Shown here: positions 1 to 38,322 of the stretch, piece after piece
Layout: each line of letters opens with the position of its first letter
How positions within the stretch are numbered: the first letter of the stretch is position 1
Source: Candidatus Woesearchaeota archaeon
GTDB taxonomy: Archaea; Nanobdellota; Nanobdellia; Woesearchaeales; JAGVXP01
Reading direction: 5' to 3'
Assembly: GCA_018303725.1 (NCBI GenBank)
Contig: JAGVXP010000034.1
Coordinates: 1 to 38,322, forward strand
DNA length: 38,322 bases
Made by a program: the position numbers and the translations under genes
The notes under the pieces: model-generated
What the model was told of the DNA's origin: nothing
Database searches by the model: none
The model's input: only the letters and a program-made list of their open reading frames with translations

Positions 1-4
1 TCAT

Positions 5-70
5 GGTTGGGTATGCTCCAACCACCCCTCATAGAGCCTTACGGCTCTTGGGGGGTTATTAATTTTTCTA
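5..70 (+). terminator. Two abutting GC-rich hairpins then a T-rich tract at the window edge
   Basis: GGTTGG (5-10) pairs with CCAACC (18-23). A second stem has CCCC (25-28) against the G-run (50-55) and AGAGCC (33-38) against GGCTCT (43-48) with a TTAC loop. A T-rich stretch follows to about 70. This looks like the 3' end of a transcript or structured RNA lying mostly upstream of the window. Strand and identity are inferred. Confidence 0.35.
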
Positions 71-139
71 TGAGATTTTCACCAAAGCCTATTTAATAGA
101 AAGATTTAAATAGCCGTAACTAAACACAAATCAAAAAAT

Positions 140-265
140 ATGATAAAACCATTGAGGCAATTTACTGTTAGAAAGCTAAGAGGGCCAACAAGTAGTTTAA
201 TAAAGTTGGTATGGAACATAGACGGCCCAGGAGGAAATAAAAGGCTCTGTAAACAAAAAATATAA
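140..265 (+). CDS. Small basic hypothetical protein (41 aa)
   Basis: An ATG at 140 opens a 41-codon frame, MIKPLRQFTV at the N-terminus, rich in Lys and Arg, ending TAA at 265. A TATA-like TTTAAATA at 105-112 lies about 30 nt upstream, so the mRNA would be nearly leaderless, as for other genes in this window. No domain is recognised. The frame contains an internal GGAGGAAATAAA stretch (about 230-241) that could instead be a Shine-Dalgarno for something else, though no suitable ATG follows. It could be a chance ORF; the promoter position is the main support. Confidence 0.3.
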   Translation: MIKPLRQFTVRKLRGPTSSLIKLVWNIDGPGGNKRLCKQKI

Positions 266-306
266 TAAAATACTAATTACAGGCAAAACTATTTCTGGTG
301 GTTGAT

Positions 307-465
307 ATGTCAAAAACTATTAAATGTCCCTTATGCAATTATACATTAGGAGAAGAGGACCAATATACCGGATACTGCTCAATATGCGGAGAAGAACTAA
401 AGCAACTAGATGAGGTGGATCAAATGGACAAAAGAAAGAAAGAGGTAAAAAATAAAAGTATTTGA
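307..465 (+). CDS. Zinc-ribbon microprotein (52 aa)
   Basis: ATG at 307 opens a 52-aa frame beginning MSKTIKCPLCNYTLGEED. Two CxxC knuckles, CPLC (residues 7-10) and CSIC (about 24-27), form a four-Cys zinc ribbon, followed by a charged tail (KRKKEVKNK). A GGTGG at 298-302 sits just before the start as a weak Shine-Dalgarno. Such stand-alone zinc ribbons are common in archaea and may bind nucleic acid or partner proteins; no specific function can be given. The two knuckles in frame with the ATG make chance unlikely. It lies between two other tiny ORFs and upstream of eS17. Confidence 0.65.
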   Translation: MSKTIKCPLCNYTLGEEDQYTGYCSICGEELKQLDEVDQMDKRKKEVKNKSI

Positions 466-531
466 ATTCACTAAGGGAAGCTTTTTATAACTTCAAGAAT
501 TATTAAAAAAAGGAAAAACAATTCAAGGATA

Positions 532-545
532 AGGAGGTAATAAGA
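532..545 (+). promoter_or_regulatory. Strong Shine-Dalgarno for the 23-aa ORF
   Basis: AAGGAGGTAA at 531-540 is close to a perfect anti-Shine-Dalgarno complement and sits 7 nt before the ATG at 546. A TATA-like CTTTTTATAA (481-490) lies about 60 nt upstream of the start. This is the best ribosome-binding site in the first kilobase and decides that a very short frame is translated. Confidence 0.6.
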
Positions 546-617
546 ATGGAAGATTGGGAATATCCACACCTTTACGATGATGAAGGGGATTCGGACAATG
601 ATGAAGAAGGCTATTAG
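546..617 (+). CDS. Acidic 23-aa microprotein
   Basis: The frame reads MEDWEYPHLYDDEGD and continues DNDEEGY to a TAG at 617. About half the residues are Asp or Glu, with aromatic Trp/Tyr near the N-terminus and a C-terminal Tyr. The evidence for translation is the near-perfect Shine-Dalgarno at optimal spacing and an upstream TATA-like box. No homolog is recognised. It is too small for a fold of its own; it might be a leader peptide for eS17 at 693, or a free acidic peptide. Role unknown. Confidence 0.5.
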   Translation: MEDWEYPHLYDDEGDSDNDEEGY

Positions 618-692
618 TTATTGATGTTAATTTTAAATAGCTTTATTTTTTATTTTTTAAATAAACAAAAAAATTGCAAATAGTGGAGTAAA

Positions 693-911
693 ATGGGAAG
701 AATCAAAACAACCTTAATAAAGAGAGTAACACATGAATTAATGAGGCTTCATTTCAATGAATTTACTGATGACTTTAATAAAAATAAAGGAATTGTTAAT
801 AAATTTGTTTCAATTTCTTCTAAAAAATTGAGGAATGCTATTGCAGGCTACGCAACAAGGTTAATCAAAAAAAGCAAAGAAAGCAAAGACACCATTTTAA
901 ACCAATACTAA
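693..911 (+). CDS. rps17e: Small ribosomal subunit protein eS17
   Basis: The 72-aa product starts MGRIKTTLIKRVTHELM and contains the family signature ISSKKLRNAIAGYATRLIKK (about residues 41-60), matching archaeal/eukaryotic eS17, a small-subunit protein absent from bacteria. The length fits archaeal members (about 60-80 aa). A GTGGAG Shine-Dalgarno lies at 682-687, just before the ATG, and T-rich TATA-like sequence lies at 635-660. It is preceded by two micro-ORFs and followed by the membrane-channel operon. The gene places the window in an archaeon. Confidence 0.95.
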   Translation: MGRIKTTLIKRVTHELMRLHFNEFTDDFNKNKGIVNKFVSISSKKLRNAIAGYATRLIKKSKESKDTILNQY

Positions 912-1046
912 GAGGATTTCTATCCACCATGAAAAAGTTTATATCTTTAAACCAATTGTTTAGTCAGTTAAGGAGTAAGGGTTTTAATACATGGCTTGAT
1001 AGGCTGACCTTTTTAAAAATAGGGCATCCAACAAATAATCAAAAGG

Positions 1047-1529
1047 GTGTTTATATTGGCTAGATTTGTCCCTATAAACGAGATTGTAGAGCAAATAAAA
1101 GAGAGGAGACCTAACTTTGTTAGAATCATTGACAGGATAACTTTTAAAAAAATTTTTTTATATTGGATGTTGTACATGTTTAGTTTTGGGGTTATCTTTT
1201 TCTTGTTATCTTTTACACAAAATGACGGGGTTTTGTACAAGCAGGAAAGGCTAAGCCAGTCTATTGGTGGTTTTGTCACAGCGCAGTATTTCAGCTTTAT
1301 CACTTCAGCATCCGCATCGCAAGGCTATGGGGACATAATGCCTCATGGCATATCCAGGATATTTGCTGTAATAGAAGCTGTTTCAGGTTTGATAATATTC
1401 GGACTGCTGATATCCAAACTGGTTTCAAAAAAGCAGGATATGATACTTAACGAATTATATGAATTGTCATTTAATGAAAAAATTAACAGGCTAAGGTCTT
1501 CCCTTTTAAGAAAATTCTCGACCCCATGA
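1047..1529 (+). CDS. Two-TM potassium-channel-like protein
   Basis: The 160-aa protein has a charged N-terminus, TM1 (about 36-55), a pore-helix-like segment (76-90), a filter-like SQGYGD (91-96) and TM2 (about 105-125), ending in a basic tail. This is the Ion_trans_2 layout (TM-P-TM) of a tetrameric K+ channel subunit. The canonical filter is T(V/I)GYGD; here Ser-Gln replaces Thr-Val, which could change selectivity. The start chosen is GTG 1047; the frame is open back to a TAG at 1020-1022 with no ATG. TATA-like sequence lies at 937-950. Its last four bases (ATGA) overlap the next start, so it is translationally coupled to the 101-aa gene and to the methyltransferase. Confidence 0.7.
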   Translation: MFILARFVPINEIVEQIKERRPNFVRIIDRITFKKIFLYWMLYMFSFGVIFFLLSFTQNDGVLYKQERLSQSIGGFVTAQYFSFITSASASQGYGDIMPHGISRIFAVIEAVSGLIIFGLLISKLVSKKQDMILNELYELSFNEKINRLRSSLLRKFSTP

Positions 1530-1831
1530 ATACAGAACTTCTTTTTAGCAGTATAATTCATTCATTTGAAAAACTAAACGAGTTGATGCATCTCCTAAAT
1601 GAAAATAAGCTAGACTGGAAGAGAGAAACAACCTTGAATCTAATAAACAGATGTCTGTCTTTAAATAACACTCTTTTTGATAAATTAAATGTTTCCAAAA
1701 ACCTTGCTGAAAAAACCGTTATTGATTTGAATGCACAAAAAAATAAAGTGATTGAAATGATAAAAAATGGGTTAATAGCGCCGCAGGAACAAAATGTTGC
1801 CCCCGATACTGACCAAAAAGGAAGCGGATAG
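1526..1831 (+). CDS. Small helical hypothetical protein in the channel operon
   Basis: The 101-aa product is predicted to be mainly helical and amphipathic (FEKLNELMHLLNENKLDW near the N-terminus), with a polar Gly/Asp/Gln C-terminal tail. No domain is recognised. Its ATG overlaps the stop of the channel gene by four bases, and its 3' end overlaps the methyltransferase start by 38 bases, so all three genes are probably one transcript with coupled translation. The long downstream overlap is unusual but both frames look coding. Function unknown; it may be a partner of either neighbour. Confidence 0.65.
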   Translation: MNTELLFSSIIHSFEKLNELMHLLNENKLDWKRETTLNLINRCLSLNNTLFDKLNVSKNLAEKTVIDLNAQKNKVIEMIKNGLIAPQEQNVAPDTDQKGSG

Positions 1832-2624
1832 GATTATCAGCAAAAAAGAAGGCGCTGCTAGCTTATCATTAGATTTGGGCATATCTTCAGCAACAGTTCT
1901 GATAAAAGATGGTTTTGTTAACATACAAAAACAAAAAATACCTTTATCAGCTTTACAAAAAATAAAAGAAAAAACCTGTTATATTTTAGAAGATAATATT
2001 CCTAAGCAAATAGCTTTTTTCTCAGACGAAACAAGCCTTTACTACAAGCTGCTCCCCACGCAAAACTGGCCAACAATTACACTATCCTCAACACCTATGC
2101 ACAGGTATTCAACAATTCTGCCAAAAAAAGACACTGAATTGAAAATAAAAGAGATAAGCCCCGTTAAGGGTATAGTGCTGGACACATGTTGCGGTTTGGG
2201 GTACACTGCTATCTTATCCTCAAAAAATGCGGAAAAGGTATATACTTTTGAGAAAGATAAAAACGTTCTTCGCATTGCAGAATTTAACCCATATTCAAAA
2301 GAGCTTTTTTCTAATGAAAAAATCGAGATTCGCCAAAAAAATATTTTTGAAGAAATAAGCCAGTTTGAAGATTCCTTTTTTGATAGAATCATCCATGACC
2401 CTCCGACATTTAAATATTCTCCAGAACTTTATTCAAGGGAATTCCATGCAGAGTTGTACAGGGTTTTAAAGAAAGGTGGTATTTTATACCATTATTGCCC
2501 CTGCCCTCAAAAAACAAAAGAGAGGAAATTCTATCCTAAAATAGTAAAACAATTAAGGGGAGTTGGATTTAAAAAAGTTGAGTATCATGCAGAATCATCA
2601 GGCGTGAGAGCCTTAAAATTTTGA
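1794..2624 (+). CDS. Predicted archaeal SAM-dependent methyltransferase (COG2521-like)
   Basis: The 276-aa protein has an N-terminal region of about 115 residues followed by a Rossmann-fold class I methyltransferase. The SAM-binding loop is VLDTCCGLGYTAI (128-140), the acidic strand-2 residue is in TFEKD (151-155), and the catalytic-loop motif is IIHDPPTF (199-206). The set DTC-GLGYTA, NPYS and HDPPTF is what I recall for COG2521, an archaea-specific family of unknown substrate. HDPP resembles N-methyltransferase (N/D)PP(F/Y) motifs, suggesting a nucleic-acid or amino-group target; that is inference. The start at 1794 overlaps the preceding gene by 38 nt, and the fold begins well inside, so a later start cannot be excluded. 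Confidence 0.85.
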   Translation: MLPPILTKKEADRIISKKEGAASLSLDLGISSATVLIKDGFVNIQKQKIPLSALQKIKEKTCYILEDNIPKQIAFFSDETSLYYKLLPTQNWPTITLSSTPMHRYSTILPKKDTELKIKEISPVKGIVLDTCCGLGYTAILSSKNAEKVYTFEKDKNVLRIAEFNPYSKELFSNEKIEIRQKNIFEEISQFEDSFFDRIIHDPPTFKYSPELYSREFHAELYRVLKKGGILYHYCPCPQKTKERKFYPKIVKQLRGVGFKKVEYHAESSGVRALKF

Positions 2625-2693
2625 GCTGATATTCTCGAGAAAATTGTCAAAAAATAATAACATTTAAATAAAACACTTTAAATCTTAACCATA

Positions 2694-4472
2694 ATGAAAC
2701 CCCTGACAGCAAAAGAGCTAAAGCAGCTGTATTTAAAATTTTTCAATGAAAAAAAGCACTCTATTATTAGTTCTTCATCTTTAATCCCGGAGCATGACCC
2801 TACTGTTTTGTTTACAACAGCCGGGATGCACCCTTTAGTGCCTTACCTGATGGGGCAGCCTCATCCGCAGGGTAAAAGATTGGCTGACTGCCAGAAATGC
2901 ATAAGAACAGATGATATAGATGAAGTTGGTGATCCTTCTCATTTAACATTTTTTGAAATGTTAGGCAATTGGTCTTTAGGTGATTACTGGAAAAAGGAAG
3001 CGATTGAATGGAGCTATGAATTTTTAACAGACAAAAAATGGCTTGGGGTAGACAAGAATAAAATCTATATTTCTGTTTTTAAAGGGGATGGAGATGCCCC
3101 TAAGGATGAGGAATCAGCTAAATCATGGCAGTCTTTAGGCATCCCAAAAGACCGCATTTTCTTTTTTCCCAAAAAAGACAACTGGTGGGGACCAGCTGGG
3201 AAAACAGGTCCTTGCGGTCCGGATACAGAGATGTTTATTGACACAGGAAAAGAGCCTTGCTCAAAAGAATGCAGGCCAGGATGCAGCTGCGGGAAATATT
3301 TTGAAGTCTGGAATGATGTTTTCATGCAGTACAATAAAACAGTAGATGGAGGATATGAAAAGCTAAAGCAGCAGAATGTTGATACCGGAATGGGCCTGGA
3401 AAGGACAGCAGCCATATTGCAGGGCAAAAAAACAGTTTATGAAATTGAAACATTTTTGCCAATAGGCAATAAAATAAAAGAATCAGCCAATATCAAAAAC
3501 CCAGATGAGAAACAAGAGCTCTCAATCAGGATTATAACAGACCATGTAAAAGCAGCAACATTTATACTGGGGGATGATTTGGGCATTGCTCCCTCCAACT
3601 TAGACCAGGGTTATATTTTAAGGAGATTTATCAGGCGTTCAATAAGGCATGGTAAATTATTAGGCATAGAAAAAGAATTTCTAACAGAACTGGCTAAAAT
3701 AGTCATTGATTTACACAAAGAAGACTATAAAGAACTGGAAAAAAACAGGAATTTTATTTTAGATGAGCTGAGAAAAGAGGATGACAAATTCAGGAAGACA
3801 CTGGAAACTGGGCTAAGAAAATTTGAAAAAATGGTTGTAGATAACAAGATCTCAGGAAAAGAGGCTTTCTTATTGTTCCAGTCCTTTGGTTTTCCAATAG
3901 AAATGACTGAAGAATTAGCTAGAGAAAAAAACATTAAAGTTGATGTTAGGGGTTTTGAAGCTGAGTTTAAAAAACATCAGGAACTAAGCAGAATAGGCGC
4001 AGAAAAAAGATTCAAAGGTGGTTTAGGAGATCATTCAACTGAAACAACTAAACTGCATACAGCCACTCACTTGCTTAATCAAGCTTTAAGGGAAGTTCTT
4101 GGCAAAAAAGACATTTTCCAAAAGGGCTCCAATATAACTCCAGAGCGTTTAAGATTTGACTTCAATTTTGACAGAAAATTAACGCCAGAAGAAATAAAAA
4201 AAGTAGAAGACTGGGTAAATGAAAGGATAAAGGAAGAATTATCAGTAAAAAAAGATGAAATGACAGTAGAGGAAGCAAAGAAAAAAGGAGCTCAAGGGGT
4301 TTTCGAGTATAAATATGGTGAAAAAGTATTTGTTTATACTATTGGGAATAAATCAATTGAGATATGCGGCGGTCCTCATATTGAAAATACTTCTGAATTA
4401 GGGCATTTTAAAATAAAGAAAGAAGAAAGTATTGCTGCTGGTGTTAGAAGGATTAAAGCTGTTTTAGAATAA
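2694..4472 (+). CDS. alaS: Alanyl-tRNA synthetase, short CPR/bacterial-like form
   Basis: The enzyme charges tRNA-Ala. The 592-aa protein has the class II catalytic domain (motif 2 region FFEMLGNWSLGDYWKKEA; motif 3 GMGLERT), a tRNA-recognition region (about 265-440), and the editing domain with zinc ligands HTATH (about 455-459) and CGGPH (about 558-562). It ends straight after the editing domain, so the C-Ala domain of full-length AlaRS (about 850-950 aa) is absent. The N-terminus begins directly at the bacterial-style catalytic domain without the archaeal extension, and the CxxxCxxxCxCGKYFEVWNDVFMQY stretch recalls Patescibacteria/CPR enzymes. TTTAAATA at 2663-2670 lies about 27 nt before the ATG: a leaderless mRNA. 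Its stop abuts the convergent gene at 4473. Confidence 0.95.
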   Translation: MKPLTAKELKQLYLKFFNEKKHSIISSSSLIPEHDPTVLFTTAGMHPLVPYLMGQPHPQGKRLADCQKCIRTDDIDEVGDPSHLTFFEMLGNWSLGDYWKKEAIEWSYEFLTDKKWLGVDKNKIYISVFKGDGDAPKDEESAKSWQSLGIPKDRIFFFPKKDNWWGPAGKTGPCGPDTEMFIDTGKEPCSKECRPGCSCGKYFEVWNDVFMQYNKTVDGGYEKLKQQNVDTGMGLERTAAILQGKKTVYEIETFLPIGNKIKESANIKNPDEKQELSIRIITDHVKAATFILGDDLGIAPSNLDQGYILRRFIRRSIRHGKLLGIEKEFLTELAKIVIDLHKEDYKELEKNRNFILDELRKEDDKFRKTLETGLRKFEKMVVDNKISGKEAFLLFQSFGFPIEMTEELAREKNIKVDVRGFEAEFKKHQELSRIGAEKRFKGGLGDHSTETTKLHTATHLLNQALREVLGKKDIFQKGSNITPERLRFDFNFDRKLTPEEIKKVEDWVNERIKEELSVKKDEMTVEEAKKKGAQGVFEYKYGEKVFVYTIGNKSIEICGGPHIENTSELGHFKIKKEESIAAGVRRIKAVLE

Positions 4473-4745
4473 TCACAACCCAAAAGTCTCAGAAAACTCT
4501 TTTATCTTCTTGAACTCATTGATATATCTTACCCCATTCTCAGTTATCAAATAAAATTTGTTCTTGCCATCAGTTTTTTCTTCCACCATGTTTTTCTTTA
4601 TTAATTCATTAAGATACTCTTTCATCTTGTTATGTGAAAGATTTGATTTATAAAGCAGGTGGGTCGGCTTTATCTTGCCTCCCTTGTTCTGTATGGCTTT
4701 TAAAATATCATGAATTATCTCTATTTTTGTTCTTCTTAAAATCAT
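4473..4745 (-). CDS. Archaeal winged-helix DNA-binding protein
   Basis: The 90-aa protein is a single winged-helix domain of the HTH_45-like archaeal type: RTKIEIIHDILKAIQNKGGK, then KPTHLLYKSNLSHNKMKEYL as the recognition region, then a wing ending in YLITENGVRYINEFKKI. It starts inside the last four bases of the 7-TM gene at 4742-5431 (4742-4745 shared), so the two are co-transcribed and translationally coupled. Pairing of a multi-spanning membrane protein with a small wHTH recurs in archaea and suggests membrane-linked regulation, but that is inference. Confidence 0.8.
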   Translation of the reverse strand: MILRRTKIEIIHDILKAIQNKGGKIKPTHLLYKSNLSHNKMKEYLNELIKKNMVEEKTDGKNKFYLITENGVRYINEFKKIKEFSETFGL

Positions 4746-5431
4746 TTTTTAAGCACCAGAACTATAGTATAAAACAAAAGGAGATACCCAATAAGTTGTA
4801 ACACAGCTCCGACTACATATACACTCTGGCTCAATTCTACAAAAGAAAACACCACTTGGCTAAGAAAAATAGCAAAGAATGCCATAAAAACAAACTTTGA
4901 ATTGCCCTTTTTTTGTTTTTTATAGCTTTTCCAGTAATGCGCAGCTAAAAACAACAGCATCAAAGCCAGGGTTATATGGAAAGCAACAAAAGAAAACTCG
5001 CTATAGAGGGCAGTCACAACCATAAGATAAACCAAAAGGCCAATTATCTTTTTATCTCTTATCTTCAAGGCAACAACCAACAGCATCAAAAATGCCAATA
5101 ACACAAGAAATCTTGCAAATATAAACCCATAAAATTGGATATTGTATACCCAATCAATTCTCTGTATAACATATGATTTTACAACATCTACCTCGACACT
5201 CTTCTCAGCTAAACCCCTTGAGTATATAGTAATGTCTGACAGCATCTTAATAAAAAAAGATGCTGCTATCAAAAAGAAAGAAAAAGCAAAATAAAGGTAA
5301 TTCTTCTTGGGGATATACTTATAGCCCTTATAGCTGAAATATGTTATCAGCAAGGCAACAACTATATAGATTATATCAAACACAGACTCTATACCATGGA
5401 ACCAGTTAGCGCTATAGACATAAGTTACCAT
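4742..5431 (-). CDS. Seven-TM membrane protein
   Basis: The 229-aa protein has about seven hydrophobic segments (roughly residues 17-37, 45-66, 95-120, 129-146, 149-168, 180-198, 204-226) joined by short basic loops such as KSYKKQKKGN. No enzymatic motif is visible. A GGTG-containing site lies 6-10 nt before the ATG, and the minus-strand TATA is TTTATAAA near 5481-5489. It forms a two-gene operon with the winged-helix protein, overlapping by four bases. A sensor or transporter partner of that regulator is possible; the family is not recognised. Confidence 0.7.
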   Translation of the reverse strand: MVTYVYSANWFHGIESVFDIIYIVVALLITYFSYKGYKYIPKKNYLYFAFSFFLIAASFFIKMLSDITIYSRGLAEKSVEVDVVKSYVIQRIDWVYNIQFYGFIFARFLVLLAFLMLLVVALKIRDKKIIGLLVYLMVVTALYSEFSFVAFHITLALMLLFLAAHYWKSYKKQKKGNSKFVFMAFFAIFLSQVVFSFVELSQSVYVVGAVLQLIGYLLLFYTIVLVLKK

Positions 5432-5549
5432 CTATACACCAATATCCCATTATTTGTTTAAAAACTTTATGTTTTTCCCTTTATAAACCTTATGAATTTT
5501 TGTTCTTTACACGCCTTTCATAAGGTATTTATAAAGGCCCACCTATCCA

Positions 5550-5668
5550 ATATATTAAATATTATCTAAACCCCCTAAACACCTCCCAATATTGTTTTAA
5601 GGGGAAAACGAGAATGGAATGAAAATGTTGATAACCCCTCAACATTCCATCTCTCTTTCTTTTTTTCT
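5550..5668 (+). ncRNA. Candidate structured small RNA with possible pseudoknot
   Basis: The region has a TATA-like TATTTATAAA (5526-5535), then a CCCC/GGGG segment, then a two-tier hairpin: GAGAATGGA (5610-5618) pairs with TCCAT-TCTC (5646-5655), and ATGTTGA (5625-5631) pairs with TCAACAT (5639-5645) around the loop TAACCCC. The loop CCCC (5635-5638) could pair with GGGG at 5601-5604. A T-rich tract (5656-5668) follows, as for an archaeal terminator. No plus-strand gene precedes it, so it is not simply a gene terminator. The TATA box is palindromic, so strand is uncertain. Confidence 0.35.
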
Positions 5669-5685
5669 AAATTGTTAAGAAAAAA

Positions 5686-5964
5686 TTAAACCTTATAAAC
5701 CTCATCATGCTCCCTGGCATGCTCCTCTACTTTTAAGCCAATGCTCTGCCCATTCTTTGCTTCCTTGACATTCTTGTGCTCCATCTGCATCGAATCAACT
5801 GTCTGCTCAAAATCAGATGTAGCGCCTTTAATCCTTATTTTATCCCCCGAATTTAATGTTCCGCTTAGCTTTATTATAGCCACGCTTATATTTGTAAAAT
5901 AATGCGTTACCCTGCCTACCTTTACTCCTTCTTGTTTTTCTTCCTTAACCTCAGCTTCAGCCAT
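5686..5964 (-). CDS. EF-Tu domain II-like (translation-factor-like) small protein
   Basis: The product is a free-standing beta-barrel resembling domain II of translation GTPases and the C-terminal domain of U32 peptidases: KVGRVTHYFTNISVAIIKL, GDKIRIKGATSDFEQTVDSM, and a C-terminal GLKVEEHAREHDEVYKV. Archaeal genomes often label such 80-95-aa proteins translation elongation factor-like; no GTPase domain is present and the role is unknown. An upstream in-frame ATG at 5979 exists, but its codons form the GGGGGGTGAG Shine-Dalgarno for the ATG at 5964, so I take 5964 (92 aa). A minus-strand AAATTTAAATAG near 6001-6012 is the likely TATA box. Confidence 0.85.
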   Translation of the reverse strand: MAEAEVKEEKQEGVKVGRVTHYFTNISVAIIKLSGTLNSGDKIRIKGATSDFEQTVDSMQMEHKNVKEAKNGQSIGLKVEEHAREHDEVYKV

Positions 5965-6027
5965 AAACTCACCCCCCATCTGATGAGTAGTGTATAAAAA
6001 CTATTTAAATTTATTGATTAAAGATAC

Positions 6028-6168
6028 CTAAATACATAATATTATCCAAACAAACTCATAAACCAGTATAGAAGTTATCCCATCAGCTAACTTAATCATT
6101 CTCTTAAACAGCCAAGGTGGAGTTCTTCCATTGTGCAAGGGCAAATTAGCAAAACCTGTTTTTTGCAT
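6028..6168 (-). pseudogene. Truncated DUF763 N-terminal remnant (46 aa)
   Basis: On the minus strand an ATG at 6168 opens MQKTGFANLPLHNGRTPP, continuing WLFKRMIKLADGITS and stopping at 6028. The pattern G-x3-LPLHxGxxPxWLFxRM is the N-terminal signature of DUF763 proteins as I recall them. Those are about 350-400 aa, so only the first tenth is left; after about residue 38 the sequence drifts into hydrophobic residues and a stop. I read this as the decayed 5' end of a deleted gene. It lies between the EF-like gene and the PaaK-like gene, both also minus strand. Confidence 0.75.
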
Positions 6169-6228
6169 ATTATTAAGAAATAATTTTTTATTTATATTTG
6201 TTACGTAAACATGTCCAGTGGCCAGTGC

Positions 6229-7641
6229 TTACCTTTTATCAACAATTCTCTTCTCCTTCAACTCAGTTTCCATCCCTAATTTTTCCAATAACTGCTTTTT
6301 ATCCATAACAATTATTTCAGGAGTTAGCTCCATCTGGGAATGTATCTTCTTCCTTAATCCAACCTTTAATTGAGCAATATCCACCTTAGCATTAGGAGCT
6401 ACATAAACCACTAACTCGTCTAAATCATAAGGGTCTCTGCCTTTTTTCTTAATTTCCACCTGCCATTCATCTATCTGTGGATCACCCATCATTATATTAA
6501 AAAACTCATTCAAATTAACTAATGTGCCTTTTATCTTGCTTAAATTAAATTCCTTAAATTCAGAACTTCTTTCAATATTTGTATTAATCCTTGGTACAGT
6601 TCTACCACAAAAAGAGCATTTATCCTCCTCTAAACTGCCAATATCGCCTGTTTTATATCTTAATACAACACTTCCTCTAGAATCCAAAGCACTATAAACA
6701 ATATCTCCTTTCTCCCCACTGCCACATCTCTCGCCATCTTTAACAATTTCGATAAATTCCATATCAGGGTAGAGATGATAACCCGCTTCCTCACAACACT
6801 GCGCCCAGGCTACCTTTCCCTCAGTAAAAGCATAAGTTGATAAAACCCTAACATCTTTAGCTCCCATTCTTCCTAGCAAATCCTTCATCTTTAGTCTTAA
6901 ACCAGCTGGTATCCCCTCACCTCCTAAGATAACTTCCTTAACACTGCTAAAATCCTTCATCTTTTCTCTAGCTTCTTTTAACAAATGATAGCAGTAACCA
7001 GGCGTAAATAATAGTGTAGTAGCTTTCATCCTTTCAATTGCATCAATTATCTTATCGCTTCCTAATATTTTCCCGCCGCCCGTTTGCAAAGAAATTATAT
7101 CACAAGCCAATAGAGCATAATAGCTCTGCCAAAAGGCCAGATGAGGAGCATAAGGAAACCCATTAATAGCTACAGCATCTTTACTAACATCAAAAACCTC
7201 CATCATCCTCCTTCCAGCTTCTTTTAATTTCCCTAAATCATAATTTGTATAAAGAAAAGGTGTAGGAACATAACTTCTTCCAGTTGTAAAATGTATATGA
7301 ATTGGCTTGTATTCTTGTTCTAACTTTTCCTTTAGATTAAACCTTAATAATTTATATTTTGGCATATGCTTCTTTATCAAATCTTTATCAGGCTGCAAAA
7401 CAAAATTTAAATGCCTTTCAGGATCATTTTTGTAGGGTGCGATATCTTCTTTAGATATAATAGGTATTTTGACTAAATCATCTGTTGTTCTTATATCGCT
7501 AAATTTTAGCCCTATCTTCTTAAACAGCTCCCTGTAATAAGGGCTGTAAGGAATCTGTTGTCTGATAAATGCCCTGGTTTTCTTATCTTGTAATCTTTTT
7601 ATCCTTTCTTCACTTAAATATGATAGCTTTTTCCAGTGCAT
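6229..7641 (-). CDS. Phenylacetate-CoA ligase-like adenylating enzyme (PaaK/COG1541)
   Basis: The 470-aa protein belongs to the PaaK-type AMP-forming family (ANL superfamily). The N-terminus has YSPYYRELFKKIG typical of the family. The phosphate-binding loop is HFTTGRS, aligning with the usual SSGTTGxP but with the first Ser-Ser and Gly altered; GGEG and STYAFTEG follow, then YKTGDIG and a CxxC knuckle, KCSFCGRTVPR, that family members carry. The C-terminal lid domain includes EWQVEIKKKGRDPYDLDEL. It probably activates a carboxylic acid as an acyl-adenylate; the acid cannot be told and no pathway genes are adjacent. It is transcribed divergently from the MFS gene. Confidence 0.85.
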   Translation of the reverse strand: MHWKKLSYLSEERIKRLQDKKTRAFIRQQIPYSPYYRELFKKIGLKFSDIRTTDDLVKIPIISKEDIAPYKNDPERHLNFVLQPDKDLIKKHMPKYKLLRFNLKEKLEQEYKPIHIHFTTGRSYVPTPFLYTNYDLGKLKEAGRRMMEVFDVSKDAVAINGFPYAPHLAFWQSYYALLACDIISLQTGGGKILGSDKIIDAIERMKATTLLFTPGYCYHLLKEAREKMKDFSSVKEVILGGEGIPAGLRLKMKDLLGRMGAKDVRVLSTYAFTEGKVAWAQCCEEAGYHLYPDMEFIEIVKDGERCGSGEKGDIVYSALDSRGSVVLRYKTGDIGSLEEDKCSFCGRTVPRINTNIERSSEFKEFNLSKIKGTLVNLNEFFNIMMGDPQIDEWQVEIKKKGRDPYDLDELVVYVAPNAKVDIAQLKVGLRKKIHSQMELTPEIIVMDKKQLLEKLGMETELKEKRIVDKR

Positions 7642-7658
7642 ATTAACCCTTATAAACT

Positions 7659-7696
7659 CTGTATTTTAAATAGTTTTTGGAAAAACATAAATAGGA
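7659..7696. promoter_or_regulatory. Divergent promoter region between PaaK-like and MFS genes
   Basis: The 75-bp gap holds two TATA-like boxes. ACTATTTAAAATA-type sequence (about 7662-7674) faces the minus-strand gene starting at 7641, and ACATAAATAGG (about 7685-7695) faces the plus-strand gene starting at 7717. Each is about 25-30 nt from its start codon, implying leaderless or near-leaderless transcripts. Confidence 0.45.
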
Positions 7697-7716
7697 GTAA
7701 ATTAAAATACTAACCT

Positions 7717-8919
7717 ATGTCTGATAAAAAAGCAATTTTTGGCTGGGTAATCTATGATTTAGCAAACACAGCATTCTCGGCTTTGTTTATTACCTTCTTT
7801 TTTCCTCTATTAATCAAGGTTTATTTAGGTGGGAATGAATTTCAGCTTGGCCTGGTGATGGGTTTATCCATGCTTCTAGCAGGTATTTTGGTCCCTTTAA
7901 TTGGGGCTGTATCTGATTCCACTGGAAGAAAAATTCCATTTGTGATCTTTTTTACAATAACCTGTGTTGTATTCACAATAATCACGCCTTATCTTGGTTT
8001 ATATCTAGCTTTATTATTTGCTTTATTAGCTAATCTAGCTTACCATTCTGCTATTGATGTTTATGATGCACTGTTAGTTGATATCTCAACCAAACAAAAT
8101 ATAGGTACTATCTCTGGTTATGGTGTTGCAACTGGCTATCTGGGCACAATACTTAGCTTAATAATGGCTTACATTATATTAATCATTTTTGGTTTTAACA
8201 CAAAAACAGGAATCCAAGCAATATTTCCTGCTACAGCCTTATTTTTCCTGGCTTTTTCCACTATAACATTTGTTCTTGTTAAAGACAAAATAAAAAAAGC
8301 AAAAATACCATTAAAAACAGCTATAAAAAAATCATTTTCTCAATTAAAAGACACCTTAACCAATATGCATAATCATAAAGGTTTATTGCCTTTCTTAATT
8401 GCTTCTTTTATCTATACAGATGGGATGAATACAGCTATCTTATTCCTCTATCTTTATGGAAGAGAACAAATTAAACTTACACTGGTTAGTTTTTTCTATG
8501 TTTATGCTGTAATGGCAGTGGCTGCTATGATTGGCTCTTTAGTTTTTGGTAGAATAACAGACAAAATAGGGCCAAAGAAAACATTATCAATATCACTAGG
8601 GATATGGATTTTGATAATAACCCTCTTAATCAATGTAAACAATTTAAAAAGTTTCCTTATCGCAGGCTCATTAGGAGGCGTAGCATTAGGAGCCATCTGG
8701 ACAGCAACAAGACCTATGCTGGTACAATTATCCCCCAAACAAAAAATCGCAGAGCTATTTGGATTTCAAGGATTAACAGAAAAGTTCTCAGGTGTTTTTG
8801 GTCCTGTCATCTTTGGCTATGTTGTGGTTAAATCGGGCTACCAGCCAGCTTTGATAGTGCTTTTAGGATTTTTTATTTTAGGATTACTAATACTCTACAA
8901 GGTTCCATCAAAAAAATGA
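7717..8919 (+). CDS. MFS transporter, UMF1/Atg22-like
   Basis: The 400-aa protein has about 12 hydrophobic segments. The N-terminus GWVIYDLANTAFSALFITFF matches the (D)WANSAxxxxI start of the UMF1/Atg22-like branch of the major facilitator superfamily; loop 2-3 has GAVSDSTGRK, an MFS motif A variant, and the second half has GRITDKIGPKK in the equivalent place. Members are linked to amino-acid or small-solute movement; the substrate is not predictable. It acts in the cytoplasmic membrane. It overlaps the Nudix gene by four bases (ATGA), so the two form an operon. Confidence 0.9.
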   Translation: MSDKKAIFGWVIYDLANTAFSALFITFFFPLLIKVYLGGNEFQLGLVMGLSMLLAGILVPLIGAVSDSTGRKIPFVIFFTITCVVFTIITPYLGLYLALLFALLANLAYHSAIDVYDALLVDISTKQNIGTISGYGVATGYLGTILSLIMAYIILIIFGFNTKTGIQAIFPATALFFLAFSTITFVLVKDKIKKAKIPLKTAIKKSFSQLKDTLTNMHNHKGLLPFLIASFIYTDGMNTAILFLYLYGREQIKLTLVSFFYVYAVMAVAAMIGSLVFGRITDKIGPKKTLSISLGIWILIITLLINVNNLKSFLIAGSLGGVALGAIWTATRPMLVQLSPKQKIAELFGFQGLTEKFSGVFGPVIFGYVVVKSGYQPALIVLLGFFILGLLILYKVPSKK

Positions 8920-9323
8920 GAGAGATTAGCGCAGGAGCAATTGTTTTTAGGGAAGAAAAAGGGAAAATATTTTACTTATTATTACATTACGAAGAAGGAC
9001 ATTGGGATTTCCCAAAAGGCAATATTGATGAAGGCGAGGAAGAGAAAGAAACAGTAAAAAGGGAAATAAAAGAAGAAACTGGAATTACAAAAATAAATTT
9101 CATTGAAAGTTTTATGGAAAAAATAAGCTATTTCTATAAAATGAAAGGAGAAACCGTCTATAAAGAGGTTTTCTTTTATCTTGCTGAAACAGAAGAAAGC
9201 AATGTTAAACTATCCTTTGAGCATATTGGATATAAATGGCTGAACTATGATGAAGCATTTAAAGAACTAACCTATAAAAATGCTAAAGAAATATTGAAAA
9301 AGGCTAATTCTTTTTTGAATTAA
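8916..9323 (+). CDS. Nudix hydrolase (Ap4A hydrolase-like)
   Basis: The 135-aa single-domain protein has a complete Nudix box at residues 35-57 (GNIDEGEEEKE then REIKEETGI), with all catalytic Glu residues of GX5EX7REUXEEXGU present. The preceding GHWDFPKG and the N-terminal SAGAIVFRE are typical of archaeal/eukaryotic diadenosine tetraphosphatases, which cleave Ap4A, a side product of aminoacyl-tRNA synthetases and other adenylating enzymes. Substrate is inferred. Start overlaps the MFS stop by four bases. A weak inverted-repeat terminator follows at 9358-9394. Confidence 0.92.
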   Translation: MREISAGAIVFREEKGKIFYLLLHYEEGHWDFPKGNIDEGEEEKETVKREIKEETGITKINFIESFMEKISYFYKMKGETVYKEVFFYLAETEESNVKLSFEHIGYKWLNYDEAFKELTYKNAKEILKKANSFLN

Positions 9324-9357
9324 ATCTTTCTGTTTTATGTATAATTCTGTTTAATAA

Positions 9358-9394
9358 ATAAAACAAAATGACTTTATTTAGTTGTTTGTTTTAT
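9358..9394 (+). terminator. AT-rich inverted repeat downstream of the MFS-Nudix operon
   Basis: ATAAAACAAA (9358-9367) is exactly complementary to TTTGTTTTAT (9385-9394) across a 17-nt T-rich loop. Its place 35 nt after the Nudix stop suggests transcription termination. Confidence 0.4.
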
Positions 9395-9553
9395 AAATAA
9401 AACATTACTTTCTATTGCTTATCTCCCACAACAGAGACCAAGAAAGCCATTAGAAGAAATAGTATATAGGCCTACAAAACCTCCCTCACATACTCCATAA
9501 TGCCCTTAATAATGCCTATACCCGAAAGATTTATACTATATTTAGAATGAAAA
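9395..9553. other. Non-coding stretch with one weak hairpin
   Basis: No coding frame is convincing here. TATAGGC (9465-9471) pairs with GCCTATA (9514-9520). A minus-strand TATA-like AGTATAAAT lies near 9530-9540, followed only by an 8-codon frame. Nothing else is recognised. Confidence 0.4.
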
Positions 9554-9661
9554 TTAGCTAAAACCACCATCAGAATCAACATACCCATTCTCAACATTAT
9601 CTTTGTTTTCTTTATATCCATTTTGATAGTGATGAGATGAACCAGCGCTTACCGCTTCCAT
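9554..9661 (-). CDS. 35-aa hydrophilic micro-ORF
   Basis: On the minus strand ATG at 9661 opens MEAVSAGSSHHYQNGYKEN and ends GYVDSDGGFS at a TAA (9554). The start is preceded at 5 nt by AAGAGGTGG, a strong Shine-Dalgarno on the minus strand (9665-9673). The peptide is polar, Gly/Ser/Asn-rich, without a hydrophobic segment, and not recognised. It sits at the end of a leader of about 170 nt with three perfect hairpins (9684-9796) and a TATA box near 9863-9870. Translation is supported by the ribosome-binding site only. Confidence 0.45.
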   Translation of the reverse strand: MEAVSAGSSHHYQNGYKENKDNVENGYVDSDGGFS

Positions 9662-9683
9662 TGGTCCACCTCTTTTATGATTT

Positions 9684-9796
9684 AGGGTAATTTGTGTTAC
9701 CCTTCCTCACCTCTTTTTCCGCGAGGAAACATGAAAATAAAGGCTCCCTACATGTTTTGTGTGGGGGTGGTTTAGAAGAAAGCATAATAGGGAGCC
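9684..9796 (-). ncRNA. Structured leader or small RNA upstream of the 35-aa ORF
   Basis: Three inverted repeats follow one another: AGGGTAA (9684-9690)/TTACCCT (9697-9703) with a 6-nt loop; TTTCC/GGAAA around 9716-9729 with a 4-nt loop (GCGA, a GNRA loop, on the plus strand); and GGCTCCCTA (9742-9750)/TAGGGAGCC (9788-9796), perfect 9 bp around a 37-nt loop. On the minus strand they form the 5' leader of the micro-ORF; on the plus strand they end in a T7 run (about 9811-9817). Either a regulatory leader or a plus-strand ncRNA is possible. Confidence 0.4.
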
Positions 9797-9857
9797 AAAG
9801 GAAGTATGAATTTTTTTGATTTTCACCTCATATGCTAATATTACTGTATATGTTATA

Positions 9858-9957
9858 ACTAGTATATAAATGTTTCTATTCTGTAGACTAGTATACTAAA
9901 AAGTATATTAATTATAGTGATAAAAAAATAAAAACTATTAGAAATCTTTAAATAGTA
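9858..9957. promoter_or_regulatory. Divergent promoters with repeated ACTAGTATA sites
   Basis: ACTAGTATA occurs at 9858-9866 and 9887-9895, the second inside the perfect palindrome TAGTATACTA (9889-9898). The first overlaps a minus-strand TATA box (TTTATATA, near 9863-9870) serving the micro-ORF leader. The plus-strand TATA for the surface protein is CTTTAAATAG near 9946-9955, 25-30 nt before its ATG at 9980. The repeats are plausible operator sites. Confidence 0.4.
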
Positions 9958-9979
9958 GTACCCCCAAAGAACACACAAA

Positions 9980-10447
9980 ATGAAAAAAAGAGCACAAATA
10001 TATCTTCTTGCGCTAATTTTATTACTCTTCCTTATTCCTACTGTTTATGCTGGTTTTTGGAGTAACATCATTGAAAAAATTAGGCCAACAGGAAAAGCCA
10101 CTTACCAAACCGGAAATGAATGCACAGACACAGACAGGATAGATTATCCTGATGAGCTGCAGGAAAACGTAATGGGAAGAACATATGGTACAGAATGGGG
10201 AAATGCCTTTGATAAAACAGATGAATGTGTAACAAGCAATATATTGCGGGAATATTACTGCGCTAGTACCGGAGAAGTTGGCGCTAGTCAATATACCTGT
10301 GCTTACGGCTGCAGGGAAGGCAAATGCTTAGTCGGCGAATGCACAGACACAGACCAGAGCAGGTATAATTATAATATAACTGGAAGAGTATACGGAACAG
10401 CATATAACTGGAAGAGTATACGGAACAGCATATGGAGCTGCTTTTGA
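9980..10447 (+). CDS. Cys-repeat surface protein, 5' part before a frameshift
   Basis: This frame encodes a signal peptide (KKRAQIYLLALILLLFLIP, cleavage near VYA-G at residues 23-25), a mature N-terminus containing IEKIRPTGKAT, and the first Cys repeat (ECTDTD ... YGCREGKC). The second repeat starts at about residue 118 and is cut after VYGTAY: an exact 28-bp tandem duplication (10378-10405 and 10406-10433) shifts the frame, giving 14 aberrant residues and a stop at 10447. With one copy removed, the frame runs on to 13418, giving a protein of 1136 aa. The break may be real (phase variation or decay) or an assembly error in repetitive DNA. TATA at about 9946 makes the mRNA near-leaderless. 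Confidence 0.85.
   Translation: MKKRAQIYLLALILLLFLIPTVYAGFWSNIIEKIRPTGKATYQTGNECTDTDRIDYPDELQENVMGRTYGTEWGNAFDKTDECVTSNILREYYCASTGEVGASQYTCAYGCREGKCLVGECTDTDQSRYNYNITGRVYGTAYNWKSIRNSIWSCF
10307..10405 (+). repeat. 99-bp perfect direct repeat (second copy 12288-12386)
   Basis: The stretch from GGCTGCAGGGAAGG to GCATAT is identical at 10307-10405 and 12288-12386, covering the end of one Cys repeat and the first part of the next. Neighbouring repeats differ at many synonymous sites, so this identity means recent gene conversion, recombination or a misassembly. The first copy ends exactly at the 28-bp duplication, and the second at a 45-bp in-frame loss. Confidence 0.9.
10378..10433 (+). repeat. 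Exact 28-bp tandem duplication causing a frameshift
   Basis: The 28-bp unit beginning AACTGGAAGAGTATACGG occurs back to back at 10378-10405 and 10406-10433 with no mismatch. As 28 is not a multiple of three it moves the reading frame by one. Deleting either copy fuses the two frames exactly, in mid-repeat, at the expected residue (TGRVYGTAY then GAAFDHTDECV). Confidence 0.95.
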
Positions 10448-13418
10448 TCACACAGATGAATGTGTAAGCAGCAATATATTGAGAGAATATTATTGCGCTT
10501 CCAATGGAGATTCTAGCGCTGATGCATATACATGCCAATATGGATGCAACAATGGGAAATGCCAAAATGATTGTGACCCGGATATTACAACTTGCGGCTC
10601 ATGCGGCCATAGCTGGGTATCAAGCGGGGAAACAGCAGCATTTGGGGAGTATAGCGGGATAGATGAGCTGGAATGTTGCGGGGATGATTATGGGGAATAC
10701 TATATTGATGTCGACAAGAACTGCCCAGGCGCAACCGGAAAAACAGCTTGTTGCAATTCTGCAGATGATAAGATAGATGTTAACGGCCGCTGCGTTAGTG
10801 AATGCCCGACCACAACACTACCTCCAACTGGAAATGTATGCACAGACACAGACCAAAGCAGGTATAATTATGATGTTTCTGGAAGAATTTATGGCATTGA
10901 GAATGGAAATCTGATTAACTACACAGACCTATGTTTAACAGATAATATATTGCGGGAATATTATTGCGCTTCCACAGGAGAAGGAGGTGCTGATCAATAT
11001 AATTGCCCATACTTATGCAGAAATGGAAGATGCGTGGTTGCTGAATGCACAGACACAGACCAAAGCAGATACGACTATAATGCAGCTGGAAGAGTGCAGG
11101 GAACAGCATATGGAGCTGCTTTTGATAAAACAGATGAGTGTGTAACAAGCAATATATTGCGGGAATATTACTGCGCTTCCAATGGAGATTCTAGCGCTGA
11201 TGCTTATACATGCCCTTATGGCTGCAGAAATGGTGTCTGTTTGTCAGCTAATGAATGCACAGACACAGACAGAAGCAGGTATAATTATAGTGTTATGGGA
11301 AGAGTTTATGGTATAGAGTTTGGTAATGAATTTGATTATACAGACACATGCGTAGGAGAGAACTTATTGAGAGAATATTATTGCTCAAGCACAGGAGAAG
11401 CAGGAGCTGACCAATATACTTGCCCTTTCACATGTAATAACGGTGCTTGTAACAAATGCACAGACACAGACCAAAGCAGGAATAATTACAATATTACTGG
11501 CAGGGTATACGGCACAGAATGGGGTAATGACTTTGACCACACAGATGAGTGTGTAACAAGCAATATATTGCGGGAATATTATTGCGCTTCCACAGGAGAA
11601 GCTAGCGCTGATGCATATACATGCCCTTACGGCTGCAGAAATGGAAAATGCATTGGTCTTGTTTATACCGGTACAAATGCATGCATCGACACAGACCAGG
11701 GAAAGGATTATGAATCTACTGGCAGGTCATATGGGTTTGAAAATGAAAATTTATTTGACCACACAGATGAGTGTGTAACAAGCAATATATTGAGGGAATA
11801 TTATTGCGCAAGCACAGGAGAAGCCAGTGCTGATGCTTATACATGCCCTTATGGATGCAGGAGCGGAAAATGTGTAGTTGGTGAATGCACAGACACAGAC
11901 CAAAGCAGATACGACTATAACTCAGCTGGAAGAGTACAAGGAACATCATATGGAGCTGCTTTTGACTACACAGACGAATGTGTGGTCGGTACTAATGATA
12001 CACTTAGAGAATATTATTGCGCTTCCAACGGGGATGTTAGCGCTGATGCATATACATGCCCTTATGGGTGTAGTGGCGGAGCTTGTTTAGCAGCAAGTCC
12101 TGGCAGCAGCAATCAATGCACTGATACTGATGGAAGGTATGATTATAATACGGCAGGCAGAACATATGGTATAGAATGGGGCAATGAATTTGATTATACA
12201 GACACATGTGTAGGAGAGAACTTACTGAGAGAATATTATTGCGCTTCCACAGGAGAGGCAGGAGCTGACCAATCTACCTGCACCTATGGCTGCAGGGAAG
12301 GCAAATGCTTAGTCGGCGAATGCACAGACACAGACCAGAGCAGGTATAATTATAATATAACTGGAAGAGTATACGGAACAGCATATTTAAGAGAATATTA
12401 TTGCGCTTCCAATGGAGATTCTAGCGCTGATGCTTATACATGCCAATATGGATGCAGAAATGGATTTTGCGCTCCTTTACCTTACTGCCCGCCAACCTCC
12501 ACTCCGCTTGGCTATCAAGAAACCTTATATATGGAAAGCTCTACAACAGACAAGAACGGGTTATTCTGCACATTATTCAGCTATGGTGATAACGGGCATA
12601 TGAAGATTATACATGTTACTGAAGAAGGCAGAGGCCTTTATTTTGATGTAGAAGGTGCAGCAAGACAAACAAACTTTAATAATTATGCCGGAGTAAGGGA
12701 GTTATGCAGGGCGCTTGCTCCTTTGGACACAAATGATGGCAGCGGAAGAATAGAGTGGAATGCAGGAGGCATCACAGGCATTATAGAATTAGGCTCAGGA
12801 GATGGAGAAGCTTATGATTGCAAACGCTTGATAGAGTATCCAGTAGTTTATTGTGATAATAATTCTATTGTTGGGGATGCTAATGATGACGAAAATATAA
12901 CCTACATAGATGCTGATGTAATTAATGATTTAGCCTCAGGAATAGAAACCAATTATTTGTTTATACCTGAAAACAAATGCTGCATTGATGTCAACAATGA
13001 TGGGGAATTAAATGAAACAGATTCTCAGCTTGTATCTAATTATAACGCCCAAAGCGGGGAAACAGGCAATGTTGGGGAAATATGTTCTGATGTAGTTGTA
13101 GTAAGCTGCAGCAGTTCTTCTATTATAGGAGATGCGAATGGCGATGGAATAATTACGCCAGGAGATGCTCTGATTATAACAAACATTGCGCAAGGAATTG
13201 AGGAAGTGCCAACAAATAAATGCTGCGTTGATGTTGATAATGACGGCGATGTTGATCAGGATGATGGTACAAAGGCTTTCAATTATTATCTAAACACAGG
13301 AAATATAGCTAATGCTGGTTTAGAATGCAGTGAATTGGCTGCTGCTCCCCAGGAAGTGGGGGGAGAAGACAGCGTTTTCCAGAAACTAGTGGAATGGTTT
13401 AACAGCTTATTTGGCTGA
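10407..13418 (+). CDS. Cys-repeat/dockerin-like surface protein, 3' part after the frameshift
   Basis: The frame is open from inside the second duplicate (ACT at 10407); its first start-like codon is TTG 10479. It holds the rest of repeat 2, a separate Cys-rich insert (about 10563-10830), repeats 3-10 of about 65-70 residues each, of pattern CTDTDqSRYnY-GRvYG-FDxTDeCv-LREYYCASTGE-YTCpYGCrnGkC, a unique domain (about 12483-12840), and two dockerin-like segments with calcium-loop patterns GDANDDENITYIDAD and GDANGDGIITPGDA, each followed by a CCxDVxNDGxxxxxD loop. The C-terminal tail is amphipathic (KLVEWFNSLFG) with no TM anchor. Repeat 10 lacks the 15-residue middle block. A secreted, disulfide-rich, calcium-binding envelope or adhesion protein is the likely role. 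Confidence 0.85.
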   Translation, partial: TGRVYGTAYGAAFDHTDECVSSNILREYYCASNGDSSADAYTCQYGCNNGKCQNDCDPDITTCGSCGHSWVSSGETAAFGEYSGIDELECCGDDYGEYYIDVDKNCPGATGKTACCNSADDKIDVNGRCVSECPTTTLPPTGNVCTDTDQSRYNYDVSGRIYGIENGNLINYTDLCLTDNILREYYCASTGEGGADQYNCPYLCRNGRCVVAECTDTDQSRYDYNAAGRVQGTAYGAAFDKTDECVTSNILREYYCASNGDSSADAYTCPYGCRNGVCLSANECTDTDRSRYNYSVMGRVYGIEFGNEFDYTDTCVGENLLREYYCSSTGEAGADQYTCPFTCNNGACNKCTDTDQSRNNYNITGRVYGTEWGNDFDHTDECVTSNILREYYCASTGEASADAYTCPYGCRNGKCIGLVYTGTNACIDTDQGKDYESTGRSYGFENENLFDHTDECVTSNILREYYCASTGEASADAYTCPYGCRSGKCVVGECTDTDQSRYDYNSAGRVQGTSYGAAFDYTDECVVGTNDTLREYYCASNGDVSADAYTCPYGCSGGACLAASPGSSNQCTDTDGRYDYNTAGRTYGIEWGNEFDYTDTCVGENLLREYYCASTGEAGADQSTCTYGCREGKCLVGECTDTDQSRYNYNITGRVYGTAYLREYYCASNGDSSADAYTCQYGCRNGFCAPLPYCPPTSTPLGYQETLYMESSTTDKNGLFCTLFSYGDNGHMKIIHVTEEGRGLYFDVEGAARQTNFNNYAGVRELCRALAPLDTNDGSGRIEWNAGGITGIIELGSGDGEAYDCKRLIEYPVVYCDNNSIVGDANDDENITYIDADVINDLASGIETNYLFIPENKCCIDVNNDGELNETDSQLVSNYNAQSGETGNVGEICSDVVVVSCSSSSIIGDANGDGIITPGDALIITNIAQGIEEVPTNKCCVDVDNDGDVDQDDGTKAFNYYLNTGNIANAGLECSELAAAPQEVGGEDSVFQKLVEWFNSLFG

Positions 13419-13669
13419 TAATACAACAAACTAAAGCAGAGTGTTAATATCATTTCTTAACCACCACTAAGTTACTAAAAAAACGAAACTTTTATATACT
13501 CCCTATATACTACCCTACTCGTTAAAATGCAACTAGCTAATCAGTTTAGGATGAAGAGAATTCTTTTGGCTAGCATTTGCTATAAACTTATGGCTCAATA
13601 AGCCTGCAGTTTTCTGTCAAAAACTATTTGGTTTTTAAATCCCTGTAAGGCTTAAGAGGGGCTTCTACA
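13419..13669 (+). other. Gap with a promoter and a weak 24-codon frame
   Basis: A TATA-like CTTTTATATACTCC lies near 13489-13502. An ATG at 13527 about 30 nt downstream opens a 24-codon frame (MQLANQFRMKRILLAS, stop 13601) which may be a short leader peptide or chance. A GAGGGG Shine-Dalgarno (13656-13661) precedes the ATG at 13670. Nothing else is seen. Confidence 0.35.
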
Positions 13670-13931
13670 ATGCTAAAAAAAATCCACGACCAGGACTTAT
13701 GGTTTCGTAAAAAATGGAATAATTGGAATCAACATCGAGCGTTTGTGGCTCGAAGCTAGCTCCGAATCCAAATTCATAAGAGAATTCGCAAAAACACATG
13801 CCCACGAACTGTTGCATATAGCAATAGCTATGGTTCTAGGCAACAAGAAAAGAACAGTAATAGGGGAGGAAAAAGCAGTCAGAAAACTGGCTAAAGAGCC
13901 ATGGAATAAGGAAATAGAAGCTTCATACTAA
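13670..13931 (+). pseudogene. Small HELLH metallopeptidase-like protein with a probable frameshift
   Basis: ATG 13670, with GAGGGG 9 nt upstream, reads MLKK into an A8 run (from 13675) and in that frame ends after 29 codons. The +1 frame through the same run gives a coherent sequence: STTRTYGFVKNGIIGINIER, then FIREFAKTHAHELLHIAIAM, then KAVRKLAKEPWNKEIEASY, ending TAA at 13931. HELLH matches the zincin HExxH motif. One A fewer in the run would give an intact 86-aa protein. Without the frameshift, only a TTG start at 13743 (62 aa) is available, which still keeps HELLH. It may be a sequencing error, ribosomal frameshifting or decay. Its 3' end overlaps the convergent XPD gene by four bases. 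Confidence 0.5.
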
Positions 13932-15799
13932 TTGAAAAACTCTCTAATCTTATCCTCATACAACTTAGTTACCTTAACATCCATATCAGGAGGAAAGCAC
14001 CTTTTGTAATCAGGCCAGGCGTACCTTTCATCCAAGAAAACAATAACGCCTTTATCCTCCTCTGACCTGATACATCTCCCGGCATTCTGTAAAGTCTTAG
14101 TTATGGCTGGGAATATATACCCATAATCCCATCCCTTGCCAAACTTAACATCATAATAATCAATCAGTTCCTTAGTTTCCAAATTAGGCTTCTCCAAAGG
14201 CAGCCCAACAACAACAACAGCTTTAAGCAAATCGCCAGGCAAATCAATGCCCTCCCCAAAGCTGCCAGTAGCAACTCCCATCAAAACAGCGCCCTGGTCC
14301 TTATGCTTCTTGAATCTCTCCAGCATATCCTGTTTTTCTGTCTTTGTAAGCCTTGGCTTTTCTAAAAATATTGTTTTCTTGCAAATTGTATTAAAATACT
14401 TGTAAATAGAATCCCTTAATTGATAGCTGGGAAAAAACAAAGCACAATTCCCAGGAACCAAACTAACTATTTCAGCACATTTCTTCGCTATCCTGCCATA
14501 CTCATCTTCGCTTCTTCTTGTAAATTTTGTTGTTGTTTCAGGAACTATTAAACTTAGCTTATTATCCTTGGGAAACGGGCTTGCAAACTTCCTTTCAACA
14601 GCTTCATCAAAGCCTAAAATATCCTTATACATTGAAGTAGGCGTTAAAGTACCAGACATTATAATGGTTGAATAAGCTCTTTCAATAACTTCTTTGGTGA
14701 CCAAAGAAGGGTCTAAGCATCTGTAAGACAAACCCAATAAAGGCTGCCTTCCTTCTTTAACACTAAAAATCCTCGCATAACCCCTATCACCGCCTTGCCA
14801 ACTGTCTAAAAAACCAGCAACAGTGCCTATATAGCTTTGTTTTTGTTTTTCTCTTATCTCATCTGCAATAAACTCCAAATCAGCAATCAGCTCATCATAA
14901 TCCTTTATCTCATTAATTTTTGCAATGAACCCTTCTTTTTTGATTAACCTTTCTTCTTCATTTTCTCCTAAAACATTATAAAACTCAATTAAGATGCTTT
15001 TTATCCCCTCCAAATATTCCTTTGTTTCCTTAAAACCAAATTTCTTAGCTTCATTAATTGCCCTATCCAGCATAAAATTACTAATCTTGGCAGTTAACAA
15101 ATCCCTGCATCTTTTTGGTAAGTTATGCCCTTCATCAATTATCAAAATGCTTTTCTCTAAATCCTTGCCAATCTTTTGAAAGAATGTATCCCTGATTGAA
15201 GGATGAAAAATATAATAGTAATCTGCTATAACAACTTTAGCCTCTTTTCCAATTAAAGTAGAAATCTCATAAGGGCATAACTTTTCATTTAAACAAACCC
15301 CAATCACATCTTCGGTATGTGAGGGGCTTAATTTTTTCAAATCACCTAGAACAGCCTTGGCATTGACAGTTACTTTTCCGCTTTTGTTCTTTGTGTTAAG
15401 GTAAAATTCACACTTGTTCTCTTCCCTTATTGCTTTGCAATATTCATTGAACTCATTTGAATACAAATTATCAACTCCAGGCTGTGCGCACATCCATTGC
15501 TTTCCAATGATATCACAGCTTATTATCTCCTTGCCGTATTTTTCCTTGATCTGCCTTAATGTATTAACAACAATGTGGTGCTGTGTATGCCTGGAAGTGA
15601 GAAAAAATATTGTCAAATCCTTCTCTAAAGCAAGAGTTAAAGCCGGGCTTAAAACAGCGATTGTCTTCCCTATGCCTGTGGGAGCATGCACAATCAAATC
15701 TCTCCTGTTTTTTATAGCATCATCTATCTCTTCTATCATCTCATCTTGAATTTTCCTTATTTTAGAATATGGAAACAAAATTTTTTCTTTTTCTATCAT
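13928..15799 (-). CDS. XPD/Rad3-family Fe-S DNA helicase
   Basis: This is an SF2 5'-3' helicase. The 623-aa protein has Walker A HAPTGIGKT (38-46), the DEAH-type box DEGH (222-225), and four Cys placed as Fe-S cluster ligands: C104, C121, C130 and C175 in CPYE. C-terminal motifs include SGTLTPTSM, GSFGEGIDLPGD and QNAGRCIRSEED (motif VI). Length and motif order fit archaeal XPD, which acts in DNA repair and structure resolution. It is a single gene between convergent and divergent neighbours. The upstream region on the minus strand is filled by palindromic elements (15874-15951). Confidence 0.95.
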   Translation of the reverse strand: MIEKEKILFPYSKIRKIQDEMIEEIDDAIKNRRDLIVHAPTGIGKTIAVLSPALTLALEKDLTIFFLTSRHTQHHIVVNTLRQIKEKYGKEIISCDIIGKQWMCAQPGVDNLYSNEFNEYCKAIREENKCEFYLNTKNKSGKVTVNAKAVLGDLKKLSPSHTEDVIGVCLNEKLCPYEISTLIGKEAKVVIADYYYIFHPSIRDTFFQKIGKDLEKSILIIDEGHNLPKRCRDLLTAKISNFMLDRAINEAKKFGFKETKEYLEGIKSILIEFYNVLGENEEERLIKKEGFIAKINEIKDYDELIADLEFIADEIREKQKQSYIGTVAGFLDSWQGGDRGYARIFSVKEGRQPLLGLSYRCLDPSLVTKEVIERAYSTIIMSGTLTPTSMYKDILGFDEAVERKFASPFPKDNKLSLIVPETTTKFTRRSEDEYGRIAKKCAEIVSLVPGNCALFFPSYQLRDSIYKYFNTICKKTIFLEKPRLTKTEKQDMLERFKKHKDQGAVLMGVATGSFGEGIDLPGDLLKAVVVVGLPLEKPNLETKELIDYYDVKFGKGWDYGYIFPAITKTLQNAGRCIRSEEDKGVIVFLDERYAWPDYKRCFPPDMDVKVTKLYEDKIREFFN

Positions 15800-15876
15800 C
15801 CTGTTTTCGGATATCTTGTTTATTTATATACTTTATGCTGTATTGTTTGTCACTAAGAACCATTTTTTGGTGGCAA

Positions 15877-15951
15877 TCAAAAACCAAAACACTGAAAAAT
15901 AGCAAAGCTATTTTTGGTGTCCCAGAAATTTCGAAGAAATTTCTTAGGACA
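15877..15951. repeat. Double-hairpin palindromic element 1
   Basis: AAAAATAGC (15895-15903) pairs with GCTATTTTT (15907-15915), loop AAA; AGAAATTTC (15924-15932) pairs with GAAATTTCT (15936-15944), loop GAA, bounded by TGTCC (15918-15922) and GGACA (15947-15951). TCAAAAACC lies just upstream (from 15878). Ends and triloops match the other elements at 21242, 22164 and 23324. Confidence 0.6.
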
Positions 15952-16074
15952 TAAAACATCCAAGGGGTTTTTGGGTCTGTTAGGAATCTTCGATTTCAAA
16001 CAGATTTTCGAAACATTTAAATACTGACCCAGATTACAAAATATATATTCGAAACGATACTTTGGGGGATGTTG

Positions 16075-16344
16075 ATGAATAACAAAGAAATTTTTAATGT
16101 TTTTTTCAGAGAAAAACCAGCTATGATGCTTGTTAATCTAAAAAATGCAAAAGGAACCATGTATGCAAGCTCTTTGGCAAAACAAATTGACTGTACATAT
16201 TCCCACGTTGTTAAAATTTTGCAGGAAATGGAAAAAGAAGGTCTGATTAATTTTGAGAAGCAAGGCAGATTAAAGCTTCTAACATTAACAAAAAAAGGTT
16301 CAGAAATAGCAGAGCATATAGACTCTATAAAAATTAATCTTTAA
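16075..16344 (+). CDS. Winged-helix (MarR-like) transcriptional regulator
   Basis: The protein of about 89 aa is one winged-helix domain: MNNKEIFNVFFREKPAMML, then the recognition helix region SSLAKQIDCTYSHVVKILQEM and wing GLINFEKQGRLKLLTLTKKG. This is the small archaeal MarR/ArsR-like type. Two starts are possible: ATG 16069 and ATG 16075. GGGGG at 16064-16068 is better spaced for 16075, which I choose. A CATTTAAATACTG TATA box (about 16012-16024) is the promoter. It is convergent with the RecJ-like gene, overlapping it by four bases. The target is unknown. Confidence 0.8.
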   Translation: MNNKEIFNVFFREKPAMMLVNLKNAKGTMYASSLAKQIDCTYSHVVKILQEMEKEGLINFEKQGRLKLLTLTKKGSEIAEHIDSIKINL

Positions 16345-17759
16345 ACAACTTTTTCTTCTATGGCCCTTTGGGTTAATATCTCTTTTGCTGCTTTAATAAA
16401 CTCTTTTTCTTTTTCAGTAGCTATTAAAGCGCCAGCTGCCTGCTTATGGCCGCCTGCCTCGCCGCCAACTTTATCTGTGACTGCTTTGATAACATCCCTT
16501 AAATCTACATCTTTATTTTTATAACCAGATATCCTTAAAGAAACCTTTGTTGTGCCATCCAGCAACTGGGCTAAACCCATTATAAAAGTTCCTTCTTTAG
16601 TCTCATTTGATTTTGAGATAATAGAAGCCAATGTTCCAACAATAGTAGGCATTATATTGTCCTCTGTATTTATTATAATAACCCCCTCACTTTTAACTAT
16701 GCTTTTAGAATCTTTATTTTCATTGTACCAGTTTATTGCATTAACAATCTCCTTTTTGTATGTTGCAGTATTTTGTATGGCCCTTAGCTTCGCCTTTTTA
16801 TCGCCTAAGCAAGCGCCTATACCCAAAGAAGCCTTGCCCATTCTTCCGCAGGCATTAAGTAAAGTAGAGAACTCTTTCGCATCCCTTGTCGGGCTTTCCT
16901 TTTCCTCATTAGATAGGATATAAACATTACCCAAAACATCTTCAGGCTTTTCCTCATTAAACCTTCTCATTATTATGCCAGTAACAAGATTTTTAACATC
17001 TTCTTTCTCTAAATGGACTATTTTTTTCCAGCCAGCTCCATTTTTAGGGTCAATGCCAATCTGATGCAGGAACTGTATTGCTCCAGACTCGGAACCAGAA
17101 ACGCCGGGTATGTATGGATCTGTGCAATACTCCAAAACCTTGTGCAAGGGCTTTGTTTGGGCCCCGAAAATCCTTAACCCCCTTATCACCTTTATATTCT
17201 CTTTTTTTATAGCTGTTTCTAATATTTCATCATTAAGCCTTAGAAAGCCATTATCCTCTTGTATATCGCCTATTGCGCCAATAATGGCAATATGTGCCAT
17301 ATCCTCAATTTTTTTATTTATATTTTTTGCAAATAAATAAACAACACCAGCCCCAGAAACCTCTTTGCTCCCATCTATCCCGAATAAGTGGGGGTTTACA
17401 TGAACCATATTGCTCGTTAACTTCACTTCCTCTGGCTGGTGGTGGTCAAGGATAAACACCTTCCTGTCATTCAATATCTTTTTAATGAAACTTAACTGTC
17501 CGCTTCCCAAATCAGTAAAAACAAAATAATTATATGCTTCCTTTGATAATTCCTCAATAACGTTCTTATTCAACTGCTGTACAATAGAAATAGAATACTT
17601 CCTGTTGTCCAGATTCAAGGCTCTAATCATTATAGATATAGCAGCTATACCATCAGCATCCAGGTGGCTAACCAGCCTTATCGTTTCTTTTTTGTCAATA
17701 TCCTTAAATTTTTCAAGAGTTATCTCGACATATTCCTTAAATTGTTCATACTTATCCAT
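16341..17759 (-). CDS. Archaeal RecJ-like DHH-family nuclease (GAN/Cdc45-related)
   Basis: The 472-aa protein has the DHH phosphoesterase motifs SHLDADGIAA (31-40), FTDLGSGQ (81-88) and ILDHHQP (103-109), and a C-terminal DHHA1 domain with GGEAGGHKQAAGA. This fits archaeal RecJ homologs (GINS-associated nuclease), the relatives of Cdc45 that work with GINS and MCM at the replication fork or as a 5'-3' exonuclease. The catalytic Asp and His residues are present, so it should be active. Annotation could begin at TTG 17780, but ATG 17759 with GCGGGTG just upstream is better. A TTTATAAAC box lies near 17815-17823 on the minus strand. Confidence 0.9.
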   Translation of the reverse strand: MDKYEQFKEYVEITLEKFKDIDKKETIRLVSHLDADGIAAISIMIRALNLDNRKYSISIVQQLNKNVIEELSKEAYNYFVFTDLGSGQLSFIKKILNDRKVFILDHHQPEEVKLTSNMVHVNPHLFGIDGSKEVSGAGVVYLFAKNINKKIEDMAHIAIIGAIGDIQEDNGFLRLNDEILETAIKKENIKVIRGLRIFGAQTKPLHKVLEYCTDPYIPGVSGSESGAIQFLHQIGIDPKNGAGWKKIVHLEKEDVKNLVTGIIMRRFNEEKPEDVLGNVYILSNEEKESPTRDAKEFSTLLNACGRMGKASLGIGACLGDKKAKLRAIQNTATYKKEIVNAINWYNENKDSKSIVKSEGVIIINTEDNIMPTIVGTLASIISKSNETKEGTFIMGLAQLLDGTTKVSLRISGYKNKDVDLRDVIKAVTDKVGGEAGGHKQAAGALIATEKEKEFIKAAKEILTQRAIEEKVV

Positions 17760-17874
17760 CCAAACACCCGCTATTCCCAACAGAACTTTTAATTATAAGA
17801 ATTCTGATAGAACTTGTTTATAAACCTTTTGTATTATAAAACATATAAAAACATTGGAAAATAAATTGTTGTAC

Positions 17875-18873
17875 CTAACTAAAGTATAAAACATTTAAAA
17901 TAATAAATATTATATAAAAGATAACAAGTGCTGCGCCCTCATGCCTTAATATGGCCTTCTCCTTCTTTATATGCCCTTTGAAAATGAAGAACATCATCAA
18001 AAAGGTCATAAACAGCATTATTGGAATATCAAAATACAGCCACTTGCTGTCTATTGTAAAGGGCATTATCACAGCAAGAAGCCCCAAACTAACAAGCAAT
18101 GTGAATATGTCTGATCCAAATGTTTCTGTGATTGCTATCTTTGTATAGTTTTTTACTGTGCCGCGAACAGCAGAAACAATATTAGGGATTGAGGGGCCTA
18201 TAGCGCCAATCGTGAGCCCTATAAGGACCTCTGAAAGACCAGTTAATCTGGCAATATCTATCAATGAATCTGAGAATAGGTATGAACCAAACAAAAGTGA
18301 AACAGATCCTATAACAAACACAACCATTCCTGGTTTTAGTTCAAATCCAGCAAGGCCAATAACATTCAATTCCTCTTTTATCTCTTTTAATTCCTCTTTT
18401 CTGGCTTTTTTAGTTGTCCATTTTTCGAAAAACCATACATTAAGGATATATGGTATAAATAACAGCAACAAGGTTAACCCCTCTTTTCTGTCATAGCTCA
18501 AGTCAAATCCAAACACAAAAACAATAAGGGATATTATCAAAGCAAATACGCCATCCCTAATAACAACCCTTCCGTCTACTGATAATGGCTTGATCATTGC
18601 GCTTAACCCGGTCATCAAACCAATATTGCAGATGATAGAGCCAATAATAACCCCCAAGCTTATTCCTGGATGCCCCATAAAAAAAGCATATATTGCAACA
18701 AATACCTCTGGAATGCTGAGCATTACTGAAACTAGTATAGATGCAACAGCTATATAAGTTGTTCCAAGCCTTTCTGCAACAGGAACCAAGGAATCTGTCA
18801 TCCAATCAGAGCCTTTGGTAAGGAGGAGGGTTCCTATTATAAGGGATACCATAGTTAAGATAACGCCCAACAT
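17875..18873 (-). CDS. Sodium/calcium exchanger-family antiporter (CaCA)
   Basis: The 332-aa membrane protein has about ten hydrophobic segments in two halves of the CaCA (Na_Ca_ex) type. The alpha-1 repeat is SILVSVMLSIPEVFVAIYA, with the ion-binding Glu kept. The alpha-2 repeat is GLTIGAIGPSIPNIVSAV, where Asn stands at the place of the second acidic residue (GTSLPE in NCX-Mj). The loss suggests altered stoichiometry or ion choice, but that is inference. A charged cytoplasmic loop (WTTKKARKEELKEIKEEL) separates the halves. It stands alone, between RecJ and uppS. Confidence 0.85.
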   Translation of the reverse strand: MLGVILTMVSLIIGTLLLTKGSDWMTDSLVPVAERLGTTYIAVASILVSVMLSIPEVFVAIYAFFMGHPGISLGVIIGSIICNIGLMTGLSAMIKPLSVDGRVVIRDGVFALIISLIVFVFGFDLSYDRKEGLTLLLLFIPYILNVWFFEKWTTKKARKEELKEIKEELNVIGLAGFELKPGMVVFVIGSVSLLFGSYLFSDSLIDIARLTGLSEVLIGLTIGAIGPSIPNIVSAVRGTVKNYTKIAITETFGSDIFTLLVSLGLLAVIMPFTIDSKWLYFDIPIMLFMTFLMMFFIFKGHIKKEKAILRHEGAALVIFYIIFIILNVLYFS

Positions 18874-18939
18874 AGCCCTTTAATCACCCAACTCATTAAT
18901 AAATATATCGAATTAAGCTATAAAATGCCAATCATTATT

Positions 18940-19617
18940 TTATTTCCCAAACCTTCTTTTCCTTCTCTTATACTCCTCAATAGCCTTAACCAAATCTTTC
19001 TTTGTGAACTCAGGCCATAGCTTATCAGTAAAATAGAATTCACTATAAGCCATCTGCCATAATAAGAAATTACTGATCCTTAACTCCCCACCTGGCCTTA
19101 TCAATAAATCAGGCTCATCAGCCATATAAAGATTGCCACCCAAGGTTTTTTCATTAGCCTTTCTTACACCTTTTCTTAACAGCTTATTAACAGCATCAAC
19201 AATCTCCTGTCTGCCGCCGTAGCCCATTGCAAAATTTAGTTTAAATCTTCCATATCTGCTTGTTTTTTTCATAACCTCTTCCATTTCCTTTTGCAGATCT
19301 TTTGGGAATAAGCTAAGCCTTCCGATAAACCTTACCTTTATCTTGTTCTTATCAATCCTAGGGTCATCTTTAAGCTTTTTTATCTGCTTTCTAAACAAAT
19401 TCATAAGGAAACCAACTTCTTTCTTGTCTCTATTAAAGTTTTCAGTAGAAAATGTATATAACGTAAGCTCTTTAACACCCACCTCTTGGCACCACTTAAG
19501 CAAATCCTTAATCTTCCTGCCGCCTGCCTCATGGCCTTGCCATTTATTGAGCTTTTTCTTTCTTGCAAATCTTCTATTACCATCAAGAATAATAGCTATA
19601 TGCTTGGGGTTTTTCAT
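18940..19617 (-). CDS. uppS: Cis-prenyltransferase (undecaprenyl-diphosphate synthase family)
   Basis: The 225-aa product elongates polyprenyl diphosphate, the lipid carrier for glycans and protein glycosylation. It has the family motifs IILDGNRRFARKKK (catalytic Asp12), GHEAGG, LTLYTFSTENFNR, and the C-terminal DLLIRPGGELRISNFLLWQMAYSEFYF (the usual RTSGExRxSNF with PGGELRISN here). The frame is open to 19668, but ATG 19617 gives the family-typical start (MKNPKHIAI). TATTTAAATA on the minus strand at 19638-19647 lies 25 nt upstream, so the mRNA is leaderless with its promoter inside the end of the next gene. It could supply dolichol-type carrier for the glycosyltransferases at 32-35 kb. Confidence 0.93.
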   Translation of the reverse strand: MKNPKHIAIILDGNRRFARKKKLNKWQGHEAGGRKIKDLLKWCQEVGVKELTLYTFSTENFNRDKKEVGFLMNLFRKQIKKLKDDPRIDKNKIKVRFIGRLSLFPKDLQKEMEEVMKKTSRYGRFKLNFAMGYGGRQEIVDAVNKLLRKGVRKANEKTLGGNLYMADEPDLLIRPGGELRISNFLLWQMAYSEFYFTDKLWPEFTKKDLVKAIEEYKRRKRRFGK

Positions 19618-19636
19618 AGAAAAAGCAAACTTAACT

Positions 19637-20185
19637 TTATTTAAATACCTTACTAAAAAAACCAACAAAGACCTCTTTTGGAACAGCTATGCCAGCCTCA
19701 ACAAAGGCATTAGCCAATTTATAACCAGCATCTTCCCCTCCCCTTACCTTAAGATTCAATAAATTCTCGATAGTCTCCTTACACATAAACCCCTCATTAA
19801 GCTCTAAAACTATCTTCTTAGCTTTGTTGTCCTTAGCAAAGAACTCATTGCTATCTAAATCAAAGAATATATCCTCATTACTTAACAATTTACCCGCTTC
19901 CTCAAAACCATGTCTTATCAACTCAAACCTTACCAAATCCTTTATTATTGTAATTTTTTCATTATTAGCAATATAATCTTCAACATTAGCAATAGAAAAG
20001 TGAGAGAAGAAATTAACGTCTTGCCTGGCTTCTGGCCTGTGGACTCTTCCGAGATAACCCTTAACCTTTTGCCTAGCCCCTTTCTTACTGCCCTTGCTTA
20101 CTCTCTTCTTCCACCTATTCTCAACTATATAAGCATACTCTTTATTTTGTATCTTTTTCTTCCTTATAAATACCAATCTAAACAT
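19637..20185 (-). CDS. Conserved-looking hypothetical protein with basic N-terminus
   Basis: The 182-aa protein begins MFRLVFIRKKKIQNKEYAYI, then VENRWKKRVSKGSKKGARQK, a very basic segment resembling the N-terminus of some IS1634-like transposases and of archaeal hypothetical proteins. There is no catalytic DDE motif. The C-terminal half (70-182) is mixed alpha/beta with many acidic residues. A nucleic-acid-binding role is suggested by charge only. TTTATATA on the minus strand (about 20234-20242) is the likely promoter. The uppS promoter lies within its 3' end. Confidence 0.75.
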   Translation of the reverse strand: MFRLVFIRKKKIQNKEYAYIVENRWKKRVSKGSKKGARQKVKGYLGRVHRPEARQDVNFFSHFSIANVEDYIANNEKITIIKDLVRFELIRHGFEEAGKLLSNEDIFFDLDSNEFFAKDNKAKKIVLELNEGFMCKETIENLLNLKVRGGEDAGYKLANAFVEAGIAVPKEVFVGFFSKVFK

Positions 20186-20219
20186 CCCAATACATTTTCT
20201 ATTAATATCTTATTTTGAT

Positions 20220-20281
20220 ATTAGGCACCATAAAATATATAAACCTTTCCTTTCTAAAATGCCATTATAGGCTCTATAAAG
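20220..20281. repeat. Dispersed motif pair, copy 1 (copy 2 at 25415-25465)
   Basis: ATTAGGCACCAT (20220-20231) followed 39 bp later by GCTCTATAAAG (20271-20281) and then an AAAATTT run recurs as ATTAGGCACCAT (25415-25426) and GCTCTATAAAG (25455-25465) in the same orientation, with a different spacer. Here it lies around the minus-strand TATA box of the 182-aa gene. Confidence 0.5.
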
Positions 20282-20321
20282 CCAAAATTTTAGAGCTCAA
20301 TATACAAAAATATATACTAAT

Positions 20322-20915
20322 CTACATGATCTGTTTAACTTCACCATTAGGGCTTTGCTCAGAAAAAACCTGTCCTTCAAACTTATACACTCTGCACTTA
20401 TCAAAATCACGCCATATGTTTGGCTCTAAACCAGCCTTTACACAAGTTTGTTGTAAGAATGTTATGGCATTCCACTTATACTCAACAGCTACCTGGGGTA
20501 ATAACAAACCGCTATTAAAAATACCCCTTACTAATAGCCCATCTCTCCCTACCTTAATCTTCTTAATAATATCTTCGGGGTTTCTTACTTCTATTATGGC
20601 TGGTGGGGTTAGCACAGAAACCTCTACAGTTATCTTATCTAGTTCCTCTTTTTCTAATTGCATGAATCTTGGGTCAGAAAAAGCAGCGCCTGTAGCAGCC
20701 TTTATAACAGCATCGTATAATGGATATATCGGTTCTGGAAAACCTATACAGCCTCTTAGCTCCTTGCCTTTATTTAATGTTACAAAAGCACCCATATTTG
20801 AGGAAAACCCCTCTTTTATGGCACGGTCAACATTTAGTTTTTTCTTATCAAAATGAGAAGAAATAGCCTCCCTAGCTAGATTTATGAGCCTTTTACCTTG
20901 TCCTAAGGTCAGCAT
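20322..20915 (-). CDS. AMMECR1-domain protein
   Basis: The 197-aa protein is a full-length AMMECR1 domain. The hallmark LRGCIGFPEP begins at residue 53, preceded by GAFVTLNKG and followed by AATGAAFSDPRFMQLEKEEL, VEVSVLTPP, GRDGLLVRG and LPQVAVEYKWNAITFLQQTC. The family is universal in archaea and eukaryotes; its exact activity is unsettled, with proposals including a role linked to Memo/dioxygenase partners. It starts 8 nt after the stop of rpoL, so they share an operon. Confidence 0.95.
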   Translation of the reverse strand: MLTLGQGKRLINLAREAISSHFDKKKLNVDRAIKEGFSSNMGAFVTLNKGKELRGCIGFPEPIYPLYDAVIKAATGAAFSDPRFMQLEKEELDKITVEVSVLTPPAIIEVRNPEDIIKKIKVGRDGLLVRGIFNSGLLLPQVAVEYKWNAITFLQQTCVKAGLEPNIWRDFDKCRVYKFEGQVFSEQSPNGEVKQIM

Positions 20916-20923
20916 TTTTTGCT

Positions 20924-21199
20924 TTATTTAACCTCTTTTACAAACTCCTTTTCAAACCTTTCAACCAATTTTTTTAATCTTTCTGCAGCATCTGTAAGTG
21001 CCCTTCTAGGATCAGCGCCATCTGTTTCAACAATAATTTGTGGCTTGCCTACTAAAGGATGCTTTACATTATAACCTGCTATCTTAACGTGGCTATCATT
21101 GACTAATTCGTTCTTTAAAACATTGCAGAAGGTATGGTCTCTATCGCCGAATTCAATTATAATCCTATTTTTTTTATCTTCAATAACTTTGATTTCCAT
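20924..21199 (-). CDS. rpoL: DNA-directed RNA polymerase subunit L (Rpo11)
   Basis: The 91-aa protein is the archaeal homolog of eukaryotic RPB11/RPAC19, which pairs with subunit D to nucleate polymerase assembly. The signature DHTFCNVLKNELVND (about 21-35) and AGYNVKHPLVGKPQIIVETD are typical, and the C-terminal helix (RALTDAAERLKKLVERFEKEF) matches the alpha-like dimerisation motif. Length is normal. AMMECR1 follows 8 nt downstream. Upstream lies the nested palindromic region at 21242-21449. Confidence 0.95.
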   Translation of the reverse strand: MEIKVIEDKKNRIIIEFGDRDHTFCNVLKNELVNDSHVKIAGYNVKHPLVGKPQIIVETDGADPRRALTDAAERLKKLVERFEKEFVKEVK

Positions 21200-21241
21200 T
21201 TTAATTAAAGAATTTCCCCTTTATTTATATTCTTTTCGTTT

Positions 21242-21449
21242 TGTCAAAAACCACCAGTCACATGTCAGAAATGCGTAGCATTTCTGAGCAAATTGAAAAT
21301 CTGTTTCAAATCAAAGATTTGTAACAGATACCAAAAATGCAAAGCATTTTTCAGTTTCTTTGATTTTCAATTGACTGGTGGCATGTTGCTGAACGCAACA
21401 CTGCATCGTGGTTTTTGAGCATGCTCAGAAACGCTTTGCGTTTCTGACA
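21242..21449. repeat. 208-bp nested multi-hairpin palindromic element
   Basis: Bounded by TGTCA (21242-21246) and TGACA (21445-21449). Outer stem TCAAAAACCAC (21244-21254)/GTGGTTTTTGA (21408-21418), competing with CCACCAGTCA (21251-21260)/TGACTGGTGG (21372-21381). Within lie TCAGAAATGC/GCATTTCTGA (21265-21287, loop GTA); AATTGAAAATC (21291-21301)/GATTTTCAATT (21362-21372) enclosing CTGTTTCAAATC/GATTTGTAACAG (21301-21327) and AAAAATGC/GCATTTTT (21333-21351); TGTTGC/GCAACA (21384-21400). It ends with GAGCATGCTC (21417-21426) and TCAGAAACGC/GCGTTTCTGA (21425-21447, loop TTT). It has no ORF and fills the gap between rpoL and the METTL5-like gene. Confidence 0.85.
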
Positions 21450-21476
21450 TTCTGTTTTCCCGTCGGTAAACCCTTC

Positions 21477-21512
21477 ATTCCCAGCATAGTCCCAATGGGA
21501 ATGGGTGGGACT
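21477..21512. promoter_or_regulatory. Four A(T/G)TCCCA boxes beside the METTL5-like gene
   Basis: ATTCCCA (21477-21483), AGTCCCA (21488-21494), and the reverse forms TGGGAAT (21496-21502) and TGGGACT (21506-21512) are arranged symmetrically, one helical turn (10-11 bp) apart within each pair. They match the array at 22524-22660. They overlap the 3' end of the minus-strand gene by two bases. Confidence 0.6.
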
Positions 21513-22149
21513 ATAGCTTTTCCAGCCTAAAACAGCTGACATCTATCCTATAAATTCTTCTTTTGTGGAACTTTAAACTGGCCTTCAAAGGAAAATCAAA
21601 CTTCCAGATATGGCTCACTTTGTAATTTTTGTCCTTTGCGAAGCTTTCAATAAACTTTTTGCTCTCACTTTTATGGAAACTGTAAATTACAGGCGCTAAG
21701 CTAACAGCCTTTTCCAAGAAACCCCTGTCCGCATGTCTCACTTTTACCCCAAAAGGTGGATTTTCCAAAACAACATCAACTTTCTCGTTAAAATTAGTTA
21801 TATCCTGGCATAAGAAAACCCCATCCCCTAACTCTGAACTCTCACTTTTAATTTTTTGCCAATTTTCCTTAGCTGTTTCCAAAGCCACCTGATCAGAATC
21901 CACAAAATACACTCTTTTTGCCCCTAAAAGCAAGGCACCTATACCAACTATGCCTGTACCACACCCTAGGTCAACACTCACTTTTCCTTTTATATCCCCT
22001 AATAGTGCGGCATTATATAATACACTAGCACCAACCTCACTATCCATACTATACTGCTCAACTCTCACTTTTGGCTGATCAAAGACTTTGAGCTTAGAAA
22101 GCAAAATAGCAAGCCCTGATTTTGATAAAAACCCTATCTTTTTAGCCAT
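21511..22149 (-). CDS. METTL5-like RNA methyltransferase (COG2263 type)
   Basis: The 212-aa class I methyltransferase has SAM loop VDLGCGTGIVGIGAL (59-73), strand-2 acidic YFVDSD, and the catalytic ENPPFGVKVRHADRGFLEKA (129-148). NPPFG followed by HADR is diagnostic for the METTL5/COG2263 group, which makes m6A in rRNA (18S in eukaryotes). The N-terminus KSGLAILLSKLKVFDQPKVR, then EQYSMDSEVGAS, also fits. It acts on rRNA in the cytoplasm by family analogy. It is a single minus-strand gene flanked on both sides by palindromic elements. Confidence 0.93.
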   Translation of the reverse strand: MAKKIGFLSKSGLAILLSKLKVFDQPKVRVEQYSMDSEVGASVLYNAALLGDIKGKVSVDLGCGTGIVGIGALLLGAKRVYFVDSDQVALETAKENWQKIKSESSELGDGVFLCQDITNFNEKVDVVLENPPFGVKVRHADRGFLEKAVSLAPVIYSFHKSESKKFIESFAKDKNYKVSHIWKFDFPLKASLKFHKRRIYRIDVSCFRLEKL

Positions 22150-22163
22150 TTTTAACCCTCACT

Positions 22164-22217
22164 TGTCAAAAACCTTCGGTTTTTGAGCATGCTCAGAAAT
22201 CCTGCGGATTTCTGACA
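22164..22217. repeat. Double-hairpin palindromic element 2 (minimal form)
   Basis: TGTCA opens at 22164. TCAAAAACC (22166-22174)/GGTTTTTGA (22178-22186) has loop TTC. GCATGC (22187-22192) follows. TCAGAAATCC (22193-22202)/GGATTTCTGA (22206-22215) has loop TGC, and TGACA closes at 22213-22217. This is the cleanest copy of the family: two hairpins joined by a palindromic hexamer. Confidence 0.8.
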
Positions 22218-22316
22218 TTTAGATTAAAATACCACAATATTGCGGCTTATTAAACCCGAAATCTCACCTTATTTTTACAGCTAATATCTTACTTTTTATT
22301 AACCTTTTTCTTTTGC

Positions 22317-22346
22317 GCAGCTTTTCTTTCCAAAAAGAAAAGCTGC
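22317..22346. repeat. Perfect 13-bp hairpin
   Basis: GCAGCTTTTCTTT (22317-22329) is exactly complementary to AAAGAAAAGCTGC (22334-22346) with a CCAA tetraloop. A T-rich run follows on the plus strand (from about 22357). No gene on that strand precedes it. Confidence 0.7.
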
Positions 22347-22523
22347 TTATAAACAAGTTAGTTTTTTATTCTTTTTAGTTTTATTGATCAATCTTACTTA
22401 TCTCTTATTTATTTATTCTTCTAATTTTTGGTCAATTAGTTTTATAATCTTCCTAAAATTTTTAACCATATCAAATAATCATATTTTTATTGTTTTTCTT
22501 AAAATTTTCCCCATTCTCGTAAC

Positions 22524-22660
22524 ATTCCCATCATATTCCCAATACTATCCCACAATAGTCCTACTATTTAAACTTTTCTCTTCCAACAATAGTCCCAATA
22601 TAGTCCTATAACATTCCCAAAATAGTCCCAAAAAACGAAATATTTATATAGGTTGGGACT
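22524..22660 (+). promoter_or_regulatory. Helically phased array of A(T/G)TCCCA operator boxes before a TATA box
   Basis: Boxes begin at 22524 (ATTCCCA), 22535 (ATTCCCA), 22546 (TATCCCA), 22557 (AGTCCTA), then, after a degenerate interval of 34 bp, 22591 (AGTCCCA), 22602 (AGTCCTA), 22613 (ATTCCCA) and 22624 (AGTCCCA). The spacing is exactly 11 bp within each block of four. The TATA box TATTTATATA follows at 22641-22650, then a reversed copy TGGGACT at 22654-22660, and the ATG of the coiled-coil gene at 22676. All boxes fall on about one face of the helix, pointing to cooperative binding of an oligomeric regulator. Confidence 0.8.
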
Positions 22661-22675
22661 AACAATAACACTAAA

Positions 22676-23338
22676 ATGATATTTTTCTTAAGAAAAAAAC
22701 AAAAAACAGAATTACAGTTAGCCAGTCTTAGGAATATATTAGCAGCTTCTTTTGCTAATGTTAGAAGGGACACAAACACAATATTCCAATGGCTTAACTT
22801 CCTATACCAGCAAAACATGGAGCAGCAGCAGACAATAGCCAATCTGGATAGCGAGCTATCAAAAATACCAAAAGACAAGGAAGACTTCAAAAGGATCATA
22901 GATGATATCTACTCCTTTGAGGACATCTCATCCAGGATAGACAGTCTCAACATGAGACTAGACCAACTTTCTCGACGAGATATAGTCCCAGCTGGGACTG
23001 AGACTGGGACTCTGCCAGCTACCCATAAGCGCTTAGAAGAGCTCCATAATAGGCTTGAAAAACTGGAAGAAAAGAAGCAGACAATAAAGGAAAAATTAAT
23101 GAAAAAGATAACAAGAAATTCAAAAGAATATGCCAAAACCATCATACTTTCCTACATCAAAAAATACGAAAAAATATCAGCTTTGCAGCTAAAAGAAATG
23201 CTGGTTGATGAGCAGGCTTTATGCTCAAAGAGCTCATTTTACAGGCTCTTGGAAGAGATCGAATCTTTAGGGGATATAGCTGTAATAAAAAAAGGCAAAG
23301 AGAAACATTATATTTCAAAAATCTCAAAAACCACATAG
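22676..23338 (+). CDS. Coiled-coil protein with C-terminal winged-helix-like domain
   Basis: The 220-aa protein has a basic N-terminus (FFLRKKQKTE), a long helical region (about 12-155) with coiled-coil heptads (HKRLEELHNRLEKLEEKKQT), and a C-terminal helix-turn-helix-like domain (about 156-215: TIILSYIKKYEKISALQLKE, SSFYRLLEEIESLGDIAVIK) resembling archaeal winged helices. It is probably an oligomeric DNA-binding regulator. The 11-bp phased array ends 15 nt before its ATG, and three more boxes lie inside the gene (22984-23011), so autoregulation is likely but inferred. Its last codons and stop (TAG 23336) lie inside a palindromic element. Confidence 0.75.
   Translation: MIFFLRKKQKTELQLASLRNILAASFANVRRDTNTIFQWLNFLYQQNMEQQQTIANLDSELSKIPKDKEDFKRIIDDIYSFEDISSRIDSLNMRLDQLSRRDIVPAGTETGTLPATHKRLEELHNRLEKLEEKKQTIKEKLMKKITRNSKEYAKTIILSYIKKYEKISALQLKEMLVDEQALCSKSSFYRLLEEIESLGDIAVIKKGKEKHYISKISKTT
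22984..23011 (+). promoter_or_regulatory. Three A(T/G)TCCCA boxes inside the coiled-coil gene
   Basis: AGTCCCA (22984-22990), TGGGACT (22993-22999) and TGGGACT (23005-23011) lie within the linker encoding IVPAGTETGTLPA. The first two form a palindrome with a 2-bp gap; the last two are 12 bp apart. Such density is not needed by the peptide sequence. Confidence 0.5.
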
Positions 23339-23383
23339 TGGTTTTTGATGATGCTCAGAGACAAAGTTTTTTGTCTTTGACAT
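23324..23383. repeat. Double-hairpin palindromic element 3, overlapping a stop codon
   Basis: TCAAAAACCAC (23324-23334)/GTGGTTTTTGA (23338-23348), loop ATA; TGATGC linker; TCAGAGACAAA (23355-23365)/TTTGTCTTTGA (23370-23380) with one G-T pair; TGACA end (23378-23382). The element supplies the last residues (SKTT) and stop codon of the coiled-coil gene. Confidence 0.75.
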
Positions 23384-23462
23384 CGCTAAAAAGATATAAC
23401 CTTTTCAAAACAACAAACTATTTAAATAACCTCATTTCTATTTTTTATGGGGGTGTAATGTT

Positions 23463-24002
23463 ATGATCACACAAAAGAGGGAGCTATCTTCTAACGATAA
23501 CTCTATATACAGGATTAAGAGGTTTATTGACGAGGTTAACGAGCAATTTGAGGATCATTTGCAGGCAATTAACGAAAATACAAATGAAATAGAGTCCAAT
23601 TACGAGCTTTTATCAGACTTAAACAACAAAATAGACAAAATAAGCGAAAGATTGGAAAAGATTGAGCTATTTTTGCATGAAAAAGCCAATTTTAACCTGG
23701 AAGAAAAGCAGGAATTTAGTATAGAGCCCCTAACAAAAAGGGAAAAAGAGGTTTTCTTGATACTTTACACATTAGAAGAAACAAAGGACTATGTTACCTA
23801 CCTCGATATAGCAAAGAGAACAGGCCTGACAGAAGACTTAGTATCTAGCTATATAAAAAGTTTGATAGATAAAGATATTCCTATACTAAAAAAATACATA
23901 AATGGAAAGGCCCATTTAAGGCTTAATGCTGCTTTTAAAACATTGCAGGCAAAGGAAAACATCCTGCAGATAGAGCAAAGAACAATAATAACTTCATTTT
24001 AA
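23463..24002 (+). CDS. Coiled-coil protein with HTH domain, second copy of the architecture
   Basis: The 179-aa protein has an N-terminal helical and coiled-coil half (IYRIKRFIDEVNEQFEDHLQ, NNKIDKISERLEKIELFLHE) and a C-terminal HTH, LTKREKEVFLILYTLEETKD then YLDIAKRTGLTEDLVSSYIK, which resembles LuxR/sigma-4-type or winged helices. The layout is the same as the gene at 22676, though the sequences differ. ATG 23463 is chosen because GGGGGTG (23449-23455) is 7 nt upstream; an ATG at 23458 reads straight into a stop. ATTTAAATAAC near 23420-23430 is the TATA box, so it has its own promoter. Probable DNA-binding regulator. Confidence 0.75.
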   Translation: MITQKRELSSNDNSIYRIKRFIDEVNEQFEDHLQAINENTNEIESNYELLSDLNNKIDKISERLEKIELFLHEKANFNLEEKQEFSIEPLTKREKEVFLILYTLEETKDYVTYLDIAKRTGLTEDLVSSYIKSLIDKDIPILKKYINGKAHLRLNAAFKTLQAKENILQIEQRTIITSF

Positions 24003-24029
24003 AACTTTTAAACTTTGCTTAAAAGTTTT
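24001..24029 (+). terminator. Perfect 11-bp hairpin at the end of the coiled-coil/HTH gene
   Basis: AAAACTTTTAA (24001-24011) pairs exactly with TTAAAAGTTTT (24019-24029) across a 7-nt loop and overlaps the stop codon (24000-24002). A T-rich tract follows. TTAAAAGTTTTATTT recurs near 24063-24077. Confidence 0.55.
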
Positions 24030-24147
24030 ATTTCTTTGATTTATCATAATCTATAATCAATGATTAAAAGTTTTATTTAATTAATTACAATATTGAAAAT
24101 AATTAAAAAAGAAAGGTTTTTATTTTGATTTTGATTACTTTATTAAA

Positions 24148-24345
24148 ATGGAACAAGAAAAACAGAGAAGGGGTAGCTTAGGAACACGACATTATTCAGA
24201 TATTGAAATTGTTCCATATGATCTTAATGGCCTAGGAAGGGGCAGATCACCAATTGATTTGAACCCAACTCAACAATTAAAGGAACACCCTGCACAAAAG
24301 GAACTCTACATAACTCACTCAATCACACCTCAAAAACAATCCTAG
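24148..24345 (+). CDS. Small polar hypothetical protein (65 aa)
   Basis: The frame starts MEQEKQRRGSLGTRHYSDI and is polar throughout, rich in Pro, Gln and Arg (LGRGRSPIDLNPTQQLKEHP), probably disordered. No domain or membrane segment is seen. A GTTTTTATTTTG TATA-like box about 30 nt upstream (near 24115-24126) suggests a leaderless mRNA. It lies between the coiled-coil/HTH gene and the recombinase gene, which has its own regulated promoter. Function unknown; coding status moderately supported by promoter position and amino-acid content. Confidence 0.5.
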   Translation: MEQEKQRRGSLGTRHYSDIEIVPYDLNGLGRGRSPIDLNPTQQLKEHPAQKELYITHSITPQKQS

Positions 24346-24393
24346 AACTAAGGATTTTTCTCATTCTTCATACAAAAATTTCATACAACTATA

Positions 24394-24477
24394 AAACGCA
24401 ACATTTCTACTACTTCTATATCATTTTTAGCCTATTTTTCAGCTAAAACACAACATTTAAATACAAGTGTTGCGTTT
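24394..24477 (+). promoter_or_regulatory. Recombinase promoter with operator repeats around the TATA box
   Basis: AAACGCAACA occurs at 24394-24403, AAACACAACA at 24446-24455, and the inverse TGTTGCGTTT at 24468-24477. The last two flank TTTAAATA (24456-24463), the TATA box of the recombinase gene (ATG 24516). A protein bound across this inverted repeat would block TBP, so repression is likely. Confidence 0.6.
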
Positions 24478-24515
24478 ATTTTAGATATTTTCCATCAGAA
24501 AAAGAGGTTTTGTTA

Positions 24516-25169
24516 ATGGCTAAAAAATTCAATGAATATTATCTCAACTGGGATGAAATAAACCAAATCATAGCAGCTGCTAAAAATCTGAAAGAAAGCC
24601 TTGTTCTGAAGATATTAGCAAGAACAGGCATGCGTAGATTTGAGCTTTCTAAGCTTGAAGCTAAAGATGTTGATTTTGAAAGAAAAAGGCTTTTCATAAA
24701 AAAAGGTAAGGGAGCAACTGAAAAAGACCCAAAATCCAGGGCAGTTCCAATAGATGATGATACCCTACAGACCATCAAATTCTACTTAGGAAGCCGTAAA
24801 ACAGGCTTTCTCGTACAAAGCAATAAAAAGAGCCATGATGGCATATCCTTAAGCCAGATCAATAGGATAGTGTCTAATTGCGCTAAAAGAGCCAATGTCA
24901 AGAACCCCAATCCTAAGCTCAAGAACATGAACCCCCACATATTTCGCCATAGCTTCTCAAGGCTCAGCCTAGCAGCTGGAATTCCATTTAATATGGTCCA
25001 AAGAATAGCTGGCCATGCTGATGCTAGGACAACCCTACAGATGTATGGTGTTCCTTCTATAACAGATACGCAGCAGTTATATGATGAAAAGTTAGTGGAT
25101 AAGTTCCAAGAAAAATCAAAGAACAAAAGCAATGCCAAGCTGACTGATTTTACAGGTAAAAGTGAGTAA
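24516..25169 (+). CDS. Short tyrosine recombinase (XerC/D-like)
   Basis: The 217-aa protein is a tyrosine-recombinase catalytic domain. Visible active-site residues are R40 in ARTGMRRFEL, a basic beta-hairpin IKKGKGATEKDPKSR with the Lys, H141 and R144 in HIFRHS, H167 in GHAD and Y177 in TTLQMYG. It lacks the usual N-terminal SAM-like core-binding domain of about 90 residues (XerA/XerD are about 280-300 aa). ATG 24516 follows GAGGT (24505-24509); a TTG at 24510 is not needed. It could resolve chromosome dimers or move an element. No tRNA or clear att pair is beside it. Its TATA box is inside an inverted repeat. Confidence 0.9.
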   Translation: MAKKFNEYYLNWDEINQIIAAAKNLKESLVLKILARTGMRRFELSKLEAKDVDFERKRLFIKKGKGATEKDPKSRAVPIDDDTLQTIKFYLGSRKTGFLVQSNKKSHDGISLSQINRIVSNCAKRANVKNPNPKLKNMNPHIFRHSFSRLSLAAGIPFNMVQRIAGHADARTTLQMYGVPSITDTQQLYDEKLVDKFQEKSKNKSNAKLTDFTGKSE

Positions 25170-25511
25170 TTATTGTCAATAAAACGAATCTCGTAGTCCC
25201 TAACGAACTATCAAAAGTAGTACCTAAATTTTAATTCTTAAAATAATAAAAATTAACTTAAAAAATTCCTAAAAGAATACAACTAATATAATCAAAAATA
25301 TATGTTTTAGAATAACTATTTAATAAAATAGATTAAATAAAACATATTATAAAATAATCTTTATTAAACATATCTTAGAAAATATAAACACCAAAAAGTG
25401 AGAGCTAAAAACAGATTAGGCACCATTAATTTAGGAATAATTTTTATTTTATAAGCTCTATAAAGGCAAAATTTATCCATTTTAGCGTTTTATAACTATC
25501 AATAATAAAGT
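25170..25511. other. Very AT-rich non-coding region after the recombinase gene
   Basis: No coding frame is seen. ATATGTTTTA (25300-25309) and TAAAACATAT (25338-25347) form a perfect 10-bp inverted repeat enclosing CTATTT (25316-25321)/AAATAG (25326-25331). ATTAGGCACCAT (25415-25426) and GCTCTATAAAG (25455-25465) repeat motifs found at 20220-20231 and 20271-20281. The inverted repeat might be a recombination or protein-binding site. Confidence 0.45.
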
Positions 25512-25562
25512 TTTAGAAATTGAAAATTTCTAAACCGTTTAGAAAAGCAAAGCTTTTCTAAA
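25512..25562. repeat. Tandem double hairpin (palindromic element 4)
   Basis: TTTAGAAATT (25512-25521)/AATTTCTAAA (25525-25534), loop GAA, then CCG, then TTTAGAAAAGC (25538-25548)/GCTTTTCTAAA (25552-25562), loop AAA. Both are perfect. It has the two-hairpin, triloop plan of the other elements but different ends (TTTAGAAA). Confidence 0.75.
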
Positions 25563-25594
25563 AGTTTATATACAAGTTTAACAATAAAATTTAT

Positions 25595-25873
25595 ATGGAT
25601 TATCCCGAAGAAACAATAGCCATAAACAAGCAGGGAAAAAAAGAAGTGAGAGTTCTACAGGAAAAAGGCCAATACGTTAAATATAATTACCTAAATCTAG
25701 AAACAGGAAAGAAAACAACCAAATACAGCCTGATTTTGAAGAATGATAGTTCAAAAGAACACCTTATGGTAGTCCCATTGAAAACAGGGAAAAGCCTTGT
25801 TGTAGAGCAGAAGAAGGAACAAAGAGAATTAAAAATTCTCGATGAGAAAAAGAAAAAAACAGTTGAATTCTAG
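25595..25873 (+). CDS. Small basic hypothetical protein, probably all-beta
   Basis: The 92-aa protein starts MDYPEETIAINKQGKKEVRV and alternates short hydrophobic and charged stretches (YVKYNYLNLETGKKTTKYSL, LMVVPLKTGKSLVVEQKKEQ), suggesting a small beta-sheet or barrel with a lysine-rich C-terminus. No family is recognised. GTTTATATAC (25564-25573) is a TATA box 25 nt upstream, directly after palindromic element 4, so the mRNA is leaderless or nearly so. A structured 3' region follows at 25881-26007. Confidence 0.65.
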   Translation: MDYPEETIAINKQGKKEVRVLQEKGQYVKYNYLNLETGKKTTKYSLILKNDSSKEHLMVVPLKTGKSLVVEQKKEQRELKILDEKKKKTVEF

Positions 25874-25880
25874 AAAAATA

Positions 25881-26007
25881 TTACTGGGCTGTTCGCTTTG
25901 CTACACAAAACTCACAGTAAGGTCTGTATGCCCGCTATAATCTGGAAAATAAACAGGATTTAGGCGGGCTGGCCGACCTCCCGACAAAATTTTCGAAGAA
26001 AATTTTG
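25881..26007 (+). ncRNA. GC-richer multi-stem structure, possible ncRNA or structured 3' UTR
   Basis: TTACTG (25881-25886)/CAGTAA (25915-25920) form one stem. AGGTC (25920-25924)/GACCT (25975-25979) enclose GCCCGC (25930-25935)/GCGGGC (25964-25969), which extends through a 2x2 loop to AATC/GATT. Then comes CAAAATTTTC (25985-25994)/GAAAATTTTG (25998-26007), loop GAA. The region is far richer in G+C than its surroundings and has no ORF. It begins 8 nt after the stop of the 92-aa gene. It is not tRNA-like (no T-loop). Confidence 0.45.
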
Positions 26008-26050
26008 GCGATTATTATTAAAAATATTAATAAAAATAAGAAGAAAAATC

Positions 26051-26764
26051 TCAACCAACATAACTCAATTTCTTTTTCTCGCTGATCTCTTCAGCTTCTG
26101 CCGTTTTTGATAATAAACCCCTTAACTTATCCTCAAATTTCTCAGCCTGCTCTAACAAAGGCTTGTAATCAACCTCTAGGCCAAGATACTGGTCCAATAC
26201 CTTTATAATCTCAGCAGCAGCCTTGCTGTCAGGCAGATTGGAGTGTGTTTCCGAGAATATAGCAGAAATCTTGAGTTGGTCTTTTTTTAACAATAAAGCG
26301 CCTGTAACACCCATGATAATGCCTTCCTTTAACGGCTTTATTCCTATAGCCTCTAATTTATTTGCTTTTGTCTTATCATTGGAATAATAAAAAGCCTGTG
26401 TCTTGCCCTCTATAGTTGAAGATGAACCAACGCCCTCTAAGCTGATAACTTCCTTAGCATTTAACTGCTTTACCAATTTCACCAATATATCTGCAATTTG
26501 CCATTCATAACCAGTAGAAGCGGTTATGGCATGCAAAATTATAACATTATACTTCTTATCATAAAAAATGCCTAATGGCTCAACAACCTTGTTTTCATGT
26601 ATAGCTACCATTGCAGGCATATCTTCAAAAACTATCTTGCCAATCTGCTCTGTCTTCAAATGATATATCAAAAATTCAGAAGCAATTGTTCCTACAAGCC
26701 CAAAACCAGGAAAACCCTCTATAACTATGGGGTTTTTAGGTTTTTTCCATAATTTTATTTCCAT
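26051..26764 (-). CDS. PAC2-family protein (proteasome-assembly-chaperone-like)
   Basis: The 237-aa protein is a PAC2/COG2047 domain: IVIEGFPGFGLVGTIASEFL (13-32), HAITASTGYEWQIADILVKL, EVISLEGVGSS, GIIMGVTGALLL and the late conserved SETHSNLPDSKAAAEIIKVL. Archaeal relatives include PbaA/PbaB, which assist 20S proteasome assembly or link it to ATPases. The C-terminus (LSYVG) has Tyr third from the end, not the penultimate Tyr of an HbYX motif, so a direct proteasome-gating tail is doubtful. It lies 48 nt downstream of the 151-aa gene on the same strand, with a GAGAAC/GTTCTC hairpin (26800-26814) at the end of that gene. Confidence 0.9.
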   Translation of the reverse strand: MEIKLWKKPKNPIVIEGFPGFGLVGTIASEFLIYHLKTEQIGKIVFEDMPAMVAIHENKVVEPLGIFYDKKYNVIILHAITASTGYEWQIADILVKLVKQLNAKEVISLEGVGSSSTIEGKTQAFYYSNDKTKANKLEAIGIKPLKEGIIMGVTGALLLKKDQLKISAIFSETHSNLPDSKAAAEIIKVLDQYLGLEVDYKPLLEQAEKFEDKLRGLLSKTAEAEEISEKKKLSYVG

Positions 26765-26812
26765 CTTACCTCTTTTTTAGCTGTAAAAAAGATGGTCTCG
26801 AGAACTTTGTTC

Positions 26813-27268
26813 TCATTTATACCTCTTTTTTTTGATTTCCATTTGTTTTAGTGCTAACTCTCTTTTTAACTTCTCTTCTTTTCCTATCCTTTCTTTTAAA
26901 AGCTTTTGAGCTTTTGCTAATTCTGCCTCTCCAACGCGGCCTTTAACGCCAATCTCTGCTAATTCTTTCTTCTTTTTCTCGATATCAGCCTTTTTCTTGG
27001 TATAAAGGCTTGTTTTTTGCACCTCTAATAAGATATTGCATCCTGATAATAAATCCCTTGAAAACCTATTGCTTTCATCCCAGAATTGAGGCAATTGTTT
27101 CATAACACTTAATGGCAAAATTATAGATATGTTTCTCCCTCTGACAACATGATGAATTTGGATCTCAACGCCCTCTTCTGGAGCTAAACCATACCTTAGT
27201 TTATATTTGCAGATTTCAACCCTAGAGATATGTGACTTTGTTCTGAAAATTCTGTTGAATATGGACAT
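26813..27268 (-). CDS. Hypothetical protein with charged helical C-terminus
   Basis: The 151-aa protein has a mixed N-terminal domain of about 85 residues (CKYKLRYGLAPEEGVEIQIH, ISIILPLSVMKQLPQFWDES) and a lysine/glutamate-rich helical tail (91-151) likely to form a coiled coil. The family is not recognised. AGAGGTG lies 7 nt before the ATG on the minus strand and a TTTTATATAG TATA-like box near 27311-27320. It is upstream of the PAC2 gene and probably co-transcribed. Confidence 0.7.
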   Translation of the reverse strand: MSIFNRIFRTKSHISRVEICKYKLRYGLAPEEGVEIQIHHVVRGRNISIILPLSVMKQLPQFWDESNRFSRDLLSGCNILLEVQKTSLYTKKKADIEKKKKELAEIGVKGRVGEAELAKAQKLLKERIGKEEKLKRELALKQMEIKKKRYK

Positions 27269-27437
27269 TAAAACACCTCTTTCTAAATTGTCAACTTTTT
27301 TACTTCTATATAAAACTTTCTAAAATTATTATTCAATAAAAATAAAAAAATAATCCCAGCTTTTTGCATAAGACAATAACCAATATAAAAATTAAAAATT
27401 TATTGACAAAGAGTAATTCCAATACCTAAAAACCAAA

Positions 27438-27489
27438 AGATTTAAATATGTGTGTATACTTATATTACTTATCCAACACGTTGGTGATG
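27438..27489 (+). promoter_or_regulatory. VapBC promoter and palindromic operator
   Basis: TTTAAATA (27441-27448) is the TATA box. CCAACACGTTGG (27473-27484), CCAAC and GTTGG arms with a 2-bp centre, lies about where transcription starts, and GGTGATG (27483-27489) is the Shine-Dalgarno for ATG 27494. A palindrome overlapping the start of transcription is typical for toxin-antitoxin autoregulation. Confidence 0.6.
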
Positions 27490-27493
27490 AAAA

Positions 27494-27721
27494 ATGGTAA
27501 ATATGACTTTAGCAATACCTGAAGATTTGCATAAATTAATTAGGAGGCATAATGAAGTAAAATGGAGCGAAGTAGCTAGGAAAGCTATGTGGGAACACGC
27601 AAAAAGACTGGACATAATGGACAAGTTAGTCTCTAAAAGCAAGCTTACAGAAAAGCAAGCCGAAGAAATTGGAAACAAGCTAAAAAAAGAGATTGCCAAG
27701 AGACATGGTCTTGCAGGATGA
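27494..27721 (+). CDS. VapB-like ribbon-helix-helix antitoxin
   Basis: The 75-aa protein starts with a ribbon-helix-helix segment: strand VNMTLAIPEDL, helix HKLIRRHNEVKW and helix SEVARKAMWEHAKRLDI, followed by a charged C-terminal tail (TEKQAEEIGNKLKKEIAK) that would wrap and inhibit the toxin. It overlaps the PIN toxin start by four bases (ATGA), the usual VapBC coupling. It should repress its own promoter through the palindrome at 27473-27484. Confidence 0.88.
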   Translation: MVNMTLAIPEDLHKLIRRHNEVKWSEVARKAMWEHAKRLDIMDKLVSKSKLTEKQAEEIGNKLKKEIAKRHGLAG

Positions 27722-28116
27722 AGCTTGTGGTAGACACAAATAGAATCATTGCAGCCTTAGTTAGAGATGGTTCTTCTAGAGAGGTAATCACAAAGAATCA
27801 TACTTTTATTACTACTGATTTTTCAATTGAGGAAATAAATAAACACAAAAAGGAAATCTTAGACAAATCGGGAATGGATGAACCATCATTTGATTTGCTT
27901 ATTGCATTGTTATTTTATAATATTGAAATAGTTCCGTATTCTGAATATAAAGAGCATATAAAAGAAGCAAGAGATTTGATGAAAGAAAGGGACATAAAAG
28001 ATATTCCATTCTTGGCTTTAGCATTAGCAAAAAAGGCTGATGGAATTTGGAGTGATGATAGGGATTTTGAATCCCAAAATAAGATCAAGATTTTCAAAAC
28101 TAAAGATTTAATTTAA
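27718..28116 (+). CDS. VapC-like PIN-domain ribonuclease toxin
   Basis: The 132-aa PIN domain has the acidic active-site residues in their usual places: D6 in VVDTNRIIAAL, E39 in FSIEEI, D95 in DIKDIPFLALALAKKADG and D113/D114/D116 in WSDDRDF. These bind Mg2+ for RNA cleavage; VapC toxins often cut tRNA or rRNA. It is coupled to the RHH antitoxin by a four-base overlap. The branch with WSDDRDF and a KTKDLI end is common in archaea. Confidence 0.9.
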   Translation: MKLVVDTNRIIAALVRDGSSREVITKNHTFITTDFSIEEINKHKKEILDKSGMDEPSFDLLIALLFYNIEIVPYSEYKEHIKEARDLMKERDIKDIPFLALALAKKADGIWSDDRDFESQNKIKIFKTKDLI

Positions 28117-28194
28117 AATAAACTTACCTAAACAAAACAGAAAAGTTTATATATATTTCAGCTAATAGTAAACTAAAAAGAGGTGCGATAGGTT

Positions 28195-28566
28195 ATGGGA
28201 TGGGAAGGGCTAAAGTCCACAATAAGTCTTGGTCTTGGATTGCTTCTCTTTATTCTGGGAATAGTTCCTCTAATGCACAAGGTTAATATGATAGCCTGGA
28301 CAATTCCCGATATACCTGAAATTTTAATGCTTCTTCTGTTAGCAGCAGGAGGCGTTTACCTTGTCATAGATGGCTTTATGGAAGTCCCTATGATACCCTC
28401 AATGGGCTGGATAAGCATAGCAACAGGAATAATAGTCTCTTTACTGGCTATCTTAAAATTATTCGGAAAAACAGCAGGCCTTTTAGTCTTGGTTTCAGGC
28501 TTAGGAATAAACGTATTCTTCACAATAGTTGGCTTTTTGCTTGTAATTGGGGCTTTTATGTTTTAA
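28195..28566 (+). CDS. Small multi-spanning membrane protein
   Basis: The 123-aa protein has four to five hydrophobic segments (about 9-26, 42-62, 71-89, 92-121) and few charged residues, with no known motif. GAGGTGCG (about 28181-28188) is the Shine-Dalgarno and TTTATATATA (28146-28155) the TATA box. It is convergent with the next gene, overlapping by four bases. Function unknown. Confidence 0.7.
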   Translation: MGWEGLKSTISLGLGLLLFILGIVPLMHKVNMIAWTIPDIPEILMLLLLAAGGVYLVIDGFMEVPMIPSMGWISIATGIIVSLLAILKLFGKTAGLLVLVSGLGINVFFTIVGFLLVIGAFMF

Positions 28567-29504
28567 GCTGCTTTTGAAAGAATTTCAGCTTGTTCTGCAG
28601 GCGCAACAGAAAATCTCAATTGCTGCAACACCCTTACAAGTTTTGTCATATATGTATACCATTCATCTTGTATCCTTTTTATGGTCTTTTCAAAGTTCCC
28701 CATAAGTTGTTTTAATTCAGGATGTCTTTCTCCATTTTTTATCTCTTTCCCTATCTCTTTAAATTTCTTCTCTATATATGACATAAACAATAAGCAATAG
28801 AGCAAATTAACATAAACATAATGAATCTCTTTTTCACTATCATGCGCTTCATGAATTAAATCCCTTTTTATTTTATTTATCTCGTGTGATTCCTCATCTT
28901 CCATTAATCTGGCTTTTATTGCTTTAATAACATTAAACTCATGCTCCGCCCTATACGCCTTTATTTTTTGCCTCCTTGCTGATGCTTTTTCACTAGGAGC
29001 CATTATTCTTATTGTTTGCAGTGTAGCAGAAGCGCTTCCTCTTTTTACCTCTAAAGCGATCTCAGCCTGCTTTCTGATATCTTCATTTATTTTTTTAAAA
29101 TCCTCTCCCACTTTGGTGCGTACAATGCCTTCAACAGATTTGGGAATAGAATGTGAGCTTATCAATTTTTCTAGCTCCAATCTTATATGCAATTTCATAT
29201 CTTCCAATGTCTTTTTTTGGGTTTCTGCTGATTCTCTTGCAACTAAAAATTCCTCTCTCTCCTCCAAAACAGACAATTGCTCAAGCTGTTTTAATAAGCC
29301 ATCCAGTTCTGCTCTTATTCTTGCCTTTTCTTCTGTTTTGGTCTTATTATCCATCAGCTTAGCAAAATCTTTTTTAATCTTATTTGCCAAATGATAAGAA
29401 ATATCAGACTGGTGCATCAGCTTCTTTGCATTCCAGTGTATGTCCTCAACCAAAGTTCTAGCTTTTTTTGCGCTAAACATCCCGGCATGAAATTCAACAG
29501 CCAT
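28563..29504 (-). CDS. Large helical hypothetical protein
   Basis: The 313-aa protein is predicted almost wholly helical and strongly charged, with coiled-coil-like stretches (KARIRAELDGLLKQLEQLSV, EKLISSHSIPKSVEGIV) and one more hydrophobic helix (YVNLLYCLLFMSYIEKKFKE, about 240). No domain is recognised. ATG 29504 (MAVEFHAG) is chosen over GTG 29513, since that GTG lies within the AGGTGG Shine-Dalgarno. CATTTATATATC on the minus strand (about 29545-29556) is a good TATA box. Single-gene unit. Confidence 0.7.
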   Translation of the reverse strand: MAVEFHAGMFSAKKARTLVEDIHWNAKKLMHQSDISYHLANKIKKDFAKLMDNKTKTEEKARIRAELDGLLKQLEQLSVLEEREEFLVARESAETQKKTLEDMKLHIRLELEKLISSHSIPKSVEGIVRTKVGEDFKKINEDIRKQAEIALEVKRGSASATLQTIRIMAPSEKASARRQKIKAYRAEHEFNVIKAIKARLMEDEESHEINKIKRDLIHEAHDSEKEIHYVYVNLLYCLLFMSYIEKKFKEIGKEIKNGERHPELKQLMGNFEKTIKRIQDEWYTYMTKLVRVLQQLRFSVAPAEQAEILSKAA

Positions 29505-29581
29505 ATTTACCACCTTTTTTGATAATAATCAATCCTGATTACACAGATATATAAATGTTTTGATTTTTGCGGAGTAAAACC

Positions 29582-30274
29582 CTAAAGCCTTTTAACCTTG
29601 ACGGTTTTTCCTGATTTTAGCTTTTCTATCATCATCTTTTCTCCAATTTTCCTGATTTTTTTAATAATGTCATTCGGAATTTCAGCTTTAAACTCTTCTT
29701 TTAGTTCGGATAAAAAATCAAATAGAAACACAGGAAAAACATCCCCACCTATCTCTGTTTGGAGTATGCTTTCTTTGATAATAACCTCCCAGTCAATATT
29801 AAATTTTTCAATTAGCGAAGCAGCATCATTCCTGTCCTTTTCCCTTTCAGTAGCGCATTTAAGTGAAATAATGTCTTCAGGGGATATTGTTTTAATTATC
29901 AAATTTCCAAACTCATGCACCTCTTTAACCCTGTCAACTATTGAAGAAGAAATTTTAAAGCCTATAACCTCGTTCAAGAATAAGTCAAATCTTGTGTCTC
30001 TTCCTTCCATCATTACTGGCTTGTCTTTGGCTATATCATAATGTGCAAATATTGGTTTTATGTTCTTTTTTTCATTAAAACCTATATCATACAGGGCTTT
30101 TTTGGCTAAATTAAATGATTTTTTATCCAAAAAAACTAAATCAACATCCTTTGTTTCTGTCTTTGCTCCATAAAACATCATCGCAGAGCCGCCAATAGCT
30201 AAACATTCCACTTTTTCATCCAGCTTAGCCCCTATTAAATTAAACAGCTCATTTTGGTCAGTTATATTAATCAT
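29582..30274 (-). CDS. AbiEii-like nucleotidyltransferase toxin (DUF6036-type)
   Basis: The 230-aa protein has the nucleotidyltransferase signature ECLAIGGSAMMFYG (23-36) with GGS, then KDVDLVFLD (42-50) supplying the two metal-binding Asp residues. RFDLFLNEVIGFKIS supplies a third acidic position. This is the fold of AbiEii/DUF6036 toxins, which modify RNA or tRNA ends with a nucleotide. It overlaps the upstream winged-helix gene by four bases, matching the AbiEi-AbiEii pairing. Role as toxin or defence gene is inferred from the pair. Confidence 0.8.
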   Translation of the reverse strand: MINITDQNELFNLIGAKLDEKVECLAIGGSAMMFYGAKTETKDVDLVFLDKKSFNLAKKALYDIGFNEKKNIKPIFAHYDIAKDKPVMMEGRDTRFDLFLNEVIGFKISSSIVDRVKEVHEFGNLIIKTISPEDIISLKCATEREKDRNDAASLIEKFNIDWEVIIKESILQTEIGGDVFPVFLFDFLSELKEEFKAEIPNDIIKKIRKIGEKMMIEKLKSGKTVKVKRL

Positions 30275-30897
30275 TCTTTATACGCCTCTAAATCCGCTTT
30301 ATTGAAAGGGATAAAAACATTCCATTCCCTTTCAATATACTTAAAATCATTGGACCTTATCTTTTTTATAATATACTTATCTTTAATCCCTCCTTTGAGC
30401 AGGGCTTTTCGTGTTCTTTGGTCCATCCTTTTTACCCTAATTGCAGTTCTAGCAACATTATACAAAGCGCCAATTTTTCTTGTTATTCCTTCTCTTTTTG
30501 CGAATTTTAATAGCCTTGGCCAGCTCTTTATTTTATTAAACAAGCCTAAAGCAGCTAAGATGGTCCTAAAATCACAGCCTTTAACTGCTATTACTATTGC
30601 CTCTTCAATTGTCAGCTTATGGTCATGAATTCTATGCTGTTGTTTTGTGAATAATTTAACTTTAGAGTTTTCATTTATTATGTCATATAGCCCCTTAAAG
30701 CCTATATCTGGCTTTTTTAGTATGCTTATCCTGTACATCCGTATCTTTCTTTTCCCATAGCCTGTTTCAACCAAGCCTTTTTTTCTAAGCTTCCATATAA
30801 CATTTATAGCAGTCCTTTTTGAGATGTTTAGCTTCTTAGCTGCTGTGTCTGCTGTTTGCAGCCCTTCCAATGTTTTTGCTATTTCATTTAATTCCAT
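30271..30897 (-). CDS. AbiEi-like winged-helix antitoxin/repressor
   Basis: The 208-aa protein starts with a winged helix (IAKTLEGLQTADTAAKKLNI, SKRTAINVIWKLRKKGLVET, wing RKIRMYRISI) and ends in a basic alpha/beta domain (80-208) of the type paired with AbiEii-like transferases. It is translationally coupled to the nucleotidyltransferase (ATGA overlap). Its start codon abuts an 11-bp perfect inverted repeat, probably its own operator. ATG 30897 is used; the ATG seven bases upstream reads straight into TAA. Confidence 0.8.
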   Translation of the reverse strand: MELNEIAKTLEGLQTADTAAKKLNISKRTAINVIWKLRKKGLVETGYGKRKIRMYRISILKKPDIGFKGLYDIINENSKVKLFTKQQHRIHDHKLTIEEAIVIAVKGCDFRTILAALGLFNKIKSWPRLLKFAKREGITRKIGALYNVARTAIRVKRMDQRTRKALLKGGIKDKYIIKKIRSNDFKYIEREWNVFIPFNKADLEAYKE

Positions 30898-30956
30898 TTA
30901 CATCACTTTTTTTATTATTTTTAGTGATGTAAACGAACTAATATATAAATTTTACT
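30897..30956 (-). promoter_or_regulatory. AbiE-like operon promoter with perfect 11-bp inverted repeat
   Basis: TTTACATCACT (30897-30907) and AGTGATGTAAA (30923-30933) are exact inverse copies 15 bp apart, lying between the minus-strand TATA box (ATTTATATATT, about 30940-30950) and the start codon. A dimer of the winged-helix protein bound here would block transcription or translation. Confidence 0.75.
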
Positions 30957-30991
30957 ATTTTAATATAAAAAAGCGATAAAATCTTCTTATC

Positions 30992-31081
30992 ATAACAGAA
31001 GACAAAGAAGGAGAAGAAACAATTAAAGGCAGAAAAGTAAGATTTTTGCCATTATTGAAATGGCTGCTGGAGCTTAATTAA
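30992..31081 (+). pseudogene. Possible C-terminal gene fragment
   Basis: The plus-strand frame ITEDKEGEETIKGRKVRF continues LPLLKWLLELN to a TAA at 31081. It has protein-like composition (charged then amphipathic helix) but no start codon after the stop at about 30977. It resembles the end of a lost gene. The rest of the 30957-31275 gap holds only GT-rich sequence (31120-31150) and the promoter of the next gene. Confidence 0.3.
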
Positions 31082-31204
31082 AAATAATGATTGGTTAGGC
31101 GTAAGATAAAAATAGGGTTTTTGGTTAGTGGTTTTTGTTTGGTGGTCAGTTTCTCAACTAGTAAATAGGTTAGTAACCACTCTAGAATAGTATCAAAATC
31201 GAAA

Positions 31205-31268
31205 GATTTATAAATAGTTATATATTTCCTATGAGGGTAATTAAATATTTTTTAGATTTTAGAGGTTG
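31205..31268 (+). promoter_or_regulatory. Promoter and leader of the 226-aa membrane protein
   Basis: AGATTTATAAATAG (31204-31217) and TTATATATTT (about 31218-31227) are TATA-like. GAGGTTG (31262-31268) is the Shine-Dalgarno, and it also ends a 12-codon upstream frame (ATG 31231, TGA 31267-31269) that might couple translation. Confidence 0.4.
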
Positions 31269-31275
31269 ATAAAAA

Positions 31276-31956
31276 ATGAGAGCTCAACATGGGGAGTATA
31301 GTGGTAGTGAATATGGTGGACCACAACCACATAGAGGGAATTTTCTTAGCCACCTTAATAAGCCATATATCATAATTCCAGGGTTAGGCGTTCTAATTAT
31401 TGGAACAGGGATATTGGCAAATCATATATATCCTATTTCAAATATATTTAAACAGGGTAAGCCTAGTGCTGCTCAAACAACTTCTTCAACAGATATATCA
31501 GCTGCGCTTGCAGATGCAGAAAATAAAGCCTGCCAATTAGCTTATGATAGTTTAGATCCAATACTTAAGAAAGTAGTTGACGATTTTGCAACTCAAAACG
31601 GATGGGTTATTACAACAGACTATAATGGAAAAACATACGAGTTGAGGAAGATAGAAGATAAGAATAGCCCTGGTGGGTATTATATAGCTGTATTTGCAGC
31701 AAACGCAGATGCTAATAATAATGGTGTTCCAGATGATAATCAGATTGTAGATATGAGAACTGCTATAACTGAAAAAATTATTGTTGAAGCAATGAACGGG
31801 GTAGGTGGTAAAGGCACTGCTTCTTTTGACATTAAAAAAGATCCAATAGTATATGAAGTTGTTAAGTCAGATCCTTTAGAGTCAAGACTTAAACATCAAC
31901 CAGCTCATCCAGCAAATGCTGTATACTCACCGCAAAAAATACCAGGAAGACAATAA
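31276..31956 (+). CDS. Single-TM protein with GEY motif and calcium-loop-like segment
   Basis: The 226-aa protein has a short N-terminus MRAQHGEYSGSEYGGPQPHR rich in Gly, Tyr and Glu, one TM helix (about 31-50, IIIPGLGVLIIGTGILA), and a domain of about 175 residues. The positive-inside rule is weakly informative, but N-in/C-out is likely. The domain contains DANNNGVPDDNQIVD (about 149-163), like a thrombospondin-3-type calcium loop. The family is not recognised. HGEYSGS resembles HGEYTGS at the end of the protein at 37063. It is upstream of, and divergent from, no gene; the GT genes converge on it from the minus strand. Confidence 0.7.
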   Translation: MRAQHGEYSGSEYGGPQPHRGNFLSHLNKPYIIIPGLGVLIIGTGILANHIYPISNIFKQGKPSAAQTTSSTDISAALADAENKACQLAYDSLDPILKKVVDDFATQNGWVITTDYNGKTYELRKIEDKNSPGGYYIAVFAANADANNNGVPDDNQIVDMRTAITEKIIVEAMNGVGGKGTASFDIKKDPIVYEVVKSDPLESRLKHQPAHPANAVYSPQKIPGRQ

Positions 31957-32111
31957 TCTGAGTGGTTAATCTGTTTTTTTATTCTAATTGACTTTATAAT
32001 TTATCTGTTCTGATTAGGGGTTGTTGCGAGTTATGCATTAAAAGTTTAAATTTGGTTGAATTGTTACATGTTACTGATTTTGTGGAATAAAAATAGAAGA
32101 AGTCCACGCTA

Positions 32112-33146
32112 TCAATTTTGACGAAGATCTCTTGTGAAATAAAGTAGTAATTTTTTATAATTTTCGGCCATCTGTCCTAGCCCAAAATTATCTAAAATAT
32201 ACTTTCTGCCTGTTTTACTCATTTCTTCTCTTAATGATTGGTCGCTTAATAACAAATCTAAGGCAACCTTAAAATCATTTATATTTCTACCAACAACAAA
32301 CCCTGCTTCAGTGCAATACGGGGGATCTTTCTCAACATAACCCTTTCCATCAGAAGAATCATATTTGTGTCTTGCCAGAATTAAAGGAGCTCCAGCAGCT
32401 AAAGCCTCCATTGTGGCAATACCTTGCGTTTCAGCTTTTGAGGCGCTTATGTAAACTTTTGCTCTCTGGAGGTCTTTTACATGATCAAAATAATCATATG
32501 GTCCATCCTTCCCTTTAAAAATCCATTTTTCATCTGGATAATAAGCAGCAAGTTTTGTTACTATTTCTTCCCCCTTTTTTTCACCAGGACCAACCCACAC
32601 AATTGAGTCTCTTTTTACATCACTTGGAGAAAAATAGTCCGTATCAATACCACAAGGAAAAACTAAAACTTTTTCTAATGGTAAGCCAAGTCTTTTCGCA
32701 TGTAACCCGACCAAATTAACATTTGGGACTAAAGCCAAACCCCACCCTCTTTCTCCAATTTCTACTTCTTGGTTTATAATACTTTGAAGTCTTTTTCTAT
32801 CTTTCAACTTAACGCCTTCCGGGTTAGGCACATCAAATACAACATTAGTTCCGATTATTGGTTTGTATCCCAAATCAGAGAGACCTAAAGCAATATCTTT
32901 ACTAGATACAACATGAATCACATCAAATTGATCTAAATATCCTTTATCAAAATGTTGCCTTTGTAGTCTTTCTACATTTGGTTGCTCACATCTTGGATCA
33001 ATCTCTGAATTAACATGCATTTTAAACTCTAAATCACCACTTTTGTTTAATGCCTTAGCTAGATTAAAAGCAACAATAGCAGGACCACTTGCTTTTCCAC
33101 TGCCCTTAACTGTTCCATAATTTCCTGTAAATATCCCTGCTATCAT
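32112..33146 (-). CDS. GT4-family (GT-B) glycosyltransferase
   Basis: The 344-aa protein is a GT-B transferase of the GT4 type. The N-terminal domain carries the glycine-rich acceptor loop GSGKASGPAIVAFNLAKAL. The C-terminal donor-binding domain has FPCGIDTDYFSP, then SIVWVGPGEKKGEEI, and the nucleotide-sugar motif SKAETQGIATMEALAAGAPL (E-x7-E variant). It transfers an activated sugar onto a lipid or protein glycan; donor and acceptor are unknown. Its start overlaps the stop of the GT2 gene by four bases, so the two act in the same pathway, probably envelope glycosylation on a polyprenyl carrier. Confidence 0.9.
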   Translation of the reverse strand: MIAGIFTGNYGTVKGSGKASGPAIVAFNLAKALNKSGDLEFKMHVNSEIDPRCEQPNVERLQRQHFDKGYLDQFDVIHVVSSKDIALGLSDLGYKPIIGTNVVFDVPNPEGVKLKDRKRLQSIINQEVEIGERGWGLALVPNVNLVGLHAKRLGLPLEKVLVFPCGIDTDYFSPSDVKRDSIVWVGPGEKKGEEIVTKLAAYYPDEKWIFKGKDGPYDYFDHVKDLQRAKVYISASKAETQGIATMEALAAGAPLILARHKYDSSDGKGYVEKDPPYCTEAGFVVGRNINDFKVALDLLLSDQSLREEMSKTGRKYILDNFGLGQMAENYKKLLLYFTRDLRQN

Positions 33147-35188
33147 CTTGATAAAGCCTCCAAATTTCTCTTGGCAAATTGGTGATTTGAGTTTAACTGT
33201 AAGGCCTTTTCAAAATAGTTTGAGGCTAGTCCTTTCTGGCCCATATCTCTAAATGTCATTCCAATGTTTACATAAGCTTCTATATTGTATGGATTTTGGT
33301 TGATTATTTGACTAAATGTATCAAGTGCAGACTTATATTCTCTTTTCTCTCTTTGTTTTATACCTAATCTGAAAAGGTTCTCTTCTGCTTTATCATTTTC
33401 ATTTACAACATAGAATTTCTTCTGTGGCACTTCACCTCTCCTTTTCCTGCCTTCATCCATAACCCTACGAGCATTCATTCGCTGTTCTTTTCTTTTCTCA
33501 ACTGAAGTTTGTTTACCATGCCACCTGTAATAGTATAATAACTCTTCAAGATGATAAAAATCACCTTGTTCAGCTAATTTGATCATAGCATCATAGTCAA
33601 CAGCATTTGTTATATCCTCATCAGCACCTTCTGTCTTAAACCACGCAGAAGCCCTGAACATTCTTGGATGAGCTATACACATACAAACATTGAACAGATA
33701 TTCTCTATCAAATCCATGTCTGTTCCATCCTGGATGGTCACGTTGTCCTTTCTCATCAAAGTAGTTTAAGTTACCATATGCGCATACAACATTAAAATTT
33801 GTATCAAGAATTTTCGCTAATTTTTCTGCAGTATCAGACTTAATAATATCATCACTGTCTAGCTGTAGTATATATTTCCCCCTGGTGTTAGTTATAGCTG
33901 TATTCCAGGCAGCACTTATTCCTTTGTTATGTTGATGTCTAACCACCCTTATCAAAGGCCTTTCCCCAACTTTATTATACTTTTCTTGTAACTCTTTTAG
34001 TATTTGTGGTGTTCTATCGGTGCTTCCATCATCGCATACCACTATCTCTAGGTCCTTTAGAGTTTGTGCTAACGCACTTTCAATAGATTCCTTTACATAC
34101 CTCTCCCTGTTATATGTTGGTATAAAAATAGAAACTTTTGGGGGATCAAAACTACAAGGCACATACTCCTTTATTTTCTTTTCAAGGAGGCTTGCAGACT
34201 TTCTTTTCTCATCTGTTCTCTTGGAAGAGTCAGCAACATCATGCTCTAGGTGTAATGCTTCAGCTTTCAATTCTGGAATCATAAATATTCTATTTTTGTA
34301 TAGTCTATTACCAAAGTCTGCATCTTCTCCTCCCCAGAATTGAAACTCTTCATCAAAAAGTCCGACTAGGAACGCATCTCGTTTATTAAAACTTATATTC
34401 CCTCCACAAAAACATCTATATGGTTGGCTATCATCCTTTAAATTTCTGCTTTTTTTATATCTTTGGATTCTCCAATCTTCTTTTATGCCTAATCTTGCAT
34501 GTACAGTGTCTGGTGTAATATACAACTGCTCTGCATGCTCTTTAATCATATCTAAAGTTATATCATCCGGTTTAACATATCTTCTATGTCCAATAACCCC
34601 TATATTTTTGGCTATATGGTGCCATTTCATATGTTGTCTTACAAAACCAGGTGTAGGAATCATATCTACATCTAGGATTATTATTGTATCATGTGTTGTC
34701 TTTCTTATACCCTCATTTCTAATCTTTGACAATCTGTAACCTTTATCTCTTTGCCAAACATATTTGACATTGAAAGGCAAGCTCATATTCTTTATCATTT
34801 CCTTTGTTCCGTCACTAGAACCATCATCAGCTATAACAACTTCCATCAAATTATGCGGATAATTTTGCTGGCATAAAGCAGCTAAATTTTTTATTAATGT
34901 ATCTTTCCTATTATAAGTAGGAACAATAATACTAACATCTTTTGTAGGGATATAATCTTCTTCTACAAGGGCCTCTATTAAAGAATAATCGTTGGCGTTA
35001 TTCCTTGGAAAAATTGTAGCTTGATCTGTAGTTTCTGTTAACCCTAAATTGGAAATATCTGTTGGCTTGTCTTGGGTGGTAGTTATCTCCTCTTCAGTAG
35101 AAATCCTACCTAAACCAGGAAGCCAACTAGCATCTTCTCCCAATTTCTTTCTTAATCCTCTTTTTACAGCACCTACAAGGTCCAGCAT
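33143..35188 (-). CDS. Tandem GT2-GT2 glycosyltransferase with C-terminal TPR
   Basis: The 681-aa protein fuses two GT-A domains and TPR repeats. Domain 1 (about 83-330) has SIIVPTYNRKDTLIKNL, DDGSSDGT, LDVDMIPTP as the DXD region and GGEDADFGNR. Domain 2 (about 350-580) has SIFIPTYNRERYVKESIESA, DDGSTDRT and LQLDSDDII. The C-terminus (about 610-681) has TPR-like helices (AYVNIGMTFRDMGQKGLASN). Tandem GT2 enzymes often polymerise disaccharide units. It starts at ATG 35188 after GAGGTGTAA; a TTTATATATAAG box lies at about 35234-35246. Operon with the GT4 gene. Confidence 0.9.
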   Translation of the reverse strand: MLDLVGAVKRGLRKKLGEDASWLPGLGRISTEEEITTTQDKPTDISNLGLTETTDQATIFPRNNANDYSLIEALVEEDYIPTKDVSIIVPTYNRKDTLIKNLAALCQQNYPHNLMEVVIADDGSSDGTKEMIKNMSLPFNVKYVWQRDKGYRLSKIRNEGIRKTTHDTIIILDVDMIPTPGFVRQHMKWHHIAKNIGVIGHRRYVKPDDITLDMIKEHAEQLYITPDTVHARLGIKEDWRIQRYKKSRNLKDDSQPYRCFCGGNISFNKRDAFLVGLFDEEFQFWGGEDADFGNRLYKNRIFMIPELKAEALHLEHDVADSSKRTDEKRKSASLLEKKIKEYVPCSFDPPKVSIFIPTYNRERYVKESIESALAQTLKDLEIVVCDDGSTDRTPQILKELQEKYNKVGERPLIRVVRHQHNKGISAAWNTAITNTRGKYILQLDSDDIIKSDTAEKLAKILDTNFNVVCAYGNLNYFDEKGQRDHPGWNRHGFDREYLFNVCMCIAHPRMFRASAWFKTEGADEDITNAVDYDAMIKLAEQGDFYHLEELLYYYRWHGKQTSVEKRKEQRMNARRVMDEGRKRRGEVPQKKFYVVNENDKAEENLFRLGIKQREKREYKSALDTFSQIINQNPYNIEAYVNIGMTFRDMGQKGLASNYFEKALQLNSNHQFAKRNLEALSR

Positions 35189-35254
35189 TTTATCTTCAGG
35201 TTACACCTCACATTTATATTTATCACAAATAACTTATATATAAATCTTTCTATT

Positions 35255-35270
35255 TTGTAACTACTTACAA
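35255..35270. promoter_or_regulatory. Inverted repeat upstream of the glycosyltransferase promoter
   Basis: TTGTAA (35255-35260) and TTACAA (35265-35270) are inverse arms around CTAC, about 10 bp upstream of the minus-strand TATA box. Possibly an activator site. Confidence 0.3.
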
Positions 35271-35325
35271 GTGAAAAATATTAAGAATTTAGTATCCTCT
35301 TAATTGCTCTTCTATATGTTTATTA

Positions 35326-37041
35326 TTAAACCACACCCACCCTAATCTCTTTTAACAGTAAATTTATATGGTCTACCATCACATTAATATCCTTGCTAAC
35401 TTTCTCAATTGCGATTTCTTGCTCAGCCTCAAAGACACCCAATAGGCACTTGTCAGCATGTTCCCAATTGAAAGCCGGTACCTTTTCACTTATTAATCTC
35501 TCAACCTCATCAATCATGCCTTTTTTTGTAAGCTCTATTTCCCCCCTCAAAGCACTATCAGCACTTTTTTTAACTTCTCCAATAAAATTATCCAAATATG
35601 CTTCTAATATCTCCACATTATAAATAGCTTCTTCAAACCCTTCTCTCTCTTTTAATCTTGCCCACACATCTTTTATTCTTTTGATCCTTTCTTTCAGGGG
35701 GTTTATTATGTTTTTCATTCGCCATTGTATCGCTTTTATCTCTTCATTAATAGCCCCTATCTTTGCTAATTCTTCATGCAGTCTTTTTACGAATGGCTCA
35801 TATCCAATCCCATCAAAAATCTTATCAATTCGTTCCCACCACACTTCTCCAACCAACTTCCTTATCCCCTCATTAATACTTGTTTTATCCTTTTTGTATT
35901 CACCTTTGTCCCTTCCCTTTATATATTCTTTTATTGAACCTAAAACCTTTGCTTTAATCTCAGGAGTATACTCCTTCTTAAATCTAACAATCTTACTGTC
36001 CCCATCCCCCCCTGCAGTAATAAACCTCTCTTTAATCAACTCTAAGAAGGCATTGTTTGCATCTTTCTCTAATCCCTTGATAGCTTGTTTTAAATCTTTT
36101 TCTAAATTCCTCTTTTTGATTAGATCTCCTTTTATCTTTTCAACTTTTGAAGAACCCATCGCATTTATAAGTTTTTGGAGCAAAAGTCTATCTTCTGAGG
36201 GAGGAGCTATTGCTTTATTGCCTTTAGGCAAATACTTTCCATAAGGAATATTACAAACATGCAAAATCAATGCAATATCTTTTTCATACAATTCTCTTAA
36301 CTTTCTTAACTGTTCTATCAGCTCAATAACAATGCTGTTAATGTCATCATTTCTATTATAAAATTCATACCAAATAGTATAAGGTTTAATCTCTATAGTC
36401 TCTTTAGTGCCCAAATCATACACATAACCATATGTCTGGTCTGGTCCCCATTTTTTCATCTCTTCTTCTATTTGCTTCTTTCTTTCATCCTTAGGTTTTT
36501 GAATAATTTCAAATATTATCTCACAATTTTTTAGGATAATTTCTAGGTTTTTTCTCATTCCTTCTATAAAATCTTTTAAAGTTTTTTCACCTTTTACTTT
36601 GTACTTTTCAAATTTCTCATCTCCCTCCATCTTTTTGAGTGTATCACTTACTTTCTTTAAAGATTCAATCTCGTTTTTCAATAGCTTCAGCAATTCAGGA
36701 TAGACAGTTACTAATCTTTTCAACACTTCCAATTGGTCATTTAATTCTTTTAATAATTGCTCAAGAACAGGCACTTCATTAGCATAATTAACATTTATCA
36801 GTTTATTAATATCTTTTTTTAGGATTGTTTCATCTTGGTTTGTTAATCTTACACCTAATAAACTATTGTTACTTAATACTGCGTTGCATGTGTTTATAAG
36901 CAATTCTTTATCCTCTTTTATCTTCTTCCGCCAATATTCAAGGTCATCTTCCCCATTATAAGGGTCTTGATATGAATCATTATAAGGATATTCTCCCTTA
37001 ACATTTTCTTCAATCATTTTTGGCTTTTTATTTTCTGGCAT
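35326..37041 (-). CDS. Large charged coiled-coil protein (571 aa)
   Basis: The protein has no signal peptide or TM helix. After a Tyr/Asp-rich N-terminus (VKGEYPYNDSYQDPYNGED, about 14-32) it is predicted mostly helical with long coiled-coil runs (LEQLLKELNDQLEVLKRLV, ELLKLLKNEIESLKKVSDTL, WRMKNIINPLKERIKRIKD). A less helical segment (about 200-300) contains YGYVYDLGTKETIEIKPY. No known family. It starts 21 nt after the stop of the membrane-anchored coiled-coil gene and is surely co-transcribed. A cytoplasmic scaffold partner of that protein is a reasonable guess. A GGGATG lies about 9 nt before the ATG. Confidence 0.7.
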   Translation of the reverse strand: MPENKKPKMIEENVKGEYPYNDSYQDPYNGEDDLEYWRKKIKEDKELLINTCNAVLSNNSLLGVRLTNQDETILKKDINKLINVNYANEVPVLEQLLKELNDQLEVLKRLVTVYPELLKLLKNEIESLKKVSDTLKKMEGDEKFEKYKVKGEKTLKDFIEGMRKNLEIILKNCEIIFEIIQKPKDERKKQIEEEMKKWGPDQTYGYVYDLGTKETIEIKPYTIWYEFYNRNDDINSIVIELIEQLRKLRELYEKDIALILHVCNIPYGKYLPKGNKAIAPPSEDRLLLQKLINAMGSSKVEKIKGDLIKKRNLEKDLKQAIKGLEKDANNAFLELIKERFITAGGDGDSKIVRFKKEYTPEIKAKVLGSIKEYIKGRDKGEYKKDKTSINEGIRKLVGEVWWERIDKIFDGIGYEPFVKRLHEELAKIGAINEEIKAIQWRMKNIINPLKERIKRIKDVWARLKEREGFEEAIYNVEILEAYLDNFIGEVKKSADSALRGEIELTKKGMIDEVERLISEKVPAFNWEHADKCLLGVFEAEQEIAIEKVSKDINVMVDHINLLLKEIRVGVV

Positions 37042-37062
37042 TTAACAACATCCCGCTATATT

Positions 37063-38322
37063 TCACAAATTCCTGATTTCTTTACTACCAGTATATTCTC
37101 CATGAGGTTTTTTCTCAGGAGCACTATACTTAGCAATATATTCCTTCTCAATCCTTTCCAATTCTTTAATATAGCCTTTCGCTTTCTCGTTCTCTTCCGC
37201 TAATCTACCAAACATAACCTCATAAGGATGCTTAGGCGGAACTCTATTTAATTCGGTTATTATTCCATCCTTTGTTTTAAAATACTCTGTAAATGCTTTA
37301 ATAGCATCTTCTTTATTGTGTATAGGTATATGAGCAGGAGGAGGGGTAACTGGAATCTCTATCTCTTTCATAAGCCTAAGTTGCTTCTTAATCCTTCCAT
37401 ACAATATAGATATCCAATAATATTCAGTTTTATTTACGGCTGTTTTATCTTTATTCCACCATAATTTTCCAATATTGTCAATTGCTGTTAACACCTTTGT
37501 TATCCATACCAAATTTTTACGTCTTTCTGCTAATTTCTGTTCTGTTTCTTCAAGTTCAGATTCATTTACCATATTTTTATTTTCTTCGTCTAAAACTCCT
37601 TTTAACTTTTCATTAATAATAAGGATGATCTCATTACATATTTTAATTAGCTCTTGTATTTTTTTATTGCCCTCAGGGCCATATGCATCATAACCACCTT
37701 CATAAACATAACCCTGATAACCCCCCTCATAACCACCATACTCTCCTTGCATTCCTTTTTTTGTATACTTTTCTATAACCTTCTTTTCAATATCAACTAT
37801 ATCTTTTAAATAACTCTCTTCTCTTTTATTGATATTAGCTAACTCTTTCAAATCCTTTTTCAATTCTCTTATCTTTTTACTGGCTTCTTCTTTTTTATCA
37901 CCCAGGTAAGCTGACTCATCAGAATTGCTATCATCAACATATATCCCGCCTTCTGTTGGTTTCTTTTTTCCAATATCGGCTATCTTTGGAATTAATTTTC
38001 TCTTCTCTTTAATAAGCTCTAATATCCTTATTACAGCCTCTTTTTTCTCTTTTATTGTTTCTATCACTTCTGGAGGTTCTGGTGGTATTACCGGTTTAGG
38101 CTTTTTTTGTCTTCTTAGATATAAAATTAATATGATAATGAAAAGAAGAGGCAATAACCACCACAACCAACTCCTTTTCTCTTCACCACCACCTTCCCCT
38201 TCCCCTTCTCCAACAACTCCACCTTCTCCTTCCCCTTCTCCAACAACTCCACCTTCTCCTTCCCCTTCTCCAACAACTCCACCTTCCCCTTCCCCTTCAC
38301 CAGCAGGAACAATAGCACCAGG
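37063..38322 (-). CDS. Membrane-anchored coiled-coil protein with acidic-glycine repeat linker (5' end outside window)
   Basis: The frame runs off the right edge: 419 residues are present and the N-terminus is missing. It begins PGAIVPAGEGEGEGG, has a repeated linker of unit GVVGEGEGEG (3 copies plus partial), one TM helix (WLWWLLPLLFIIILILYL, about residues 50-70), a basic stop-transfer (RRQKKPKP), then about 350 helical residues with coiled coils and a Gly/Tyr tract (QGEYGGYEGGYQGYVYEGGY). It ends HGEYTGSKEIRNL. A start at TTG 38166 would discard the in-frame linker and part of the TM context, so I reject it. It is probably a surface protein with a cytoplasmic coiled-coil domain. Confidence 0.75.
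   Translation of the reverse strand, partial: PGAIVPAGEGEGEGGVVGEGEGEGGVVGEGEGEGGVVGEGEGEGGGEEKRSWLWWLLPLLFIIILILYLRRQKKPKPVIPPEPPEVIETIKEKKEAVIRILELIKEKRKLIPKIADIGKKKPTEGGIYVDDSNSDESAYLGDKKEEASKKIRELKKDLKELANINKREESYLKDIVDIEKKVIEKYTKKGMQGEYGGYEGGYQGYVYEGGYDAYGPEGNKKIQELIKICNEIILIINEKLKGVLDEENKNMVNESELEETEQKLAERRKNLVWITKVLTAIDNIGKLWWNKDKTAVNKTEYYWISILYGRIKKQLRLMKEIEIPVTPPPAHIPIHNKEDAIKAFTEYFKTKDGIITELNRVPPKHPYEVMFGRLAEENEKAKGYIKELERIEKEYIAKYSAPEKKPHGEYTGSKEIRNL
38191..38298 (-). repeat. 30-bp tandem repeats encoding GVVGEGEGEG
   Basis: Units at 38191-38220, 38221-38250 and 38251-38280 are nearly identical (one or two T/C differences), with a partial unit at 38281-38298. Each encodes ten residues of linker in the minus-strand gene. 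Confidence 0.9.

Follow-up and report, generated by a model that had tools for sequence, protein, structure and literature searches.

A phased array of 11-bp-spaced boxes beside a coiled-coil winged-helix gene as a candidate centromere-like site of Woesearchaeales

The locus analysed here raises the question of what is served by a run of short sequence boxes set 11 bp apart beside a gene for a predicted coiled-coil winged-helix protein, and whether an operator of that gene, as which the initial annotation had read the run, is a sufficient description of it. The window, i.e., the whole stretch of DNA that was analysed, comprises 38,322 nucleotides of contig JAGVXP010000034.1 (assembly GCA_018303725.1) from Candidatus Woesearchaeota archaeon. 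The array and the genes around it are the following:

21511 to 22149, reverse strand: methyltransferase gene on the far side of the array, a neighbour in 31 of 40 loci
22524 to 22563, forward strand: block 1 of the array, ATTCCCA (start 22524), ATTCCCA (22535), TATCCCA (22546) and AGTCCTA (22557) in 11-bp steps
22591 to 22630, forward strand: block 2 of the array, AGTCCCA (start 22591), AGTCCTA (22602), ATTCCCA (22613) and AGTCCCA (22624) in 11-bp steps
22636 to 22650, forward strand: CGAAATATTTATATA, the BRE/TATA-like promoter of gene1; a motif of this CGAAATATTTAAATA-like type comes after many of the arrays
22654 to 22660, reverse strand: reversed box TGGGACT just past the TATA box
22676 to 23338, forward strand: gene1 (220 aa), whose product has a long coiled coil at the N terminus, a linker and a winged helix at the C terminus; the proposed box binder
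23463 to 24002, forward strand: gene2 (179 aa), coiled coil and winged helix; a widespread partner gene of the phylum
24510 to 25169, forward strand: XerA-like tyrosine recombinase (catalytic domain); such a gene occurs among the neighbours in 26 of 40 loci

Both blocks of four boxes, with their exact 11-bp spacing, were recovered at the positions given by the initial annotation. Five of the eight boxes match A(T/G)TCCCA exactly, the deviants being TATCCCA at 22546 and AGTCCTA at 22557 and 22602. The step from the last box of block 1 to the first box of block 2 is 34 bp, and the final box ends at 22630, upstream of the BRE/TATA-like motif. The claim that such phasing exceeds chance was confirmed, since the 150-bp region contains six pairs of boxes 11 bp apart and none of 20,000 dinucleotide shuffles contained more than two (18,577 without a pair, 1,377 with one, 46 with two). 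A search of the host assembly (1.30 Mb, 62 contigs) with a three-box pattern, one mismatch being allowed, gave matches at the window array only. The further suggestion that a regulator covers one face of the promoter needs correction. The DNA helix has about 10.5 bp per turn, so that 11-bp steps drift by about 17 degrees per box and the boxes trace a slow helical path.

Beyond the window, a box cluster was found at gene1 in all 40 loci examined across Woesearchaeales, each of which encodes both gene1 and gene2, and the expectation that orthologs would carry a phased array was thereby borne out. Sixteen of the 40 loci had been chosen solely by DNA match to a strict three-box pattern, and gene1 and gene2 were present at all 16. 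When the 40 arrays were pooled, 245 box pairs were exactly 11 bp apart compared with 3.75 expected, with additional peaks at 22, 33, 44, 55, 66, and 77 bp. Gaps between blocks, which in many arrays hold TTTATCGTCGATAAA or a variant of it, measure mostly 22, 33-35, 44-45 or 54-55 bp; these values are near multiples of 11, and the register is therefore largely preserved across the gaps. The density of phased boxes was 6.5 per kb at distances of up to 480 bp from gene1, compared with 0.047 per kb outside that range (approximately 140-fold), as calculated for 67 named loci that were retrieved separately and overlap with the 40-locus set. Some loci (L048, L047) have few boxes or boxes of mixed orientation. 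Two loci carrying the Woesearchaeota-type module are labelled Patescibacteria (L147, JAHILT010000040.1) and Aenigmatarchaeota (L174, JACQIC010000082.1), labels that are probably binning errors.

The strict pattern was also searched in 288 genomes. Among the matches listed, clusters of overlapping matches lay at gene1 in the 22 genomes that were checkable, and the other clusters were perfect simple repeats only (in G106, G202, G207 and contig C10 of G148). A regulon was rejected on this basis because, simple repeats aside, clusters of the TCCCA array among the matches listed occur at gene1 only. Among these matches the TCCCA-type arrays occupy one locus per genome; a centromere-like site would be expected at a single locus or a few loci per chromosome, bound by a dedicated protein. 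For the f38 family, in which the box is TCCGGAC, 14 genomes were searched for CCGGAC pairs. Nine of them had matches, and in the seven of these nine with a known gene1 position every match was located at gene1 and none elsewhere. Seven genomes have gene2 far off or on another contig; their gene1 loci carry 7-10 boxes and their gene2 loci none of these boxes. As the boxes remain at gene1 when gene2 is apart, the 220-aa protein is favoured as the predicted binder over the 179-aa protein, the other candidate that the initial annotation had named, which is disfavoured.

AlphaFold models both proteins with a long helix (coiled coil) at the N terminus and a winged helix at the C terminus. Fold, solved-structure and sequence searches with gene1 and gene2 returned generic coiled-coil or winged-helix (helix-turn-helix) relatives only. 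Matches to gene1 were obtained in 68 of 145 genomes of the same order by a single-sequence search, with relatives mostly named Candidatus Woesearchaeota, and gene1 was detected in 107 of 279 genomes at the thresholds used. Of 279 genomes of the phylum, 215 gave a match to gene2, which is the better conserved of the two genes and nearly always single copy. An oligomeric protein, as had been proposed before, is the likely mode of occupation of the array, and a partner of the predicted coiled-coil winged-helix type is present to provide it.

The position of the array relative to gene1 varies between lineages. In five genomes (G008, G090, G010, G051, G110) gene1 is inverted with respect to the genes around it, and the array is found past its 3' end, keeping to the side of the methyltransferase or 182-aa neighbour where present. 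On the gene2 tree this inversion needs three changes (three lineages, five genomes), although a single origin is formally conceivable. Where these lineages retain the methyltransferase gene next to the array, the array might still act on that gene. The box itself also differs, with TCCCA, TCCGGAC, AGTCTCA, and GTTTAAAC-like families seen and the array layout kept. The TCCGGAC boxes of the f38 family are located in the stretch of gene1 that encodes the linker and immediately 3' of it. Their 11-bp steps within the gene are not divisible by three, which points to a constraint on the DNA and not to a protein repeat. In the f106 family GTTTAAAC-like and AACAGCTGTT-like boxes are found upstream of gene1 and, in 12-bp steps, in the linker, and these linker-coding boxes could be partly a protein repeat. 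At four loci of other families (L204, L205, L213, L215) the gene1 boxes are indistinct or of other kinds.

The winged-helix segment of gene1 reads CSKSSFYR in proteins accompanying TCCCA boxes, CSKASFYR or CSKATFYR with AGTCTCA and CGRTAFYD with TCCGGAC, and GTTTAAAC-like boxes accompany a different helix-turn-helix. Box sequence and putative recognition helix appear to change together, a correlation across few families that is not proof of contact. The C-terminal domain of gene1 in f106 (L206-L214) is closer to the gene2-type helix-turn-helix than to the gene1 domain of the order, which suggests that its DNA-binding domain may have been swapped.

Two additional box clusters within 1.2 kb of the array (21456-21512 and 22968-23011) were missed by the initial annotation and consist of the following features, to the palindromic ones and the clusters of which no single strand is assigned:

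21456 to 21470: palindrome-like TTTCCCGTCGGTAAA adjoining the second box cluster
21477 to 21512: second box cluster at the methyltransferase gene 3' end, with boxes on the forward strand at 21477 and 21488 and on the reverse strand at 21496 and 21506
22968 to 22982: palindrome TTTCTCGACGAGATA within gene1, the best TTTMTCGWCGAKAAA match in the whole assembly
22984 to 23011: three further boxes in the linker-coding part of gene1 (AGTCCCA, TGGGACT, TGGGACT)

Each cluster has a TCGTCGA-type palindrome, and these are the sole two CGTCG/CGACG sites of the 38-kb window; CGTCG or CGACG occurs in 23 of the 40 array regions of the order-wide loci. Boxes within the gene as a rule for the TCCCA families were not supported, the density being 4.1 per kb in gene1 vs. 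3.3 in gene2. The gene1 coding sequence of these families is thus not generally enriched in boxes, and the in-gene cluster of the window is atypical among them. As a separate observation, three partly diverged copies of a hairpin-forming repeat, GGTTTTTGAGCATGCTCAGAAA...TTTCTGAC (21410-21450, 22178-22220, and 23340-23362), surround the methyltransferase gene and gene1. Nested inverted repeats lie at 21250-21410, and the element looks like a small dispersed palindromic repeat.

A recurrent gene order was observed across families, namely uppS, the 182-aa gene, AMMECR1, rpoL, the methyltransferase gene, the array, gene1, gene2, often XerA, and PAC2. The recurrence of this neighbourhood indicates that the locus belongs to the chromosomal core, and a mobile element is disfavoured by it and by the finding of no plasmid match. 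The ParB_N domain (PF02195) was found in none of 12 genomes and in 10 of 14 controls, SMC was found in all 12 genomes tested, and no ParA-, ParM- or TubZ-like motor was present among the recurrent neighbours of the 40 loci. Elsewhere in the window (9980-13418), a 979-aa ORF encodes a protein of cysteine-rich repeats with a dockerin-type domain and is preceded by a 155-aa ORF with the same repeat, and the break between the two near 10447-10479 may be a frameshift or an assembly error.

The explanation that we favour, with a probability of roughly 0.55, is that the array is a centromere-like nucleoprotein cis site in the manner of parC or parS, with autorepression of gene1 as a side effect. The proposal follows from the combination of a dedicated protein, one site at its own gene, no detected regulon, a register kept over 100-300 bp and a persistence of the array that is independent of the promoter. 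Further points in its favour are SMC without ParB_N in the 12 genomes, the frequent XerA-like neighbours and the orc1/cdc6 gene close to the pair in four f106 genomes. Phasing, conservation, restriction to the locus, association with gene1 and the change of the box were read from the sequences, and in the mechanism that we infer from them the gene1 product would bind each box via its C-terminal winged helix, and adjacent copies would join by their N-terminal coiled coils. A superhelical protein-DNA complex would result over 100-300 bp, in which the boxes would hold one helical register, and which in most genomes would cover the gene1 promoter and so repress gene1. The complex would serve mainly to maintain the chromosome, in segregation, anchoring or the handling of sisters, with the gene2 product, XerA, and SMC as possible helpers.

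By membership tests the array system belongs to none of ParMRC, ParABS, SegAB, and AspA-ParBA, each of which it resembles in part. In the ParMRC systems of plasmids R1, pB171, and pSK41, the promoter of the partition genes carries direct repeats of about 10-11 bp, to which ParR binds cooperatively to form a segrosome, and autoregulation has been reported for pSK41 (PMC4911067, PMC9426499). For R1 parC, a 1994 paper by Dam and Gerdes (cited in PMC9426499) names in its title ten direct repeats flanking the promoter. The likeness lies in phased direct repeats of about 10-11 bp pitch adjoining the system's own gene. However, ParR is usually a ribbon-helix-helix protein and works with the actin-like ParM, whereas the gene1 model is a coiled coil with a winged helix and no recurrent neighbour of the 40 loci was recognised as actin-like; moreover, those systems are plasmid-borne and the array here is chromosomal. 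AspA of Sulfolobus pNOB8 is a winged-helix protein that binds upstream of its own gene and spreads as a helix on the DNA (PMC5120986). The fold search with gene2 gave a weak match to AspA-DNA (5k5o), and the array shares with AspA an archaeal winged-helix protein and a site upstream of its own gene; the AspA site, in contrast, is one 23-bp palindrome in front of an operon with parB and parA, whereas phased direct repeats and no ParB or ParA neighbour are found here. In SegAB, a chromosomal system of Sulfolobus and other archaea, the recognition sites of the DNA-binding protein lie upstream of the cassette that encodes it (PMC5120986, PMC11381335). The locus is likewise archaeal and chromosomal with sites at its own cassette, but SegB sites are palindromic and segB always follows the ParA-like segA, and no such ATPase recurs among the neighbours here. 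ParABS has few or single chromosomal site regions with a dedicated protein, as would hold here for the predicted binding; yet parS is a 16-bp palindrome and not an 11-bp phased array, and the 12 genomes gave no ParB_N.

The strongest rival is an operator and nothing else, through which the gene1 product would repress its own promoter by cooperative binding to the phased boxes. In most genomes the array directly adjoins the gene1 promoter, as would be expected of an operator, and this counts against the centromere-like reading. So do the detection of gene1 in no more than 107 of 279 genomes at the thresholds used, the lack of a motor gene among the recurrent neighbours of the 40 loci, the loci with few or mixed-orientation boxes, and the role that the array might have for the methyltransferase gene in the inverted lineages. 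In the window the array lies just upstream of the BRE/TATA-like element, and the reversed box after the TATA box fits an operator too. What is not supported is the operator as the whole account. Both the five genomes with inverted gene1 (three changes on the tree) and the TCCGGAC family have their boxes within gene1 or on its 3' side, and the array is therefore not simply an operator. In addition, an order-wide transcription factor with no detected target except itself would be unusual, and eight to twenty boxes exceed the need of simple repression. We consider autoregulation alone unlikely; the original observation holds, and its reading as an operator, partly supported, is too narrow.

A replication origin, with the boxes as iterons and gene1 as an initiator or origin-binding protein, is clearly less probable still. 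Iteron arrays with an adjacent initiator occur in plasmids and offer a parallel, and in four of five f106 genomes (L206, L207, L208, L209) the gene1/gene2 pair is 3-9 kb from the only orc1/cdc6 gene found. However, both orc1/cdc6 genes lie far from the locus or on other contigs in ten genomes from the order of the window, GC skew in three genomes gave no clear signal pointing to the locus, and domain searches with gene1 and gene2 detected no ATPase or replication domain. In the four f106 genomes gene1/gene2, orc1/cdc6 and sometimes XerA form a compact genome-maintenance hub.

We regard as very improbable that the array is an accessory site of XerA, at which the complex would pair sister sites for dimer resolution at a nearby dif. 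Crenarchaeal dif sites are close to xerA (PMC2958812), a parallel to the XerA-like neighbour in 26 of the 40 loci, and XerA-like genes occur near the gene1/gene2 pair in other families too. Against this, the neighbours examined include no XerA-like gene in 14 of the 40 loci, and a simple scan for dif-like 11-6/7/8-11 inverted repeats revealed none common to the loci. Chance or a functionless simple-sequence repeat, to which an AT-rich region and short single boxes might lend themselves, is refuted for practical purposes by the shuffles, the approximately 140-fold local enrichment and the place and phasing kept across families.

Returning to the centromere-like reading, a broader version of it, to which we would give slightly less than even odds, is that Woesearchaeales and, with other boxes, much of the class have their chromosomal centromere in this array. 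The locus would then represent a new coiled-coil winged-helix segregation system distinct from ParB and SegB, in which binder and boxes change specificity together and the boxes may lie inside the binder's own gene.

In the literature searched, no description was found of how chromosomes are segregated or organised in this class of the DPANN archaea. A conserved single locus with a dedicated, predicted DNA-binding protein, the partner gene2 and a frequent XerA is a concrete candidate for the missing site, and is of particular interest given the twelve genomes in which ParB was not found and SMC is present. The families with differing boxes provide a natural series for following the joint change of a binding protein and its site. 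The array is thus a strong candidate for the group's centromere-like chromosome-handling site, to which the gene1 protein probably binds.
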